Shown here: piece by piece, positions 1 through 64,000 of the stretch
Position numbering within the stretch: position 1 is the first letter of the stretch
Layout: every line of letters begins with the position of its first letter
Source: Chromatiaceae bacterium
GTDB taxonomy: Bacteria; Pseudomonadota; Gammaproteobacteria; Chromatiales; Chromatiaceae
DNA: 64,000 nt
Assembly (NCBI GenBank): GCA_027078745.1
Contig: JALWWO010000018.1
Coordinates: 1 to 64,000 of the forward strand
Reading direction: 5' to 3'
Translations under genes and position numbers: made by a program
Notes under the pieces: model-generated
What the model was told of the DNA's origin: nothing
Database searches by the model: none
The model's input: the letters and a program-made list of their open reading frames with translations, nothing else

Positions 1-109
1 CCCAGCCCGGGCCCCAGCCTGGACCCCAACCCGGACCCCACCAGGCGGTGGCAGTGGCGGAAGCGCCGAGGAGCGCAGCGATGGCAGCAGCACTGGCGAA
101 TTTTTTCAT
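1..109 (-). CDS. Sulfur-globule-like secreted protein, 3' end cut by window edge
   Basis: The reading frame runs off the left edge, so only the first 36 codons are visible. It starts at an ATG preceded by a strong GGAGAA ribosome-binding site. The protein has a short basic N-terminus, an alanine-rich signal peptide ending near residue 22 (TATA), then WWGPGWGPGWGPGW, a repeated W-G-P-G unit. Sulfur-globule proteins of purple sulfur bacteria are small secreted proteins rich in Gly, Trp and Tyr that form the envelope of stored sulfur. The match is in composition and architecture only. A second gene with the same design (signal peptide followed by AWWGPG) lies at 53463-53780. Confidence 0.6.
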   Translation of the reverse strand, partial: MKKFASAAAIAALLGASATATAWWGPGWGPGWGPGW

Positions 110-168
110 GGATCTTCTCCTAATTGTGAATTTTGGCAGCAAGCGACGGTCTCATTCCGTCGAACCCT

Positions 169-196
169 ATAATATTAGAATTTAATAAAATTTGAA
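169..196 (-). promoter_or_regulatory. Candidate sigma70 promoter for the sulfur-globule-like gene
   Basis: On the minus strand a TTCAAA -35-like box (191-196) and a TATTAT -10 box (169-174) are separated by 16 bases. They sit in a markedly AT-rich stretch (about 169-210) in otherwise GC-rich DNA, as in a strong promoter with an UP-like element. A small GACGG/CCGTC hairpin (145-161) lies in the predicted leader. Confidence 0.4.
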
Positions 197-241
197 ATAA
201 AATATTTCGATCAACGCACAACCGACCATAGGAAGGATGAA

Positions 242-958
242 TCACGCAGCCTCCTGCAGTTTCCTCATCACCCGTTGCAGATCTTCCCAAGCTCGCCCCT
301 TTTGCACCGGGGAACGGAGGAGATAGGCGGGATGATAGGTGACCAGCAGGGGAATGCCCCGAGGCCCCCAGCGATGCCAACGCCCCCGCAAGCGCCCCAC
401 GGCTTCTGTAGTTTCCAACATCGTATGGGCAGCAACCCTGCCCAGGGCCAGGAGCAATTTAGGCTGTATCAATTCGATCTGACGGGCTAAGAAAGGCAGA
501 CAAGCATCGATCTCTTGGACATGAGGAGTCCGATTGTTCGGAGGCCGGCACTTGAGCACATTGGCGATATAGACCTGCTGACGAGCTAACCCCATAGCCC
601 GCAGCATCTGATCCAACAGCTGACCAGCCCGACCCACAAAGGGTTCTCCCTTGAGATCTTCCTCTGCGCCCGGGGCTTCTCCCAGAATCATGAGCTTTGC
701 CTCGGGGGAACCGGTGCCGAACACGGTCTGCGTGCGCGTCTCCCCCAGGGCGCAAGCCTGACATTGAGCGACGGTTTCTTCCAATTCCGCCCAATCCATC
801 CGGGCGATGGTGCCATCTCGGTCGAGTGGATCTGTGCTCACAGGGGCTGCCGGTTTTCTCTCCCCTGGATCCTCCGCAGGGGATGGGGATTTGCGCAGCT
901 TCCAGACCCGAATGCCCAAGGCGTCCAAGTACTGGAGGCGGCGCAGTTCCTTTGACAA
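242..958 (-). CDS. Uracil-DNA glycosylase, family 4 (iron-sulfur type)
   Basis: This 238-residue protein removes uracil from DNA as the first step of base excision repair. The family-4 active-site motif GEAPGAEED is at about residues 93-101 and the second motif HPAYLL at about 209-214. Four cysteines expected to hold the 4Fe-4S cluster are visible at about C66, C69, C137 and C153. The N-terminal 50 residues are a poorly conserved extension common in this family. The gene starts 9 bases after the leuA stop, so it is probably the last gene of the leuA transcript. Identification as a UDG is firm; in vivo substrate range is not shown by sequence. Confidence 0.93.
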
Positions 959-967
959 AGGGTTCCC

Positions 968-2518
968 CTACACATCAGCCGCCTGAGGATGGGCGCGCCG
1001 ATGGGTTTGAAGAATCTTGTTGCAGGCGTTGATATAGGCCTTTGCGGAGGCGATGAGAATGTCTGTATCCGCGCCCTGACCGTTGACGATGCGGCCGCCC
1101 TTTTCCAGACGCACGGTGACTTCTCCCTGAGCATCCGTGCCCTGGGTCACTGCATTGACCGAGTAAAGCCGCAGGATGGTTTGGGAGCGCACGATCTGCT
1201 CGATCGCCTTGAAGGTCGCATCCACCGGCCCGCTCCCGAGCGCCGTGCCAGTGATTTCCTCGCCGTCGAAGGAAAGCACGATGTGCGCTTGGGGAGTTTC
1301 TCCGGTTTCCGAACAAACCCGCAGGGAGACGAGCTTAATCCGCTCGTTGGTAGCATCCAAGCTGGCATCGGTCACCAAGGCCTGAATGTCCTCATCGAAA
1401 ATCTCATGCTTCTTGTCCGCCAACTCCTTGAAGCGGGCAAAGGCGGCGTTGAGTTCTTCTTCCGAGGAAAAGACGATGCCCAGCTCCTGCAAGCGGTTTC
1501 TGAAGGCATTCCGGCCCGAATGCTTGCCCAGCACCATGCGATTCTCCGCCCAGCCCACATCCTGGGCCCGCATGATCTCATAGGTTTCCCGATGCTTGAG
1601 CACCCCATCTTGATGAATGCCTGCTTCATGGGCAAAGGCGTTGGCGCCCACCACCGCCTTGTTGGGCTGTACGGGAAAACCGGTGATGCTGGAGACCAGA
1701 CGGGAGCACGGAACAATCTGGGTAGTATCGATGCGGGTATCGCAGTCGAAATGATCCTGCCGCGTCCGCACCGCCATGACCACTTCTTCCAGGGCGGCAT
1801 TGCCCGCCCGCTCTCCTAATCCGTTGATGGTGCACTCCACCTGGCGGGCCCCGTTGCGCACGGCGGCGAGGGAGTTAGCGGTGGCTAAGCCCAAATCGTT
1901 ATGGCAGTGCACGGAGAAGACCGCCTGATCTGCATTAGGTATCCGCTCCCGAAGGGTACGGATGAGTTCGCCGAACTGATAGGGCACGCTGTAGCCCACG
2001 GTGTCCGGAATATTGACCGTGCGGGCACCAGCGGCGATCACTGCCTCCAGCACTCGGCAGAGAAAATCGATCTCGGAACGGCCTGCATCTTCCGGAGAAA
2101 ATTCCACATCGTCTGTATAACGGCGCGCCCGTTTCACCGCGTGCACCGCCTGTTCCAACACGCGCTCCGGCGTCATCCGCAACTTCCGCTCCATGTGGAT
2201 TGGGGAAGTGGCAATGAAGGTGTGGATGCGGGCCGCGTTAGCGCCGGCGAGGGCCTCGCCCGCCCGATCGATATCCCGATCCAACGCGCGGGCCAAACCG
2301 CATACGGTGCTGTCCCGAATGCAGGCGGCCACCGCCTGCACCGCTTGGAAATCCCCGGGACTGGCCGCCGGAAAGCCCGCTTCGATCACGTCCACCCGAA
2401 GCTTTTCTAAGGCCTTGGCAATGCGGACCTTTTCGTCCTTGTTCATGGAAGCGCCCGGGCTCTGTTCCCCGTCCCGGAGCGTGGTGTCGAAAATGAAGAG
2501 ATGGGATGGTTTGCTCAT
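968..2518 (-). CDS. leuA: 2-isopropylmalate synthase
   Basis: Condenses acetyl-CoA with 2-oxoisovalerate, the committed step of leucine synthesis. The 516-residue length fits the bacterial short-type LeuA with a catalytic TIM barrel and a C-terminal leucine-binding regulatory domain (roughly 390-516). Visible motifs include [12 protein letters not shown] at about 11-22 and the [12 protein letters not shown] metal/active-site segment. The ATG has a GGAAC Shine-Dalgarno-like sequence. It is preceded by a leucine-rich leader peptide (2618-2677), so expression is probably attenuated by leucine availability in addition to feedback inhibition. The other leu genes (leuB, leuC, leuD) are not in the window. 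Confidence 0.97.
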
Positions 2519-2533
2519 CGTTCCTGCCCCATT

Positions 2534-2549
2534 GCGCGCGATAGCGCGC
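2534..2549 (-). promoter_or_regulatory. GC-rich hairpin in the leuA leader
   Basis: A perfect GCGCGC-GATA-GCGCGC inverted repeat lies about 16 bases upstream of the leuA start codon, between the leader peptide and leuA. There is no following T-run, so it is not an ordinary intrinsic terminator. It may take part in leader-peptide-dependent control or affect ribosome access. Confidence 0.4.
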
Positions 2550-2617
2550 GATTCGTGATGCTGTGGAGGTGCGTGTTGGATCTCCCCGCCGGGATTATGC
2601 TTCTCGACTCATGCCCC

Positions 2618-2677
2618 TCAGGGCAGCAGCGGGCGGGCGAGTAAGGGCAGGGTTGCTAAGGCACGATGAAAGCGCAT
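2618..2677 (-). CDS. Predicted leucine leader (attenuation) peptide upstream of leuA
   Basis: A 19-codon ATG-to-TGA frame encodes MRFHRALATLPLLARPLLP, with six leucines in 19 residues using mixed codons (TTA, CTG, TTA, CTC, CTG, CTG). It lies downstream of a good promoter (2713-2742) and about 100 bases upstream of leuA. This is the arrangement of amino-acid biosynthetic attenuators, where stalling at codons for the end product alters folding of the downstream RNA. No strong ribosome-binding site is visible before its ATG and no classical U-tract terminator follows, so the exact mechanism is open. Confidence 0.6.
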   Translation of the reverse strand: MRFHRALATLPLLARPLLP

Positions 2678-2712
2678 GAATGCAAGGATCAAACTTCAGG
2701 GAATAGGCTATC

Positions 2713-2742
2713 ACTATAGCCTAATTCTCAGGAGGCTGCCAA
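2713..2742 (-). promoter_or_regulatory. Candidate leuA promoter
   Basis: The minus strand carries TTGGCA (2737-2742) and TATAGT (2713-2718) separated by 18 bases, a near-consensus sigma70 promoter. It overlaps the 3' end of the upstream gene. Transcription would begin near 2706 and include the leucine-rich leader peptide. The same bases also form a GGCTAT/ATAGCC inverted repeat (2706-2721) that includes part of the upstream gene's stop codon. Confidence 0.6.
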
Positions 2743-3638
2743 TCCTTTGGGCACTTCGGCAGGAGCAACGCGAGGGACCCGAGCAACAAGGTCGTGCCCA
2801 ACAAAAAGAGATGGAGATTCACCGCGCCGCCCAGCGCGGCTTCCGCCGAAATGTCCGTAGGCATCAGCGCCACCAGGGCAGCCAATTCATAACTTCCTCC
2901 ACCGGCGATCCCGTGAAAGGGCAGCACGCTGGAAAGCTCTGCTCCCAACACCCCGACCAGCAGTCGCCAGGACGCTAAGGGGAGGAAATGGCCGAGGATC
3001 AGCACGAAGGAAAGAAGCTTCAGGGACCAGCTCAGGGCGGTCCAGAGATAGACGCGCCAGAAGGTGCCGGGGGAAGCGGGCAGGGTGGCCAGCAAGCATT
3101 GCCAGAAAGAGCGGGGTGCCGCGCCCGGGATTTTCCGGTCACGCGCCAAAGGGATCAGGAGACCGACCCACCCTAGGCCGAGCAGGGGCCAAAACCATCG
3201 GGGATCCCGCAGATAGAGGACCAACAGCCCCATCAGGCCCAGAAAATGGACATCGAGCAACCGGATCCAGAGCAGACTTTGGAAGGATTGGGTCCATCGC
3301 TGGCCGAAATAGCGCTTCATGAGCCAGGGAAAGACCAGCTCCCCCGCCCGCATGGGCAACAGATTGTTCGCGCTGTTGTGGAGCACAGAGAGCCGCAGCA
3401 CAGCAGGAAAGCGTCCCCGCAGGCAGGGTTGGAAATAATCGTAGATGCGCAGAGCGCGCAACCCATAGCTCAGTGCAGTCAGGCCCGCAGCGCCCAGCAG
3501 CGTGCGCCAATCCAAAGTACGCCAAGGGCTGAGGAGCCTTTCCCAGCCCAGGGTTTGGGAAACTACGAAAAGCAATGCACCGAGGAGCAGGGCGCCGAAA
3601 AACCAGTCTCGCGGCCCGCCTAGTTCTGGCCTTAGCAT
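2721..3638 (-). CDS. Flippase-like membrane protein (lysylphosphatidylglycerol synthase TM / UPF0104 family)
   Basis: A hydrophobic protein of 305 residues with about seven or eight predicted membrane segments and the family's Asn/Arg/Glu-containing loop (NNLLPMRAGELVFPWLMKRY). Members of this fold move or modify lipid-linked substrates, for example in glycolipid assembly. The start is set at the ATG whose first seven bases (ATGCTAA) overlap the stop of the acyltransferase gene, suggesting translational coupling. A longer frame reaching upstream is just the shadow of that neighbour. The lipid-A-type acyltransferase and TamAB nearby suggest an envelope role. The substrate is unknown. Confidence 0.75.
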   Translation of the reverse strand: MLRPELGGPRDWFFGALLLGALLFVVSQTLGWERLLSPWRTLDWRTLLGAAGLTALSYGLRALRIYDYFQPCLRGRFPAVLRLSVLHNSANNLLPMRAGELVFPWLMKRYFGQRWTQSFQSLLWIRLLDVHFLGLMGLLVLYLRDPRWFWPLLGLGWVGLLIPLARDRKIPGAAPRSFWQCLLATLPASPGTFWRVYLWTALSWSLKLLSFVLILGHFLPLASWRLLVGVLGAELSSVLPFHGIAGGGSYELAALVALMPTDISAEAALGGAVNLHLFLLGTTLLLGSLALLLPKCPKDWQPPEN

Positions 3639-4576
3639 GTCTTGGATCGTTTCGGGGGATAGCGGGGAGGCTCCCCCAGAGGTCGGGTTTTGAAACGCCG
3701 GTGCACCCAGAAATATTGGGCGGGCATGGTGCGCATCCGAGCTTCGATCTGCTGATTCATATAGGCGGTATCCGCCACCGGGTCCCCGCTGGGAAACTGG
3801 GTCCATGGGGGATCGAAGATGAGATCCAAGCCCAACCCCCAGGGACGATATCGGGCACAAGCAGGCAGCACCACCGCTCGGCCGAGCCGGGCGAAGCGGC
3901 CGAGCATGGGAAAGGTGGAGGCGGGCAGCCCGCAGAAGGGCACGAAGATACCATCCCCCCGCCCCGCATTCTGATCGGGCAGGTAGAAAAAGGGGATACC
4001 CTGCCGGATTTTTCGGATCAGGCTCCGCAGATCGTCCTGGCGCTCCACGGCCAAGGCTCCGAAGCGCTGTCGGCTCCGCTGCATCTGGGCATCTAACACC
4101 GGATTGCGCACCCGTTGATACATGTACATACCGGGATGCACCAAGGCAGTGAAGGCGGCACCACCCAGTTCCAAACCTACAAAATGGGGCATGAGCACGA
4201 TCATGTTGCATCCTTGAGCCCGCAAGTCAGTGAAACGCTCCCCATGGCGGATCCGCACGATGCGCCGGAGACGACGGCGGGAAGCGCCCCACACAAGCCC
4301 CTGAGTCAGGGCGGCCACCCCCAGATAGCCGAAGTGTTGCCCAGCGATGCGCGCCCGCTCCCGAGGGGTAGCCTGCGGGAAACAGATTTCCAGGTTCCGC
4401 AACACGATGCACCGCCGATGTCTGGCCAGCCGTCCCACCAAACGCCCCAACCCCATGCCCAGCGCCCAGAGCAGGGGAAAGGGCAGATAGCCCAAAAGGC
4501 GCAGCACGCCGATGCCCGCCCAGGCGGGCCAATAGCGGGGATGCCGAAGATCAGCGTTCGAACTTGAAGAAGACAT
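3632..4576 (-). CDS. LpxL/LpxM-type lysophospholipid (lipid A) acyltransferase
   Basis: A 314-residue member of the HtrB/LpxL family, which adds secondary acyl chains to lipid A (or related lipids) at the inner membrane. The H-X4-(D/E) catalytic motif is visible as HFVGLE. A membrane-anchoring hydrophobic segment is near the N-terminus (GVLRLLGYLPFPLLWALG). The start is set at an ATG 26 bases inside the end of tamB; a longer frame adds only non-homologous residues. It overlaps the next gene by 7 bases, so the three envelope genes are probably co-translated. The acyl donor and position cannot be read from sequence. Confidence 0.85.
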   Translation of the reverse strand: MSSSSSNADLRHPRYWPAWAGIGVLRLLGYLPFPLLWALGMGLGRLVGRLARHRRCIVLRNLEICFPQATPRERARIAGQHFGYLGVAALTQGLVWGASRRRLRRIVRIRHGERFTDLRAQGCNMIVLMPHFVGLELGGAAFTALVHPGMYMYQRVRNPVLDAQMQRSRQRFGALAVERQDDLRSLIRKIRQGIPFFYLPDQNAGRGDGIFVPFCGLPASTFPMLGRFARLGRAVVLPACARYRPWGLGLDLIFDPPWTQFPSGDPVADTAYMNQQIEARMRTMPAQYFWVHRRFKTRPLGEPPRYPPKRSKTC

Positions 4577-7500
4577 CCGCCCCCTGGCTTTCACCGGTCT
4601 CCGTCTGGAACTCCATCCAATTGTTGTACTCGTACCGAAGTCGAACCTTGTCCTGGGCACTGCCTAAGGAATTCTCGTATTCCATGAAGAGCTTCGGTGC
4701 TACATAGGTGCCCAGGGAAAGCCCCCCTTCCCCTCGGTTGCCGCCGGGGGGAATGCCGGTGATCAGATAATTAGTGATCTCGGATTGGGTCATGCCTGGA
4801 TCGGTATCCGAAAAGAAAGTCAGCTTGGGATTCTTCAGGGTGCCGAAGACGCGAATGCCCGCAGTCATATCACCGCCCTCCCGCTTTGCGGTGAGCACCA
4901 AGCCCGGATTGGATAGGGGGGTTTTGGCAAAGACGATCAAGCCTTGGGTCACCTTCAGGGGTTTCCCAATGGCGGCGGTGAGACTGGTGCCCGTGGAGAT
5001 GCGATAGGTCCCATCCAACACTTCCAACCGCCCATCCCCCAAGGGCAGTTTACCCGGTCGCTTCAGCAGGCGGAGATCTCCCGCGAGCCGAGCGTTCAGT
5101 CCAAAGGCATTGATCTTCACCTCTTCTCCCAGGACCAAGCGCAGATCCACCCGCAGGGGGTATGTCGAACTGGACTCCTGTCCCTGGATGATGACATCCG
5201 GCGAGGGGGAGAGGGTGCCCGGGGGCAGGCTGCGGGGTTCCACCCGAGCTTCCGGCACCTGAATCGTGCCCTGAAGCAGCGCCCCCTCAGGCTGAGCATT
5301 CAGCTGAAGACGAGGCGAGGCGGCCAGAAAATATTCCTCGGTATTTGCCAAGATGAGCCGTTCCCCCTGAGCTTGCAGATAGGTATCCCAACCTGTCGGT
5401 TGGATACGAGTCTGCCCCTCGATGCGAAGCTGTCCCTCTCCGGCCTTGAGCCCGCCCCGATAGTCGATGCGATCCGGGCGGGCTGCCCGCGCTTCCCAAT
5501 GCACATCATTCAGTTGCAGACCGATGAGGGGCACTCGAAGCCGCCCCTGGGTCAGCTTTGCATACCCCTGAAAGGCGGGCTGTTCTAGGGTACCCTGAAT
5601 ACCCAGATCTAGTTGCAGGGCGCCGCCGAGATCGCGCAGATCCGGCATCAGGGGGGACAGGGCACCGAGATCGGGAATGCTGCCCTTCCATCGACCGGAT
5701 AGGGGCTGATTCGGTCGGGCTGGTGCGCCGAGAGACCAATGGGGCAGCCGAAGCATTCCCTGCATCGTGCCGAGCTTGCCCAACGCGAGTTGCAGTTGGG
5801 CAGCCAATCCATTCCCATCGGCTTTCAAATCGAATTGAGTGGAAGAAAAGTCCACCCGCTGCCCGTCGCCGAAATCCGCCCGAAGCACTCCCTTAGGAAT
5901 CCGAAGCTGAGCGGCTCCCATCAGCTGATCGCCCCGAGCCTGAAAATCCGCCTTGGCTTCCAGGGCACCCTGCAGTTTCAGGGTATCGGGCAATTGTTTT
6001 GCCAGAAGATCGAAGGAGAGGTTGGGAAGATCCAAGCGGGCTTTCCAACCCTGGGGGCCGGTTTGGGCTAAGGAAAGACAACCCCCGGAACCGCCTTTTT
6101 CTCGGAGGCAGAAATCGCCGAGCTGAAACCGCCGTTTGAAACGCAGGGAGGCGGGAGAGGACAAGCGCCAATCGCCGAATGCTTGGGTCTGAATGCCTAA
6201 TGCAGCGATCTGCCCTTCATAGGCATTTCCCTGCCAACCCCCTGCGGTTTCCAGCTGCAAGCTCAGGGGACTCCCCGCCAGCACCAGGGCGAGGCGGTGC
6301 TTGAGCAAGGTGCCGCGCCCTTGCAGAGAGAGCTTGGAAAAAATCAGATCCCCCGCTTTTAAGCCTTGCCCGGACAGCTCGATATGCTGATCGCCGCCCT
6401 CGGCGAGGTTCAGCGCCACCTTGCCCGCCAATCGTTGAATGCCTTGGGCACCTAAGGCCACGTTCTGGGCGTTCAGATCCAGACGCACCACCGGCGCTTG
6501 CATTGTCCCACCGATCTCGCCTTGGAGATCGAGGCTGCCCGCCGCATCCGGCAGCAGACTGCTCAAGTCCGGAGCCTTCAAGGCGATCTGCAGATGCAAT
6601 GCCTCGCCGAAGGCACCGGAGAACCGAAGTTGATTCGGACCGGAAGCAAGCTGTAGGGCTTGAATCTGGCCGGATTTTCCCTGCCATTGCAGCTTTCCCT
6701 GCGCTTGCACGGGGTAGCCCCGAAGCTTGCCCTTCAGGGTTTTTAGATCCGCAGTCAGTGCCAGCCCCTGATCGCCCAGCTGTCCCTCGGTGATCAGGCT
6801 GCCCGCAAGCTGCCCCGGCCATTCCGCCCAGTGCCGCCCGGGGTTCAGATCCGCCCAGCGCAGATCGGCCTGCCATCGCAGGGGTTCCCAAGCCGCTCGT
6901 CCCCGAGCCTGGAGAACGCCACCCAGGCTCTTCAAGCGCAGGTTTTGAACCTGGATCTGCGTTCGATCACCCTGACCTTTCAGGGAAAGATCCACCTTCG
7001 GAAAGTCCTCTCCCAACAGGGTGCTCTGCACCGCGTAGCGGAATGCCTGCAAATCGCCCTCGGTATTCAGAGATAGGGCCTTCAGCATCCCGGGTACTTC
7101 CGGCCATTGTTCCGAAAGTTTCAGATCCGATCCTTGTAGCTTCAGTGCCCAACGGGGTTCTGGGTGCCAACCCAATTGACCGGCTAAATTGACCTGCCCC
7201 CCGAGCGCCTTCAGGGTCAACCGCTCGATTTGGGTGGATTCCTGATTCCCCTGACCCCGGGCTTGGAGCTCTAGGGCTGGGAGATCCTGCCCCCCTAATT
7301 GGCTGTTCAGGGTATAGGCGTAATCGGCGAAAGTGCCTGATACATCCAGCTTGCCCTGAGGGGATTCCCAACGCGCTGCGCCCATCAGGGGCCAGCGCAG
7401 TTGCTCCCAGGCGGCTTGCAGATCGAAGCGACCTTTCGGCTCGCGGAAGTCCAGCTTGCCCAGGGCGGTCAGCAGGGCACCGGATCGGGTTTCCCGAAGG

Positions 7501-8516
7501 TCGAACCGAGTGATCTCAAGCTGCGGCCCCTGCCAGCGCAGATCCAAATCGGCGGACAGTTTCCCGAAACTCGGATGTTGGGGATCCTGTCCTGCCAGCC
7601 TTCCCTGCAAGCGGGCTTGCTGCAGATCCCCCTGAGCACGGAGCTGCCCCCCCAGATCCAAGGGCGGAAGCTCGGCGCGGATGGCGGGAAAATCGATCCC
7701 CTTCAGCTGGAACTGGGCTTGCCAGCGCGGGGCTTGGAGCAAGTCTTTCAAAACCGCTTCCAGCTTGAGTTGGACAGAACCCGCGATCGATTGGCGGAGC
7801 TGAAGCTGATCCAGATCCCCCTGAACTTGGCATTTCCCCCGCAGCTGAAGGGCGGGCGACCGGCTGAGCTGCCAGTTCAGGGATAGATCCAAGGGATAAG
7901 CACCTCGCAAGTTCATCTGTCCCGCTGCATCGGCGTGTAGCTGAGGTTGGGGCAGATCCAGGGACAAGCGGTGCAATTGCAAGGTCCCCGACGGTGCGAG
8001 GGTGGCGGACAGCTCCGCACGGTTCAAGGCGAAGCGGAGGGCGCCCTCCCAGTTTTGGAGCTGCAAGTCCTTCAGGGAAAATTGCTGGAGATCGATGCCG
8101 ACGGGCAAGGCGATGTCCGGCAGCCGGAGGGGAAGCCAGGGCTCTGGTTCCTGGGATTCTGTGGCTCGGATGCGGACTTGCAAACCCCGTAGCCCGAGTT
8201 TTTGCACCCGCAGAGTACCTCCCAGGACAGACCAAGGCGACCAGCGTAACTTCGCCTGCTCCAGATCGATCTGAAGAGCCGGCAATCGCAAGTGAACACC
8301 CTGCAATCGAAGGGTGCTGAAGAGGTTTCCCTCGGCTCGCTCCACCTGTAAGCCAGGAGCAAAGTACTCAATCAGTTGCAAGCTCAGGAATAAACCCTGG
8401 GAACTGTACAGCAGCCCGGCCAGAAGCCCCCCTAGTACCAGGCTCAATCCTAAGGGGATTCGCCACCAACGCTGCTTCTTTTTGCAGTGCGGTCGGCCTT
8501 CGATCTCTTCCTTCAC
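4551..8516 (-). CDS. tamB: TamB, inner-membrane subunit of the translocation and assembly module
   Basis: A 1321-residue protein with a single N-terminal membrane anchor (about residues 17-40), a long predicted beta-taco region of repeated alternating hydrophobic strands, and a conserved C-terminal DUF490 domain (roughly the last 300 residues). TamB spans the periplasm, partners TamA in outer-membrane protein assembly and is linked to phospholipid transport. It starts with GTG in a GTGA overlap with the tamA stop, typical of tamAB operons. The length is normal for the family. The C-terminus ends DVFFKFER, like other TamB proteins that end in an aromatic-rich strand. Confidence 0.95.
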   Translation of the reverse strand: MKEEIEGRPHCKKKQRWWRIPLGLSLVLGGLLAGLLYSSQGLFLSLQLIEYFAPGLQVERAEGNLFSTLRLQGVHLRLPALQIDLEQAKLRWSPWSVLGGTLRVQKLGLRGLQVRIRATESQEPEPWLPLRLPDIALPVGIDLQQFSLKDLQLQNWEGALRFALNRAELSATLAPSGTLQLHRLSLDLPQPQLHADAAGQMNLRGAYPLDLSLNWQLSRSPALQLRGKCQVQGDLDQLQLRQSIAGSVQLKLEAVLKDLLQAPRWQAQFQLKGIDFPAIRAELPPLDLGGQLRAQGDLQQARLQGRLAGQDPQHPSFGKLSADLDLRWQGPQLEITRFDLRETRSGALLTALGKLDFREPKGRFDLQAAWEQLRWPLMGAARWESPQGKLDVSGTFADYAYTLNSQLGGQDLPALELQARGQGNQESTQIERLTLKALGGQVNLAGQLGWHPEPRWALKLQGSDLKLSEQWPEVPGMLKALSLNTEGDLQAFRYAVQSTLLGEDFPKVDLSLKGQGDRTQIQVQNLRLKSLGGVLQARGRAAWEPLRWQADLRWADLNPGRHWAEWPGQLAGSLITEGQLGDQGLALTADLKTLKGKLRGYPVQAQGKLQWQGKSGQIQALQLASGPNQLRFSGAFGEALHLQIALKAPDLSSLLPDAAGSLDLQGEIGGTMQAPVVRLDLNAQNVALGAQGIQRLAGKVALNLAEGGDQHIELSGQGLKAGDLIFSKLSLQGRGTLLKHRLALVLAGSPLSLQLETAGGWQGNAYEGQIAALGIQTQAFGDWRLSSPASLRFKRRFQLGDFCLREKGGSGGCLSLAQTGPQGWKARLDLPNLSFDLLAKQLPDTLKLQGALEAKADFQARGDQLMGAAQLRIPKGVLRADFGDGQRVDFSSTQFDLKADGNGLAAQLQLALGKLGTMQGMLRLPHWSLGAPARPNQPLSGRWKGSIPDLGALSPLMPDLRDLGGALQLDLGIQGTLEQPAFQGYAKLTQGRLRVPLIGLQLNDVHWEARAARPDRIDYRGGLKAGEGQLRIEGQTRIQPTGWDTYLQAQGERLILANTEEYFLAASPRLQLNAQPEGALLQGTIQVPEARVEPRSLPPGTLSPSPDVIIQGQESSSTYPLRVDLRLVLGEEVKINAFGLNARLAGDLRLLKRPGKLPLGDGRLEVLDGTYRISTGTSLTAAIGKPLKVTQGLIVFAKTPLSNPGLVLTAKREGGDMTAGIRVFGTLKNPKLTFFSDTDPGMTQSEITNYLITGIPPGGNRGEGGLSLGTYVAPKLFMEYENSLGSAQDKVRLRYEYNNWMEFQTETGESQGADVFFKFER

Positions 8517-10249
8517 AGATCCGGTCCCAGCACCAAGTGCAAACGTGCGCCCGGATCATCCTTGTTGAGGGCATAGGCCACATCCAACCGCACTTGACCG
8601 ATGGGAGAGCGCCAGCGGATGCCCAGCCCGGCCCCCACCGCTATCTTGTTCGCATAGTCCGGATCGAAGGCATTGCCGAAATCCGTGAAGAGGGCACCGC
8701 TCCAGTTGCCCCAGATCTGCCACTCCAGTTCCAAACTCCCCACAGCGAGATAGCGCCCGCCCACAGTTTTATCGGTGCGGGCATCCGTGGGTCCCAGGGC
8801 TTCATAGCCCCAGCCTCGCACGCTGCTATCCCCCCCAGCGAAGAAACGCCGGCTCGCGGGGAGGTCCAAGACGCTGTTCGCCCAGGTAACCCCGAGATCC
8901 GCCCGAGTGATGAGGCGATAGCGCTCGCCGAAGGCATGAATCCATTTGAGGCGCAGAGCCCCGCTGAGGTAGGAAGCCTGGGAGACCAGCCCTTCTATCG
9001 CCCCCTGCAGGCTGTATTTCAATCGATAACCGTCTGTCGTGTAGAGGGGATCATCGGTCACGGTCTTTGACCAGGAGAGATTGGGCACGAGCTCGCTCAC
9101 CGCAGCGCTGTCCCCTTCGTTGAGGATATAGTCCTCGTAGCGGTAATCGATTCCTAAAGTGCGCCGCCAGCCCCCATCTGTACGCACAGAATAGGCTACC
9201 TGTAGACCAGTCTGTTCGCCTTCTCGGGTGGTCGTATCATAGCGACCGAATTCCGGCCGAATCAGGAGGTAATCTCGCCTGGGGTCCCCCACGGGAATCC
9301 GATATTCCCCCAAGAGCGATTGAAGGGTTTGGGATAGCTTCAGCTCTGCCTTAAGACGATGTCCCCAGCGCGTGAGATAGCGCCGCTGCCATTCCAAAAT
9401 CATGCGCGGTCCCACATCGGTGCCATAGCCCAGCCCTAACCGATATTTGTTGGCTTTGTTGGGCTTGGCCTTTACCAAGATGGGCACCTGATGATCCACC
9501 GCTTGATCCAATTGAGGTTCGATCTCCACCTGGCTGTAGTACTGAGTGCCCAACAGGCGGGACTGAAGGCGCAGCAGCTGTTCGGGATCATAGGGCGCAC
9601 CGGGGGAAAAATTTACATAGCGCCGCAGCAGGGCTTCATCCAAGAGATCTTGATCGAATCGCACTGCTCCCAAGTAATACTTTGGGCCAGTTTCCAAATG
9701 AAAGATCACCGATGCCCGGTTGTTCTCAGGATCCACCAACACTTGATGGCGCACCAGCTCTGCTTCCAGATAGCCATGTTTCGCAGCGATGGCGCGGATC
9801 TGATCTCGGGCCCTTTCGTAGCGCTCATGGTTGAGCACAGCGCCTATCTCTATGGGAAACTGCTTGGGAAAGGCGGGATCGGCCGCGCCCGGCCCCCGGA
9901 TCTGATAATCGATCCGGCCGATCTTCACCGGCGGTCCGGGATCCACCTGATAGCGGGCGATCCAGGGGGCTTTCTCCGTGCGGGGCGGTTGTAGCTGGGC
10001 TTGGATCTGTACCCGATAGAAACCGAAGGGTTCCAAGGCTTTCCGGATCTGTTCCGGTGCCTTGCGATGAAGGGCTTCCAAACGATCTCGGGTCAGTTGT
10101 CCGGCTTCCTGATGGGCGATGGCCAGCAAGGCTAACGCATTTTTCTCCAGTTCTCCTGTCAGTCCCGTCATCTGCACTTCGACTTCCAGGGCTCGGGTTG
10201 GGCTGGTTAAGAAGAAAAGCACAAGCCAAAGAGATCGCCACCTGTACAC
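8513..10249 (-). CDS. tamA: TamA, outer-membrane BamA-family protein
   Basis: A 578-residue Omp85/BamA-superfamily protein. It has a signal peptide (about 1-20, ending PTRA), three POTRA-like domains to about residue 270, and a C-terminal 16-strand barrel. The barrel contains the substrate-type motif region RFFAGGDSSVRGWGYE, whose VRGW matches the family's VRGF/Y lid-lock motif. It starts at GTG; a nearby upstream ATG is out of frame. The gene is first in a minus-strand run tamA-tamB-acyltransferase-flippase-like gene, with overlaps at every junction. Confidence 0.93.
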   Translation of the reverse strand: MYRWRSLWLVLFFLTSPTRALEVEVQMTGLTGELEKNALALLAIAHQEAGQLTRDRLEALHRKAPEQIRKALEPFGFYRVQIQAQLQPPRTEKAPWIARYQVDPGPPVKIGRIDYQIRGPGAADPAFPKQFPIEIGAVLNHERYERARDQIRAIAAKHGYLEAELVRHQVLVDPENNRASVIFHLETGPKYYLGAVRFDQDLLDEALLRRYVNFSPGAPYDPEQLLRLQSRLLGTQYYSQVEIEPQLDQAVDHQVPILVKAKPNKANKYRLGLGYGTDVGPRMILEWQRRYLTRWGHRLKAELKLSQTLQSLLGEYRIPVGDPRRDYLLIRPEFGRYDTTTREGEQTGLQVAYSVRTDGGWRRTLGIDYRYEDYILNEGDSAAVSELVPNLSWSKTVTDDPLYTTDGYRLKYSLQGAIEGLVSQASYLSGALRLKWIHAFGERYRLITRADLGVTWANSVLDLPASRRFFAGGDSSVRGWGYEALGPTDARTDKTVGGRYLAVGSLELEWQIWGNWSGALFTDFGNAFDPDYANKIAVGAGLGIRWRSPIGQVRLDVAYALNKDDPGARLHLVLGPDL

Positions 10250-10331
10250 GTCAATTGCATTCCGTTCCAGGATGTATCATTCAATTGTACTGCTTGTATT
10301 CTGTAATCGGGTGCGCAGGCGAAAATCCCGC

Positions 10332-10337
10332 TACACT
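10332..10337 (+). promoter_or_regulatory. Candidate -10 element (CGCTACACT)
   Basis: TACACT lies in the context CCCGCTACACT, 32 bases before the start codon of the first paralogue. The same CCGCTACA motif recurs before the second paralogue (10836-10841), and a close variant (CGCTACAAT) lies before ilvA (61951-61956). The -35 region is weak. Confidence 0.35.
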
Positions 10338-10368
10338 AGGAAAGAGGCAACTAACCTTGGAGAACGCT

Positions 10369-10782
10369 ATGAACCTGGAGAAAGTCAAACAACGCTTCGT
10401 GCAGGAAATCAAACTGCGGGCTTACGATGATCGCTACATCGATCGGGATGAAGAGATGGAAATCCTGAAGACGGCGGTCGCCGAAGGGCTTACCGTGGAC
10501 TTCGCACGCCGCGCCCTGCGTCAAGTCTGTGAAGCCAACGACTATGTGCTAGAAAGCGTGTTAGATGAGAAGGCAAAGGAGATGCTCGAACAGTTCGCCG
10601 AGGATGGCCAGGTGGATAAAAAGGAATTCTATGACACTGTGTCCGTCATCGCTAAAGCGGCCAAAGGGCGGCTTAAGGAAGACGCAGTAGCTAAAAAAGT
10701 CAAGCGGATCATGGAGGACAACGAAATGAAGCCGCGCCAGGGCCTGTTCAAGGGGGGTAGCTGGTACGACGAAATCGCTTGA
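10369..10782 (+). CDS. Conserved protein of unknown function, first of a tandem paralogous pair
   Basis: A 137-residue soluble, highly charged, helix-rich protein without signal peptide or membrane segment. It starts at the ATG after a GGAG site; the longer open frame upstream is not coding. Two acidic segments resemble each other: DRYIDRDEEMEIL near the N-terminus and DGQVDKKEFYDTV in the middle. Each carries D-x-x-(I/V)-D-x-x-E, as in EF-hand-like or TerB-like helical repeats, but neither is a complete EF-hand loop. The C-terminus (QGLFKGGSWYDEIA) is almost identical in the paralogue at 10893-11312. I do not recognise the family and assign no function. Confidence 0.8.
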   Translation: MNLEKVKQRFVQEIKLRAYDDRYIDRDEEMEILKTAVAEGLTVDFARRALRQVCEANDYVLESVLDEKAKEMLEQFAEDGQVDKKEFYDTVSVIAKAAKGRLKEDAVAKKVKRIMEDNEMKPRQGLFKGGSWYDEIA

Positions 10783-10835
10783 TCGGTCCTTGATGTCCGT
10801 CAACCGCGCCCCTGCCGTCGGTAGGGGGATTCCGC

Positions 10836-10841
10836 TACAAT
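10836..10841 (+). promoter_or_regulatory. Candidate -10 element (CGCTACAAT)
   Basis: TACAAT in the context TCCGCTACAATTG, about 52 bases before the second paralogue. It repeats the promoter-like motif of the first copy, so each copy may be transcribed on its own. Confidence 0.4.
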
Positions 10842-10892
10842 TGAGGGGAGCGGCGAGCCGTTCTCCTCTCCAATCTGCTAGGAACAAGATTC

Positions 10893-11312
10893 ATGACCAT
10901 GTCTCTCGAGGATATCAAGAAGCGCTTCGTGCAGGAAATCAAGCTGCGGGCCTACGATGATCGGTTCATCGATCTGGAAGAAGAGCGGGACATTCTGCAA
11001 ATGGCAGTGAAGGAAGGGTTGACCATCGATTTCGCCCTTCGGGCCCTGCAACAGGTCTGTGAAGCCAATGACTATGTGATCGAGCGGTTGTTGGACGAAA
11101 AGGCGAAGGAAATGCTCGAGCAGTTCGCCGCAGATGGTCAGGTGGACAAAAAGGAATTTTATGACACGGTGGCAGTGGTCGCTAAGGCGGCGAAGGGACG
11201 CTTATCCAAGAGTGCCATTGAGAAGAAAGTCAAGGCTATCATGGAAGACAACGGTATGGTAGCGCGGCAGGGCCTGTTCAAAGGCGGGAAGTGGTACGAC
11301 GAAATCGCCTGA
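10893..11312 (+). CDS. Conserved protein of unknown function, second tandem paralogue
   Basis: A 139-residue protein closely similar along its whole length to the gene at 10369-10782, differing mainly near the N-terminus and in the linker before the C-terminal tail. Shared blocks include RFVQEIKLRAYDDR, QVCEANDYV and DEKAKEMLEQFA. The same two D-x-x-(I/V)-D-x-x-E segments occur here (DDRFIDLEEE and DGQVDKKEF). The start may be the first ATG or the next one two codons on (MTM-SLED). The pair lies just upstream of cvpA-purF, but nothing in the sequence ties it to purine synthesis. The similarity points to a tandem duplication kept by selection. Confidence 0.8.
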   Translation: MTMSLEDIKKRFVQEIKLRAYDDRFIDLEEERDILQMAVKEGLTIDFALRALQQVCEANDYVIERLLDEKAKEMLEQFAADGQVDKKEFYDTVAVVAKAAKGRLSKSAIEKKVKAIMEDNGMVARQGLFKGGKWYDEIA

Positions 11313-11331
11313 GCTCCACGTCGTTTAGGCG

Positions 11332-11853
11332 GTGAATGCCCTCGACCTCCTGATTTCCTTTCTCCTCTTGCTCTCCATCAGCATTGGGTTGGTTCGGGGG
11401 CTTCTACGGGAACTTACCAGCCTCATCATAGGGCTCAGTGCGCTCTTTCTGGGTTGGTGGTTCTATCCAGAGCTTGCGTCCTTCTTAGCACCCTGGGTGC
11501 CAGGGAAAACCATCCGCCAGATCGTTGCTTTCTCCGCGATTGCATTGCTCAGCCTAGGAGTAGGGATGCGCCTGGGCGAGGGAGTGCGGGTGCTGCTCGT
11601 AGAGAAGAGCGGATTGCGAGGCACGGATCGTTTGCTGGGCGGATTGTTCGGCACGCTTCGGGGATTACTTCTGCTCTCGATGCTTGCATTTCTCGGTGCG
11701 CTCACTCCTTGGTCAAACCAGCTCCTTTGGCAAGAATCCCTGCTCATCGGGCGGTTGCAAGTCATCGCAGAGCAGGTCTTCGACCGGGTGCCCCCCCGAT
11801 GGAAGGAGCGCCTCCGCGCCGAAGGAACCCCTTTGCATCTACCACGGCCTTAG
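11332..11853 (+). CDS. cvpA: CvpA family membrane protein
   Basis: A 173-residue protein with four predicted membrane helices, typical of the CvpA (colicin V production) family. It starts with GTG (MNALDLLISFLLLLSI) 19 bases after the preceding gene. The cvpA-purF order is conserved in many proteobacteria, which supports the call. Its biochemical role is still unclear; in enterobacteria it is linked to envelope stress tolerance and colicin V export. Confidence 0.88.
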   Translation: MNALDLLISFLLLLSISIGLVRGLLRELTSLIIGLSALFLGWWFYPELASFLAPWVPGKTIRQIVAFSAIALLSLGVGMRLGEGVRVLLVEKSGLRGTDRLLGGLFGTLRGLLLLSMLAFLGALTPWSNQLLWQESLLIGRLQVIAEQVFDRVPPRWKERLRAEGTPLHLPRP

Positions 11854-11891
11854 TTTAGAGTTGGCTTTTTGCTTATAGGACGGTGGTTTCT

Positions 11892-13409
11892 ATGTGTGGT
11901 ATCGTCGGCATCGTCGCAAAAACGCCCGTGAATCAAGCACTCTATGATGCCTTGCTGGTGCTTCAACATCGGGGGCAGGATGCGGCGGGCATCGCTACCT
12001 GTTCGGGAAGCCGGATCCACCTGCAGAAGAACACGGGGTTGGTGCAGGACGTCTTCCAATCCCAGAATATGCGGCAATTGCAGGGCAACATGGGCGTGGG
12101 CCATGTTCGCTATTCCACCGCTGGGTTCCCCAACGCGGTGGAAGAAGCCCAGCCCTTCTATGTGAATTCTCCCTATGGCATCGTCCTCGCCCACAATGGC
12201 AATCTCACCAATGCGAAAGCCCTGAAAAAACGCCTGTTCGAAGAAGATCTCCGCCATATCAATACGAGTTCTGATTCCGAAGTCCTCGTGAATGTGCTCG
12301 CCCATGAGCTTCAGGTGGGGGGAAAGCTGCGCATTGATGCGCAGGACTTGTTCCGAGCGGTGCGAGGGGTACATCGCCGCTGTCGGGGCGGCTATGCCGC
12401 TGTTGCCATGATTCCGGGTTTCGGTCTCTTCGGTTTCCGAGATCCCCATGGCATCCGGCCCATCGTGTACGGAAAGCGGGAGACCGATCAGGGTGCTGAA
12501 TATGTGATCGCTTCGGAAAGCGTGGTCCTGGATATTTTGGGCTTTGAACTCATCGCAGACATTGCACCCGGGGAAGCCGTGTTGATCGATCTGGATGGCC
12601 ATCTGTACCGGCAACAATGTGCGGATCAACCGGTGCTTTCCCCTTGTATCTTCGAATTTGTCTACCTCGCCCGCCCGGATTCCATCATCGACAACATTTC
12701 CGTTCACAAAGCCCGTTCCCGCATGGGCAAGAAGCTCGCGGCAAAGATCCAACGGGAATGGCGAGATCAGGAAATCGATGTGGTCATCCCGGTACCGGAT
12801 ACCAGCCGCACCGCTGCCTTGCAGCTAGCCAATGACCTCGGGATTCCGTATGCAGAAGGGTTCATCAAGAATCGCTACATCGGGCGTACCTTCATCATGC
12901 CCGAGCAGCAGACCCGAAAAAAATCCGTGCGCCGAAAACTCAACGCCATCGATCTGGAATTCCGCAAGCGAAATGTATTGCTTGTGGACGATTCCATCGT
13001 GCGGGGCACGACCTCGCGCCAGATCATTCAGATGGTGCGGGAGGCGGGTGCCCGCCGAGTCTACTTCGCTTCCGCAGCGCCCCCCGTGCGCTATCCCAAT
13101 GTGTATGGCATCGATATGCCCGCTGCCAGCGAACTGATCGCCCATGGTCGCAGTGTGGACGAAATCGCTGAGCGGTTGGGAGCGGATGGACTCCTCTTTC
13201 AGGATCTGGACGATCTCATCGCGGCGGTGCAGAAGAAGGGCAAGAGCAAGGTAGATCGTTTTGACACATCGGTGTTCGACGGGGTTTATGTTACAGGCGA
13301 TGTGACCCCCGACTATCTGCAAGCCTTAGAAGCGCAACGAAATGATGCGGCTAAGCGTGCAGCAGATCCTGTTGACGAGCCGGCCATCGGGTTGCAGGGC
13401 ATAGCCTGA
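11892..13409 (+). CDS. purF: Amidophosphoribosyltransferase
   Basis: Catalyses the first committed step of purine synthesis, making phosphoribosylamine from PRPP and glutamine. The start is set at the ATG giving MCGIVGIV, because the cysteine must become the N-terminal nucleophile of the glutaminase domain; a GTG three codons earlier is rejected. AGGACGG lies just upstream as ribosome-binding site. The 505-residue protein has an Ntn-hydrolase domain (about 1-235) and a phosphoribosyltransferase domain with the PRPP loop [16 protein letters not shown]. It ends 7 bases before the convergent sucD gene. Confidence 0.97.
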
Positions 13410-13416
13410 GCGCCCA

Positions 13417-14289
13417 TCAGGAGGCTAAAAGTTCCGCCATGCGCCTGCCCATCTCTGCGGGAGAACGCACAGTGGAAACCCCCGCTGCTTCCAGTGCCTG
13501 ATACTTGCTCGCCGCCGTGCCCTTACCCCCGCTGATCATGGCTCCTGCATGCCCCATGCGCTTGCCCGGCGGGGCAGTGATGCCGGCGATATAGGCCACC
13601 ACCGGCTTGTGCATTTGGGTGCGGATGTACTCAGCCGCTCGTTCTTCCGCTGTGCCCCCGATCTCCCCCACGAGGATCACGCCTTCTGTCTCCGGATCCG
13701 CCTCGAAGCGTGCTAGGCAATCCACGAAATCCATGCCCTGAATGGGATCGCCGCCGATGCCCACACAGGTACTCTGCCCCAAGCCTGCCTGGGTAGTCTG
13801 CAACACCGCTTCATAGGTCAGGGTGCCGGACCTGGACACGATGCCGACCCGTCCCGGGCTGTGGATAGCGCCGGGCATGATCCCGATCTTGCAAGCCCCC
13901 GGAGTGATGATGCCCGGACAGTTGGGACCGATCAAGACGGCCTTTGTACCTTCGAACGCCGCCTTTACCCGCAGCATGTCCAAGACCGGAATGCCCTCGG
14001 TGATGCAGACGACCACCTGAATGCCCGCGTCCAAGGCTTCCAAGATCGCATCTCCTGCAAAGGCAGCGGGCACATAGATCATACTGGCCTGGGCACCTGT
14101 AGCCCGAACGGCGTCATGCACCGTATCGAAAACGGGCAATCCCAGATGGGTTTGCCCCCCTTTGCCTGGCGTAACCCCCCCTACGAGTTGGGTGCCATAG
14201 GCGAGGGCCTGCTCGCTGTGAAAGCTGCCCTGCTTGCCGGTGAAGCCTTGGCAAATGACCCGCGTATTCCGATCGACTAAGATGCTCAT
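13417..14289 (-). CDS. sucD: Succinyl-CoA synthetase alpha subunit (ADP-forming)
   Basis: A 290-residue alpha subunit that, with SucC, converts succinyl-CoA to succinate with ATP formation in the citric acid cycle. The start [18 protein letters not shown] is chosen over a longer frame because it matches the family N-terminus. The CoA-binding Rossmann domain and the phospho-histidine region ([14 protein letters not shown]) are visible. It follows sucC by 10 bases. No oxoglutarate dehydrogenase genes are adjacent. Confidence 0.97.
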
Positions 14290-14299
14290 CGCAAAACAC

Positions 14300-15460
14300 T
14301 CATCGTGCAGCGGCGACCGCCTTGGCAGCGGCCTCATCCAGGGAACTGGCGGTGAGAATGGGAAGCTGGCTCTCAGCGAGGATTGCTAACCCCTGCTCCG
14401 CATTGGTGCCTTCCAACCGCACCACCACGGGCACGTTCACATGGACTTCCCGCACCGCTTGCACGATGCCCTCTGCGATGAGATCGCAGCGCACGATGCC
14501 CCCGAAGATGTTGACCAGCACCGCTTTCACCCGCTTTTCCGAGAGGATGAGCTTGAAGGCCTCCGCCACCCGGGCTGCCGTGGCCGTGCCGCCCACATCC
14601 AAGAAGTTGGCAGGTTCCCCACCGTGCAGTTTCACCAAGTCCATGGTGGCCATGGCGAGACCTGCCCCGTTTACCAGACAACCGATCGTGCCAGAGAGAG
14701 GGATATAGTTGAGATCCTGTTCTGCAGCGGCGATCTCTCTGGGATCTTCTTGGGTTCGATCCCGCAGGGCAGCCAATTCAGGATGCCGCCAAAGGGCATT
14801 GGGATCTAAGCTGATCTTGGCATCCAAGGCCATGAGATCACCGTCTTTGCACACCACCAAGGGATTGATCTCGATGAGACGCGCATCGCAATCCAGGAAG
14901 AGCCGATAGAGGTCCCGCATTACATGATCCAGCTGCTTCCGCTGGGGGCCTGCCAAGCCCAGGCCGAAGCCGAGGCGGCGGCTCTGCCAGGGCTGCAAGC
15001 CCACCGCCGGATGCACCTGGGTCATCAGGATTTGTTCAGGGTCCTCCGCTGCCAGCGCTTCGATCTCCACGCCGCCCGCTCGGGAAGCCATGAAAGCGAT
15101 CCGCTGTCGTTCCCGATCGATCAGGAGGCTCAGATAGAGTTCCCGCTCGATGGCTAGGGGGGATTCGATCAACAGGCAGTGCACCGGCAACCCCTCGGGA
15201 CCGCTCTGACGGGTGATGAGACGGCTGCCGAGCAACCGAGCTGCCTCCTGTTCCACCTGGGAAAGGGCATGTGCGAACACCACCCCCCCCGCCTTGCCCC
15301 GACCACCGGAATGGACTTGCGCCTTGATGACCCAGCTTTCCCCGCCCAGCGCCGCCGCCACTGCCCGCGCTTCTGCGGGAGAAGCAGCAGTCTTACCCGA
15401 TGGCACGGGGATACCATAGCGGTGGAGAAGGGCTTTTGCCTGATATTCGTGCAGGTTCAT
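14300..15460 (-). CDS. sucC: Succinyl-CoA synthetase beta subunit
   Basis: A 386-residue ATP-grasp beta subunit of succinyl-CoA synthetase. Its N-terminus [20 protein letters not shown] is diagnostic, and the glycine-rich nucleotide segment ([15 protein letters not shown]) and the C-terminal ligase domain ([16 protein letters not shown]) are intact. It is translated just before sucD and 9 bases after a small membrane-protein gene. Confidence 0.97.
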
Positions 15461-15469
15461 GGAGCTCCC

Positions 15470-15676
15470 TTACTGACCCAGCAGCCAGGATTTGAGCAGA
15501 TGGGAAAGGAGCGTGCCAAAGCCCGCTACGAACAGAATCAGCATGGGCCAGAGGAACAGATCATCCTTCGCTTCTTGCTTTTTCCCCTTCTTCTTCCAAT
15601 CGAAAATCTGGAAAGCCAGCCAAGCACCGGTGAGATAGCTCAGAATTTCGATGGTGATGGACAGTTTTTCGATCAT
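15470..15676 (-). CDS. Small two-helix membrane protein of unknown function
   Basis: A 68-residue protein with two predicted membrane helices (about 8-25 and 42-60) joined by a basic loop WKKKGKKQEAKDD. It sits 9 bases after the lipoprotein gene and 9 bases before sucC, so it probably belongs to the same transcript. No family is recognised. Coding is supported by the tight spacing and the clean two-helix hydrophobic pattern. Confidence 0.65.
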   Translation of the reverse strand: MIEKLSITIEILSYLTGAWLAFQIFDWKKKGKKQEAKDDLFLWPMLILFVAGFGTLLSHLLKSWLLGQ

Positions 15677-15685
15677 GCGTCGCCC

Positions 15686-16441
15686 TTATTGCGCCCGTTC
15701 GGGTTGATCCACTGGCTCAAGTGTCTCTGGCATGGCTCGGATTGCAGGCGGAAGCTGCTCCGCAGGGATTGATTTTTCCGAAAGATCCCGGATTTCGGGC
15801 GGAAGTTGTCCAGTAGAGATCACGGGTGCATCTACGGGGGGTACTGCAGATTCTGCAGCTTCCGGCTCAGGCGTCCCCGGCCTGGTTTCGTCAGCTGGGC
15901 TAGGTGCTCGCTTCACTTCGGATGCGGCTTCCGGTGCTTGTGCAGCGACTGCATCCGCCGAAGCCGCCCCACCGGTCTCTTCTGGGCCTGGGCTCGGTTC
16001 CGCAAGCAGGGCCTGCAGTTGATCGACCTGGGATTGCATGGATTCCGGCAGGGAACCCCGCACTTGCTGGAGCTGTTCCACCAGGCTTTGGGCAAGTTCT
16101 GTCTTGCCCTCTCGGATATAGATTTCCGCTTGACTCAGCCATGCTTGGGTCTTTTCGGACAAAGCAGCGCTGAGTGCTTCCGTCTTGGCCGCCGCTGCTG
16201 CGGCCAGCGCTCGACCCTGTTCTTGGGCAGCTGTGGCCAGTTCCCGACCTTGTTCTTGGGCAGCTGCCGCCATTTCCGCCGCCGCTTCCTTGAGCCTTTC
16301 CGCGCCCTCACTGGCTTTTTCCATCGCCCGATCCAGGGCGGATTGGGTCGGCTCTTCGAACGTCTTAGGACTTTCTCCCTCAGTGCATGCGCTGAGCAGG
16401 GCACTGAGGAAACTGAGGGATAGGAAAAGCGCGATTTTCAT
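15686..16441 (-). CDS. Alanine-rich predicted lipoprotein of unknown function
   Basis: A 251-residue secreted protein with a signal peptide and lipobox LSAC (cysteine about residue 19), so probably lipid-anchored. The mature part has an Ala/Glu/Gln-rich helical segment with a repeated AAQEQGR unit (about 58-85), then a segment rich in acidic residues and proline. The C-terminus carries two similar short units (GQLPPEIRDL and EQLPPAIRAM). The helical repeats suggest a coiled-coil or stalk region in the envelope. I do not recognise a family. Confidence 0.75.
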   Translation of the reverse strand: MKIALFLSLSFLSALLSACTEGESPKTFEEPTQSALDRAMEKASEGAERLKEAAAEMAAAAQEQGRELATAAQEQGRALAAAAAAKTEALSAALSEKTQAWLSQAEIYIREGKTELAQSLVEQLQQVRGSLPESMQSQVDQLQALLAEPSPGPEETGGAASADAVAAQAPEAASEVKRAPSPADETRPGTPEPEAAESAVPPVDAPVISTGQLPPEIRDLSEKSIPAEQLPPAIRAMPETLEPVDQPERAQ

Positions 16442-16450
16442 AAGATCACC

Positions 16451-16969
16451 TTATAGGGAGCGAGGAGCTGGGCATTCGGGACAAAGTGTAGTATAGATCC
16501 CTGCATCCGTAGGGGAAAAACAGCAGGCGATGATCTCATCGAAAGCATCCCGATGTTCCCGCATCACACCCAGCGCGATGCAGGCAGCGGCTTCCTTGGG
16601 GTAACCATAGGCGCCGGTGCTGATGCTCGGAAAGGCGATGGTCCGCACGCCCTGGGCAGCGGCGAGGGCAAAGGATTGCCGATAACAACTGCGCAGCAGT
16701 TCGGGTTCCCCCTGATGACCGCCCCGCCAGATGGGGCCGACGGTGTGAATCACCCAGGTAGCGGGCAAGCGAAAGCCTGGCGTGATCCGGGCTTCTCCGG
16801 TGGGGCAGCCCCCGAGGGTGCGGCAATGGGCCAGGAGTTCCGGACCGGCGGCGCGGTGAATCGCGCCGTCCACGCCGCCCCCCCCGAGCAGGCTGTTGTT
16901 GGCCGCGTTGACGATGGCATCCACCTGGAGCTTGGTGATGTCGCCGACGAGTATTTGAATGACCCCCAT
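16451..16969 (-). CDS. Macrodomain protein, probable O-acetyl-ADP-ribose deacetylase
   Basis: A 172-residue single-domain macrodomain protein of the YmdB/MacroD type, which hydrolyses O-acetyl-ADP-ribose or removes ADP-ribose from acidic residues. The signature [20 protein letters not shown] (about 16-35) and the second loop [11 protein letters not shown] are intact. It lies 9 bases upstream of the lipoprotein gene but has no obvious functional link with its neighbours. Confidence 0.92.
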
Positions 16970-17038
16970 GGAAATCGATTCTCCCAGCCAGCTATTCCGA
17001 TCCCCTGGGAGTATAGCCGAATCGATAGATGCCGGAGA

Positions 17039-17563
17039 TCAGTAACCGCCCTTCTTGCCCGCGCCCGCATAGGTGAATTGCCATTGGACTTCAAAGGGCT
17101 GCCACCACTTGCCCACGCCGGTTTCCCGATCCCGATGACGATAGAAACCGCTGTAGGACGGGGGGAAGAGACGATAGCGAACGCGATAGCGCCCCGGCCC
17201 GTTCAACTGGATGTTGGCGCCGTAATGAGGCCCATCGGAAGCCACCATAGGCGAGAAGTGCCCGAAGGTGGACCAGTCCGAACCCTGCTTTTCGATGCTG
17301 TAATCAACCTGTAGATAAGGAATCCATTCCCCGGCCCCGAAGCCGTTGGGATTGCCTCGGATCGCGTGGATATCTGCTTCCAGATGAATATCTTTCCTGC
17401 CCCCCATGCCGGGCAGGGCGGGGGTCATCTTCACCGCCTGGAGATAAACGGCTGCGATGCGCATGCCGTGCTTTTCCACCGGTTCCCCGATGGGATGCTC
17501 TCCGGCGAATGCAGTACCCATGAGGGCGAGCAATCCTAGGCTTACATAGGTCTTTTCAAACAT
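17039..17563 (-). CDS. ftrA: Periplasmic iron-binding protein, P19/FtrA/Tpd family
   Basis: A 174-residue secreted protein with a signal peptide ending near TAFAGEHP. The P19 (Tp34/FtrA) family binds Fe(II)/Cu(II) with a conserved Glu, Met and His set; the EHPIGEPVEKHGMRI and PHYGANIQLNGPGRYRVRY segments match. The start is set at the ATG with a GGAGA site; a longer frame is not supported. It is the last gene of an iron-uptake operon with FtrD-like and FTR1-like genes. The family delivers iron to an FTR1 permease. Confidence 0.88.
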   Translation of the reverse strand: MFEKTYVSLGLLALMGTAFAGEHPIGEPVEKHGMRIAAVYLQAVKMTPALPGMGGRKDIHLEADIHAIRGNPNGFGAGEWIPYLQVDYSIEKQGSDWSTFGHFSPMVASDGPHYGANIQLNGPGRYRVRYRLFPPSYSGFYRHRDRETGVGKWWQPFEVQWQFTYAGAGKKGGY

Positions 17564-17585
17564 TTTATTTCTCCATCGCTGCTGC

Positions 17586-19031
17586 TCAAACACCAAAGAT
17601 CCCGGGCCACCAGGCGAATCCCACGGCTAAGCTACCCAGCATCCCGGGCAGGGCGGGCAAAAATCGCTGCACCCCTCGCAAGCCCTGTTGTCGCAAGATG
17701 CGATCCCCGAGCCACAGGCTCCAGAACAGCCCGGCGAGGAAGAACAGGGTTTTGACCAAAGCCGGCAGCTCAGGATGCCAATCCGCCAGGGGCTGAAAGA
17801 GCGCGGCCCCCAGTCCCAGCACCAGAGAGACCATGGCCACAGGTGCGTACTGATAGCCCAGGCCGACGAAGCGCTCTTTCCAGCGCAATCCGTCTTGGGC
17901 AAACCGGCCGGCCAGCCAGGCGGAAAGGGCGGTGGTGCTGGCCAACAGGGCGGTCAATCCCAGCATCCAACCCAGCATGAACCCGCTGATGGAAAAGAAG
18001 TCCAGCCAGGTGAACACCTCCCGCCGGTCCGGATGGACGCTCATGAGCCAGGCAGGCCCAGGTTCACCCACCCAGAACCAGCCCTGATCGAAAAACCAGT
18101 TCGCTGCCCATTCCCGCAGATCCCAATAGCTGGGCAGCGCCAACCAGAGAAAGCCCCCGAGGGCGATGCCGGTGCCGAGGAAGAGAAACCAGACTTCATA
18201 AGCGTTGGGATGGTGATCCTGAATGCGCTCGATCTCCTCCCCAGGTCGCCGAAGCTGCAAGAACAGACCACCCCGTTTCTCCGGATGCACGCAGCGGAAA
18301 CATTGGATGCAGTGGCGGGATGCCCGCTTGCGGGGCAGATCGATCATCGTGGGGCAAGGGGTCTTTTCCGTCCAACGGTCGCTCCCGGGCTTAGGCTTTT
18401 TGGGTGCAAACTGCACCGCGCCCAGTCGGGAAAACACCCCGAGCAACAGGCCGATGGGGCACAGATGGCGACACCAAGCCCGCTTGGCACGACCATAGAA
18501 GAACCCGACGAGGATCGCGATTAACAGAGTGCCACCGAAGATCTCCGCGATGGCTTCCGGATGATCCCGCACCCCCAGGGTCTGCCCCAACAGGGTGATG
18601 AGAAGAAAGCTGAGAATGGGCGTACCCTCCCAGCGCATCCAGGCGGGGATGGGCCGTTGGGGGCCTTTGCGGTTCGCCCATTCTGCCGCAGCTCCCATGG
18701 GACACATCAGCCCACACCAGGAACGACCGCTGAAGAGCACGGACAGAAAGACCAGGGGAAACCAAAGCCCCCAGAGGGCGAAGTTAGCAAAGCGGGTGAA
18801 ATGATCGAAGATTCCCGCCTCCTCCGGCGGTTCTGGCAGCAAGAGCGGCAGGAAGATCAGGGCCAAAAAGGCTAGGAAGAACGCCAGATGCACCCAAAAC
18901 AATCGTTCCCGCTGAGCGACGAAAAAGCCTTCGAGCCAGCCGGCGAGCTTGGGCAAGCAGCCGGGCCGATCTGCTCCTTGCACCTGAACCGGAATCGCCG
19001 CCAGCCGTTCCGCGGCCAGGGAGGTACTCAT
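17586..19031 (-). CDS. ftrD: Polyferredoxin-like membrane protein, FtrD/NapH type
   Basis: A 481-residue membrane protein with multiple helices and cysteine motifs of the NapH/FtrD class: CGLMCPMG, CRHLCPIG, and the ferredoxin-like CIQCFRCVHP. FtrD of Bordetella takes electrons away during ferrous iron oxidation before permeation by FtrC. Its ATG overlaps the stop of the FTR1 gene (ATGA), fixing the start; the longer upstream frame is a shadow. This protein is longer than some FtrD proteins because of an additional C-terminal set of membrane helices. Confidence 0.85.
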   Translation of the reverse strand: MSTSLAAERLAAIPVQVQGADRPGCLPKLAGWLEGFFVAQRERLFWVHLAFFLAFLALIFLPLLLPEPPEEAGIFDHFTRFANFALWGLWFPLVFLSVLFSGRSWCGLMCPMGAAAEWANRKGPQRPIPAWMRWEGTPILSFLLITLLGQTLGVRDHPEAIAEIFGGTLLIAILVGFFYGRAKRAWCRHLCPIGLLLGVFSRLGAVQFAPKKPKPGSDRWTEKTPCPTMIDLPRKRASRHCIQCFRCVHPEKRGGLFLQLRRPGEEIERIQDHHPNAYEVWFLFLGTGIALGGFLWLALPSYWDLREWAANWFFDQGWFWVGEPGPAWLMSVHPDRREVFTWLDFFSISGFMLGWMLGLTALLASTTALSAWLAGRFAQDGLRWKERFVGLGYQYAPVAMVSLVLGLGAALFQPLADWHPELPALVKTLFFLAGLFWSLWLGDRILRQQGLRGVQRFLPALPGMLGSLAVGFAWWPGIFGV

Positions 19032-20218
19032 GACTGCGCCCCCGCGAGCTGTCTGCGCTGCAGCCACCACCAACCCAAGGCGAAGGGCAGGGGCAACAGG
19101 AGCAGCAGTTGAACGCCCAGACTTTCCCAACTGGGATAGAGTCCCAGCCAAGGGATCTGGGGCACGGCTTCCAAGGGCGTGATGCGCAGCCAGCCCGCTT
19201 CCTGGAGTTCCAGCACGCCGTTTCCGGCGAAGCGGATGGCCAGATAGTAGAGCAAGCCGGCGGTGAGGCCGAAGAACAGACCGATGGGCAAGCGGGCGGA
19301 AGCCTGCCGCATGAACCAGTACAGACCCATGAGGGCGAGAGCGGCGAGTCCCATGCCAGACCAGAGGGCGGGATGGGTGGCGGAAGCCTGACCAGCCAGC
19401 GCCTGATAGAAGAGCACGGTTTCTGCCCCCTCCCGATAGACGGCGAGAAAGGCGGCGAATCCCAGGGCGAACAAGCTGCCCCGAGAAAGGGCTCGATCCA
19501 TCTGCCCCCGAATATAGGCCTGCCAGCGGTCGGCCTCCCGCTTAGAGATCAGCCAGTAACTTACGTAGAAGAGCACAGCGGCGGCGATGAGCATGGTCAG
19601 CCCTTCCAGGGCTTCCCGCGCGGGACCGGAAATTACGAACAGATGACGGAGGGCGATAGCGGTGAGGAGGCTCGCCCCCAACGCCCAGCCCACACCCTGA
19701 TAGATCACCGTGATTTGATCGAAACGACCGCGCCGCTGGAGATAGGCCACTAAAGCCGTGATAACCAGCATGGCTTCAAACCCCTCCCGCAGCAGGATCA
19801 GGAAGGATTGGAGGAAGAGGGACCAAAAGCCCATCTGTTGCTGAACTTGCAGGGATTGCGCTGCCTCGCTGAGCCGATGGCGCAGCGTCGCCCAAGCCTC
19901 TTCCAAGGTTTCCCGAGGCTGCTGCCGGGTTGCCAGGCCGATGAGGGTGCTGAACTGGGATTCCAGGGCGGCTTTTTCCTGGGGATCTCGCAGACCGATG
20001 GCCCGTTCCAAGCCGCTGGCTTCGAACTCATCGAAATAGAGATCGGAAAACCGATCCGCCGTATCCCAACCTTGGTCCGGTCGATAGGTCGATAGAATGG
20101 CCTCTCCCTGGCTGCGGATCTCCCGAGCGACCTGCACCCAATCTTGCTGCTCATCGGCAGCTAGTGCAGAGGAACCCAAGAACAGCAGCCCGTAAGCAAT
20201 CGTTAGCAAAAATTTCAT
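19028..20218 (-). CDS. ftrC: FTR1-family iron permease
   Basis: A 396-residue protein with a signal peptide (about 1-20), a periplasmic helical region (about 21-130), and about seven membrane helices. Three R-E-x-x-E motifs, which bind iron in FTR1/EfeU permeases, are visible: REGFE (144-148), REALE (201-205) and REGAE (262-266). The gene is followed by ftrD with a 4-base overlap and preceded by a small helical periplasmic protein. Together with FtrA and FtrD it forms a P19-FTR1 ferrous/ferric uptake system. Confidence 0.92.
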   Translation of the reverse strand: MKFLLTIAYGLLFLGSSALAADEQQDWVQVAREIRSQGEAILSTYRPDQGWDTADRFSDLYFDEFEASGLERAIGLRDPQEKAALESQFSTLIGLATRQQPRETLEEAWATLRHRLSEAAQSLQVQQQMGFWSLFLQSFLILLREGFEAMLVITALVAYLQRRGRFDQITVIYQGVGWALGASLLTAIALRHLFVISGPAREALEGLTMLIAAAVLFYVSYWLISKREADRWQAYIRGQMDRALSRGSLFALGFAAFLAVYREGAETVLFYQALAGQASATHPALWSGMGLAALALMGLYWFMRQASARLPIGLFFGLTAGLLYYLAIRFAGNGVLELQEAGWLRITPLEAVPQIPWLGLYPSWESLGVQLLLLLPLPFALGWWWLQRRQLAGAQS

Positions 20219-20223
20219 AGCGA

Positions 20224-20628
20224 TTATTCCACCTCAAACACATTCGGACGGATGCCCGCCTGATCCAGCAGTTTTCCATCCCGATGCACGGCGGTTTTCA
20301 GCGCCTCCGCCAAGCGCTGCACTGCTTGCACCTCCGCGCCCTGTTGAATGGCTTTGCGCAAGTCGCTGAAGCGTTCTTCCATCTGGTAGGCATAGGCGGC
20401 GCCGCGCTCCATGCGCAGAGCGGCTTCCATCTTCCGATCCTCGAACACGCTGAAATAGGCTTGCATCACTGTTCGCTTCGCCGCTTTCGGCTGGCCAGCC
20501 GCGTACTGGGCGCTCGCTCGATCGATGTATTGCTGGATTTCCTCTGCGATCCCCTGCCAATAGTCCATGTTGGCGGACAGATTCGCGGTCAGGAAGAAGA
20601 GCAGGATGAAGGAAGGCATGCGAAACAT
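20224..20628 (-). CDS. Small periplasmic helical protein of the FTR1 operon
   Basis: A 134-residue protein with a signal peptide (about 1-19) and a helical body. The segment AYFSVFEDRKMEAALR resembles the acidic helices found in the periplasmic N-terminal region of some FTR1 proteins, so it may be a detached periplasmic partner of the permease. It is the first gene of the iron operon, just below a Fur-box candidate and 5 bases before ftrC. The Bordetella ftr operon instead has a cupredoxin (FtrB), which is absent here. The role is inferred from position. Confidence 0.7.
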   Translation of the reverse strand: MFRMPSFILLFFLTANLSANMDYWQGIAEEIQQYIDRASAQYAAGQPKAAKRTVMQAYFSVFEDRKMEAALRMERGAAYAYQMEERFSDLRKAIQQGAEVQAVQRLAEALKTAVHRDGKLLDQAGIRPNVFEVE

Positions 20629-20702
20629 CTTGGAAGAACCTCCGTTGGTACTTCGGGGAAGCTGAGCGCAGTTCCCGATGGGTTAGAATATGGAAGGCAA
20701 AT

Positions 20703-20721
20703 GATAATGAATCGCATTCAC
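20703..20721 (-). promoter_or_regulatory. Candidate Fur box for the iron-uptake operon
   Basis: GATAATGAATCGCATTCAC matches the 19-base consensus GATAATGATAATCATTATC at 13 positions, including the first eight. It lies about 80 bases upstream of the first gene, next to a possible TATTCT -10 box (20685-20690, minus strand). This fits iron-responsive repression. Confidence 0.65.
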
Positions 20722-20846
20722 GGAATCAACAAAAAATGGGGCGGTCAGCTTGGGAAAATGATTGGGAAGGAGAGAAGCAAAAAGGGGCACTCCGATCAGC
20801 AATCGACCGGAGACACACCTTTCCCACCGGAGCCGATGGGGAAAAA

Positions 20847-22238
20847 TCAGATCACCTTGGAGAATCCGATCTCACCGCTTTTCTTGGCGAGATAGGCATC
20901 GAAGGCCATGCAGATATTGCGGATCAACAAACGACCTCTGGGCAGCACCTGAATGCCTTGGGCATCAAGCGTTAGCAGGCCGTCGGCTTCCATGGGTCGG
21001 AGTTTCTGCAGGGAGGATTGGAAATAGGTTTCAAAATCAATGTCCCAAGCCTGGGAAATCGCTGCATAATCCAACTGGAAGTTGCAGATGAGTTGGGTGA
21101 TTACATCGCGGCGAATCTCGTCATCTCGGCTCAGCGCAATGCCCCGAAAGATCGGCAGTTCTCCCCCATCGATGGCTGCGCAATAGGCTTCCAGGTCCCG
21201 ATGGTTCTGGGCATAGGTGTTATCTACCTTGCCGATGGCCGTCACGCCGATGCCGATGAGATCGCAATCCGCATGGGTGGAATAGCCCTGAAAGTTGCGG
21301 TACAGGGATCCTTGCCGCTGGGCTTTTGCGAGTTCGTCTTCCGGTCGGGCGAAGTGATCCATGCCGATATACACATAGCCAGCTTCCGCCAGACGTTCCC
21401 CCGTAGTCTTGAGGATCTGCAGCTTTTCCTGAGGACTTGGCAAATCCGCCGCATTGATCCGGCGCTGGGGCTTGAAGCGTTGGGGCAGATGGGCATAGTT
21501 GAAGACCGACAGGCGATCCGGTGCAAAGGCGAGAATGCGATCCAGGGTGCGTAGGAAACGGTCCGTAGTCTGATGAGGTAGGCCATAGATGAGATCGATG
21601 CTGATAGAGCGGAAACCCTGTTCCCGCGCGGCTTCCAACACGGCCAGGGTTTCGGTCTCCGTCTGAATGCGATTGACCGCTCGTTGCACGATCGGGTCGA
21701 AGTCCTGCACCCCTAAGCTCATGCGGTTGAAGCCCAGGGCGCGCAGCAGGGCGACGGTTTCCCGATCCGCTTCCCGCGGGTCGATCTCGATGGAGTATTC
21801 CCCTTCTTCATCCCCGACCAGCTCGAAATGGGTGCGGATTTGATCCATGAGGGCCCGCATCTGATCCTGAGAAAGGAAGGTGGGCGTGCCGCCGCCCCAG
21901 TGCAGCTGTTCCACTTTCCTGCTTTCGTCGAACAGGGCGCGCTGTAGGGCAAGCTCTCGGTACACCCGATCCAAGTAGGGCTGGGCGCGGGTGCGATCCT
22001 TGGTAGCGATCTTATTGCAGGCGCAGTAGAAACAGACCGTATCGCAGAAAGGGATATGGAAATAGAGGGACAGGGGACGAGCTGCCTCGTTGCTGCGCGC
22101 ACAGGCTGTCCGGTATTCCGCTGGACCGAATCCCGTGTGAAATTCCACCGCAGTGGGATACGAGGTGTAGCGGGGGCCGCTCTGATCGTATCGCCGAATG
22201 AGGTCGAGATCAAAATCGATGCGTTGATCTAAGCTCAC
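20847..22238 (-). CDS. hemN: Oxygen-independent coproporphyrinogen III oxidase (radical SAM)
   Basis: A 463-residue radical SAM enzyme converting coproporphyrinogen III to protoporphyrinogen IX without oxygen. The cluster-binding cysteines C65, C69 and C72 (HIPFCDTVCFYCACNK) and the SAM motif GGGTPT are present, as is the conserved N-terminus (GPRYTSYPTA). It starts with GTG in a GTGA overlap with the preceding small gene. Heme supply matters here because the window encodes many c-type hemes. No FNR-type site was found before it, as the upstream DNA is coding. Confidence 0.96.
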   Translation of the reverse strand: MSLDQRIDFDLDLIRRYDQSGPRYTSYPTAVEFHTGFGPAEYRTACARSNEAARPLSLYFHIPFCDTVCFYCACNKIATKDRTRAQPYLDRVYRELALQRALFDESRKVEQLHWGGGTPTFLSQDQMRALMDQIRTHFELVGDEEGEYSIEIDPREADRETVALLRALGFNRMSLGVQDFDPIVQRAVNRIQTETETLAVLEAAREQGFRSISIDLIYGLPHQTTDRFLRTLDRILAFAPDRLSVFNYAHLPQRFKPQRRINAADLPSPQEKLQILKTTGERLAEAGYVYIGMDHFARPEDELAKAQRQGSLYRNFQGYSTHADCDLIGIGVTAIGKVDNTYAQNHRDLEAYCAAIDGGELPIFRGIALSRDDEIRRDVITQLICNFQLDYAAISQAWDIDFETYFQSSLQKLRPMEADGLLTLDAQGIQVLPRGRLLIRNICMAFDAYLAKKSGEIGFSKVI

Positions 22239-22561
22239 TGGGAAGCCCCGTCTACATCCAGACCTTTGCGATGGGTCTCATTGATCTGCTTGAGCAGGCT
22301 GAGAAAGGGGATTTCATCCGCGTAGCGCTCAGCGATCTCCATGAAGGGGAGGTCTTCCCGACCGAAAGTATATTCTCCCGTCTCCATGGATCGATACAGG
22401 GCTTGAATGCTGGATTCCAGCGGATCCAGGAAGGCGGGAAACCGGTGCATCTCTTCCTCCAGCTCGTATTCCAAGCAAGCCCGAAGATCCCCCACCTCGA
22501 ACACCGCTTGCCGCACCCAGTCTACATATTCCTTTACACTTCTCGCCCGTCTCAGGCTCAT
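22235..22561 (-). CDS. Conserved small acidic protein of unknown function
   Basis: A 108-residue soluble acidic protein without cysteine clusters or membrane segments apart from one Cys in ACLEYELEEEMHRFP. It is wedged between prmB and hemN, overlapping each by 4 bases (ATGA and GTGA), which strongly supports that it is a real, co-translated gene. I do not recognise the family. The pattern suggests an all-helical protein. Confidence 0.75.
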   Translation of the reverse strand: MSLRRARSVKEYVDWVRQAVFEVGDLRACLEYELEEEMHRFPAFLDPLESSIQALYRSMETGEYTFGREDLPFMEIAERYADEIPFLSLLKQINETHRKGLDVDGASQ

Positions 22562-23529
22562 GATTGTTCCTCCAAGGCTTGCGCAAACTGGGGTTGCGCC
22601 GCTAAGAGCTGTTCTCGGGTGAGCAAAAACACCCCTTCCCCGCCCCGCTCGAATTCCACCCAGAGGAGGGGAAGATCGGGAAATCTGCGTTCGAGTGTTG
22701 AGGCCGTACTGCCCAACTCCACTATCAACACCCCTTCTTCATTCAGGAAATCGGGGGCATCCCGCAGGATGCGCAACACGATGTCCAAGCCTTCCGGACC
22801 CGCTTCAAGACCGATCGCGGGCTCCTGCTGATACTCCGGCGGCAGTTTGCGCAGGGCCTCTGTGGGCACATAGGGGGGGTTGCTGATGATCAGATCATAA
22901 GTAGTCCCCACCAGCGCTGCGAAAAGATCAGATTCCAACAGTCGCACCCGATCTATCACCCCATGATCTCGGGCATTGCGGGCGGCGACCTGAAGGGCGG
23001 TGGGAGAGATATCCACCAGATCCACGGTTGCATCGGGCAGATACACGGCGGCAGCGATGCCGATGCAGCCGCTCCCTGTGCCCAAGTCTAAGATGTGTTG
23101 AATGGATTCGGAGTCGATCCAAGGCTCAAAGCCGCTTTCGATCAGTTCCGCCATGGGCGATCGAGGCACGAGCACTTGTTCATCCACATAGAATTCCAGC
23201 CCCGCAAACCAGGCCTTATGGGTGAGGTAGGCCGCCGGGCGGCGTTCCTGAATGCGCCGCTCCAGAAGGGTGCGGACTGCGGTTTGTTCCTCCGGCGTGA
23301 GGCGGCACTCCCGATAAGTGGCGGGCAAGTCCGGCGGCAAGTGGAGAGCATGCAGGACGAGTTGGGTGGCTTCGTCCAGGGCGTTGTCCGTGCCATGGCC
23401 GAAAAACAGCCCGTTCGCATTGAAGCGGCTTGCCCCCCAGCGGATATAGTCCTGAATCGTCAAAAGTCCTTCAGCAATATCTACCATGGCTCGCCACCGA
23501 TTCACGGGGGGAAGTAAGCGTTCGAGCAT
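22558..23529 (-). CDS. prmB: Ribosomal protein uL3 glutamine N5-methyltransferase
   Basis: A SAM-dependent methyltransferase of the HemK/PrmB group. It has an N-terminal helical domain containing GHGTDNALDEATQLVL, which matches PrmB rather than PrmC, then a Rossmann domain with DLGTGSGCIGIA and the catalytic NPPY. The first ATG gives 323 residues; an internal ATG (MVDIAEGL, 23487) would give a start closer to E. coli PrmB, and neither has a strong ribosome-binding site. It lies 18 bases after iscR. Confidence 0.93.
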   Translation of the reverse strand: MLERLLPPVNRWRAMVDIAEGLLTIQDYIRWGASRFNANGLFFGHGTDNALDEATQLVLHALHLPPDLPATYRECRLTPEEQTAVRTLLERRIQERRPAAYLTHKAWFAGLEFYVDEQVLVPRSPMAELIESGFEPWIDSESIQHILDLGTGSGCIGIAAAVYLPDATVDLVDISPTALQVAARNARDHGVIDRVRLLESDLFAALVGTTYDLIISNPPYVPTEALRKLPPEYQQEPAIGLEAGPEGLDIVLRILRDAPDFLNEEGVLIVELGSTASTLERRFPDLPLLWVEFERGGEGVFLLTREQLLAAQPQFAQALEEQS

Positions 23530-23547
23530 TCACAAAACGGCTCTTTG

Positions 23548-24009
23548 CTAAGCTGCGTTCCGTTTGCGCTGACGGGGGGTTTCCGGACCGCCGACTTCGA
23601 TCCGTTGTTTTCCTCGCTGGACCAGATCTACCAGGCTGATGTTGCTGAGGAACTCAAAGATCTCATCGCTGAGTTGATCCCAAAGGGCATGGGTGAGGCA
23701 GCGTTGCCCGTCTCGGCAATCTTCCCGTCCCCCGCAGCGGGTGAATTCCACCCATTCATCCACGGCGCAGATGATGTCGGCGATGGAGATTTCCTCCACC
23801 GGCTTGGCCAGATAATAACCGCCCCCTGGGCCACGCACACCCCGCACCAGCTGTTTTGCCCGCAGGGCAGCGAAGAGTTGTTCTAGATAAGAGAGGGAAA
23901 TGCCCTGATTGCTGGAAATCTCCGCGAGGGTCACGGGACCACCCCCGGTATGCAGAGCTAGGTCGAGCATAGCTGTGACCGCATAGCGGCCTTTGGTTGA
24001 GAGTCTCAT
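23548..24009 (-). CDS. iscR: Rrf2-family iron-sulfur regulator IscR
   Basis: A 153-residue winged-helix regulator starting [11 protein letters not shown], with the three 2Fe-2S ligands at exactly C92, C98 and C104 as in E. coli IscR. It senses Fe-S status and controls Fe-S assembly genes. Here it is followed by prmB, an unknown gene and hemN; iscS, iscU and suf genes are not in the window, so either the biogenesis genes are elsewhere or this IscR has shifted targets. Confidence 0.92.
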
Positions 24010-24031
24010 TGCAGCTGAATCCTATAGTCGT

Positions 24032-24068
24032 GCTAATGCATAGCAAAATACTCAAGATTAAGCATAGC
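24032..24068 (-). promoter_or_regulatory. Repeated element in the iscR upstream region
   Basis: Two related 13-base sites occur 24 bases apart: GCTAATGCATAGC (24032-24044) and GATTAAGCATAGC (24056-24068), as read on the plus strand. They lie 23-59 bases upstream of the iscR start, in an AT-rich stretch where the promoter must be. They may be IscR or other regulator binding sites; neither matches the E. coli IscR type 1 consensus well. Confidence 0.35.
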
Positions 24069-24108
24069 CAGATCCTGGAAAAAGCGTCAAGCAGTTTCCC
24101 AGAGCGCT

Positions 24109-24588
24109 TCAGAGCAGCGGAGCGGGCAACTGGTGACCGAGGGCTAAGCAGTAAGCCAACCACTTGGAGAGGAAGCGGTTGGCTTTCCACTTGGCCTCCA
24201 GCGCAGGGGCGCGGTAATGGTTGTGCAAGGGCAGGATGGTTTGCCGAAGGTCCAGGATCTCCACCTGTTTCGCATCCTGATAAGCGCGCAGCAAGGCATC
24301 GGGATCGGCGTTTGGCAAACGATGGGTAGATCCGGAGGGAAAGAGATGAGTGAGGCGCAACAAAGTGGTGTGCGGGGATTGCTCGATGATCTCTAAATAG
24401 AGATCCACCCCTTGGGAACAGGTGGAGCAGAATTCTCCCCGAAGATTTGGTAGATCAGGCACCAGCCGCCGCAGCATCCCATAGTTCTCCTCACAGAGCT
24501 GCATGAGCTGGCCCAGTGTCGGCGGCTCCCTCAGCTCGAAAAGCAGCCGGTGGGCGCAGGCTCGCCGGGGGGAAAGGATTGAATCCAT
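24109..24588 (-). CDS. DUF1249 family protein
   Basis: A 159-residue soluble protein resembling E. coli YqiB (DUF1249). Matching features are the N-terminal MQLCEENYGMLRRLVPDL and the C-terminal KWKANRFLSKWLAYCLALGH. The function of the family is unknown. It lies between thioredoxin and iscR on the minus strand, 27 bases after the thioredoxin stop. Confidence 0.85.
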   Translation of the reverse strand: MDSILSPRRACAHRLLFELREPPTLGQLMQLCEENYGMLRRLVPDLPNLRGEFCSTCSQGVDLYLEIIEQSPHTTLLRLTHLFPSGSTHRLPNADPDALLRAYQDAKQVEILDLRQTILPLHNHYRAPALEAKWKANRFLSKWLAYCLALGHQLPAPLL

Positions 24589-24615
24589 GGGGAGAGCCTG
24601 CGCCTGAGCGAAGGG

Positions 24616-24987
24616 CTACGCGTTGCCCTGCCGCTGGGCTTCGATCTGCTTGCGCACTTCTGCCATGTCCAGCTCACTCGCTTTTTCCAGGAGCTGGCGG
24701 AAAGCACCTTCCGGCAGGGCGCCGGCTTGGGAAAAAATGATGATCTGCTCCCGAAAGATCATGAGCGTGGGAATGGAACGAATCTGGAAGTGAGCCGCCA
24801 GCTCCTGTTCTTCCTCTGTGTTCACCTTGCCGAAAACGATGTCTTTGAAATCCTCGGAAACGCTTTCATAAACGGGTGCGAAAGATCGACAGGGCGCACA
24901 CCAAGGCGCCCAGAAGTCCACGATGACAAACGGGTGATCCTTGATCGTCTGTTCAAAATTATCTTTGGTTAATTCGACTACAGCCAT
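24616..24987 (-). CDS. Thioredoxin-like protein
   Basis: A 123-residue cytoplasmic thioredoxin with the active site WCAPC (C30, C33), the conserved cis-proline segment IRSIPTLMIF, and a short charged C-terminal tail beyond the usual 105-110 residues. The start is the ATG giving MAVVELTKDNFEQ with AGGTGG upstream; the longer frame upstream is not coding. It has no signal peptide, so it is a cytosolic dithiol reductant. Confidence 0.92.
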   Translation of the reverse strand: MAVVELTKDNFEQTIKDHPFVIVDFWAPWCAPCRSFAPVYESVSEDFKDIVFGKVNTEEEQELAAHFQIRSIPTLMIFREQIIIFSQAGALPEGAFRQLLEKASELDMAEVRKQIEAQRQGNA

Positions 24988-25067
24988 AGGTTCCACCTGA
25001 ATGGTTAGAAATTCGCTTGGGATACTAACAGAAAGATTCCGGTCGTGCAGATGGGGCGCTCCCAACA

Positions 25068-25093
25068 AAAAACCGGGCTTTCACCCGGTTTTT
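25068..25093. terminator. Bidirectional intrinsic terminator between adk and the thioredoxin gene
   Basis: AAAAACCGGG-CTTTCA-CCCGGTTTTT is a perfect 10-base stem whose A-rich and T-rich arms give a U-tract in either direction. It would end the adk transcript (minus strand). Confidence 0.9.
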
Positions 25094-25116
25094 ACGTGCG
25101 GGAAACACCGAGATGC

Positions 25117-25785
<669 letters not shown>

Positions 25786-25869
25786 TCAATAGAATTAACT
25801 GCTTTTCCCCATTGGCTTGGGGAGAATCCTCCCAATCATATCAGAAAATCGCAGCGAGCGGCTTTCCCC

Positions 25870-26535
25870 ATGTTGCTCTCCATTCGGCATCGTTTCCTCT
25901 TCGTGCATATCGCGAAGACCGGCGGCACCAGTGTTCGGGCTGCCCTGAAACCGCAGCTTTGGAAAGATCCTTGGCATTGGTCTCGATTTCTATGCAGTCG
26001 GTTCAGCCATTGGAGCCACCATCGGACCGCCACCAAGTTGCCCCGTCATGCCAAGATCATCGCTGCCAAAGAACTGCTGCCCCAGGAGTTTTTCAGCAGC
26101 CTGTTCAAATTCGCCTTCGTCCGCAATCCCTGGGACCTACAAGTCAGTTCTTTTCATCACATCCGCCGGGAACGCCCCCAGTACCTGGGCGGGCACACCC
26201 AATTTTCGGACTTCCTCCGGTGGAAGCTCAGCCCGGATCGGCCCTATCAATACCATCTGGACACTTCCATCGAGCTGCAGACAGATTATCTGATCGACTT
26301 GCGAGGTCAAATCCTCGTGGACTTCATCGGGCGCTACGAACGGCTTTCCGAGGATTTCCAGCAGATCTGCCAGCGGATCGGCCTGCCCCCCCTGCCTTTA
26401 CCCCATAAAAGGCGGGCGACGGATCGGGCCCAGGACTATCGCAGCTATTATTCCGATGAGACTGCGGAATTGGTCGCCCGCCATTTCCAACGGGACATCA
26501 GCTTGCTGGGTTATCGCTTTGATCCCGAATCCTAA
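25870..26535 (+). CDS. Sulfotransferase family protein
   Basis: A 221-residue protein with the PAPS-binding sites of the sulfotransferase superfamily: the 5'-phosphosulfate loop AKTGGTSV near the N-terminus and the 3'-phosphate segment FAFVRNPWDLQVSS. This is the compact Sulfotransferase_2-like bacterial form, often acting on cell-surface sugars or lipids. The start is the ATG giving MLLSIRHRFLFVHIAKTGG; a longer frame is the antisense shadow of adk. Its 3' end overlaps the convergent unknown gene by 38 bases. The acceptor is unknown. Confidence 0.85.
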   Translation: MLLSIRHRFLFVHIAKTGGTSVRAALKPQLWKDPWHWSRFLCSRFSHWSHHRTATKLPRHAKIIAAKELLPQEFFSSLFKFAFVRNPWDLQVSSFHHIRRERPQYLGGHTQFSDFLRWKLSPDRPYQYHLDTSIELQTDYLIDLRGQILVDFIGRYERLSEDFQQICQRIGLPPLPLPHKRRATDRAQDYRSYYSDETAELVARHFQRDISLLGYRFDPES

Positions 26536-27196
26536 TCAGGGCCTGTTCCAACTGAGTCAGTCGCGCCTGGGCTTCCGGCAACTGCAGCCCCTGGGCAGCG
26601 CGCTGTTCGAGCAGCGCCCGACCCTGCTGGATTAGAGCGGCGATCTGAGGGGGATCCAAGATCTCCAACAAGGCATCGACCTCTGAGGGCCGGGCGCAAA
26701 GCACGCTAGGTGCCAGTTCCTCTTTCTGAATGGGGGATTCAGGATGGAGCAGATCCGCCACCAAGGGTTGCCGCAAGAGCCGGAAATGGATGGCGCGGGC
26801 GGTTCGCTCTGCTGCTAGCTCCCGTTGGGCCAGGGGGTCTGCCCCTGCCGCCCGCTGCACTGCCTGAGTGATCAACTCGATGAGTTTGGCCAAGGCTTCC
26901 CGAGCTGGTTCCTGATCTTCCGGTAAGCCAAAGCTCTGCTCATAGCAGCGTTCCAAGGCCTCCTTCAGGGAAAGGACCGTATCGCTGCTCGCGCTGGGCG
27001 GCAGATCTATGGCCTGTTGGACCAGCTGGCGGAAGTCGCGCTGAAAGGCTTTCATTTCCTCATGATCTGCCTTTTGCGCAGCGAGCAGGGTTTCGGGCGG
27101 GATTTCTTCCAGAGGCCAGGCAAACAGGGGATTGCCATGGCGGCGGCGCAGATGGCGTTCTCGCCGGCCCGGCCGGTGGGTGAAGGGCAATTCCAT
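26498..27196 (-). CDS. Protein of unknown function, helix-rich
   Basis: A 232-residue soluble protein, rich in Leu, Ala, Gln and Glu, with a basic N-terminus (HRPGRRERHLRRRHGNPLF) and long predicted helices. It starts 1 base after the stop of the upstream dehydrogenase gene, so the two are probably co-transcribed. Its 3' end overlaps the opposite-strand sulfotransferase gene. No motif or family is recognised. Confidence 0.7.
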   Translation of the reverse strand: MELPFTHRPGRRERHLRRRHGNPLFAWPLEEIPPETLLAAQKADHEEMKAFQRDFRQLVQQAIDLPPSASSDTVLSLKEALERCYEQSFGLPEDQEPAREALAKLIELITQAVQRAAGADPLAQRELAAERTARAIHFRLLRQPLVADLLHPESPIQKEELAPSVLCARPSEVDALLEILDPPQIAALIQQGRALLEQRAAQGLQLPEAQARLTQLEQALIRIRDQSDNPAS

Positions 27197-27197
27197 C

Positions 27198-28061
27198 CTA
27201 GGCGTTGCGCTGAAGTATTTCGTAGAGCACGGAATAATCCTGATCGGCAAGCCCTCGGGCCAGACCTCGATCACAGGCTTGCTCCAGGGCAGTGAGCAGG
27301 GCGATATCCATGCCCAAGGATTCGGCAACCTGCCGGAAGAGGTGCACATCCTTCCGCAGATGCTTCAGGGAGAAGTTCGCCTCCCCGTAGGTGCTGTTCA
27401 GGTATTTTTGGAGCTTTTTATCGAAGGTAGGCGCATAGAGGGCACTGTTTCGGAGCAAATCCATGAAGAGCTCCACCGAAACCCCTTCCGCACGCACCAG
27501 CCCGAGGCTCAGGGAGAAGCTCGCCGTGAGTCCAGCGATGAGCTGATTCATGGCCAGCTTGACCACGGCCCCTTGGCCGACAGAACCGACGCGGCACGGG
27601 GCTTCTCCCAGCCATCGGAGCAGGGGCAAGCACTGGTCGAAGGTTTCCTTGGACCCCCCCGCCATGATGAGGAGCTTGCCCGCCTCCGCTTCGGGACGGC
27701 TGCCCAGCACCGGCGCTTCCAGATAGCGTCCGCCTGCCCCTTCGATCTGACGGGCGAGGGCGCGGCTCTGATCCGGCGCGATGGTGCCCATCTGCAAACA
27801 GGTCCGTCCCTGAAGCTGATTCAGAACCGTTTCAGAACCCAGGGTATCCGCAATGGCTTGGGCATCGCTCAACAGGATCAGGCAGTAATCCACCGCTGCC
27901 ACCAGTTGGGCCGGGGTTTCCGCCCAGCGCAATCCCAGAGCGATGAGCGGTTCCCCCTTTTCCGGGGTGCGGTTCCAGCCATACACCTGCTGTCCCTGAG
28001 ACAGCAACCGCCGAGCGATGGCGCTGCCCATGCGCCCAAGTCCGAGTATGCCGATCTTCAA
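27198..28061 (-). CDS. NAD(P)-dependent beta-hydroxyacid dehydrogenase family protein
   Basis: A 287-residue protein of the 3-hydroxyisobutyrate dehydrogenase / GLYR group, which reduces semialdehydes such as glyoxylate or succinate semialdehyde, or oxidises beta-hydroxyacids. The nucleotide motif GLGRMGSAIA (residues 6-15), the substrate segment APVLGSRPEAEAGKL and the catalytic lysine region GAVVKLAMNQL are visible. It uses a TTG start (TTGAAGATCGGC) in agreement with the family N-terminus. The substrate cannot be assigned. Confidence 0.85.
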   Translation of the reverse strand: MKIGILGLGRMGSAIARRLLSQGQQVYGWNRTPEKGEPLIALGLRWAETPAQLVAAVDYCLILLSDAQAIADTLGSETVLNQLQGRTCLQMGTIAPDQSRALARQIEGAGGRYLEAPVLGSRPEAEAGKLLIMAGGSKETFDQCLPLLRWLGEAPCRVGSVGQGAVVKLAMNQLIAGLTASFSLSLGLVRAEGVSVELFMDLLRNSALYAPTFDKKLQKYLNSTYGEANFSLKHLRKDVHLFRQVAESLGMDIALLTALEQACDRGLARGLADQDYSVLYEILQRNA

Positions 28062-28142
28062 TTAAAAATCCTCATCCAGATGACCTCGCTTCCGCATGAG
28101 GTCCAGAATGCGTTGGGTCGGGATCCGTTCCAAAGCATACAT
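28062..28142 (-). CDS. Possible 26-residue peptide or gene remnant
   Basis: An ATG-to-TAA frame encodes MYALERIPTQRILDLMRKRG followed by HLDEDF. It ends at the base before the TTG start of the dehydrogenase. The open frame continues upstream without a stop to about 28280, but its first part does not look coding. It could be a short translated leader or the 3' remnant of a decayed gene. The rest of the 28062-28342 gap shows no other feature. Confidence 0.25.
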   Translation of the reverse strand: MYALERIPTQRILDLMRKRGHLDEDF

Positions 28143-28342
28143 CCTCTTGCCCCCTGGGATGACCGGGGTATTGAAGCCGGTGATCTGAGCCCCCTCGATC
28201 AGTCCGGTAAAGACAGAAAACGGGCATCGATCCTGCTTCCTGTTTCTACCGAGTCTTCTCCAAGCGCATCCCAGAAAATCGCCGATCTACTGATCTGAAT
28301 CAAGGGATGGGCGGAAAATCGACGAGATCGACTTGCCATTCT

Positions 28343-29560
28343 CTATTTTGCGGGATTTGGATGCTTGGAATCCCCCACCTCGGGCAGTTTGAGGGAGAGC
28401 ACCAGAGCAGCCAGTACAAAGCCCGCCGACCACCAGAGGCAGCCCGTCAAGCCCTGAGTCTGATAGATCAGACCGGAAAGCACCGTGCCTGCCAGCCGTC
28501 CCCCCGCATTGGCCATGTAGTAGAAGCCCACATTCATGGCGACCTTGTCGAAGTCCGAATAGGCCAGGATCAGATAGGAATGGACGGCGGAATTGATAGC
28601 AAAGAGGATGCCGAACAGGATCAGCCCCAGAATCAGCACCGGCCCAGGAGGCCAGCCCTGTTGCAGGGCTAAGGCGATGCCCATTGGGGCAATCAAGAGT
28701 AGCAAGGCCCAGAATCGGGCGCTGCTGCCCCCGGGTCCGCGCCGTTGGAGCAGCTTGGGGGCGGAGGCCTGCACAAAACCGTAGCCGATGACCCAGAGGG
28801 CGAGGAATCCCCCCACTTCCATGAAGGACCAACCCAAGACCCCGTTCAGGAACACGGGCAGCCCCACCACAAACCAGACATCCCGGGCACCGAACAGGAA
28901 GAACCGCGCTGCGGAGAGCCAGTTGATCGCCGCCGTGTTGGAAAACACCTGGGTGAACTTGGGCTTGGATTTCATCTTGCCCACGCCCCTGGGCAGCAAC
29001 CAGGCAGTGATGCCCAAGACTACTGCTAAGACACCCGCCAGGACGAACAGGGCACCTCGGAAGCCCAGCACCTGCAACAGGGCGGCACCCACGAAGAAGC
29101 CCGCGCCCTTGAGGGCGTTTTTCGAACCCGTGAGGATCGCCACATACTTGAACAAGCGGGCTTCGCCGCCCCCGCTGCCGGTGATGCTCTTCACCGTGGC
29201 CTTGGCGGACATCTTGTTGAGATCCTTTGCGATACCGGACAGGGCTTGGGCGGTCATCACATAGGGCACGGAGAGCCAGGGATCGGGCACCGTCAGCATG
29301 AGCAGCGCAAAAACCTGCAGGGCCATCCCGATGTGCATGGTGAGGTTCAAGCCGATCCGAGCGCCCAACCAGCCCCCCACCAGATTGGTCACCACCCCGA
29401 AGACCTCGTAGAAGAGAAAGAGCATGGCCACTTCAAAGGGGCTGTAGCCGAGTTGGTGGAAGTACAGCACCACCAACATGCGGATCGCACCATCCGTGAT
29501 GGTGAAAGCCCAGTAGCCAGCGGTTACGGTGAGATAGTTGCGGGTTGCCGGATCCATCAT
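28343..29560 (-). CDS. arsJ: ArsJ, organoarsenical (1-arseno-3-phosphoglycerate) efflux permease
   Basis: A 405-residue major facilitator protein whose sequence matches ArsJ closely: [20 protein letters not shown] at the N-terminus, [37 protein letters not shown], and [19 protein letters not shown]. ArsJ exports 1-arseno-3-phosphoglycerate, which falls apart outside to release arsenate. The ATG overlaps the GAPDH stop (ATGA), and the GAPDH partner is directly upstream, the diagnostic pairing for this arsenate resistance route. No arsR, arsB or arsC is nearby in the window. Confidence 0.93.
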
Positions 29561-30558
29561 AGGCTCGATGCCACCTTGCGGGTGAGATCCATGAGGCGGT
29601 TCACATAGCCCCATTCGTTGTCATACCAGGCATAGACCTTCACCTGGGTGCCGTCGATGACCAGGGTGGACAGGGCATCCACGATGCTGGATCTGGGATC
29701 GTTCACATAGTCCACGGACACCAAGGGGCGTTCCTCATAGCCCAGGATGCCCTTCAGTTCTCCTTCTGCCGCTGCTCGGAAATAGCGGTTGATTTCTTCT
29801 GCGGTTACCGGTCGCTTCGCCTCGAAGACGAAATCCGTGAGGGAAGCGTTCAACAGAGGCACCCGCACCGCATGACCGTTGAGCTTGCCTTCCAGCTCGG
29901 GGAAGATCTTGGTGATGGCTCGGGCGGAACCCGTAGTGGTGGGGATGAGGGATTGCCCGCAGGCCCGGGCCCGCCGGAGATCCTTATGCCCCCGATCCAC
30001 GATGGTTTGGGTGTTGGTGATGTCGTGAATGGTGGTCATGCAGCCGTGGACGATGCCGACCTGCTCGTGCATCACCTTCACCACCGGCGCTAAACAATTG
30101 GTGGTGCAGGAAGCGGCGGTGAGCAGATGATGCTGGGTGGGATCGTAAAGATGATCGTTGATGCCGTAGACGAGGTTCAAAGCGCCTTCGGTGGGAGCGG
30201 CCACGATGACCTTTTTCACCCCCTGTTGAAAATAGGTCTTCAGAGAATCCGGCCTTTTATGATGCTTGCCGGTGGCTTCGAGCACGATGTCGCAGCCGGA
30301 CCAATCGCAATCCTCTAGCTTTGCCTGGCTGCTGTAGCGAAGGGTTTGCTCTTCGATCTGTAACTGATCCCCTGCCCCCGTGCAGGCACGATCCCAAGGG
30401 CCATGCACGGAATCGAACTGCAACAGATGAGCGGAACCCGCCGCATCGCAGGCGATTTCATTGATCTGGGTGAACGAGAGACCTGCGGAACCCCAACCCG
30501 CCCGCAGGGCAAGGCGACCCATGCGCCCGAAGCCATTGATACCGATGCGAATCGACAA
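29557..30558 (-). CDS. Arsenate-linked glyceraldehyde-3-phosphate dehydrogenase
   Basis: A 333-residue GAPDH with the NAD motif [10 protein letters not shown], the catalytic cysteine C151 in SCTTNC, and the paired histidine (about H178, [10 protein letters not shown]). Ars-operon GAPDHs use arsenate in place of phosphate to make 1-arseno-3-phosphoglycerate for ArsJ. The 4-base overlap with arsJ supports that role over glycolysis. It lies 30 bases downstream of an RND pump gene, probably in the same transcript. Confidence 0.92.
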
Positions 30559-30588
30559 GGAAAAGTCTCCTTCTGTGAATTGGAAGAA

Positions 30589-33500
30589 TCAGGATGCCCA
30601 GCGCCGCCGACCGCTTTCCAGGGCATGGAACAGTACCGGCACCACCAGCAGAGTGAGAAAGGTGCCAGCAAGCAGGCCGCCGATGGCCACCACTGCCAAG
30701 GGCGAGAGGCGCTCGATCCCCACCGCCCATTCCAGGGCGATGGGGATCATGCCCACGATGGTAGAACCGGCGGTCATGAGGATGGGACGGGTGCGCAGGC
30801 GCACCGCCTGCAAGATCGCCCCTTCCAAAGGCTGGCCGGCCTTCAGGGCATTTTGGATGAAGTCCACCAGCAAAATGCCGTTGTTCACCACGATGCCCAT
30901 GAGCAGGATCAGGCCCATGAAGGAAGGCATACAGCCGTGCTTGTCCGCGATCATCATGGCCCAAGCCGCGCCGATGAGGGCCAAGGGCAGGGTCACCAGG
31001 ATGGCCCAGGGATGGAGGAAGGAGCGGAAGATCACCACCAGGGTGAGGAAGAGCAAGGCCAGTCCTAAGCCCAGGGCGGTGAACAGGCGTTGAAAGGATT
31101 CCCCCATCTGCTTGATCTCCCCTTCATGGCTCAGGGTATAGCCTCGGGGCAGTGCCAGATCCTTCAGGGCGGCTTCCACATTGTCTTGCAGATGAGTGAT
31201 GGCGATGTTGTGCCGGTAGCCGATGATATCCACCGTGGGCATCAGGGCCTGATGGGTGTAGGAAGCGGGGGCGTGTTCGATGCGCACCCGCGCCAGATTG
31301 GACAAGGGAATCAGCTCGCCGCCGGGGGTGCGGATGGGCAAGCCGGCGATCATCTCTGGATCATTGCGTTCCTCGGGGTTCAGGCGCACCCAGACGGGGA
31401 TGGGATTTTCTCCCAATACCCGCAGCCTGCCGCCGGAGATGCCTCCCACGGCGGCGGCTACCTGTTGGGCGATGGCATCGGCGGTGAGCCCGAAATGATG
31501 GGCTTGCAGGGGATCCACCTCTAATTGCACCCGTCGGGCATGGCCCTGCCAGCTCCGTTCTACACCAGTCAGGCCGGGTACCCGGGCCAGGCGCTCCATC
31601 ACTTCGTCAGCGAGCTGATCCAGTACACGCCAATCCGGCCCGCTGATCATCACATCCACCGTGCCCCGAATGGAAGACAGGGGCGTAGCGCCGTACTCGG
31701 TCACATTGGCGCTGATGAGCCCGGGAATGGCCCGTACTCGCTCCCGCACTGCCTGTTCGATCTCGTAGATGCTTTGATCTCGGGAAAAGCGATCCACCAG
31801 ATTCACCGTGCTCTGCCCCTGTTGGAAGGTGCGGGCCGCGCCGAAGGCCCGCACGCCGGCTTCTGAACCCACCACTGTGGAGCTGGAGAGCAACCATTCC
31901 GGCGGCACCGAGGCCCGAACCGCCGCATCCACCTGTTCCGCGATGCGCTGCATCTGCGCTTCGTTCGTGTCCGGCTCCGCCTCGAACTGAACGAGAAAGA
32001 TGCCCGTGTCCATGAGGGGCATGAGTTCCCGCCCCACCAAGGGCATCTGGCGGGCGGAGAAGAGGAAGAGGGCGAAGAAGATCAGCAGCACCAGGGCGCG
32101 ATGGCGCAGCCCCCAGCCCACCAAAGCGGTGTAGAAAGATTTGGTCGGCTCCAACAGGAACCGATGAAAAGGCCGCAGCAGGAAGCCCAGGGGATCCCAA
32201 GCTCCTGGACGAAGGAGCCAGGGAGTCAGCAAGGGAATGATGGTGACAGATACCAGGAAGGAAGCGATGAGGGCGATGATGAGCACGGCGGACAGGGGCT
32301 GCAGCACCGTCTGCACATAGCCGCCGATGAAGAGGATAGGCACGAGCACAATGATCGTGCTGAAGGTGCCGGAGAAATCCGCCAGCAGGATTTCTTGGGT
32401 ACCCCGCACAGCGGCGGTCAAACCCGTTTCTCCTAGCTCCTCAATGTGCCGTTCGATGTTTTCCATGACCACGATGGCATCGTCCACCAACATGCCCACG
32501 GCGATGATGACCGCCGTCAGGGTTACCATGTTGAATTCATAGTCCAGGGCCCAGAGGGTGGCGAAGGTGAACAGATAGGTGAAGGGCAGGGAAAGGGCGG
32601 TGATCAGGGCGGCGCGGGTATTGCCTAGGAAGAGCAGGATCACCAACACCGCCATGAGGACCGCATCCCGCAGGGCATCCATCATGTTGGAGATCGTCAG
32701 GTTGATGAGCCGCCCTTGGGTGTCCGCCACCTGAATGTTCAGCATGGGAAATGCCTTGCGGATCTCCGGCAGGGCCTGGGTGACCGCTTCGACCACCGCG
32801 CTCGCGTTGCCCGTCTCTCCCCGCAACAGGGCGATGGCCACCGCATCCCGATCATTGCCCCGGTACAGGCTGTTGGGATCCGCCCGCCCCCAGCGCACTT
32901 CCCCCAGATCCCCGACCCGCACGAAGCCCCCCCCCTTGACCGGAACCAGGATGGCCGCCAGATCTTCCAGCCCGTGGGCCAGATTGCGGGTGCTCAGGAG
33001 CAAACGGTAATGATCCCGCTGGATCAGTCCCGCCGGTCGGGAATTGTTGTCCGCCGCTAGGGCGGCGGCCACCTGGGGAATGCCCAGATCATGGGCTACG
33101 AGGCGATCTCGATCCAGATCGACGGCCACTTGCCGATGATCCCCGCCGAACACCTCGGCTTCCGCCACCCCGGGCACATTGAGCAAGTGATCGCGCAGGG
33201 GATTTTCCGCCAGCCGGCGCACCTGCCCCAGATCCAAGCCGCTCTGCTCGGCAGGACTGACCGCCAGCACCAGAGCGGGCTGGGCGGCGTCCGTGATGCG
33301 GAAGATCAGGGGTTCTTTGGTGTCCGTTGGCAGTTCGCCGACCACCCGCGCCAATTCGATCTCTACCCGAGCGGCGGCCAGATCGATGGCATTGCCGTAC
33401 GCAAATTCCACCTGAACCAAGGACACCTGATCCCGAGAAGTGGAGGTTACCCGCCGCACCCCATCCAGGGCGGAGAGGCGCACCTCCACCGGATGGGTGA

Positions 33501-33687
33501 CCTCTCGGGCTACATCGTCCGCCGTGGCGCCGGGCCATTGAATGACCACGGAGACCGTGGGCCGGTTTGTTTCGGGAAACAGGTTGATGGGGATGCGCTG
33601 ATAGCCCAGCACCCCCAACAGGACGATGACCAGGGTGAAGGAGAGAATGCCATGGGGATGGCGCAGCAACCGTTCCATGAGGCTCAT
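30589..33687 (-). CDS. RND-family efflux pump permease (HAE/AcrB-like)
   Basis: A 1032-residue inner-membrane proton-driven pump of the hydrophobe/amphiphile efflux class, with 12 predicted helices and two large periplasmic loops. The proton-relay segment GMLVDDAIVVMENIERH carries the paired aspartates typical of the AcrB group rather than the CzcA heavy-metal group. It overlaps the upstream membrane-fusion gene by 4 bases (ATGA) and is followed by the arsenate GAPDH-ArsJ pair. No outer-membrane TolC-type gene is next to it. Confidence 0.93.
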   Translation of the reverse strand: MSLMERLLRHPHGILSFTLVIVLLGVLGYQRIPINLFPETNRPTVSVVIQWPGATADDVAREVTHPVEVRLSALDGVRRVTSTSRDQVSLVQVEFAYGNAIDLAAARVEIELARVVGELPTDTKEPLIFRITDAAQPALVLAVSPAEQSGLDLGQVRRLAENPLRDHLLNVPGVAEAEVFGGDHRQVAVDLDRDRLVAHDLGIPQVAAALAADNNSRPAGLIQRDHYRLLLSTRNLAHGLEDLAAILVPVKGGGFVRVGDLGEVRWGRADPNSLYRGNDRDAVAIALLRGETGNASAVVEAVTQALPEIRKAFPMLNIQVADTQGRLINLTISNMMDALRDAVLMAVLVILLFLGNTRAALITALSLPFTYLFTFATLWALDYEFNMVTLTAVIIAVGMLVDDAIVVMENIERHIEELGETGLTAAVRGTQEILLADFSGTFSTIIVLVPILFIGGYVQTVLQPLSAVLIIALIASFLVSVTIIPLLTPWLLRPGAWDPLGFLLRPFHRFLLEPTKSFYTALVGWGLRHRALVLLIFFALFLFSARQMPLVGRELMPLMDTGIFLVQFEAEPDTNEAQMQRIAEQVDAAVRASVPPEWLLSSSTVVGSEAGVRAFGAARTFQQGQSTVNLVDRFSRDQSIYEIEQAVRERVRAIPGLISANVTEYGATPLSSIRGTVDVMISGPDWRVLDQLADEVMERLARVPGLTGVERSWQGHARRVQLEVDPLQAHHFGLTADAIAQQVAAAVGGISGGRLRVLGENPIPVWVRLNPEERNDPEMIAGLPIRTPGGELIPLSNLARVRIEHAPASYTHQALMPTVDIIGYRHNIAITHLQDNVEAALKDLALPRGYTLSHEGEIKQMGESFQRLFTALGLGLALLFLTLVVIFRSFLHPWAILVTLPLALIGAAWAMMIADKHGCMPSFMGLILLMGIVVNNGILLVDFIQNALKAGQPLEGAILQAVRLRTRPILMTAGSTIVGMIPIALEWAVGIERLSPLAVVAIGGLLAGTFLTLLVVPVLFHALESGRRRWAS

Positions 33688-34805
33688 GGGCGCTGCTCCA
33701 GCACTTGCACCGGATCCCCCTCTTGCAATCGCAGCAAAGTGGTTTCATGGGCCTGTACCAACCGATCGCCGGGCTGAAGCTCTCCTTCGACGGCGATGCC
33801 TTCCCGGGCGTGCAGCAGTACCTGCACCGGCAGAGACTGCACCCGAGGGGGCGTTTCCCCGCTGAGCCGCAGCACGCGGCCTTGGGTCGGATCGGCACCG
33901 AGCAACAGACTATCCCGAGGCACCAACAACGCTTGCTCCAGTGCCTCTGTGATCACCCGCGCCCGGAGCAGGGCGCCGGGCACTGCGCGGAAGGGGATTT
34001 CCTCGAGATCGATTTCCAACCGGCCCAGGGCCCGTTGATCTAAAGAAGGAAACACCCGATCCGTGGTCAGGCGAAGGGATTGGCCGCGGTGGGAGACCTG
34101 CACTTCCGTGCCGGGATGTACTTGCTCCAGCACCTCTGCCGGCAATCGCACTTCTAACCGGCCCCCATCCGTGGAAACCAGGCGGTACAGGGGTTTGCCC
34201 ACCGTGGCCAGCTCCCCGGGATCCGCCATCCGCGCGGAGATCACGCCGGCGAAGGGCGCTTTGATCTGAGCATAGGTGAGGCGGATGCGCTCCGCGGAGA
34301 TTTGTTTTTCCAAGCTGCGCACCTGTTCCCGCGCGGCCCGCGCAGCCGCCCGCTGCTGATCCACCTGGGATTCGCTGATGCTCTTTTCCTTGAGCAGTTC
34401 CTCCGAACGCCGCACATCTCGGGCCTTGCGCTCCGCATCTGCGATGGCCGCTTGGCGCTGGGCCTGCAAGCTGGCCAGTTTGTCTTCCAATTCTCGGGTG
34501 TCGATGCGGGCGAGCAATTCTCCCTGGGCCACGGATTGTCCTTCTCGAGGGCCCATTTCCAGAATGATGCCTTCCAGACGGGGGGCGATGCTCACTTCAT
34601 TCTGTCCCTTGACCAGGGCCAGGGCGGGAAAGCCTCGAGTCGCTCGACCCGTCTGCACGGTTGCCGTGCGCACCGCCCAGGGCGCAGCATCGGGTGGGGA
34701 CAGAGCTTGCAAGGCCTGCTGGCGCTGATGGCGCAGTTTCAGCCCGCCGCCTACTAGCGCAGCGATGCCCAGGGCGATCAGGGCATATTTTAGAGATGGC
34801 TTCAA
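33684..34805 (-). CDS. RND efflux membrane fusion protein
   Basis: A 373-residue periplasmic adaptor anchored by an N-terminal segment (KYALIALGIAALVGGG), with a lipoyl-like half-motif (PREGQSVAQGELLARID), a coiled-coil hairpin (about residues 100-160) and a beta-barrel domain. It links the RND permease to an outer-membrane channel. The start is placed at TTG with AAGAGG upstream. This TTG forms a TTGA overlap with a small upstream frame, matching the junction style of the operon. A longer frame gives an implausible N-terminus. Confidence 0.85.
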   Translation of the reverse strand: MKPSLKYALIALGIAALVGGGLKLRHQRQQALQALSPPDAAPWAVRTATVQTGRATRGFPALALVKGQNEVSIAPRLEGIILEMGPREGQSVAQGELLARIDTRELEDKLASLQAQRQAAIADAERKARDVRRSEELLKEKSISESQVDQQRAAARAAREQVRSLEKQISAERIRLTYAQIKAPFAGVISARMADPGELATVGKPLYRLVSTDGGRLEVRLPAEVLEQVHPGTEVQVSHRGQSLRLTTDRVFPSLDQRALGRLEIDLEEIPFRAVPGALLRARVITEALEQALLVPRDSLLLGADPTQGRVLRLSGETPPRVQSLPVQVLLHAREGIAVEGELQPGDRLVQAHETTLLRLQEGDPVQVLEQRP

Positions 34806-34939
34806 GTTTCGATCCTCTTGGTTTTCAATGCATTGAATTGCACCGGTTTGGGAATGGAGCCTGCCTCCTGATTGTGCAGATCCAGGGAGAGTTCCACCCG
34901 CAAAAGCGCAGCGAAGGGCTTGCAATTCATTAATGGCAT
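34802..34939 (-). CDS. Possible small protein upstream of the efflux operon
   Basis: A 45-residue ATG-started frame (MPLMNCKPFAALLRVELSLD and on to KTKRIET) ends in a TGA that overlaps the TTG start of the membrane-fusion gene by four bases. A stop codon lies just upstream of its ATG. The coupling pattern, shared with other junctions here, is the main support. No family is recognised and the ribosome-binding site is weak. Confidence 0.4.
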   Translation of the reverse strand: MPLMNCKPFAALLRVELSLDLHNQEAGSIPKPVQFNALKTKRIET

Positions 34940-35004
34940 CCTGTTTGCTTACAGGCGGGGGGCATTTACGCCTATTCCATTCATCTTAGGGAGAACCTGC
35001 CATC

Positions 35005-36483
35005 ATGAACAATGCTTTGAGTCAAGCCCGATGGTTGTTGCTACTGGGCTTGTGTGCCGTCACGAGCGTTTGGGCGGACGCCACACCCCCGCCGAAAGCG
35101 CCGCCCAAGGAGGAGCGCCCTGTGGAAATTCTCCGGGGCTTCGATCGACTGAGCCGAGAAAGCCGCACCTGCGTTTCCTGCCATCGGGAGAAGACCCCCA
35201 GTATCTACCATCAATGGGGCGCCTCTAAACACTATCGGGCTAATGTGGGCTGCTATGAGTGCCATCAGGCGAGCACCAGTGATAAAGATGCCATCATGCA
35301 CAAGGAGTTTGTGATCTCAGTGGTGGTCTCCCCCAGGGATTGCGCCCAATGCCATGAAAAGGAGGCCGCTCAGTTCGAGCGCAGCCATCATGCGGCAGCA
35401 GGCAATATCCTCGGGTCTCTGGACAATCGCTTGGCCGAAGTGGTGGAAGGGATGCCCATGCTAGACGGCACTTCCGCAGTCACCACCGTGGGTTGCGCCG
35501 GTTGCCATGGTTCCATCGTGCGGGTGAACTCGGATGGTTCTCTGAAACCTTCCACCTGGCCTAACACGGGCATCGGGCGCATCAATCCGGACGGTTCCCG
35601 AGGGGCCTGCTCCGCCTGTCATCTGCGCCATAATTTTTCCGCAGCCCAAGCCCGAGATCCGGATAACTGCGGTCGCTGTCATCTGGGCCCAGACCATCCT
35701 CAGAAGGAGATCTATGAGGAATCTGCCCACGGCGTCGCCTTCCGGGCCCATCGGGACAAGATGAACTTGGAGTCCAGCAAGTGGATCGTGGGCGAGGATT
35801 ACACCGCCGCCCCCACCTGCGCTACCTGCCACATGTCCGCCACCAAGGATTTGCCCGTCACCCATGATGTGGGAGATCGCATCTCCTGGAACCTGCGGGC
35901 GCCGGTGTCCTTCCGCATCGATGAAAAGGATCTGGCCAAGGGCAAGCAGGTCAAGTCCTGGCGGGAGCGCCGCAAGGATATGAAAAATGTGTGCATGAAC
36001 TGCCACGGTCGCAATGTGGTGGATGCCCATTACGAACAGTTCGATGCCGTGGTGCTCACCTATAACGAGAAGTTCGCCAAGCCCGGCCTGAAGCTCATGA
36101 AGGCCCTTTACGCCAACGGCCTGTTGGACAAGGTGAAGTTCAACGAGGATGTGGAATGGACTTGGTTCTATCTCTGGCACCACGAAGGCCGCCGGGCCCG
36201 CCACGGTGCCGCGATGTTCTCGCCGGATTACACCCATTGGAACGGCATGTTCGAGGTCGCCAACCGGTTCTATATCCACATGGTGCCGGAAATCCAAGCG
36301 CGCATCGACAAAGCGCGGGCGGAAGGCAAGACGGAAGCGGCGGATGCGGTGCAAAAGGTGCTGGATGAGGTGTTATCTTCTGCGCCCCATCGCTGGTTCC
36401 GAGGGGAGGAGCCACCGCCTTTCTGGCGGCCCGATCAAACGGACGATCACGGCTTCCAGTTGCAGAAGACCGCAGCGCCTTAG
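35005..36483 (+). CDS. Octaheme cytochrome c, hydroxylamine oxidoreductase (HAO)-like
   Basis: A 492-residue secreted protein with a signal peptide ending near SVWA (about 24) and eight C-x-x-C-H heme sites at C56, C83, C113, C164, C202, C222, C272 and C330. The spacing and segments such as VTHDVGDRISWNL place it in the HAO family, which includes ammonia-oxidiser HAO and the epsilon-type enzymes that reduce hydroxylamine or nitrite. I could not establish whether the tyrosine that cross-links the catalytic P460 heme is present, so direction of catalysis is open. It has a good GGGAG site and is followed by an intrinsic terminator. Confidence 0.88.
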   Translation: MNNALSQARWLLLLGLCAVTSVWADATPPPKAPPKEERPVEILRGFDRLSRESRTCVSCHREKTPSIYHQWGASKHYRANVGCYECHQASTSDKDAIMHKEFVISVVVSPRDCAQCHEKEAAQFERSHHAAAGNILGSLDNRLAEVVEGMPMLDGTSAVTTVGCAGCHGSIVRVNSDGSLKPSTWPNTGIGRINPDGSRGACSACHLRHNFSAAQARDPDNCGRCHLGPDHPQKEIYEESAHGVAFRAHRDKMNLESSKWIVGEDYTAAPTCATCHMSATKDLPVTHDVGDRISWNLRAPVSFRIDEKDLAKGKQVKSWRERRKDMKNVCMNCHGRNVVDAHYEQFDAVVLTYNEKFAKPGLKLMKALYANGLLDKVKFNEDVEWTWFYLWHHEGRRARHGAAMFSPDYTHWNGMFEVANRFYIHMVPEIQARIDKARAEGKTEAADAVQKVLDEVLSSAPHRWFRGEEPPPFWRPDQTDDHGFQLQKTAAP

Positions 36484-36496
36484 AGTACCCCCACTT

Positions 36497-36523
36497 CCTC
36501 CGCCCCGTCGGGCGGGGGTTTTT
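36497..36523 (+). terminator. Intrinsic terminator after the octaheme cytochrome gene
   Basis: The stem CCGCCC (36500-36505) / GGGCGG (36510-36515), extended by further G-C and G-U pairs, is followed by TTTTT (36519-36523). It should end or attenuate transcription before the nine-heme cytochrome gene. Confidence 0.8.
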
Positions 36524-36578
36524 CCCAGCTTGTTCGGGGCAGGTTGGGAAAAACCTTTTCTACAGTGCAGTATTGACC

Positions 36579-38489
36579 ATGAACCGATCCCTGTTTCTCT
36601 TCTGCTCGCTCTTTCTGCTGAGCTTCAGCGCTTTCCCCAAGGATTTCAGCTTGGCAGACTGTCAGGAATGCCACGGGCAGAAGGGCTTCGCCACGCCCGA
36701 CGGCCAGGCGAACAAGGCACTCTTCGTGGCAACTCAGGCTTTTCAAGAGAGCGTGCATGGCAAACTCGTCTGTACAGACTGCCATCAGGATGTGGAAAAG
36801 CTCCCCCACCGCAAGACCGGATTTCAAAAGGTGGATTGCGTGGGCTGCCACGAGCATTTGGAAGCTCGCTGGGCACCGGGGAAGCGGGCCCGCTGGTTGG
36901 CGCCGGAACCGCCCAAGGTGGTGACCTTCAGCCGGGATTATGTGCTCTCCGCCCATGGCGATGATTCCGTCCCCAACAACGCCAGCTGCGCCACCTGCCA
37001 CACGGCCCACTATGTCTATCCCTCTTCCGATCCCCGGGCCAGCACTTACCGCCTCAACTCGCCCCAGCTCTGCGGGGCCTGCCACACCAAAGCCTTTGCG
37101 GAATATCGCCAATCCATGCACGGACAGGCCCTCAAGCGGCCCTGGCTGGGAGATTCCGCCACCTGTTCGGACTGCCACAGCGCCCACCGCGTGAGCGATC
37201 TTTCCAAGCTGCCCGCCCATCGGGTGGTCACAGAGAACTGCGGGGAATGCCATGAAGAAGCTTTAGAAGGCTACATGAACACCCCTCACGGGCAGCTCGC
37301 TTGGCATGGCAACGAAAGAGCGCCCAAGTGCGTGGACTGCCACGGGGGACACGACATCACCCATGTGAACGATCCCGATTCCCCCGTGAACCCGACGAAC
37401 AAGGTAAAGACCTGCAAACAGTGCCATGAGAAGGCCAATGCCCAGTTCGCCAAGTATCAGCCCCATGCCACCACCACGGATTTCGAGCGCTATCCTCTCA
37501 TGTGGCTCGTGGCCAAGGGCATGGGCGGGCTGATCATTTTCGTGATCCTGTTTTTCTATCTCCATTCCGTGCTCTGGTTCTGGCGAGAGAAAAAGGAACG
37601 GCCGGTGATCTATGAGCGGGTGGAGTCCCGGGTTTATCCGGTGCGGGTCAAGCGCAAGCGGCCGAAGAGCGGGGTCCACTACCGCCGCTTTCACTGGGCC
37701 TGGCGCATCAACCATTGGTTGCTGGCCCTGTCCCTCATGACACTGGTCTTCAGCGGCATGGTGGTCATGTATCCCAACACGAGCTGGGCCCAAACCCTGG
37801 TGCCCTTGCTGGGCGGGCCCACAGTGCTCAACTGGATTCATCGGGGGGCCGGGGTCATCTTCCTGTCCACGGTGTTCGGCCATGCCATTGTGGTGTTGGT
37901 GCGGGTGCTGCGAGATCCCGATTTCCGCTGGTTCGGGCCGGATTCCCTGTTGCCCCGCCGCAAGGATTGGGAGGACATGAAGGGGCAGTTCCGCTGGTAC
38001 TTCGGCAAGGGGCCCCAACCCCGTTTCGACCGCTGGACCTATTGGGAGAAGTTTGACTACTGGGCGGTCTACTGGGGCGCCCTGGTCATCGGGGTGTCCG
38101 GGCTGTTGCTCTGGTTCGCAGAGGAGGTGGGACAAGTGCTCCCGGGCTGGGTCTTCAACATCGCTACGGTAGCCCACGGGCTGGAAGCCTTCCTAGCGGT
38201 CATGACTCTCTTCGTGGTGCACTTCTTCAACAATCATTTCCGACCCAGCAAGTTCCCCCTGGACACCGTCATGTTCACCGGCAGTTGGGATCTGGAAGAA
38301 TTCAAGGAGGAGCGCCCCGAGGAATATGCTCGCCGCAAGGCTTCCGGGGAATTGGAACGCTATCTGGTGAAACCCCCTTCTAAGTCTTGGAATCTGGTGG
38401 CCCATATCCTGGGATTCAGCCTGCTGGGCATCGGATTGATCCTGCTGATCTTAGTCCTCAACGGCTTCTTCCAGTCCGGTTTGTTCTAG
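36579..38489 (+). CDS. Nine-heme cytochrome c fused to a membrane cytochrome b
   Basis: A 636-residue fusion. After a signal peptide (about 1-20) there are nine C-x-x-C-H sites (about C28, C65, C87, C137, C165, C196, C221, C251, C279). Then follow an isolated helix (about 308-335) and four or five helices with paired histidines (RFHWAWRINHW, WIHRGAG, VFGHAIVVL, VAHGLEAFL, VVHFF), resembling the diheme cytochrome b of formate dehydrogenase and thiosulfate reductase gamma subunits. It probably exchanges electrons between membrane quinone and the periplasm, perhaps with the HAO-like protein. The start is set at ATG rather than the TTG two codons earlier. Confidence 0.85.
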   Translation: MNRSLFLFCSLFLLSFSAFPKDFSLADCQECHGQKGFATPDGQANKALFVATQAFQESVHGKLVCTDCHQDVEKLPHRKTGFQKVDCVGCHEHLEARWAPGKRARWLAPEPPKVVTFSRDYVLSAHGDDSVPNNASCATCHTAHYVYPSSDPRASTYRLNSPQLCGACHTKAFAEYRQSMHGQALKRPWLGDSATCSDCHSAHRVSDLSKLPAHRVVTENCGECHEEALEGYMNTPHGQLAWHGNERAPKCVDCHGGHDITHVNDPDSPVNPTNKVKTCKQCHEKANAQFAKYQPHATTTDFERYPLMWLVAKGMGGLIIFVILFFYLHSVLWFWREKKERPVIYERVESRVYPVRVKRKRPKSGVHYRRFHWAWRINHWLLALSLMTLVFSGMVVMYPNTSWAQTLVPLLGGPTVLNWIHRGAGVIFLSTVFGHAIVVLVRVLRDPDFRWFGPDSLLPRRKDWEDMKGQFRWYFGKGPQPRFDRWTYWEKFDYWAVYWGALVIGVSGLLLWFAEEVGQVLPGWVFNIATVAHGLEAFLAVMTLFVVHFFNNHFRPSKFPLDTVMFTGSWDLEEFKEERPEEYARRKASGELERYLVKPPSKSWNLVAHILGFSLLGIGLILLILVLNGFFQSGLF

Positions 38490-38573
38490 CTCACTCGGAT
38501 CGGTTGCAATGGCAGGGAATCAATGGCACTGTAGGTTTCATGCAATTTTGCCCGGTCGAGAGATGACAAACCG

Positions 38574-39158
38574 ATGACAAAACAAGCACTTTCCGCTTGG
38601 CTGGATCGGCTGCACCGAGAGATAGAGGGCATCGAAGTGCGGCAGCAAAGCGCCCGCCGCTTGCAACTCCATGTGGCGGCGGATGCCCTGCCCACGCTAT
38701 TAGAGTTCCTGCGCGGCCAGGCTTCCTATATTCATCTGTCCGCCATCAGCTGTGTGGACTGGCCAGCAGATCAGCAATTCGAGCTGGTCTATCACCTCTG
38801 GTCTTACGAAACCCGCACTCTGGTTTCCGCCCACACCCGCATTCCCCGAGAACCCGGGATCTATGTGTCGGTATACGACCTCTACCAACCGGCGGCCTTC
38901 TTCGAGCGGGATATCCACGAGATGTTCGGAGTGCGCTTCGAGGGCAGTCCGGATCAAAGCCGTTTCATCCTCACCGAATGGGACGGGCCCCCCCCCATGC
39001 GGAAGGAATTCGATTCCGAAGCCTGGGTCAACGCCCATTTCGATTGGCAGGACTACAACCCGCCCTGGTTGCAGGAACTGACCGCTCAGGGCGGTGGGAT
39101 CGCTATTCCGCCGGATGAACAGCGGTTCAGCCGCCGCACAGACAGCCACGAGACCTGA
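38574..39158 (+). CDS. NuoC-like (30 kDa subunit) protein of an unusual complex
   Basis: A 194-residue member of the complex I 30 kDa family. The signature FERDIHEMFGVRFEGSPDQS corresponds to the E-R-E-x-x-D-x-F-G-(I/V)-x-F-x-G-H-P-D pattern. In complex I and membrane hydrogenases this subunit packs against the 49 kDa / large subunit, and a NuoD-like gene follows after 3 bases. It starts 84 bases after the cytochrome fusion gene. NuoA, NuoB and the membrane subunits are not in the window, so it should not be called part of a normal complex I. Confidence 0.85.
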   Translation: MTKQALSAWLDRLHREIEGIEVRQQSARRLQLHVAADALPTLLEFLRGQASYIHLSAISCVDWPADQQFELVYHLWSYETRTLVSAHTRIPREPGIYVSVYDLYQPAAFFERDIHEMFGVRFEGSPDQSRFILTEWDGPPPMRKEFDSEAWVNAHFDWQDYNPPWLQELTAQGGGIAIPPDEQRFSRRTDSHET

Positions 39159-39161
39159 GCC

Positions 39162-40304
39162 ATGCGCCCGGAAAATTACGAAGCGCGACGACATCCCCCA
39201 AGCCACGAATACGAGCTGAACATCGGCCCCAATCATCCGGGTATCGAGGGCAACTATGCCCTCAAGCTCCGGCTTCAGGGGGATCAGGTCATTGAGGCCC
39301 GCGCGGATGCGGGCTATCTCCACCGCGGTTTTGAGAAGCTCATGGAAGGGCGGCTTTGGATTCAGAACCTCGCCCTCACGCCCCGAATCTGTGTGCCGGA
39401 TCCCGTGCCCATGGAGGTGAGCTATTGCCTGGCAGTAGAAGATCTCTGCGGCTTGCAGGTGCCCAAGCGGGCCCAGTACCTGCGGGTATTGCAGTTAGAG
39501 CTGTCCCGACTGGCCGCCCATCTGTTCACCTTCGGCGGGCATGCTGCTACTACTGGCATGTACACCCCTATGTTCTGGGGGGTGGCGGATCGGGATCAGA
39601 TTCTGGATCTGTTCGAAGAACTCTCCGGCGGGCGGGTCTATCACATCTACAACATCCCCGGGGGCGTGCGGCGGGACCATCCGGCGGGCTGGCTGGAACG
39701 GGTGGCCAATACCCTGGACTATCTCGAATCCCGATTGCCGGACTACGATCATTTGCTCTTCCAAAATCGGGTGTTCGTGCGGCGAGCCAAGGGAGTGGGC
39801 GTCATCAACCAGGAACAAGCCTTGGAATGGGGCGTTACGGGACCCAATCTGCGGGCCTGCGGATTGCCCTTCGATGTGCGGCGAGAGGATCCCTATCTAG
39901 TCTACGAAGAATTGGATTTTGAGATCCCCACGGAAGAAGCCGGCGATGCCTGGGCCCGGGCACTGGTGCGGCGGCAGGAACTGTTCCAGAGCATCCGTAT
40001 CATCCGCCAGATCCTGGAACGCCTGCCCAGCATTCCGGGGCCCGTCCGCACACCCATCCCCAACCCCCTGGCCTGGCGAGTGCCCGCAGGCTCCACTTAT
40101 ACCCGCGTGGAGTCCTCTAAGGGAGAACTGGCTTGGTATGTGGTTTCCGATGGGTCTGAACATCCCTATCGCATCCACGTGCGGGGACCTTCCCAGATGC
40201 ACGCGGTGCAGGTGCTGGAAAAGACCGCCACCGGCGCCCGCATCGAGGATGTGGCCCAGATCATGTTTTCCCTAGATGCCTGCCCGCCGGAGGTGGATCG
40301 CTGA
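39162..40304 (+). CDS. NuoD-like / [NiFe]-hydrogenase-large-subunit-like protein with altered site residues
   Basis: A 380-residue member of the 49 kDa NuoD / group 4 hydrogenase large-subunit family, complete to the conserved C-terminal VDR. The quinone-site His of NuoD (H in P-Q-H-P-x-x-H-G) is Glu here (E29 in PNHPGIEG). The quinone-site Tyr (R-M-D-Y) is replaced by Val (V78 in RICVPD). At the positions of the four NiFe cysteines the residues are C77, D80, C374 and E377 (RICVPD and DACPPE). It therefore matches neither a quinone-reducing NuoD nor a NiFe hydrogenase. Alignment was done by eye. Confidence 0.85.
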   Translation: MRPENYEARRHPPSHEYELNIGPNHPGIEGNYALKLRLQGDQVIEARADAGYLHRGFEKLMEGRLWIQNLALTPRICVPDPVPMEVSYCLAVEDLCGLQVPKRAQYLRVLQLELSRLAAHLFTFGGHAATTGMYTPMFWGVADRDQILDLFEELSGGRVYHIYNIPGGVRRDHPAGWLERVANTLDYLESRLPDYDHLLFQNRVFVRRAKGVGVINQEQALEWGVTGPNLRACGLPFDVRREDPYLVYEELDFEIPTEEAGDAWARALVRRQELFQSIRIIRQILERLPSIPGPVRTPIPNPLAWRVPAGSTYTRVESSKGELAWYVVSDGSEHPYRIHVRGPSQMHAVQVLEKTATGARIEDVAQIMFSLDACPPEVDR

Positions 40305-42139
40305 TGAGCCGTATCGAACACAGTGCTCGGGGGCGGGTGCTCGCCCCCCTGAAGAACCTGCAATTCTTCGCCCGACCCGCCATCACCGAATCCCTGGATC
40401 CCCGCCCCGCTTCGGAGAATTACCGGGGCTTTCATCTGAATGATTGGTCCCTGTGCATCGGCTGCAGCACCTGCCAAAAGGTCTGCGACAATGCAGCCAT
40501 CACCATGGTAGCGGTGCCGGAACTGCCCCAGGACCCAGCCCGCGGCATCCGCAATCTGCGCCCCGCCATCGATTATGGCCGCTGCTGCTGGTGTGCCCTC
40601 TGCGTGGATCTCTGCCCCACGGGTTCTATCAGCCTGTCCCGGGAATATGTGCATACCTGTGTGGATGCCCAGTTGGACAGCTATTTCGTCCTGCCGGACG
40701 CGCAGGGAGTGCACGGAGTCCCCTTTCCCAAGGGCTGGGCGAAATCCGAAGCGGCGGATTTGCTCGCCCTGCATCGTCCGACAATGCGGCAGCTGCCGCC
40801 GGAAGTCCGCATCCGAGATTTCTCGGAGATCGTGGCAGGCTATGACCGAGAACAAGCGGTGCTCGAAGCCTCCCGCTGCGTGCAGTGCGGCCTATGTCAG
40901 GATGCCTGCCCCACCCATATGCACGCACCGGAATACATCCGCGCCATCTGGCAGCAGGATTTCGAAGAGGCGGTGCGCCAGATCTACCGCACCAATCCTT
41001 TCGCCCACACCTGCGGGCGCGTTTGCACGCACCGTTGTGAAACTGCCTGTTCCGTGGGCCATCGCGGGGAACCCATCGCTATCCGCTGGTTGAAGCGCTT
41101 TGCCATGGACGCAGTGCCACCCGAACGGGTGCGGGAGATCGTGAAGGCAACCAAGGTAGCTTATCTCACTGGCAAGCGGGTGGCCATCGTGGGCGCTGGG
41201 CCCGCCGGGCTGACCGCCGCCTTCGATCTGGCACGGCAGGGGCATGAAGTTACCGTGTACGAAGCCCAACCCGAAGCCGGCGGCATGACCCGCTACGGCA
41301 TTCCCTACTACCGGTTGCCCGCAGAGGCATTGGATTGGGATATTCAGGTCATCACCGATCTGGGGGTTCGCATTCGGTACAACACTCGCGTGGGTGTGGA
41401 CATCACCCTGGCGGAATTGCACGAAACCCAGGATGCGGTCTTGCTCGCGCTAGGGCTTTGGATGGGCCGTTCTACCCGCATTCCGGGCAGCGATGGGCCC
41501 GGGGTTTATCGCGCGGTGCAGCTTTTGCGGGAGGTGGCAGCAGGGCGGGAGATTCCTGTGCCGGAGCGGGCAGTGATCATCGGTGGGGGCAATGTGGCTA
41601 TGGACATCGCCCGCACCCTGGCCCGCTTGCAGAAACAACGGTTCGATCGAGTGGCTATTACCGTGACCGCCCTGGAGGATCGGGCCCATTTCCTCGCGGA
41701 TCCGGAAGAGGTGCGGGAAGCTTTAGAAGAAGGCATCGAGATTCTAGATGCCCGCGGGCCCCAGGAAATCCTGTTCGAGGGGGATCAGGTGAAGGGGCTG
41801 CGCACCTGGCGCGTGCAAGCGATCTTCGATGAGCGGGGCCGGTTTTCACCCACCTATGACGCTTCCGACGAGCGAATTCATCCGGCTGAGATGGTCGTGG
41901 AAGCCATCGGACAGATGGGGAACTTGGATCTGCTGGGGGAAGCGCTCACGGAAGCGTTGGACTGGCAGCGGGGCCGCCTCAAGGTAGACGATGGAGGCCG
42001 CACGAACTTGGATTGGCTCTGGGCGGCGGGCGATCTGGTGCGCGGCCCGGATGTGGTCTCCGCAGTGGCGGACGGCCATCGGGTAGCAGCAAGCATCCAT
42101 CAGTATTTATCGAGCAAAGGGGATCGGGTTGATGACTGA
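40304..42139 (+). CDS. Fusion of a NuoI-like 2x[4Fe-4S] ferredoxin with a GltD-like FAD/NAD(P) oxidoreductase
   Basis: A 611-residue fusion. Residues 1-150 carry two ferredoxin sites, C51/C54/C57/C61 and C94(or 95)/C97/C100/C104. Residues 190-250 carry two more cysteine sets (C192/195/198/202 and C237/241/245/249), as in the glutamate synthase small subunit. Residues 290-600 form a two-dinucleotide flavoprotein with the FAD motif GAGPAG (297-302), the NAD(P) motif GGGNVAMD (427-434) and a C-terminal GD-type FAD motif (AAGDLV). The ATG overlaps the NuoD-like stop by one base. This would act as the NAD(P)H electron entry or exit. Confidence 0.88.
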   Translation: MSRIEHSARGRVLAPLKNLQFFARPAITESLDPRPASENYRGFHLNDWSLCIGCSTCQKVCDNAAITMVAVPELPQDPARGIRNLRPAIDYGRCCWCALCVDLCPTGSISLSREYVHTCVDAQLDSYFVLPDAQGVHGVPFPKGWAKSEAADLLALHRPTMRQLPPEVRIRDFSEIVAGYDREQAVLEASRCVQCGLCQDACPTHMHAPEYIRAIWQQDFEEAVRQIYRTNPFAHTCGRVCTHRCETACSVGHRGEPIAIRWLKRFAMDAVPPERVREIVKATKVAYLTGKRVAIVGAGPAGLTAAFDLARQGHEVTVYEAQPEAGGMTRYGIPYYRLPAEALDWDIQVITDLGVRIRYNTRVGVDITLAELHETQDAVLLALGLWMGRSTRIPGSDGPGVYRAVQLLREVAAGREIPVPERAVIIGGGNVAMDIARTLARLQKQRFDRVAITVTALEDRAHFLADPEEVREALEEGIEILDARGPQEILFEGDQVKGLRTWRVQAIFDERGRFSPTYDASDERIHPAEMVVEAIGQMGNLDLLGEALTEALDWQRGRLKVDDGGRTNLDWLWAAGDLVRGPDVVSAVADGHRVAASIHQYLSSKGDRVDD

Positions 42140-42641
42140 CACAGAAGGGGACAAAACCGCCTACGAGCGGATCCGAGAGAAAAAAACCCTGAAGGATATT
42201 CTGGCGGTTGCCGCTTCCTTTGAAGAGAGTGCCCGAGATTTCTATCGGGATCTGGCCTCCAAGGTGAGCAAAAACCTCCGTTGGCTCGTGGAGGAATTAG
42301 CAGACGAAGAGCAGCGCCATGCGGATCTTTTCTCGAAACTGGCGGAACAGCCAGATCTGGAAGCCCGGCTAAAAACACTGGTGGAGGTGCCCGCTACGGA
42401 TTCCCGGTTCTCCGACTGCATCCATCTGCCGGATTTAGGTGAACATCCGGACGATCAGGCGATTTTGCAATATGCCCTGGGTCGGGAGGACATCGCCATG
42501 AAGCATTATCGATCCCTGGCCCAGCGCACGGAACCGGGGCCCATTCGGGATCTCTTTTTATTCCTAGCCCAGGAAGAGACCGAGCACAAGCGGGAATTGG
42601 AAAAGGTGTACTATGAACTCATCCATTCCGGCGGGGTCTAG
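42132..42641 (+). CDS. Rubrerythrin/ferritin-like diiron protein
   Basis: A 169-residue four-helix protein with the paired diiron ligands FEES...EEQRH and GREDIA...EETEH (E-x-x-H in helices 2 and 4). Such proteins act as peroxidases, oxygen protectors or iron stores. No rubredoxin cysteine site follows. The ATG overlaps the end of the fusion gene by 8 bases (a TTG one codon earlier is less likely), so it is part of the same operon and may protect oxygen-sensitive clusters. Confidence 0.8.
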   Translation: MTDTEGDKTAYERIREKKTLKDILAVAASFEESARDFYRDLASKVSKNLRWLVEELADEEQRHADLFSKLAEQPDLEARLKTLVEVPATDSRFSDCIHLPDLGEHPDDQAILQYALGREDIAMKHYRSLAQRTEPGPIRDLFLFLAQEETEHKRELEKVYYELIHSGGV

Positions 42642-42704
42642 GCACACGATGCCTCATAGGAAATCCGAATGAATTTTCTTGATAGCTCGGGGTCATAGGA
42701 AGAC

Positions 42705-43094
42705 ATGAAGATCCGTGTTTTCCGTCTCTATTTCAGAGGAATCCGGAGCAGATCGCGCCGTTCTCTGTGGATCGGCTGGTTGCTGGGGCTGCTTAGCTTC
42801 CTCTTGCCTGGCTACGGGGTAGCGATCCCGATGCCGGCAGGCATGGAGCATTGCACTCAGTTTGCAAAGCACGGACTTCAAGCCCAGCAACCTCATATCC
42901 AATGCCAGGGATCCTGTTGCACCCCTTCCCCGAGTTGCGCGGGCTGTGCCAGCGGTCATTGTCCTTGCATCCCCGCATTGCCCATAACCCCGATCCGCTT
43001 CTTCCTTTTCACCAGTACCTATTTCCCACGCGAAACCCACCGATCTCCCCTCTCTCCCTTCGCTTCTGCCCTCTTTCGACCCCCTCGGATCTGA
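42705..43094 (+). CDS. Cys-rich predicted membrane/secreted protein, probable metal handling
   Basis: A 129-residue protein with a basic N-terminus, a hydrophobic segment (about 21-42), and a Cys-rich stretch CQGSCCTPSPSCAGCASGHC (about 67-86). It resembles small metal-binding proteins found in copper clusters, but I cannot place it in a named family. The C-terminal 40 residues look poorly structured. Its context is a metal cluster (DUF411, Cu-ATPase). The gene may be expressed with the next one, 88 bases on. Confidence 0.6.
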   Translation: MKIRVFRLYFRGIRSRSRRSLWIGWLLGLLSFLLPGYGVAIPMPAGMEHCTQFAKHGLQAQQPHIQCQGSCCTPSPSCAGCASGHCPCIPALPITPIRFFLFTSTYFPRETHRSPLSPFASALFRPPRI

Positions 43095-43182
43095 GCTGCC
43101 CCTTATCTCGGGTCGATCCCTAAGCCGCCCAATTCTTTCAGAAATGGGCGGGTATTTCCCTGAATTTTGTGTCGAGCGCATC

Positions 43183-43668
43183 ATGAACAGAACACACGCA
43201 AAAACTCCCCAAAAGAAAAACCATCTCGGAACCGTAACGATCGGGCTCAGCCTAGCCGCCTTGGTCTGGGTCGGGGGCGGCTTGCTGTACCGTGCCCAAG
43301 CCGCAGAGGTATTGGTCTACAAAAGCCCAACCTGTGGTTGCTGCAACGCTTGGATTCGCCATCTGGAAAAGCACGGCTACCAGGTCAAAGCGCAAAACCG
43401 CAGGGATCTGCTCAGCCTCAAGGGCAAGCTCGGCATCCCCAGAAACCTTCGCTCCTGTCATACCGCTCGGGTGGAAGGCTATTTGATCGAGGGTCATGTG
43501 CCCGCAGAAGACATCGATCGGTTGCTTGCGGAAAAGCCTGAGATCTCAGGGCTCGCGGTGCCCGGGATGCCCATGGGTTCCCCGGGCATGGAGGGACCGC
43601 GGAAGGATGCTTATTCCGTCATCGCCTTTGATAAGGACGGTCGCCGACAGATCTATGCGAGCCATTGA
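43183..43668 (+). CDS. DUF411 metal-binding protein
   Basis: A 161-residue protein with an N-terminal membrane anchor or signal (about 11-34) and the DUF411 signature SPTCGCCNAWIRHL. A second conserved cysteine sits in LRSCHTARVEGYLIEGHVPA. DUF411 proteins are commonly found beside copper resistance genes and are thought to bind copper in the periplasm. The start is set at MNRTHAKT; a longer frame (43144) is possible but not supported. It ends 1 base before the next gene. Confidence 0.88.
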   Translation: MNRTHAKTPQKKNHLGTVTIGLSLAALVWVGGGLLYRAQAAEVLVYKSPTCGCCNAWIRHLEKHGYQVKAQNRRDLLSLKGKLGIPRNLRSCHTARVEGYLIEGHVPAEDIDRLLAEKPEISGLAVPGMPMGSPGMEGPRKDAYSVIAFDKDGRRQIYASH

Positions 43669-43669
43669 G

Positions 43670-44098
43670 ATGAAAATAGCACTGCATAGCCTGTTGGCGC
43701 TCTTGCTCTTCTCCCTGACACCCTGGGCCACCGCCCATTCACCCAGCGAACGAGCGCGGATCTTCTTCGTCAATCTACAGGATGGGGCCGTGGTCAAAAA
43801 CCCCTTCCGGGTGCAGTTCGGCATCCAGGGCTTCGGCATCGTGCCCGCAGGTACGAAAGATCAGCGCCGCCATCACGGGGGGCATTTTCATCTGTTGGTA
43901 GATGTGCCCCAACTGCCGGATCTGGAGGAGCCGATTCCCAGAGATGCCCGGCATCTCCATTTCGATGAGGGCGAGCGGGAAACCATCCTAACGCTCTCTC
44001 CTGGGGTGCATACTTTACAATTGCTCCTGGGAGATGAGGCGCACGAACCGTTCGAACCGCTCCTGATCTCCGAGAAAATTCGGATTGTTGTGCAGTAA
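43670..44098 (+). CDS. DUF4399 secreted protein
   Basis: A 142-residue secreted protein with a signal peptide ending near ATA (about 22) and a DUF4399-type domain containing RIFFVNLQDGAVVKNPF and HHGGHFHLLVD. The histidine cluster RRHHGGHFH suggests metal binding. It begins 1 base after the DUF411 stop. The family's exact role is unknown. Confidence 0.82.
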   Translation: MKIALHSLLALLLFSLTPWATAHSPSERARIFFVNLQDGAVVKNPFRVQFGIQGFGIVPAGTKDQRRHHGGHFHLLVDVPQLPDLEEPIPRDARHLHFDEGERETILTLSPGVHTLQLLLGDEAHEPFEPLLISEKIRIVVQ

Positions 44099-44120
44099 TT
44101 CGTCATCACCATTGCGGAGG

Positions 44121-44148
44121 CAAGCACCCCTGGCGACCGGGGTGCTTG
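44121..44148 (+). promoter_or_regulatory. Perfect 10-base hairpin before the cytochrome c gene
   Basis: CAAGCACCCC-TGGCGACC-GGGGTGCTTG lies 23-50 bases after the DUF4399 stop and ends 8 bases before the cytochrome c start. It lacks a T-tract, so it is more likely an mRNA-stabilising or translation-affecting structure than a terminator. Confidence 0.6.
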
Positions 44149-44156
44149 AAACATCG

Positions 44157-44624
44157 ATGAGCACCCGAAGATTCCAAGTACTGATCGCCTGCCTATGTCT
44201 CAGCGCTGCCGGCGGGCTACAGGCTGCTGCCAACATGCGCATGGGGCCCGGCGGCATGATGAATTGCAGCATGGCCCGCCATTATCAGGCCATGCGGATC
44301 GGTATTCCCGCACCCTACGCGGGGATGCGCAATCCCCTCGCCCCCACTCAGGAAACGCTGGAAGCGGGCAAAAAGCACTTTCTCAGCCATTGCGCTTCCT
44401 GCCATGGGGAACAGGGCTATGGGGATGGGCCTGCGGCCCTTGCGCTGAATCCCCCGCCCCCCAATCTCCATGGTGTCCTGCGGCGTGGCACCGCTCGGGA
44501 TGATTACCTGATGTGGACCATCAGCGAGGGCGGCAAAGCGTTCGGCTCCGCCATGCCTGCCTACAAGGAGACCTTGAGCGAAGAAGCTCGCTGGCAGATC
44601 ATCCATTTTCTTCGGAACCTATGA
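44157..44624 (+). CDS. Monoheme cytochrome c
   Basis: A 155-residue secreted class I cytochrome c with a signal peptide (about 1-25), a Met-rich N-terminal segment (NMRMGPGGMMNCSMARHY), one heme site CASCH (about C79), and a distal methionine near AMPAYKETLS. Such cytochromes carry electrons to periplasmic oxidases or reductases. The Met-rich stretch could hold copper. The start is the ATG just after the hairpin; a longer upstream frame is not supported. Confidence 0.9.
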   Translation: MSTRRFQVLIACLCLSAAGGLQAAANMRMGPGGMMNCSMARHYQAMRIGIPAPYAGMRNPLAPTQETLEAGKKHFLSHCASCHGEQGYGDGPAALALNPPPPNLHGVLRRGTARDDYLMWTISEGGKAFGSAMPAYKETLSEEARWQIIHFLRNL

Positions 44625-44634
44625 GGCAATTCCC

Positions 44635-45039
44635 ATGTACTATTTTGCTACCCGTCTCCCCGGCACCCTAGCGGAAATCGAACCTCGGGTGGTGGAAGCC
44701 CTGAAATCGGAGGGCTTCGGCATCCTCACAGAAATCGACGTGCAGGCCACTCTGAAGAAGAAGCTCGGTTTGGAAAAACGACCTTATAAGATTCTGGGTG
44801 CTTGCAATCCCCCCCTGGCCAATCAGGCCTTGGACGCAGAGCCGGAAATCGGTCTCTTGCTGCCCTGCAATGTGGTCGTTCGCGAGGAAGAAGGGGGCAC
44901 CGTGGTGGTGTCCTTCATGGACCCCCATGCAGTCCTAACCTTAGTGGATCGGGCAGGGGTGGAAGAACTGGCTGGAGAAGCGCGGGCCAGACTGCTGCGG
45001 GTGCGGAATCAGCTGGGCGGGGAATATACCGGCGGATGA
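44635..45039 (+). CDS. DUF302 family protein
   Basis: A 134-residue soluble protein, small alpha/beta domain, with the DUF302 features SEGFGILTEIDVQATLKKKL and KILGACNPPLANQAL and a cysteine in LLLPCNVVV. The family is common near metal and sulfur metabolism genes in proteobacteria; its function is unknown. It lies 10 bases after the cytochrome c gene. Confidence 0.88.
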   Translation: MYYFATRLPGTLAEIEPRVVEALKSEGFGILTEIDVQATLKKKLGLEKRPYKILGACNPPLANQALDAEPEIGLLLPCNVVVREEEGGTVVVSFMDPHAVLTLVDRAGVEELAGEARARLLRVRNQLGGEYTGG

Positions 45040-45131
45040 AGAATTTTTCTGGACCTGTGCCGAATGGGTTCTAGGCATTGGGTGCTAGTGGAAACCGCGC
45101 CCCATTTCAACGCCAACAGAGAGATATACCG

Positions 45132-45584
45132 ATGAAAACCTTACCAATCCTAGCATTAACCGCCCTAATAACCGCCGTACCCCATTGGGTCCTGGCGGAC
45201 GAATCCAGCCAGCAAGGCATGTCCGGCGCCCTGCCGCAGATGCAAGCCGCTGCGATGAACCGTCAGATGAGGGAGCAGCGGCAGCAGATGATGATGCAGA
45301 AGCGGCAGGAGATGCGTGCGAAGCGGATGCAGCAGATGCAGCGGATGCAGGCCCACATGGACCGTTTGGAACAGTCCCTGAACAACATTGAATCCCTGCT
45401 GCGGGAGATGAATCAGCGCCAGCAGCGGATGATGCAGCAGAGACAGCAACGGATCTTGCGCAGACAGCAAAGGATGCAGCAGAAGCAGCGGCAGATGCAG
45501 GCCCACATGCAGCGGATGGAACAGCATTTCAGCAGGGTGGAGGCCTTGCTCGGGGAATTGGTTCGCCTTCAGAAGGCTAAATAG
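45132..45584 (+). CDS. Secreted Met/Gln/Arg-rich coiled-coil protein
   Basis: A 150-residue protein with a signal peptide ending near VLA-DES (about 22). The rest is a long helix rich in Met, Gln and Arg with repeated Q-R-M and Q-M motifs (RMQQMQRMQAHMDRLEQ and QRQMQAHMQRMEQ). Such low-complexity, Met-dense coiled coils may bind copper or serve structurally; no named family is recognised. It precedes the Cu-type ATPase gene by 88 bases. The start with a GAGAGA site is at MKTLPILALTA. Confidence 0.7.
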   Translation: MKTLPILALTALITAVPHWVLADESSQQGMSGALPQMQAAAMNRQMREQRQQMMMQKRQEMRAKRMQQMQRMQAHMDRLEQSLNNIESLLREMNQRQQRMMQQRQQRILRRQQRMQQKQRQMQAHMQRMEQHFSRVEALLGELVRLQKAK

Positions 45585-45672
45585 CGGGTCTGAACTGAGG
45601 GTGCGGGGACACCGGAACCCGCGCCTCGTCTGCTTCAACACATGCGTTCCTGAGGATTGAGGAGAAAGACCG

Positions 45673-48336
45673 ATGAACGCAGCCCCCCAGTCATTCCGAG
45701 ATCCGGTCTGCGGCATGCGTGTGTCCGTGCAGAGCGAACACCGGATGCAATTCGAAGGGCAGGACTATTATTTTTGCAGCGCCCATTGCAAGCAGAAGTT
45801 TTCCCAAGATCCCAAGGCTTATCTGCACAAGGAAGAAACGCAGCCTCATAGCTGTTGCCAACCCAAAGCCCCAGCAATACCCATTGCCATTCAGCCTGCG
45901 CCTGCTCTGAAAGATCCGGTCTGCGGCATGCGTGTGTCCGCGCAGAGCGAACACCGGATGCAGTTCGAAGGGCAGGATTATTATTTTTGTAGCGCCCATT
46001 GCAAGCAGAAGTTTTCCCAAGATCCCCAAGCCTGTCTGCACAAAGAAAAAGAAGAAGCACAGCTGCATAGCTGTTGCCAGGGGGCAGAGGCACCGGTCAC
46101 GCCCAGCCCGGGAGCGCGCTATTTCTGTCCCATGTGTCCCGGGGTGGAACAGGATCACCCGGGCACCTGCCCCAAGTGCGGCATGGCCTTGGAACCCGCC
46201 GGCGCACCCGCGCCCAGCACCCGCACCGAGTACATTTGCCCCATGCATCCGGAAGTCGTGCAGGATCATCCGGGCGCCTGCCCAAAATGCGGCATGGCGC
46301 TGGAACCGCGCACGGTCCAGGTGGAGGAGCGCAACGAAGAGTTGGAGGACATGAGCCGGCGCTTCTGGGTCAGCACGGCCCTGGCCTTGCCCCTGTTCCT
46401 GCTGGCCATGATCGCGGATCTCGCGCCGAGCTGGCTGCCCGCAGGACTCTCCATGAAAGCAGTGCAATGGATCGAATTTGCCCTAGCCACGCCGGTGGTG
46501 CTCTGGGGCGGCTGGCCCTTCTTCGTGCGCGGCTGGCAATCCGTACTGAGCTGGAACCTCAATATGTTCACCCTCATCGGTCTGGGGGTGTCCGTGGCCT
46601 GGCTCTACAGCCTGGTCGCTTTGCTGTTTCCAGGCATCTTCCCCCCGAATATGCAGCGGGAAGACGGCACGGTACCCGTCTATTTCGAAGCGGCAGCCGT
46701 CATCACTGCTTTAGTCCTGCTGGGGCAGGTGTTGGAACTGCGCGCCCGCAGCCGCACCAATGCGGCCATCAAGCTCTTGCTCGGACTCGCACCCAAGACC
46801 GCCCGCATTGTGCGGGAGGACGGGGGGGAAGTGGATATTCCCCTGGAACAGGTAAAACCCGGCGACGTCCTGCGGGTGCGTCCCGGGGAGAAGATCCCCG
46901 TGGATGGCACGGTCATCGAGGGCAGCAGTTCCGTGGATGAATCCATGGTGACAGGTGAGCCCATCCCCGTGGAAAAGGGGCCCGGAGATCCCCTCATCGG
47001 TGCCACGGTCAACGGCACCGGCAGCTTGCTCATGCGGGCGGAAAAGGTGGGCAGCGATACCTTGCTGGCCCAGATCGTGCGCATGGTCAGCGAAGCCCAG
47101 CGATCCCGCGCGCCCATTCAGAAACTGGCGGATCAGGTAGCCGCTTGGTTCGTGCCCGCTGTGGTCTTAGTCGCCGTGCTCACCCTCATCGTCTGGGGCT
47201 TCTTCGGGCCGGAACCCAGATTGGCTCATGCCATCGTCAACGCGGTCGCCGTACTCATCATCGCTTGTCCCTGCGCCCTGGGCCTGGCTACGCCCATGTC
47301 CATCATGGTGGGCACAGGGAAGGGGGCCACTCTGGGGGTGCTCATCAAGAATGCGGAAGCCTTGGAGATCTTGGAAAAGGTGGATACTTTGGTGGTGGAC
47401 AAGACCGGTACCCTCACCGAAGGCAAGCCCCAGTTAGTCTCAGTACAGACCGCGCCGGGATTTGTGGAAGAAGAAGTGTTGCAGCTTGCCGCCAGCTTGG
47501 AACGAGCCAGCGAGCATCCCTTGGCAGAAGCCATCGTACAGGGCGCCCGAGATCGGGGCTTGGATCTGGTTCCTACCGAGCAGTTCGAATCCCTCACGGG
47601 ACAGGGTGTAACCGGTATGGTGGCGGGTCGGAAGGTCGCCTTGGGCAATGAGAAACTGCTGGAAACCCTCGGGATCGATCCCGGCCCCTTGGCGGAAGCG
47701 GCCGCATCGGGACAGGCCCAGGGGCAGACGGTCATGTTCGTGGTCGTGGATGGGCAGATCGCCGGAATCCTCGGGGTGGCCGATCCTGTGAAGGCGTCCA
47801 CGCCCCAGGCCATCGCCGATCTCCATGCGGAAGGGGTGAAGGTGGTCATGCTCACTGGCGACAACCGCAGGACCGCCCAAGCAGTGGCCGAGCGCCTGGG
47901 CATTGACCGGGTGGAAGCGGAGGTGCTGCCGGATCAGAAGGCGGAAATCGTCCGAAAGCTCCAGGCGGAAGGGCATGTGGTGGCCATGGCGGGGGATGGC
48001 ATCAATGACGCGCCTGCCCTCGCCCAAGCCCAGGTAGGCATCGCCATGGGTACGGGCACGGATGTTGCAATGGAAAGCGCCGGGGTCACCTTGGTCAAGG
48101 GGGATTTGCGGGGCATCGTGCGGGCGATTCGCCTGAGCCGAGCCACCATGCGCAACATCCGCCAGAATCTCTTCTTCGCCTTTGTCTACAACTCTCTAGG
48201 CGTTCCTGTGGCAGCGGGGGTGCTCTACCCAGTCTTCGGGCTGTTGCTCTCTCCCGTCCTCGCAGCGGCCGCCATGAGCTTTAGCTCCGTGTCCGTGATC
48301 ACCAACGCTCTCCGACTTCGGCATGTGGAGATCTGA
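45673..48336 (+). CDS. Copper-type P1B ATPase with two YHS and two heavy-metal-binding domains
   Basis: An 887-residue heavy-metal ATPase. The N-terminus holds two YHS domains (about 9-55 and 79-126) and two heavy-metal-binding motifs (about 150-174 and 187-212); the first reads [11 protein letters not shown] where the second has [11 protein letters not shown]. The transmembrane metal site CPC ([12 protein letters not shown]), phosphorylation site [15 protein letters not shown] and [11 protein letters not shown] are intact. This supports Cu(I) export; other soft metals cannot be excluded. The YHS pair comes from a 114-base direct repeat. A SHOCT gene follows closely. Confidence 0.94.
45700..45813 (+). 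repeat. 114-base direct repeat, copy 1 (YHS domain)
   Basis: Nearly identical to the copy at 45913-46026. It encodes the core of the first YHS domain ([20 protein letters not shown] and on). The small number of differences points to a recent duplication or gene conversion inside the ATPase gene. Confidence 0.9.
45913..46026 (+). repeat. 114-base direct repeat, copy 2 (YHS domain)
   Basis: Second copy of the 114-base repeat, 213 bases after copy 1, encoding the second YHS domain ([20 protein letters not shown] and on). Between the copies lies a segment with CCQPKAP, echoed after copy 2 as CCQGAEAP. Confidence 0.9.
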
Positions 48337-48341
48337 ACGCG

Positions 48342-48557
48342 ATGGGCGATGGTTTCAGAGGGTTGGGGGGCGGTTTCCTCGGGCTATTCTGGATTGTTAT
48401 CCTAGTTTTGGTCGTCGCCTGGATGGTCAAGGCGGCGGTTGGTTCCCGCAACCGCTCGACTCAAAAATCTGCACTGGAGCTGCTGCAAGAACGCTATGCG
48501 AACGGGGAGATCGACCGGGAAGAATTTCTGCAAAAGCGCAAGGACCTGTCGGGCTGA
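48342..48557 (+). CDS. Small SHOCT-domain membrane protein
   Basis: A 71-residue protein with one N-terminal membrane helix (about 12-32) and a C-terminal SHOCT motif (ALELLQERYANGEIDREEFL), a short domain of unknown function often next to copper and metal transport genes. It begins 5 bases after the Cu-ATPase stop. Confidence 0.85.
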   Translation: MGDGFRGLGGGFLGLFWIVILVLVVAWMVKAAVGSRNRSTQKSALELLQERYANGEIDREEFLQKRKDLSG

Positions 48558-48590
48558 TCCAGTTGCGCAGCCGGCAGAGCGGGTTTCCTC

Positions 48591-49142
48591 ATGAAGAAAC
48601 GCGGGCTGGAAATCCGGCTGCTGAACTATTTCCTCCTCATCACCATCGCCGCCATGATGATCGGGGTGGAATTTTTCTTTGAGATGAATCGGGATGATCT
48701 GGTCCAGGAGATCTGCCAGGCGGTCAACGATGCGCCCTTGCAACACCTGCGCAACAAGATCGTCATCATGTTCGGGGTGCTCACCCTGGTGGTCGCCATC
48801 GTCCTCATGATGTTCATCAAAAATATCACCTGGCCCTTGCAACACATGGTGGATGTGGCGGAACGGATCAACAGCGGTGATCTTTCCCAGAGCGTGGAGA
48901 TCAAGACTCAGGACGAGCTAGGGCAGCTCGGCACCGCTATCAATGATTTGACGAGCAACCTTCAGGAAATCGCTGTGTTCAGCACAGCTACCAGCAATGC
49001 CATGCAACAGCACCTGCAAGCACTCAGTGCCCGCCTCGACGATCCGGAGGCGCAGCGAGAAATCCAAGCGATCCGTTCAGAACTTCAATCCCTTCGGGAA
49101 TTCATTTCCCTGTTCGAGGTAAGGCGAGATCAAACCTCGTGA
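48591..49142 (+). CDS. HAMP-domain membrane protein without an output domain
   Basis: A 183-residue protein with two membrane helices (about 12-30 and 54-77), a short periplasmic loop (about 31-53), a HAMP domain (about 78-130, KNITWPLQHMVDVAERINSG and DELGQLGTAINDL) and a C-terminal helix. There is no methyl-accepting, kinase or cyclase domain. It may be a truncated signalling protein or adaptor. Its 3' end overlaps the exporter gene in a GTGA junction, so it is translated with the TauE/SafE gene. Confidence 0.8.
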   Translation: MKKRGLEIRLLNYFLLITIAAMMIGVEFFFEMNRDDLVQEICQAVNDAPLQHLRNKIVIMFGVLTLVVAIVLMMFIKNITWPLQHMVDVAERINSGDLSQSVEIKTQDELGQLGTAINDLTSNLQEIAVFSTATSNAMQQHLQALSARLDDPEAQREIQAIRSELQSLREFISLFEVRRDQTS

Positions 49143-49897
49143 TCGAAGGTCTGGTTCTCTTCTTTTCCGGCATGTTGATCGCCACCATCGCCATGGGGGT
49201 AGGCATCGGTGGAGGGATTCTCTGGACCCCCCTGTTTATCCTCGGCTTCGGTCTCCTGCCCTATGAGGCGGTTTCCACCTCCTTGATGATTCAAGTAGTG
49301 GGCTTGGGCAGCGGCAGCTTGGCCTATTTCCGATCAGGGTTGGTGCGCCTCTATCTCAGCGGTTTGTTTGTGCTTGCCGCCCTGCCCGGCATCCTTCTGG
49401 GAAGTTTCCTAGGGGTGCAGTTACCGCAACAGGCGGTGCAGATGGGGTTGGGGCTCATGTCCCTGACCGTGGCTATTCTCTTTGTGAGCGCAGCCACGCC
49501 CTTGCCCGCTTCTGGACCTGTTCCCATCGATTTTCGCCGTCTGCGCCTGGTCCTGCCCATCCCCGCCTTTTTCGGCTTCGCCATGGGACTGCTATCTGTA
49601 GGCATCAGCGAGTGGCTGATTCCCGCATTGCGCAGCCACTTGGGGCTCTCCATGACGGAAGCAGTGGCCACGGTAATTCCCGCCATGTTTCTGTTAGCCT
49701 TAGTGGCTGCCCTGAGCCATGGACTGCTAGCCAACACACTCTATTGGGATTATTTTCTATGGGGTGCAATGGGAACCCTGGTGGGCGGTCAGTTAGGCCC
49801 ACGCCTGGCCCAGCGCATCAATGAATGGTTATTAAAGGACAGTTTTATTTATTTGATGACCCTGGTGGGCATTCATCTGATCTTTCAGTCTCTTTGA
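49139..49897 (+). CDS. TauE/SafE family exporter (sulfite/organosulfur)
   Basis: A 252-residue membrane protein with about eight helices and the glycine-rich TauE repeats GVGIGGGILWTPLFILGFGL and a second half beginning near GFAMGLLSVGISEW. The family is linked to export of sulfite, sulfoacetate and similar anions; the substrate is not certain. It starts with GTG overlapping the HAMP gene stop. In a sulfur oxidiser it could export sulfite, but the setting is a metal cluster. Confidence 0.85.
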   Translation: MIEGLVLFFSGMLIATIAMGVGIGGGILWTPLFILGFGLLPYEAVSTSLMIQVVGLGSGSLAYFRSGLVRLYLSGLFVLAALPGILLGSFLGVQLPQQAVQMGLGLMSLTVAILFVSAATPLPASGPVPIDFRRLRLVLPIPAFFGFAMGLLSVGISEWLIPALRSHLGLSMTEAVATVIPAMFLLALVAALSHGLLANTLYWDYFLWGAMGTLVGGQLGPRLAQRINEWLLKDSFIYLMTLVGIHLIFQSL

Positions 49898-49900
49898 ACG

Positions 49901-49916
49901 CCTCCCCGGAAGGAGG
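49901..49916 (+). promoter_or_regulatory. Short stem-loop covering the Shine-Dalgarno of the next gene
   Basis: CCTCC (49901-49905) can pair with GGAGG (49912-49916), which is part of the ribosome-binding site of the gene starting at 49924. Followed by GGGTTTT, it could either weakly end the upstream transcript or mask translation. Confidence 0.35.
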
Positions 49917-49923
49917 GGGTTTT

Positions 49924-51228
49924 ATGCGCAGCCTACTCTCGAATCTTTGGAGAATGATTGTGAATCTACGCCTCTCCCTCGCCCTATTGCTCTGCGTGCT
50001 GCTAGGCAGCCCCCTGCTATCGGCTTCTCCCAGTCCGCAGATCCGCACTGTACAATCTGAACTCAAGGCGCTCGGCTATCAGCCTGGACCTATCGATGGG
50101 CTCTGGGGAGGAAAAACCCGTCGGGCCCTGAAAAAGTTTCAGAAAGATCAAGGTTTGCCGGTTACCGGTCGCTTGGATGAAGTCACCCTTGCCCGCCTCC
50201 ATGCCCTAGCCGCGCCGCAGAAAGCGGAAGAACCTGCAACTGTTCCCTCAGAAGCGCCCGAAACGCCTGGGCCGGCACAACCATCCGTACCCGCACCCGA
50301 TATTGCGGCGGAAGGTCTAGATGCAGGAGCTGTGGTTTCCACCCCAGCACCCGTTCAAGGATTGCAGCCCGAAGAAGTGCCCGATGCCGCGCCAGAAGAG
50401 ATCCTACCCCCGAGACGACCACCGGCGGCAGACCTGCCGATTGCTGAAAGTTCCCCGCCGACTCCTGTGCAAGACACCAAAGCGTCGTCACTCGCTCAGT
50501 ACAGGCGATACACCAAGGACCGGCCTTTCCAAGATCCTCTGCTGCACATGAAGTTTGTCTATATCCCCGGAGGTTGCTTCCTCATGGGCAGCACCCAGCG
50601 GCTGGATGAACAACCAGTGCATGAAGTGTGCGTGCGAGAGCACGGAGGTTTTCTCTTAGGGCAATACGAGGTCACCCAACAAGCGTGGGAAAAGGTCATG
50701 GGAACGAACCCTTCAGGCGGAAAACGGGGAGATCGGCTGCCGGTGAACAACGTGTCTTGGGATGAGATTCAGAAGTTCCTTGCGCGCTTGAACGAAAAGG
50801 GAAAGGGACGTTATCGGCTGCCCACAGAATCGGAATGGGAATATGCGACCCGAGCGGGTTCGGGGGGGAATTATTGGTGGGGAGATGAACCACCCGTATG
50901 CGATCATGAAAAGATCAACGGGGCGAACTTTGCAGGCGAAGGTTGTCCCGGACAGGCGGAACCCGTAGGTTCCTACGCGCCGAATCCCTTCGGCCTCTAT
51001 GATGTGCACGGCAACCTGTGGGAATGGGTGGAAGATGTCTATCTTCCCGATGCCTATGCTCGTCATGATCGGCAGGATCCCTTGGTGACGACGGGAGGCA
51101 CGCATCGAGTATTCCGCGGGGGTAGCTGGCTCTACCCGGCTCAAGATCTGCGGTCTGCCAGACGGGATCATCATATTCCAAGCTTCCGTTTCTTCCACCT
51201 GGGCTTCCGCTTGGTCTACGAGCCTTAG
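49924..51228 (+). CDS. Peptidoglycan-binding protein with FGE-sulfatase-like (SUMF1) domain
   Basis: A 434-residue secreted protein. A signal segment (about 10-33) is followed by a peptidoglycan-binding domain (about 38-95, ALGYQPGPIDGLWGGKTRRA), a Pro/Ala-rich linker (about 100-190), and a formylglycine-generating-enzyme-like domain (about 205-434, with PGGCFLMGS, LPTESEWEYATRAGSGGNYW and VHGNLWEWVEDVY). The catalytic cysteines of true FGEs near the C-terminus are not evident, so it is probably a non-catalytic or differently acting member. The start has GGAGGGGG upstream. Confidence 0.85.
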   Translation: MRSLLSNLWRMIVNLRLSLALLLCVLLGSPLLSASPSPQIRTVQSELKALGYQPGPIDGLWGGKTRRALKKFQKDQGLPVTGRLDEVTLARLHALAAPQKAEEPATVPSEAPETPGPAQPSVPAPDIAAEGLDAGAVVSTPAPVQGLQPEEVPDAAPEEILPPRRPPAADLPIAESSPPTPVQDTKASSLAQYRRYTKDRPFQDPLLHMKFVYIPGGCFLMGSTQRLDEQPVHEVCVREHGGFLLGQYEVTQQAWEKVMGTNPSGGKRGDRLPVNNVSWDEIQKFLARLNEKGKGRYRLPTESEWEYATRAGSGGNYWWGDEPPVCDHEKINGANFAGEGCPGQAEPVGSYAPNPFGLYDVHGNLWEWVEDVYLPDAYARHDRQDPLVTTGGTHRVFRGGSWLYPAQDLRSARRDHHIPSFRFFHLGFRLVYEP

Positions 51229-51238
51229 GAGTTGTGCT

Positions 51239-51637
51239 ATGGGAGAAACACTCGCCGTCCATTTTCCTGGGGGGAAACGGGTCGATGTGCAGATCCGGGA
51301 ATTCTCTATCCCCACGGATCAATCCCCCAAGGCAGGCGGGGAGGGCAGTGCACCGGAACCCTTTGATCTGTTTCTCGCTTCCCTGGCTGCTTGCGCGGGC
51401 ATCTATGCCCTCAATTTCTGCCAAGCGAGACAGCTTTCCACTGAGGGACTCAAGCTGTGGATGGATTGGAAGCGGGACCCCAAGCGGCCCCTGAAAGCGC
51501 AGGTGTGCTATCGGCTCCAGCTGCCCAAGGATTTTCCGGAAAAATACCGTGGAAGCCTCTGTAAGGCCATTGAACATTGTACGGTGAAGAAAATGATTCA
51601 AAATGCCCCCGAATTCTCCATCCGCATCGAAGACTAG
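51239..51637 (+). CDS. OsmC/Ohr-like protein
   Basis: A 132-residue soluble protein of the OsmC-like family with the two conserved cysteine regions (SLAACAGIYALNFCQAR and AIEHCTVKKMIQ), though with less conserved spacing than Ohr or OsmC peroxidases. OsmC-like proteins reduce organic hydroperoxides or bind other ligands. It begins 10 bases after the preceding gene and overlaps mlaA by 35 bases. Confidence 0.8.
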   Translation: MGETLAVHFPGGKRVDVQIREFSIPTDQSPKAGGEGSAPEPFDLFLASLAACAGIYALNFCQARQLSTEGLKLWMDWKRDPKRPLKAQVCYRLQLPKDFPEKYRGSLCKAIEHCTVKKMIQNAPEFSIRIED

Positions 51638-52364
51638 CTTGCTGTTGCTCGGACTGTTGCTCTCTGGCTGTGCATCCGCACCAGACCGCTCTGCAGACCC
51701 CCGAGACCCTTTGGAAACCTATAACCGGAAAATCTATGCCTTCAATCGAGTGCTAGATCGGACGCTCGTGCGTCCCATCGCCCTGAGCTATCGAAACCTT
51801 ACCCCGGCCTCCCTAAATCAGGGCATCACCCATTTTTTCCAAAACCTCGCCGATGTGAATTCGGCGATCAACAATTTGTTCCAACTCAAGCTCTCTCGTT
51901 TCGGCTCGGATCTGGCGCGGGTTGCCACCAATTCCACGGTGGGCGTGCTGGGCTTTTTCGATGTGGCCTCTAACATCGGTTTGCCGAGCTATAAGGAGGA
52001 TTTCGGACAGACCTTCGGCTATTGGGGCGCAGAGGAAAGCCCCTATTTGATGTTACCCTTGCTCGGACCCAGCACCCTGCGGGACACAGTAGGGTTGGGG
52101 GGCGATCTGTTGGGAGATCCTCTCTTTAGCCTGAAAGAAAATCGAATCTACTGGGGCCTCATCGCGCTGCGGGCAGTAGATGGGCGGGCTGATCTGCTGA
52201 CAGCCGATGAGATCCTGGAACTCGCCGCATTGGATCCCTATGCCTTTTTGCGGGATACCTACCTGCAGAAGCGCCGCAACCAAATCTATGATGGCAATCC
52301 GCCTCCCGATGCTTATGAAGAAGCTCTTTGGGCGGAAGATCCCGAGGGAAAGAAAGCGCCCTAG
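51603..52364 (+). CDS. mlaA: MlaA/VacJ outer-membrane lipoprotein
   Basis: A 253-residue lipoprotein (lipobox LLSGC, C23) that works in retrograde phospholipid transport keeping outer-membrane asymmetry. Family features are RDPLETYNRKIYAFN and GYWGAEESPYLMLPLLGPS. The ATG is inside the end of the OsmC gene. It ends on a CTAG shared with the convergent pyrC stop. The Mla ABC transporter genes are not in the window. Confidence 0.94.
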   Translation: MPPNSPSASKTSLLLLGLLLSGCASAPDRSADPRDPLETYNRKIYAFNRVLDRTLVRPIALSYRNLTPASLNQGITHFFQNLADVNSAINNLFQLKLSRFGSDLARVATNSTVGVLGFFDVASNIGLPSYKEDFGQTFGYWGAEESPYLMLPLLGPSTLRDTVGLGGDLLGDPLFSLKENRIYWGLIALRAVDGRADLLTADEILELAALDPYAFLRDTYLQKRRNQIYDGNPPPDAYEEALWAEDPEGKKAP

Positions 52365-53392
52365 ACGATGCGCCAAGCCACGGATTCCCCCGCTCGCAGC
52401 GGACGAAGCTGACGAGCGCCGAACGCATAGGTTTCGGGTACGATCCAGGGTTCCCGCCGCAGCTGGATGAACTCCTCGTTCAGGGGCAGCCCGTAGAACT
52501 GGGCACCGTACACGCTGGCGAACCCTTCCAGTTTGTCCAAGGCATGCTCATCGGAAAAGACCTCTGCATAGAGTTCGATAGCCGCATGGGCGTTAAAAAT
52601 ACCTGCACAGCCGCAGGCGCTTTCCTTAGCTTCCCGGGTATGGGGTGCACTATCCGTGCCCAGGAAGAACTTCGGGTTTCCACGGGTCGCCGCCTGGATG
52701 AGGGCTTGACGATGGGATTCCCGCTTGAGCACGGGCAGGCAGAAATAATGGGGCCGAATGCCACCGGCGAACAGGGCGCTTCGGTTGTAGAGCAGATGAT
52801 GGGGAGTGATCGTGGCGGCGATGTGCTCGGCAGATTCAGTGATGAAGTCGACCGCTTCTTTCGTGGTGATGTGCTCTAAAACGATGGGTAGTTCGGGAAA
52901 GTCGCGGATCAAAGGCACGAGGTCATTTTCGATGAAATATGCCTCTCGATCGAACACATCGACGTCTGGATCAGTCGATTCCCCATGAATGAGCAGGGGA
53001 AAAGATTCCCGTTCCATGCGGGCGAACACGGGATAGAGCTGGCGTAGATCCCGAACGCCTTGTTCCGCGTTGGTGGTCGCCCCGGCGGGATAGAGCTTAA
53101 TGCCCTGGATGAAGCCGCTTTCCTTGGCCCGCTGAATCTCCTGGGGATCCGTGGTATCCCGGAGATACAAGGTCATCAGGGGTTGAAAGGGGCTGTTCTC
53201 CGACAAGCTGGCGAGCACACGGTTCCGATAAGCACGTGCTTGGGCGGTGGTCGTGAGGGGAGGTTGCAGGTTGGGCATGAGCAGGGCTCGCCCAAAGCAT
53301 CGGGCGGTATGGGGGATCACGGAAGCCATTTCTGCGCCGTCTCGGAGATGGAGATGCCAATCGTCGGGCTTTCTGATCCGCAGGATTTGCAT
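52361..53392 (-). CDS. pyrC: Dihydroorotase
   Basis: A 343-residue zinc amidohydrolase that closes carbamoyl-aspartate to dihydroorotate in pyrimidine synthesis. The metal-binding DWHLHLRDG is at about 11-19, the lysine carboxylation region (IQGIKLYPAGATTN) and the HHLLYNR segment are present. Its 3' end shares a CTAG with mlaA on the other strand. Confidence 0.96.
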   Translation of the reverse strand: MQILRIRKPDDWHLHLRDGAEMASVIPHTARCFGRALLMPNLQPPLTTTAQARAYRNRVLASLSENSPFQPLMTLYLRDTTDPQEIQRAKESGFIQGIKLYPAGATTNAEQGVRDLRQLYPVFARMERESFPLLIHGESTDPDVDVFDREAYFIENDLVPLIRDFPELPIVLEHITTKEAVDFITESAEHIAATITPHHLLYNRSALFAGGIRPHYFCLPVLKRESHRQALIQAATRGNPKFFLGTDSAPHTREAKESACGCAGIFNAHAAIELYAEVFSDEHALDKLEGFASVYGAQFYGLPLNEEFIQLRREPWIVPETYAFGARQLRPLRAGESVAWRIV

Positions 53393-53431
53393 GAAACAGA
53401 CCTTGCACTTCTGAGTATTAGGGTTTACTAA

Positions 53432-53437
53432 TATAGT
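53432..53437 (+). promoter_or_regulatory. Possible -10 element before the sulfur-globule-like gene
   Basis: TATAGT in an AT-rich stretch, 17 bases after a weak TTCTGA -35 (53409-53414) and 25 bases before the next start codon. CAGGAGGGAAAG supplies a strong ribosome-binding site. Confidence 0.4.
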
Positions 53438-53462
53438 AAGTTTTTCTGCTCAGGAGGGAAAG

Positions 53463-53780
53463 ATGAGAAAGCAACATTCTCTATTCTCTGCAATCCTCTT
53501 TGCGGCACTGCTCAGCCTCTCCATGCCTGCAAACGCCTGGTGGGGCCCAGGCCCTTGGGGCAACGGTTGGTGGAACGACTGGTGGAACGATTTCTTCGGA
53601 GATGCCTTCTTCGATTTTAGCCTTAACCTGCGCTTAGGCGGTGGTCTCTGGGGCCGTTATCACCGCTGGTACGATTACTACGGCCCCTATTGGGGTCCTT
53701 GGGGCTATGGCTATCCAGTCTATTGGGTACCAGTGCGTCCCGCTCTCTTTCTCGCGCCTGCCCGGTCAACGGAGAAATAA
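53463..53780 (+). CDS. Sulfur-globule-like secreted Trp/Gly/Tyr-rich protein
   Basis: A 105-residue protein with a signal peptide ending PANA-WWGPG (about residue 25) and a mature region dominated by W, G, Y and D/N (WWGPGPWGNGWWNDWWNDFF; YYGPYWGPWGYGYPVYW). This composition and the AWWGPG start match the sulfur-globule structural proteins of purple sulfur bacteria and the truncated gene at the left edge. A specific CV1/CV2/CV3 assignment is not made. It ends 3 bases before the convergent oxyR gene. Confidence 0.65.
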   Translation: MRKQHSLFSAILFAALLSLSMPANAWWGPGPWGNGWWNDWWNDFFGDAFFDFSLNLRLGGGLWGRYHRWYDYYGPYWGPWGYGYPVYWVPVRPALFLAPARSTEK

Positions 53781-53783
53781 CCC

Positions 53784-54704
53784 TCAGCGCGAGAGCGGGC
53801 GCACCGTGTTGGGCAGGTGTTCGAGGATGACCTGAGCAAAGGCCTCCAACGCCTGCCGTCGAGGGAAGGTCTGCCGGAAGATCAGAGAGATCGACCGGTA
53901 GGCCTGAGGTAATTCCAGCTGGCGGGCGATGATCCCGCTGTCCGTCGTCCAGCCCCCGCGAATCGCTAGCGCGGGAACCAGAGTGCAGCCGAACCCTGCC
54001 CCCACGAGCTGCAAGAGGGTCTCCAAGCTCGCCGCCCGCAGATCCGCCATCTCTCCCCGCACCGGCCCGCCTTCCGGCTGGCATACCTTCATCACCTGAC
54101 GGGTCAAGCAGTGTTCCTCTGCCAGGAGCAGCAATTCGATTTCTGCCAGATCCTGGGCCGTAATTTCCTCCTTGTGATAGAGGGAATGTTTCAAGGGATG
54201 GGCAAGCCAGAAGGGCTCCTCGAAGAGGGGGATTTGATCTAGCCCAGTGTCTTCTATGGGCAGGGCTACTAAGATGGCATCCAGCTCATGCTGGTGCAAC
54301 CGGGCCATCAGGGTATCTGTGATTTCCTCGGACAGCACCAATCGCAATTGAGGATAGCGGCGCTTCAGGGGCACCAGGATCAGGGGCATGAGATAGGGGC
54401 TGAGGGTGGGGATCGCGCCGATGCGCAGGGGACCTGCCAAGGGGTCCCGATGCGCTCGAGCCGCTTGCTCGATAGCCGCCGCCTGTTCTAGGAGTAGCCG
54501 CGCATGGTTGAGGATGGTTTCTCCGATGGGGGTGATCTCTACGGAACGATTTGTGCGTTCAAAGATGACGACGCCGAGTTGTTCTTCCAACTTTTTGATC
54601 TGGCCGCTGAGGGTGGGTTGGGTCACAAAGCAACGTTCGGCAGCCCGCCCGAAGTGCCGTGTTTCAGCGACCGCGAGAATGTACCTGAGATCTCGTAGGT
54701 TCAA
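53784..54704 (-). CDS. oxyR: Hydrogen peroxide-sensing regulator OxyR
   Basis: A 306-residue LysR-family activator of peroxide defence. The DNA-binding N-terminus reads MNLRDLRYILAVAETRHFGR. The redox pair is at C199 and C208 (EEHCLTRQVMKVCQPE), exactly the E. coli positions, which makes the assignment firm. It is convergent with the sulfur-globule-like gene and divergent from an H-NS-type gene. Targets such as ahpC or katG are not in the window. Confidence 0.95.
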   Translation of the reverse strand: MNLRDLRYILAVAETRHFGRAAERCFVTQPTLSGQIKKLEEQLGVVIFERTNRSVEITPIGETILNHARLLLEQAAAIEQAARAHRDPLAGPLRIGAIPTLSPYLMPLILVPLKRRYPQLRLVLSEEITDTLMARLHQHELDAILVALPIEDTGLDQIPLFEEPFWLAHPLKHSLYHKEEITAQDLAEIELLLLAEEHCLTRQVMKVCQPEGGPVRGEMADLRAASLETLLQLVGAGFGCTLVPALAIRGGWTTDSGIIARQLELPQAYRSISLIFRQTFPRRQALEAFAQVILEHLPNTVRPLSR

Positions 54705-54845
54705 ATGCCTGCCTCATCGATTAGGACGGGTGATATAAGGATAGCCTATGCGATAAATCATGCTAGCAAATTATGCACAGCGATTGCTCTAATTCCAATA
54801 GTTTCGAGAAATCGGCCTGTTCACAAGATTGCAATTTTTCTCAAT

Positions 54846-54860
54846 TTGATCTAAGATCAA
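54846..54860 (+). promoter_or_regulatory. Inverted repeat before the H-NS-type gene
   Basis: TTGATC-TAA-GATCAA is a perfect 15-base inverted repeat in the AT-rich gap between oxyR and the H-NS-type gene, 57 bases before its start codon. It resembles an FNR/ANR half-site pair, but the spacer is one base too long. The regulator is unknown. The remainder of the gap (54705-54917) has an ATAGCCTAT-like sequence near 54741 that could be an OxyR site, weakly. Confidence 0.4.
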
Positions 54861-54917
54861 TAATGGAGGTGGCATGGGCCATCTCTGTAGGTTACCCATA
54901 GGTATTGGAGGCTAATA

Positions 54918-55325
54918 ATGAACCATTACGGGTCTATAGAGGCAGAAAAAATCCGACAAGAACTAGAGCAATTAGAGCGGCAGAGAGAGGAATTACAACG
55001 CGCTTTAGAACAGAAGCGACAACAGGCCAAGCGAGAATTGGCTGAACGCATTAAAGAGATGATCATAACAGCCGGTTATGACCTCAATGACATCTGCCCT
55101 CTTGTGGTCGGCAGTAGAAGATACCGCACGGCAAAACGATCGCTCTCCCGAGAAAAGCGGCACTATCGGAAATTTGCCGATCCCAAACACCCCGAGCGGG
55201 TGTACAGCCGTGGCCCCCTACCCTGGTGGATGCGGGAAATGATGCAGGAGAAGGGGTACGATGTGAACGATAAGGCCGCGCGGGAAGCCTTTAAGATGAA
55301 GCATCTGCGGCTCTTAGAGGACTGA
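54918..55325 (+). CDS. H-NS histone-like DNA-binding protein (BH1/XvH family)
   Basis: A 135-residue nucleoid protein with an N-terminal coiled-coil oligomerisation region (about 10-50, rich in E/Q/R) and the H-NS-family C-terminal motif [20 protein letters not shown], corresponding to the Y-x-(D/N)-P-x-N-P-x-x-T-W-(S/T)-G-R-G pattern though the canonical W is Y and the final R-G is weaker. These proteins silence AT-rich and acquired DNA. Confidence 0.82.
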
Positions 55326-55342
55326 GCGCTAGGGGATCAGGT

Positions 55343-56029
55343 TTGATCGGGCGGTTACTCTTACTGCTTTTTTTCCTCTTTCTCCTGTGGTGGATTCTCC
55401 GTTGGTTTCGGCGCACCCCTGCCCAGCAATTTGCCAGCTTGTTGCAGAAGATGGTGATCTGGGGGGGGGGAGCCTTGATCCTATTGTTAGTGCTGAGTGG
55501 CCGCCTCAATCCCCTTTTCGCTGCCCTGGCGAGCGCCGTGCCGGTCGTCTTGCGGGGCATCGATCTGTTAAAGATCCTGCCCTGGGTACAGCGATTCTTT
55601 CAAAATCGACAGGCCAGTGCAGAACGCCCCCAAGTTTTGCGTACCCGGCTGTTGGAGATCCACCGCAGGAGCGATGCCATGGACGGCTTGGTACTGCAGG
55701 GGGACTTTCAAGGTCGGCGTTTGTCTTCCCTCAGTCGAAGAGAATTGCACCAATTGCACCGCGACTATCTGAGTGAAGATCCGGTTTCCGCGGATTTGCT
55801 GGAACTCTATCTACATCACCGCTATGGGCCAAGATGGCAGGACACAGCATCCCAGCCAAATGCCATGACCCGAGAAGAAGCCCTAGCCATCCTCGGTTTG
55901 GGCCCTACACCCACGCCAGAAGAGATCCGGCGCGCGCATCGTCGCTTGATCCAACGCTTGCATCCCGACCTGGGAGGTTCAGATTATCTGGCCGCCAAGA
56001 TCAATGCGGCGAAACAGCTTCTGCTGTGA
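55343..56029 (+). CDS. Membrane-anchored J-domain protein (Tim14/DjlA-like)
   Basis: A 228-residue protein with two hydrophobic helices (about 1-20 and 37-58), a middle region, and a C-terminal J domain that ends the protein. The J motif HPD ([21 protein letters not shown]) is at about 210-212. The arrangement resembles membrane-anchored J-domain proteins that recruit Hsp70. The start is TTG after a GGGG-rich site. Co-transcription with the H-NS-type gene is likely (17-base gap). Confidence 0.82.
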
Positions 56030-56030
56030 G

Positions 56031-56693
56031 CTAAAGCGAACGCCAGGAGCGACGGCGGCGGAAGCGCAGATGGGGCAGCAGAAGGCCCAAGAAAATGCCG
56101 CCGGCCAGCACGCCGGCGCCGATGAGAAACCAACGCTGGGTGACCTGATTTTGTAGATCGTTGTTCGCCTGCTGTAGCTCCGCCACCTCCCGAGAGAGCT
56201 GTACTACCCTCTGACGCAGTTCCGTTCTCTCCTGTGTGATGCGCAACACATCGGCAGAGGCTTGACGGATCGCAGCTAATTCCTCCTCTAAGCGGCGCTT
56301 CTCCTCCTGCAGCTGCTGCTGATCCATCTGGAGGCGGTCATATCTTTCTTGTAACGCCGTCAGCTTTGCAGCGAGCTGATCCGGCGTTTGCCGCAATTCC
56401 TGCAACTGTGTCTCCAGTTCAGCAATGCGCTCTCGGGCTACCGGTTCATCGATCAGCAGGCGTTCCAATACATAGCCTGTGGTGCCGTCCTGAGTGCGCA
56501 CCCGCGCATAACCGGTGTCCTGGTTCACGGAAAGCACTTCTACCGGTGTGCCGCTCCGTAACATCCGAAGAATGCGGTGTCGCACGCTTTCCCCACTGCG
56601 CAAGGTGATTTCCAATTGATCGCTCACATAACGGGTCTCTGGGAAGGCTTGCACACCCATCAGTGCGAGGAACAGAAATAGCACCGTGCGCAT
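56031..56693 (-). CDS. SH3-domain/coiled-coil membrane protein (YgiM/TIGR04211-like)
   Basis: A 220-residue protein with a signal peptide (about 1-19), a bacterial SH3 domain (about 20-80, including LRSGESVRHRILRMLRSG), a long coiled coil (about 85-185, with heptad-like Leu/Gln/Glu), and a C-terminal membrane helix (about 188-210). This matches YgiM-type SH3 proteins of unknown function in the envelope. It is convergent with the J-domain gene (1-base gap). Confidence 0.88.
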   Translation of the reverse strand: MRTVLFLFLALMGVQAFPETRYVSDQLEITLRSGESVRHRILRMLRSGTPVEVLSVNQDTGYARVRTQDGTTGYVLERLLIDEPVARERIAELETQLQELRQTPDQLAAKLTALQERYDRLQMDQQQLQEEKRRLEEELAAIRQASADVLRITQERTELRQRVVQLSREVAELQQANNDLQNQVTQRWFLIGAGVLAGGIFLGLLLPHLRFRRRRSWRSL

Positions 56694-56711
56694 CGCTTCA
56701 GGATTACCGGC

Positions 56712-57629
56712 TCAGACCAAGAGGAATTCTAGCAGGGCCTTCTGGGCATGGAGGCGGTTTTCCGCTTCATCCCAAACCACGGATTGCGGCCCATCGATCA
56801 CGGCCGCGCTCACTTCTTCCCCTCGATGGGCGGGCAAACAGTGCATGAACAGGGCCTGGGCATCTGCTTTAGCGAGCAATTTTTCATTCACCTGGTAGGG
56901 CGCAAAGACCTGCGCCCGTTGATTTTGTTCCCCTTCCTGTCCCATGCTGGCCCAAACGTCGGTGACCACCAGGTCTGCTCCCTGCACCGCTGCTTCGGGA
57001 TTTCGGAAGAGCTGGCATCGATCCCCGGCCGCTTCCAGAATCTCCGCATCCGGTTCAAAGGTTTCTGGCGTGGCGATGCGCAGTTGAAAATCGAACAGGC
57101 GGGAAGCGTTGATATAGGAATGGCACATGTTGTTGCCATCCCCTACCCAGGCCACAGTTTTTCCCCGAATGGAACCGCGGTGTTCCAAAAAAGTCTGCAT
57201 GTCGGCCAGCAGTTGGCAGGGGTGGAAACGGTCCGTGAGCCCGTTGATGACCGGCACTTGAGAATGGGCAGCGAAGCGTTCCACGGTTTCATGGGCGAAG
57301 GTGCGAATCATCACTCCGTCCACCATGCGAGACAGGACTCGGGCGCTGTCTTCAATGCTTTCCCCCCGACCGAGCTGGGTATCTCGGGAAGAGAGAAAGA
57401 GGGCGTGGCCACCGAACTGGGTCATGCCCACTTCAAAGGAAACGCGGGTACGGGTGGAAGCTTTCTCGAAAATCATGGCGAGGGTACGGCCTCGCAGGGG
57501 TTCATAACACCTTCCTGCCCGCCAATCCTGCTTGAGCGCGATAGCGCGCTGAAGCAGGGCGTGGGCTTCTTCCGATGAAAGATCCAGGAGGCTGAGAAAA
57601 TGCCGCAGGGGTTTGGAAGGCACAGACAT
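56712..57629 (-). CDS. argF: Ornithine carbamoyltransferase
   Basis: Forms citrulline from ornithine and carbamoyl phosphate in arginine synthesis. The 305-residue protein has the carbamoyl phosphate motif [16 protein letters not shown] and the ornithine-binding [11 protein letters not shown]. The start is the ATG ([11 protein letters not shown]) 1 base after the argD stop; a TTG four codons earlier is less likely. It follows argD on the minus strand. Confidence 0.96.
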
Positions 57630-57630
57630 A

Positions 57631-58815
57631 TCAGTGTCCAACGGTGCTGAGAAAAGCCGTGATGCGTTCGGAAAGGCGCGTTACCAGGAGATCCGCTTCT
57701 GCCTCCTGGAGGATCAGAGGGGGGAGCAGGCGAACCACCTGTGCTGCAGTGACATTGATCAACAATCCCTGGGCAAGGGCTTGTTCCACCAGTGCGCCCG
57801 CAGGTCGGTCCAACTCGATGCCGATCATCAAGCCCTGTCCTCGAATCTCCCGCACGCCAGGTAAATGTCCCAGGGTCTCCTGAAACTGATCGAGGAGCCT
57901 AGCACCCAGAACATCCGCTCGTTCCCAGAGGCTGTCTTGCTGTAAATATTCCAATACCCGAAGGGCAACCCGACAGACCAGAGGGTTGCCTCCGAAGGTG
58001 GAACCATGGGTGCCTGGGCCCAGCACTTCCGCTGCCGGACCTCGGGCTAAGCAGGCGCCGATAGGCACGCCGTTTCCCAGCCCCTTGGCCAAGGTCATGA
58101 CATCCGGCCGAATGCCTGCGCGCTCATGGGCGAACAGGCGACCCGTGCGCCCCATGCCCGTCTGGATCTCATCCAACATCAGTAACCAACCGTAAGTGTC
58201 GCAACGGCTGCGCAGCTCGGCGAGATAATCCGGCGCCGGAATCTGCACGCCCCCTTCTCCCTGAATCGGTTCCACCAGCACCGCCACGATTTCGGGGCGG
58301 TTGGCAGCCGCCCGATCCAGCGCATCCAGGTCATCGAAAGGCACCCGCACGAAGCCTGGGACCAACGGCTCAAAACCTGCCTGCACCTGTCGGTTTCCGG
58401 TGGCGCTCAGAGTGGCCAGGGTGCGACCGTGAAAGCTGTTCTCCATGACCAAGATAGCGGGCTGTTCCACGCCCCGCGCGTGCCCGTAGCGCCGAGCGAT
58501 TTTAATCGCGGTCTCATTGGCTTCTGCACCGGAATTGCTGAAGAATACCCGATCCATGCCCGCCACTTCCGTCAATGCCTGGCCTAGCGCCCGCTGTTGG
58601 GGAATCTCGTAAAGGTTGGAAATGTGGACCAAGGTATTTGCCTGGTCGCACAGGGCTTCCGCAATGGCGGGATGTGCATGACCCAGTCCACAGACGCCGA
58701 TGCCCGACAGGGCATCGAGATAGCGCCGGTTTTCCTGATCCCATAACCAGACCCCTTCCCCCCGCACGAAGCGGACAGGCAGGCGACGGTAGGTTGCCAT
58801 CAATGGATCTGTCAT
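57631..58815 (-). CDS. argD: Acetylornithine aminotransferase
   Basis: A 394-residue PLP-dependent transaminase of the arginine pathway, of the class III aminotransferase family. The PLP-binding region [14 protein letters not shown] (seen as [20 protein letters not shown]) holds the catalytic lysine, and [18 protein letters not shown] and [14 protein letters not shown] are typical. Its ATG is preceded by a 5' region with a strong hairpin (58843-58877). argF follows directly. Confidence 0.95.
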
Positions 58816-59221
58816 GGATGCATTTCGCTTCGCTCAAAAAGGAACAGGCGGTTCCACAGGGACGGAAACCGCCTGTTTCTAGCTTGATCAGGGGGTTGGA
58901 TTATAGCCATAGCCCCTGCTTTTTGCCAAGCCTTGCTTTAGCGCTCGATACTCGGCCCTTGCGTCCTCTTGACGGTTCTTCGGTCGCACTCGGACTTTTC
59001 ACGGATCTGGCTGAACGGAAGATCGCCAGGATCCGAACTTCTATTTTATCCTCAGACTTGATGAGGATCCGAAGGCTATCTTACGATATCGTTACTTTCT
59101 CATGACAGCAGCCCGGCGCACAGAGAGATCGGGCAGTATCTTTCCGTCTATCTTGTAACCCCTAACCTGTACGGGATCTCGGCCAACCTGCGCAGGTGTT
59201 CTTTTGAGAGGATCCGGCACC
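58816..59221 (+). other. Divergent intergenic region between argD and the phosphate transporter
   Basis: About 400 bases with no convincing gene. It holds the argD-side hairpin, two direct 10-base repeats AGGATCCGAA (59028-59037 and 59064-59073, start to start 36 bases), a hairpin ATCCTCA/TGAGGAT (59048-59068), a 12-base palindrome ACCTGCGCAGGT (59186-59197), and an AGAGGA ribosome-binding site (59207-59212). I see no recognisable Pho box. Confidence 0.5.
58843..58877 (-). promoter_or_regulatory. Terminator-like hairpin in the argD leader
   Basis: An 11-base perfect stem, AACAGGCGGTT (58843-58853) with AACCGCCTGTT (58867-58877), is followed on the minus strand by CCTTTTTG. It has intrinsic-terminator form and lies 27 bases before the argD start, so it may attenuate the argDF transcript, or end transcripts arriving from upstream. 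Confidence 0.55.
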
Positions 59222-60262
59222 TTGGAAATACTCACTACCCTGGTCATCTTCGCCGTAGTCATCGTGCTGTTCTTCGATTACACCAACGGCTTCCACGATG
59301 CTTCGAACATCATCGCTACCCCCATCGCTTCCCGAGCCTTAACCCCGGTGCAGGCGGTAACCATCGTGGCAATATTCGAATTTCTCGGCCCCCTCCTGGG
59401 GGGCACGGCAGTGGCCAATACCATCGGAAAATTCGTAGATCTGCAGGCATTGAGCGATTTCTTTTCTGTGGTCATCATCCTCTGCGGCATCCTGGGGGCG
59501 ATCTTCTGGAATCTCATCACCTGGTGGTTCGGGATTCCCTCTTCTTCCTCCCATGCCTTGGTGGGGGGCTTGGCCGGAGCAGTCATCATCTCCGTGGGGG
59601 CCGACCATGTGATCTGGGGGGTTTCCCAGCTCGCCGAAGGCCATCTCACCGGCGTGACCAAGGTGATCCTCTCCTTGATCATCTCCCCCATCATCGGGTT
59701 CTGGGCGGGGCTTTTGATCCATCGCATCACCTTCTTCCTGGTGCGAGGCGCAAAGCCTGGGATCAACAAGTTTTTCAAGCGGATTCAGATTCTATCCTGT
59801 GCAGTCCTCGCTTTCTCGCACGGAGCCAACGATGCCCAGAAGAGCATGGGGATCATCACCCTCGTGCTCCTTAGCGGCGGCTTTATCGAAGAATTTCACG
59901 TGCCCTTTTGGGTCATCCTCTCCTGTGCTCTCGCCATCACCCTAGGTATTCTCTCCGGCGGCTGGCGGATCGTGCGCACCGTGGGCTTCGGTATCTTCAA
60001 GGTTCGGCCTATCCATGCCTTTGATGCCCAGCTGACTTCGGGCGCGGTGATCTTCGGTGCTTCCCTGGTGGGCGCACCGGTCTCCACCACCCATGTGGTG
60101 AGTTCCGCCCTCATGGGCATCGGTGCTTCGGAGCGTCCCAAGGCGGTCCGCTGGGCCAAAGCCCGGGATATCGTCAGCACTTGGATCATCACCATTCCCG
60201 GGGCGGGCGTGGTCTCTGTGCTCTTCTATCTGGGGGTCAGCGCCCTGTTTGACCTGCATTGA
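59222..60262 (+). CDS. PiT-family inorganic phosphate transporter
   Basis: A 346-residue membrane carrier with the PiT half-motifs DYTNGFHDASNIIAT (N-terminal) and FSHGANDAQKSMG (C-terminal), which coordinate phosphate. It uses a TTG start (MEILTTLVIFA) with AGAGGA about 10 bases upstream; a TTG six codons earlier is possible. It is followed by a DUF47/PhoU-like gene after 30 bases, the usual PiT partner. It works as a low-affinity metal-phosphate symporter. Confidence 0.93.
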   Translation: MEILTTLVIFAVVIVLFFDYTNGFHDASNIIATPIASRALTPVQAVTIVAIFEFLGPLLGGTAVANTIGKFVDLQALSDFFSVVIILCGILGAIFWNLITWWFGIPSSSSHALVGGLAGAVIISVGADHVIWGVSQLAEGHLTGVTKVILSLIISPIIGFWAGLLIHRITFFLVRGAKPGINKFFKRIQILSCAVLAFSHGANDAQKSMGIITLVLLSGGFIEEFHVPFWVILSCALAITLGILSGGWRIVRTVGFGIFKVRPIHAFDAQLTSGAVIFGASLVGAPVSTTHVVSSALMGIGASERPKAVRWAKARDIVSTWIITIPGAGVVSVLFYLGVSALFDLH

Positions 60263-60292
60263 TTTTTGGATCTTTTTAAGAGGACCTTACCC

Positions 60293-60985
60293 ATGAGCGA
60301 CAGCTCCCTCGTAACCAAACTCATCGACCGGGTGTTCCCCGTGATGCCTGATTTCTATGGACTCATCACCACCCAAGCGGAACAGGTCTGCCGATCCATG
60401 GAAGTGTTCGTTCAGTTCATGGAGAGCGGCGATATGGAAATCGGCAATCGGGTGCGGGCCATGGAGAAGGAAGGCGATGAACTCAAGGCCAAGCACATGG
60501 AGATTCTCAACAAGGCCTTCGCCACACCCATGGATCGAGAAGACATCTATCGGGCTATCGTGACCATCGATGAGATTCTCAACTATGCCAAGACCACGGT
60601 GCGGGAGATCGAAGCCCTGGAGATCAAGCCCGATGAACCCATGGCGAAGATGGCGCGGCTCATCTGCGACGGCAGCTATCAGCTGTTAGAGGGTTATAAA
60701 AAGCTCGCTTCCAAGCCCATGGAGGCCGAGGCGAACGCAGCAGCCGCCCGCAAGGCAGAGCGCAGCACAGAAAAGGTGTATCGGGCTGCCCTAGCAGAGC
60801 TCTTCAAAGCGGATCACCTGGTAGCGGCCCTGCAAGAGAGAAAGGAAGGTGCCGAAGTGGAAGCCATGCGCTATGTGATCGAGACCTTCAAGCGGCGGGA
60901 GGTCTATCGCCATCTCTCCAATGCGGCGGATCGTTTGGAACATGCCGCCAGCGTGCTGCACGACATCGTGGTGCAGATCGCCTGA
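60293..60985 (+). CDS. DUF47 (PhoU-like) phosphate transport regulator
   Basis: A 230-residue helical protein of the TIGR00153/DUF47 group with two PhoU-like halves (E/D-rich helices such as MEKEGDELKAKHMEILNKAF and RREVYRHLSNAADRLEHAAS). DUF47 proteins occur next to PiT transporters and are thought to regulate them. The ATG with AGAGGA is at 60293, not the TTG/ATG frame beginning upstream. Confidence 0.93.
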   Translation: MSDSSLVTKLIDRVFPVMPDFYGLITTQAEQVCRSMEVFVQFMESGDMEIGNRVRAMEKEGDELKAKHMEILNKAFATPMDREDIYRAIVTIDEILNYAKTTVREIEALEIKPDEPMAKMARLICDGSYQLLEGYKKLASKPMEAEANAAAARKAERSTEKVYRAALAELFKADHLVAALQERKEGAEVEAMRYVIETFKRREVYRHLSNAADRLEHAASVLHDIVVQIA

Positions 60986-60988
60986 TTC

Positions 60989-61915
60989 CTAGCTTGCGTC
61001 AGCAGGGGGTGCCGGCTGCTGGCGCATTACCTTCAGGGGCACGCGGGTTTCCAAGGGTTCCGGCTGTAGGGTGACATGCTCGATGCCAAACCCTTTCCGC
61101 AGTTGCTCTTGCAAGCACCGCCGCACCCGCTCCCAATCCTCCATGCGGTGCAGGACGACATGGGCAGACAAAGCCACCGTCTCTGCAGACAAGGACCAGA
61201 TGTGGAGATCGTGTACGGAGACCACCCCCTCCACCGCCGCCATATGCTTGCCCACCGCCCCCAGATCCAGATGGGCGGGCACCCCTTCCAACAGGGTATG
61301 AATCACTTCCCGCAGCAGCCGCAGGCTGGAAATCAGGATTAACAGAACGATGACCAAGGAGAGGAGGGGATCGATGGGCGTCCAGCCGGTATAAAGGATC
61401 GTGATGCCGGAGATCAGGGCAGCCACGGAACCTAAGAGATCCCCGAACACATGGAGCAATGCGGCCCGCACGTTCACATTATGGCGCCCCCCCATGAGCA
61501 GCCAAGCCACCGCCACATTAATGAACAGCCCGATGAGGGCGATCCAGGTCACCAGGCTCCCATCCACCTCGGGAGGAGCCAGCAATCGACCGATGGCGGC
61601 GACGCTGATGGCCACGATCAACCCCACCATGAACAAGCCGTTGAACAGGGCGGTCAGGGTCTCCACCCGACCCAGCCCATAGGAATGACGGGCGGAAGGA
61701 GGACGGCGCGCCATCCAAGCGGCCAGGGCAGCCAGGCCCAGGGCGGTGCTGTCCGTGACCATGTGCCCCGCATCGCTCAACAAAGCCAGGGAACCAGAGA
61801 GCCAGCCCCCCAAGGCTTCCACTAGGGCATAGCCCAGGGTGAGGCTCAGGGCGAGGGTCAGCACCCGCCGAGAATCGGGGGGGGAATGATCGTGGTCATG
61901 GTGATGGCCGTGCAT
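60989..61915 (-). CDS. Cation diffusion facilitator (zinc/cobalt/cadmium exporter)
   Basis: A 308-residue CDF (CzcD/ZitB-like) transporter with a His-rich N-terminus (MHGHHHDHDHSPPD), six membrane helices, the metal site HMVTDS in helix II (LLSDAGHMVTDSTALG), the second site in HVFGDLLGS, and a C-terminal cytoplasmic domain (HDLHIWSLS). It exports divalent metals by proton antiport. The start is set at the His-rich MHGHHH, and it is divergent from ilvA. Confidence 0.94.
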   Translation of the reverse strand: MHGHHHDHDHSPPDSRRVLTLALSLTLGYALVEALGGWLSGSLALLSDAGHMVTDSTALGLAALAAWMARRPPSARHSYGLGRVETLTALFNGLFMVGLIVAISVAAIGRLLAPPEVDGSLVTWIALIGLFINVAVAWLLMGGRHNVNVRAALLHVFGDLLGSVAALISGITILYTGWTPIDPLLSLVIVLLILISSLRLLREVIHTLLEGVPAHLDLGAVGKHMAAVEGVVSVHDLHIWSLSAETVALSAHVVLHRMEDWERVRRCLQEQLRKGFGIEHVTLQPEPLETRVPLKVMRQQPAPPADAS

Positions 61916-61950
61916 CTGGCGTTCTCTCAAGCGTCGCTGGGAATCGGCGC

Positions 61951-61956
61951 TACAAT
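61951..61956 (+). promoter_or_regulatory. Candidate -10 element before ilvA (CGCTACAAT)
   Basis: TACAAT in the context GGCGCTACAATAAC, 32 bases before the ilvA start. It repeats the CGCTACA(A/C)T motif seen before the unknown paralogues at 10.3-10.9 kb. The -35 region is weak. Confidence 0.4.
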
Positions 61957-61988
61957 AACACTTCTGTTCTTCCCATCGAAGGAATCCC

Positions 61989-63515
61989 ATGCCCGAATCC
62001 TATATCGAGCGCATCTTGCGGGCGCGCGTCTATGATGTGGCCCGGGAAACCCCCCTGACCCGTGCGGACACTTTGTCCCGCCGCTTGGGCAACGAAGTCT
62101 TGCTCAAGCGGGAAGATCTCCAACCCGTCTTCTCCTTCAAGCTGCGGGGTGCCTATAACAAGCTCATCCATCTCCCGCCGGAGATCCGGCGGCGGGGGGT
62201 GATCGCGGCTTCTGCGGGCAACCATGCCCAGGGGGTGGCCCTGAGCGCGGCCCATCTCAAGGTGCCCGCCACCATCGTCATGCCCCGCACCACCCCTTCC
62301 ATCAAGGTGGAAGCGGTGCGCAACCGCGGGGCGAAGGCCCTGCTCCACGGGGATTCCTACGATGAGGCCTATGAAAAGGCCAGGGAGCTGGTGGAAGAAC
62401 AGGGATTGACTTTTCTCCATCCCTTCGATGATCCCCAGGTGATCGCCGGTCAGGGCACCATCGCCATGGAACTCCTGCGCCAGCATCCCTATCCTTTAGA
62501 AGCCGTGTTCGTGCCCGTGGGGGGCGGCGGCCTCATTGCGGGCATCGCCGCCTATCTCAAATATGTGCGGCCCGATGTAAAAGTCATCGGGGTGGAGCCG
62601 GAAGAAGCGCCTACCTTGCACCATGCGTTGGCCGCAGGCAAGCGGGTGGAACTGAATCAGGTGGGCTTGTTCGCGGATGGGGTCGCTGTGCGCCAGATCG
62701 GCAAGGAAACCTTCCGCATTGCTCGTCAACGGGTGGATGAAGTGATCCTGGTGGATGCGGATGAGATCTGCGCCGCCATCAAAGACATCTTCGACGACAC
62801 CCGAGGCATTGCGGAACCTGCCGGTGCCTTGGCAGTGGCGGGGCTGAAGCGCTATGTGCAGCGCTCGGGCGTTCGGGATCAGGTGCTCATCGCCATCGAG
62901 AGCGGGGCGAACATCAATTTCGACCGGTTGCGCCATGTGGCAGAGCGGGCGGAGCTGGGAGAGCGGCGGGAAGCCCTGTTGGCGGTGGAGATCCCCGAGC
63001 GCCCCGGCAGTTTCCTGCGGTTCTGTCGAGCGCTGGGCAAACGGCAGATCACAGAGTTCAACTATCGCTATTTTCACCCGCGCAAGGCCCAGGTATTCGC
63101 AGGGGTCGAGCTGAGCGGGGGCGATCGGGAGCGGGGCGAACTCATTGCCAAGCTGGAAAAAAAGGGCTTTCGGGTGGTGGACATGACGGACAATGAAACC
63201 GCTAAGTTGCACATTCGGTTCATGGTGGGGGGGCATGCCCCCGACCTGAAAGACGAAATGCTCATTCGCTTTGAATTTCCCGAGCGCCCGGGGGCGCTGG
63301 AAAATTTCCTGTCCGGGCTGGGGCGGCGCTGGAACATCAGCCTCTTCCATTATCGCAATCATGGCGCGGCCTATGGTCGGGTGCTCATGGGCTTGCAGGT
63401 TCCAGCGGGGGAGCGGGATGCCCTGCGGGCCTTGCTCCAGCAGCGCGGCTATCGCTATTGGGAAGAAACGGACAATCCCGCCTACCGAAAGTTCGCCGGA
63501 CCCGATCCCGATTAG
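61989..63515 (+). CDS. ilvA: Threonine ammonia-lyase (threonine deaminase), biosynthetic
   Basis: A 508-residue PLP enzyme converting threonine to 2-oxobutyrate for isoleucine synthesis. The PLP lysine is in FSFKLRGAYNKL, and the glycine-rich phosphate-binding loop is in PVGGGGLIAGIAAYL. The C-terminal half has two ACT-like regulatory domains (about 330-508), the form inhibited by isoleucine in E. coli. It is divergent from the CDF gene and separate from other ilv genes. Confidence 0.95.
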   Translation: MPESYIERILRARVYDVARETPLTRADTLSRRLGNEVLLKREDLQPVFSFKLRGAYNKLIHLPPEIRRRGVIAASAGNHAQGVALSAAHLKVPATIVMPRTTPSIKVEAVRNRGAKALLHGDSYDEAYEKARELVEEQGLTFLHPFDDPQVIAGQGTIAMELLRQHPYPLEAVFVPVGGGGLIAGIAAYLKYVRPDVKVIGVEPEEAPTLHHALAAGKRVELNQVGLFADGVAVRQIGKETFRIARQRVDEVILVDADEICAAIKDIFDDTRGIAEPAGALAVAGLKRYVQRSGVRDQVLIAIESGANINFDRLRHVAERAELGERREALLAVEIPERPGSFLRFCRALGKRQITEFNYRYFHPRKAQVFAGVELSGGDRERGELIAKLEKKGFRVVDMTDNETAKLHIRFMVGGHAPDLKDEMLIRFEFPERPGALENFLSGLGRRWNISLFHYRNHGAAYGRVLMGLQVPAGERDALRALLQQRGYRYWEETDNPAYRKFAGPDPD

Positions 63516-63557
63516 GGAGCCACCTTGCTATTTTGTTTCGCGTTCTAGGAAATGCCC

Positions 63558-64000
63558 ATGCTCCAGATCTATAACAGCCTGACCCGTCGAAAAGAACCCT
63601 TTGTACCCCTGGAACCCCATCGGGTGCGCATGTATGTGTGCGGCATGACGGTCTACGACCTCTGTCATCTAGGTCATGCCCGGGTTCTGGTGGTCTTCGA
63701 TGTGGTCTATCGCTACCTGCGGCACCTGGGCTATGAAGTGCACTATGTGCGCAACATCACGGACATCGATGACAAGATCATCCAGCGGGCAAATGAACGG
63801 GGCGAACCCTTTGAAGCCCTCACCGAGCGATTCATTCAGGCCATGCACGAGGATGCGGAAGCCCTGGGCATTCTGCCCCCCACGGAAGAACCTCGCGCCA
63901 CCGCCCATATGAAAGAGATTCAAGCCATGATCCAAGCCTTGCTGGATCGTGGCTATGCCTATGTGGCGGAGAACGGGGATGTCTATTATTCCGTTTCTCA
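63558..64000 (+). CDS. cysS: Cysteinyl-tRNA synthetase, 5' part
   Basis: The gene runs off the right edge; about 147 codons are visible. It starts at [17 protein letters not shown] (ATG at 63558; an ATG two codons earlier is possible). The zinc-site [10 protein letters not shown] and the HIGH-type motif CHLGHAR are present, with [13 protein letters not shown] following. These are diagnostic of class I CysRS. It follows ilvA by about 42 bases in the same direction. Confidence 0.95.

Follow-up and report, generated by a model that had tools for sequence, protein, structure and literature searches.

The described system closest to the locus considered here is MBS (also Mbx), the membrane-bound sulfane sulfur reductase of Pyrococcus furiosus, an archaeal, ferredoxin-driven complex with a Mrp-type membrane arm and without the quinone-site residues that in Nqo4 are His38 and Tyr87; PMC7684303 reports both their absence from MBS and the dispensability of MbsJ C25 and MbsL C85 and C385. 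Complex I (Nuo) has homologues of NuoB, NuoC, NuoD, NuoH and NuoI in common with the genes described below, but it also has a NuoE/F/G input and quinone-site residues, while the present genes include a Mrp-type arm. A bacterial example is the ‘putative Mrp-Mbx complex’ that PMC11636981 names in Endoriftia, a tubeworm symbiont; the available sections of that source mention neither a GltD fusion nor a rubrerythrin for it, and it may be the same cluster as the present one. Two flavoprotein families are pertinent also: NfnL and GltD, which resemble the C-terminal two thirds of the fusion protein encountered here, and NF010590 (PRK13984, ‘putative oxidoreductase’), which covers the whole of it, though the family name is silent on partners.

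The window, that is, the whole 64,000-nucleotide stretch of Chromatiaceae DNA analysed, carries a compact four-gene module with the following features.

38574 to 39158, + strand: NuoC/MbsK-like subunit, 194 aa (PF00329, Complex1_30kDa, 2.9e-27)
39162 to 40304, + strand: NuoD/MbsL-like subunit, 380 aa, with RICVP and SLDACPPEVDR motifs (PF00346, Complex1_49kDa, 1.3e-83)
40304 to 42139, + strand: NuoI+GltD fusion flavoprotein, 611 aa (Fer4, Fer4_20 and Pyr_redox_2; NF010590, 792 bits)
40391 to 40660, + strand: NuoI/MbsN-like two-[4Fe-4S] part of the fusion, aa 30-119 (best PDB match 6u8y_N)
40808 to 42118, + strand: GltD/NfnL-like part of the fusion, aa 169-605, with N-terminal Fe-S, FAD and pyridine-nucleotide sites (PF14691, PF07992)
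42132 to 42641, + strand: rubrerythrin-like diiron protein, 169 aa from ATG (PF02915, 1.2e-16)

An earlier note on this DNA had described the four genes as abutting, and so they do: all are open frames on the + strand, with 3 bases between NuoC and NuoD, a 1-base overlap of NuoD with the fusion and an 8-base overlap of the fusion with the rubrerythrin, the last figure assuming the ATG start at 42132 (the mechanically assigned start is the TTG at 42129). That they constitute a conserved unit is also borne out. Of 106 non-redundant fusion loci, 93 extend 1.3 kb or more upstream of the fusion gene; NuoD precedes it on the same strand in 87 of the 93, and within 200 bases in 71, so the association is not due to chance.

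No genes for NuoB or pump subunits adjoin the module, as the note had observed; extended to the genome, the observation fails, since contig C4 carries NuoB, NuoH, two antiporter-like subunits, MrpB, MrpC and MrpF, together with MrpE- and MrpG-like frames read by eye from the DNA. In relatives such membrane-half genes stand directly upstream of NuoC-NuoD-fusion-rubrerythrin, and comparison of the C4 products with those encoded upstream of the module in one of them (L039) gave identities of 75% for NuoB, 73% for NuoH, 60% for the NuoL-like subunit, 53% each for MrpD and MrpC and 56% for MrpB. NuoB is upstream in all 75 loci that have NuoD and at least 3.5 kb of upstream sequence, NuoH in 70 of the 73 with 4.5 kb and the NuoL-like gene in 60 of the 63 with 6.5 kb; tubeworm symbionts of Lamellibrachia and Escarpia display the full order from MrpB through to rubrerythrin. 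A matching NuoB (E 1.1e-46 or lower, one cut by a contig edge) was found in 37 of 38 fusion-bearing genomes, the sole genome without one being 40% complete. In six genomes, of Thiotrichales type and similar, the fusion stands apart from NuoD, with NuoB-NuoC still present elsewhere. The module is best read as a cytoplasmic arm without NuoB, its operon split in this genome between the window and C4, and the two halves presumably assemble. A search for nuo genes elsewhere in the genome, which the note had proposed, turned up an ordinary and separate nuo operon with NuoE, NuoF and NuoG on contig C9, and no full complex I set beside the module; among the genes examined in the module or the C4 half, NuoE/F/G were not found.

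To which described complex do the two halves belong? For all seven subunits compared with solved structures the best PDB chain comes from Pyrococcus MBS (6U8Y). In the module these are NuoC (6u8y_K, 75 bits, next 56), NuoD (6u8y_L, 396 bits, next Thermus Nqo4 at 280 bits) and the NuoI part (6u8y_N, 65.5 bits, next 39). On C4 they are NuoB (6u8y_J, 213 bits, next 119), NuoH, the anchor and counterpart of MbsM (6u8y_M, 178 bits, next 54), the NuoL-like subunit (6u8y_X, taken as MbsH', 173 bits, next 111) and MrpB (6u8y_E, 144 bits, next 62). MrpC, MrpD and MrpF were assigned by Pfam, and the Mrp-type arm has two antiporter-like subunits, as MBS has MbsH and MbsH'. At the residue level, Nqo4 His38 and Tyr87 align to Glu29 and Val78 of the window NuoD; all 88 distinct rows of its alignment have Val at position 78, and none has His at position 29. 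NuoB aligned to MbsJ without gaps, the span being three residues shorter than in MbhJ, and of its six cysteines only the counterparts of C28, C93 and C123, the three ligands that hold the catalytic cluster of MBS, are invariant (78 of 78 distinct rows). The best matches, the missing quinone-site residues and the three invariant NuoB cysteines together point to a bacterial MBS/Mbx-type complex. The position of MbsJ C25 is Cys in 58 of the 78 rows and lost in 20; C77 and C374 of the window NuoD, which correspond to MbsL C85 and C385, are Cys in 86 and 72 of 88 distinct rows respectively. The window genome itself retains the C25 counterpart and both MbsL cysteines, so that the argument for an open iron derives from a sub-branch. 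Group 4 [NiFe] hydrogenase (MBH), with its four NiFe-binding cysteines, was also considered; RICVP and DACPP each retain one cysteine of two, and with ligands missing the hydrogenase and quinone-reductase readings were rejected or lowered.

The note had known of no named precedent, a judgement overtaken by the best matches to archaeal MBS/Mbx and by the name already given in Endoriftia. The known kind is thus MBS/Mbx; what is new is the fusion of the NuoI subunit, the MbsN counterpart, to a GltD-like flavoprotein and the rubrerythrin companion, features in which, as in its operon split in this genome, the bacterial complex differs from MBS. Fusion and rubrerythrin are found together in numerous sulfur bacteria. 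Among the matches listed in a search of the open-access literature, no paper was recognised that describes an MBS cluster with this fusion.

The fusion occurs in 32 of 142 genomes searched, the present one counted and a few as fragments. It aligns end to end with NF010590 (aa 9-605 to 8-609 of 611), its 792 bits being below the curated cut-off of 946, and the cluster cysteines of the NuoI part are invariant in 21 rows. For the GltD-like part the five best PDB chains are of Nfn and FDH type, at 212-273 bits. All five have a YRR motif where the fusion has Leu457-Glu458 (the alignment is offset there in one of the five); Glu458 is found in 90 of 99 distinct rows, and most rows have Leu-Glu in place of the Arg-Arg of NfnL and GltD chains. 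The Arg-Arg belongs to the NADPH pocket, and the GltD-like part probably uses NADH rather than NADPH, the support here being a single residue position and the fold. Where MBS is driven by ferredoxin, the fused NAD(P)H flavoprotein suggests a different donor. The note's proposal that this part provides the pyridine-nucleotide site in place of NuoEFG is supported as likely.

The rubrerythrin-like protein scores 61.8 bits against a PF02915 cut-off of 22.8, and the Pfam search reported no rubredoxin domain in it. Among 66 distinct stand-alone homologues, 65 or all 66 retain each of its diiron positions E32, E61, H64, E120, E150 and H153 (numbered from the TTG start). In five loci a rubrerythrin-like domain (2e-10 to 3e-59) is joined to the flavoprotein, and these fused copies have lost ligand residues; no rubrerythrin was recognised in 20 of 95 fusion loci. 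Some genomes of Thiotrichales type have the fusion and rubrerythrin at a location separate from the Nuo part.

Multiheme cytochrome and CbcL-like genes precede the module in the window (35005-38489). They were considered as members of the system and set aside: no CbcL-like or multiheme homologue was seen on the same strand upstream of the fusion in the stretches of up to 10 kb covered for the 106 loci, and no CbcL-like gene is labelled in 32 annotated relative loci. Of 142 genomes, 36 have CbcL-like matches (the present one counted, some partial), and the multiheme genes ahead of the module are apparently unrelated to it. Between the two cytochrome genes is a terminator-like hairpin (36497-36518), a weak indication because the region has 12 such sites with 6.5 expected. 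The genome has its own dsrA on contig C18 (655 bits); dsrA was detected in 27 of 32 fusion carriers (three partial or below cut-off) versus 61 of 110 non-carriers above cut-off, and as proof of a sulfur role the association does not discriminate.

In trees of the window and 50 selected loci, out of 112 with a fusion match, a single clade for the 36 Pseudomonadota rows is rejected by the NuoD data (p-AU 0.0001) but recovered in the fusion tree (SH-aLRT 99 and 100, two analyses). The grouping found with NuoD is in turn not rejected by the fusion data (p-AU 0.19 and 0.28), so that a transfer of the fusion from one MBS backbone to another is suggested, not shown.

We hold it moderately probable, on sequence grounds, that the complex is an ion-pumping NADH:polysulfide oxidoreductase of the MBS/Mbx type with its NuoB and membrane half encoded on C4. 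The GltD-like domain would oxidise NADH at its FAD and relay the electrons through its own [4Fe-4S] clusters, and then through the two of the NuoI part, to NuoB. The proximal cluster of NuoB, if it resembles that of MBS, would be held by three cysteines and have one open iron. There polysulfide or another sulfane would be cleaved, a reaction that would drive H+ or Na+ movement through NuoH and the Mrp-type arm. Rubrerythrin may dock on the fusion, where it would probably remove O2 or peroxide near the exposed cluster. Between NADH and polysulfide there is little driving force, and this counts against the proposal. In 2013 a role in sulfur reduction was also disputed for a possibly related Hyf/Mbx-like cluster, that of Ca. 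Symbiobacter mobilis and Comamonadaceae (PMC4053972).

The same MBS-type complex could also run backwards and use ion-motive force to drive electrons from sulfide or persulfide, at the proximal cluster, to NAD+ (or ferredoxin), furnishing reductant for CO2 fixation, a direction we consider unlikely. Complex I relatives are reversible, and many carriers are from sulfur-oxidising lineages, as judged by record title, a setting that suits the forward reading as well. Carriers are also found in records for Spirochaetes, Halanaerobium, Cloacimonadota and Bacteroidota, largely fermentative anaerobes in which the forward direction is expected, and the ordinary Nuo of the same genome could serve the purpose. 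In line with reverse flow, the putative Mrp-Mbx complex of Endoriftia has its first co-expression neighbours in common with the reductive TCA cycle, not the Calvin cycle (PMC11636981).

Improbable is a complex I variant passing NADH electrons via the GltD-like input to quinone, with no sulfur role: NuoC and NuoD do belong to complex I Pfam families, and NuoD exceeds the curated cut-off of NF004739 (455 versus 360 bits), but the Glu and invariant Val at the Nqo4 His38 and Tyr87 sites, the top-scoring MBS chains and the presence already of a nuo set with NuoE, NuoF and NuoG all speak against it. Very improbable, to our minds, is that the fusion and rubrerythrin are mainly an NADH peroxidase or O2-scavenging pair with energy coupling secondary. 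The conserved diiron ligands of the stand-alone rubrerythrins and the separate location of the pair in some Thiotrichales-type genomes would suit it, but those genomes retain NuoB, and the fused rubrerythrins that have lost ligand residues, together with the loci in which none is recognisable, indicate that peroxidase activity is not a constant feature. The note's reading, in which the four proteins form a complex of their own, soluble or membrane-associated, and need neither NuoB nor a pump, could invoke the separation of the four genes from NuoB and the membrane genes in this genome. It is largely refuted and scarcely credible, given that this genome does encode the missing subunits and that they match genes adjoining the module in relatives, that in both MBS and complex I NuoB holds the cluster on the NuoD side, that NuoB persists in all but the incomplete one of the 38 carriers searched, and that it is still present in the six genomes with the fusion apart from NuoD.

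For the favoured reading, NADH-fed polysulfide reduction, the setting of interest is the sulfur-storing sulfur bacteria, where the complex would be a pump for anoxic respiration of stored sulfur. In Beggiatoa, stored sulfur is respired with stored polyhydroxyalkanoate or hydrogen (PMC4959497); that source does not use the term polysulfide reductase, and its passages on the subject name no enzyme. Only tentatively do we envisage that sulfur storers at large (purple sulfur bacteria, Beggiatoa and Thiomargarita types, tubeworm and lucinid symbionts) may respire their own sulfur anoxically with a predicted NADH-fed MBS and its docked rubrerythrin shield, a complex I relative whose NADH input would have been gained independently of NuoEFG. 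If the complex is that enzyme, an old piece of Beggiatoa physiology gains a gene cluster open to deletion, one that has relatives among animal symbionts. Relatives of complex I would then have gained an NADH input by a second, independent route, GltD-type fusion to NuoI instead of the addition of NuoEFG, and this route, if true, bears on the history of complex I assembly.

The module comprises four genes, listed here with the Pfam families they match:

38574-39158, + strand, NuoC-like protein (Complex1_30kDa)
39162-40304, + strand, NuoD-like protein (Complex1_49kDa)
40304-42139, + strand, NuoI+GltD fusion (ferredoxin plus GltD-type flavoprotein)
42132-42641, + strand, rubrerythrin-like protein (rubrerythrin)

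All four frames were confirmed, and with junctions of +3, -1 and -8 bases the genes do abut, as the earlier note had it. Alignment of the 611-aa fusion from end to end with NCBIfam NF010590, at a score under the family cut-off, rules out, on sequence grounds, a chance read-through. Fusions of 42-72% identity occur in 31 of 141 relatives as well as in the organism's own genome, and the GltD part alone in 12 further genomes (44 genomes with any match).

That note had also envisaged a module without NuoB and membrane subunits, which does not hold for the genome as a whole (2.18 Mb, 24 contigs, 97% complete). It encodes two NuoD proteins, in three match rows since the gene on contig C9 is matched in two pieces, and two NuoB-family proteins. 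An ordinary nuo operon lies on C9, apart from the module: Pfam recognises NuoE, F, G, H, I, J, K, L and N there, and similarity identifies NuoB, NuoC, NuoD and a frame resembling NuoM; a ParA/MinD-like ATPase gene lies between its nuoF and nuoG (L004:13513-14460). Contig C4 encodes NuoB, NuoH, a NuoL-like subunit, MrpD, MrpC, MrpB and MrpF, with, on our reading, MrpE- and MrpG-like stretches beside them. In relatives, MrpB-MrpC-MrpD-NuoL-NuoH-NuoB stand directly upstream of NuoC-NuoD-fusion-rubrerythrin. Among 38 genomes compared, the nearest NuoB outside this one (80% identity) is in G023, where the genes form one operon and NuoD and the fusion are 83% and 72% identical to the window's; a Thiohalocapsa MAG locus, L072, is slightly closer in these two (84% and 73%). 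The split between C4 and the module's contig, C17, is not explained by a contig edge, because both loci are well inside their contigs (76.7 kb and 114 kb); a misassembly is a formal possibility.

Taken together, these subunits resemble those of the Pyrococcus membrane-bound sulfane reductase (MBS, PDB 6U8Y). By sequence comparison, an MBS chain is the best solved-structure match for each of the seven subunits compared: NuoD, NuoB, NuoC, NuoH, the NuoL-like subunit, MrpB and the fusion's NuoI part. According to passages of PMC7684303, MBS lacks the complex I quinone-site residues Nqo4 His38 and Tyr87, retains two of the four NiFe cysteines, cleaves sulfane at the proximal cluster held by three cysteines of MbsJ (the NuoB counterpart), and stays active on mutation of MbsJ C25 and of C85/C385 in MbsL (the NuoD counterpart). 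In the window's NuoD the His38 and Tyr87 positions are Glu and Val; Val is at the latter in all 88 distinct NuoD rows, and 63 of these have Glu at the former, position 29. The three NuoB cysteines matching the ligating ones of MbsJ are invariant (78/78 distinct rows), and the other three of this genome's six vary, with Gly replacing C25 in 20 of the 78. In NuoD, 16 of the 88 rows have Tyr where MbsL has C385. (Rows with query coverage below 85% for NuoD, 70% for NuoB and 90% for the fusion were dropped, which retained, window included, 95 NuoD rows with 102 loci matched, 84 NuoB rows with 88 and 104 fusion rows with 112.) These counts thus indicate that evolution has spared the residues essential in MBS and released dispensable ones in a single sub-branch, and the cysteines lost there are retained in the branch to which the window belongs.

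A survey of 84,980 species, one genome each, gave at least 399 candidate stretches encoding a relative. Going by record titles, the best 80 loci are mainly gammaproteobacterial (including Thiohalocapsa, Thiolapillus, Sedimenticola, Thiodiazotropha, tubeworm and lucinid symbionts, Parabeggiatoa, Thiomargarita), with others in Parasulfuritortus, some Alphaproteobacteria, Spirochaetes, Halanaerobium, Cloacimonadota, Fermentibacteraceae and Bacteroidota. Pooling with the relatives, less loci with identical first 200 match residues, left 106 loci. Gene order, on whose conservation the earlier reading turned, is kept: NuoD is upstream of the fusion in 87 of 93 loci with 1.3 kb or more of upstream sequence, NuoB in all 75 that have NuoD and 3.5 kb or more, NuoH in 70 of 73 with 4.5 kb or more, and the NuoL-like subunit in 60 of 63 with 6.5 kb or more. 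The six loci without NuoD upstream (L113, L114, L118, L119, L120, L122) have an MBS-type NuoB elsewhere in the genome (67-70% identity), with NuoC next to it in six of six and, within the short stretch examined, NuoD in three and NuoH in none; the point at which the operon is broken therefore differs between lineages. An MBS-type NuoB, at E 1.1e-46 or below, is present in 37 of 38 genomes carrying the fusion, as a piece at a contig edge in G037 and a 51% copy in G073, and was not found in G013, a genome 40% complete.

There is a second backbone type (L053-L060, L143, L149 and others), whose NuoB has GTGC instead of CTGC and whose antiporter subunit is mostly long (about 1040-1060 aa); relative to the window its NuoD is only 46-50% identical, its fusion 55-60% and its rubrerythrin 57-64%. 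Exchange of the fusion between the two backbones is possible.

Where MBS has MbsN, the NuoI subunit here bears a GltD/NfnL-like flavoprotein. The YRR motif of five Nfn- or FDH-type chains (one of them offset in alignment there) aligns with Leu-Glu in most fusions. Of 99 distinct rows, 90 have the Glu; five fusions (L065, L066, L138, L142, L148) have Arg-Arg instead, and L140 has Arg-Lys. This single site points to NADH in most fusions and NADPH in a few.

A further difference from MBS is the added rubrerythrin, recognised downstream or at the fusion's end in 75 of the 95 loci that have 700 bases or more on that side. Among 66 distinct copies that stand alone (140-230 aa, longer frames left out), each diiron ligand is retained in 65 or 66. 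Among 17 long frames scanned, five have a rubrerythrin-like domain fused at the flavoprotein C-terminus (2e-10 to 3e-59): three Spirochaete records, one other bacterium and one Rhodobacteraceae contig. In the Spirochaete-type fusions L124, L125, L126 and L127, the last of which clusters with Spirochaetes in trees, it lies at about aa 590-748; the remaining Spirochaete tails among the 17 gave no rubrerythrin match. Such joining argues for fusion and rubrerythrin being partners. By eye, however, ligand histidines or glutamates have been lost from the fused copies, a sign that docking may persist once the metal chemistry is gone. In four loci of Cloacimonadota and Bacteroidota (L142, L148, L145, L151) a CBS-domain-like protein of ~153 aa (by eye), encoded first or second after the fusion, replaces rubrerythrin.

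As for the module's neighbours, 35005-38489 encodes a multiheme cytochrome (492 aa, PF13447) and a multiheme-c/b561 fusion, which we take to resemble Geobacter CbcL, with a terminator-like hairpin and T run (36497-36518) between the two genes. CbcL-like matches occur in 36 of 142 genomes, the copy in G055 (85% identical) being on a different contig from that genome's NuoI-GltD fusion. The stretch 43144-48336, with a DUF411 protein followed by a cytochrome-c-like frame and a copper-type P-ATPase (these two by eye), looks like a separate metal-handling cluster.

Since MBS/Mbx, and Mrp-Mbx in Endoriftia, are already named, this is not a new kind of system; for the NADH-type fusion and the rubrerythrin partner, no description was found in the open-access literature among the matches listed. 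dsrA is present in this genome and, over all, in 27 of 32 carriers (three partial or below cut-off) and, being over the cut-off in 61 of 110 non-carriers also, supports the setting of the complex, not its function. The same complex working in reverse is a serious rival: in passages of PMC11636981 it is the reductive TCA cycle, rather than the Calvin cycle, with which Endoriftia Mrp-Mbx has co-expression neighbours in common, and the paper counts MBX among complexes of unknown in vivo function or direction. Beggiatoa under anoxia, in a passage of PMC4959497, reduces stored sulfur with stored carbon. The forward reaction would run from NADH to polysulfide, coupled to ion pumping. Given that the MBS-type residues are conserved, that some of the lineages carrying the complex are fermentative anaerobes and that sulfur bacteria reduce stored sulfur, this forward direction, with ion pumping, is the most likely one.
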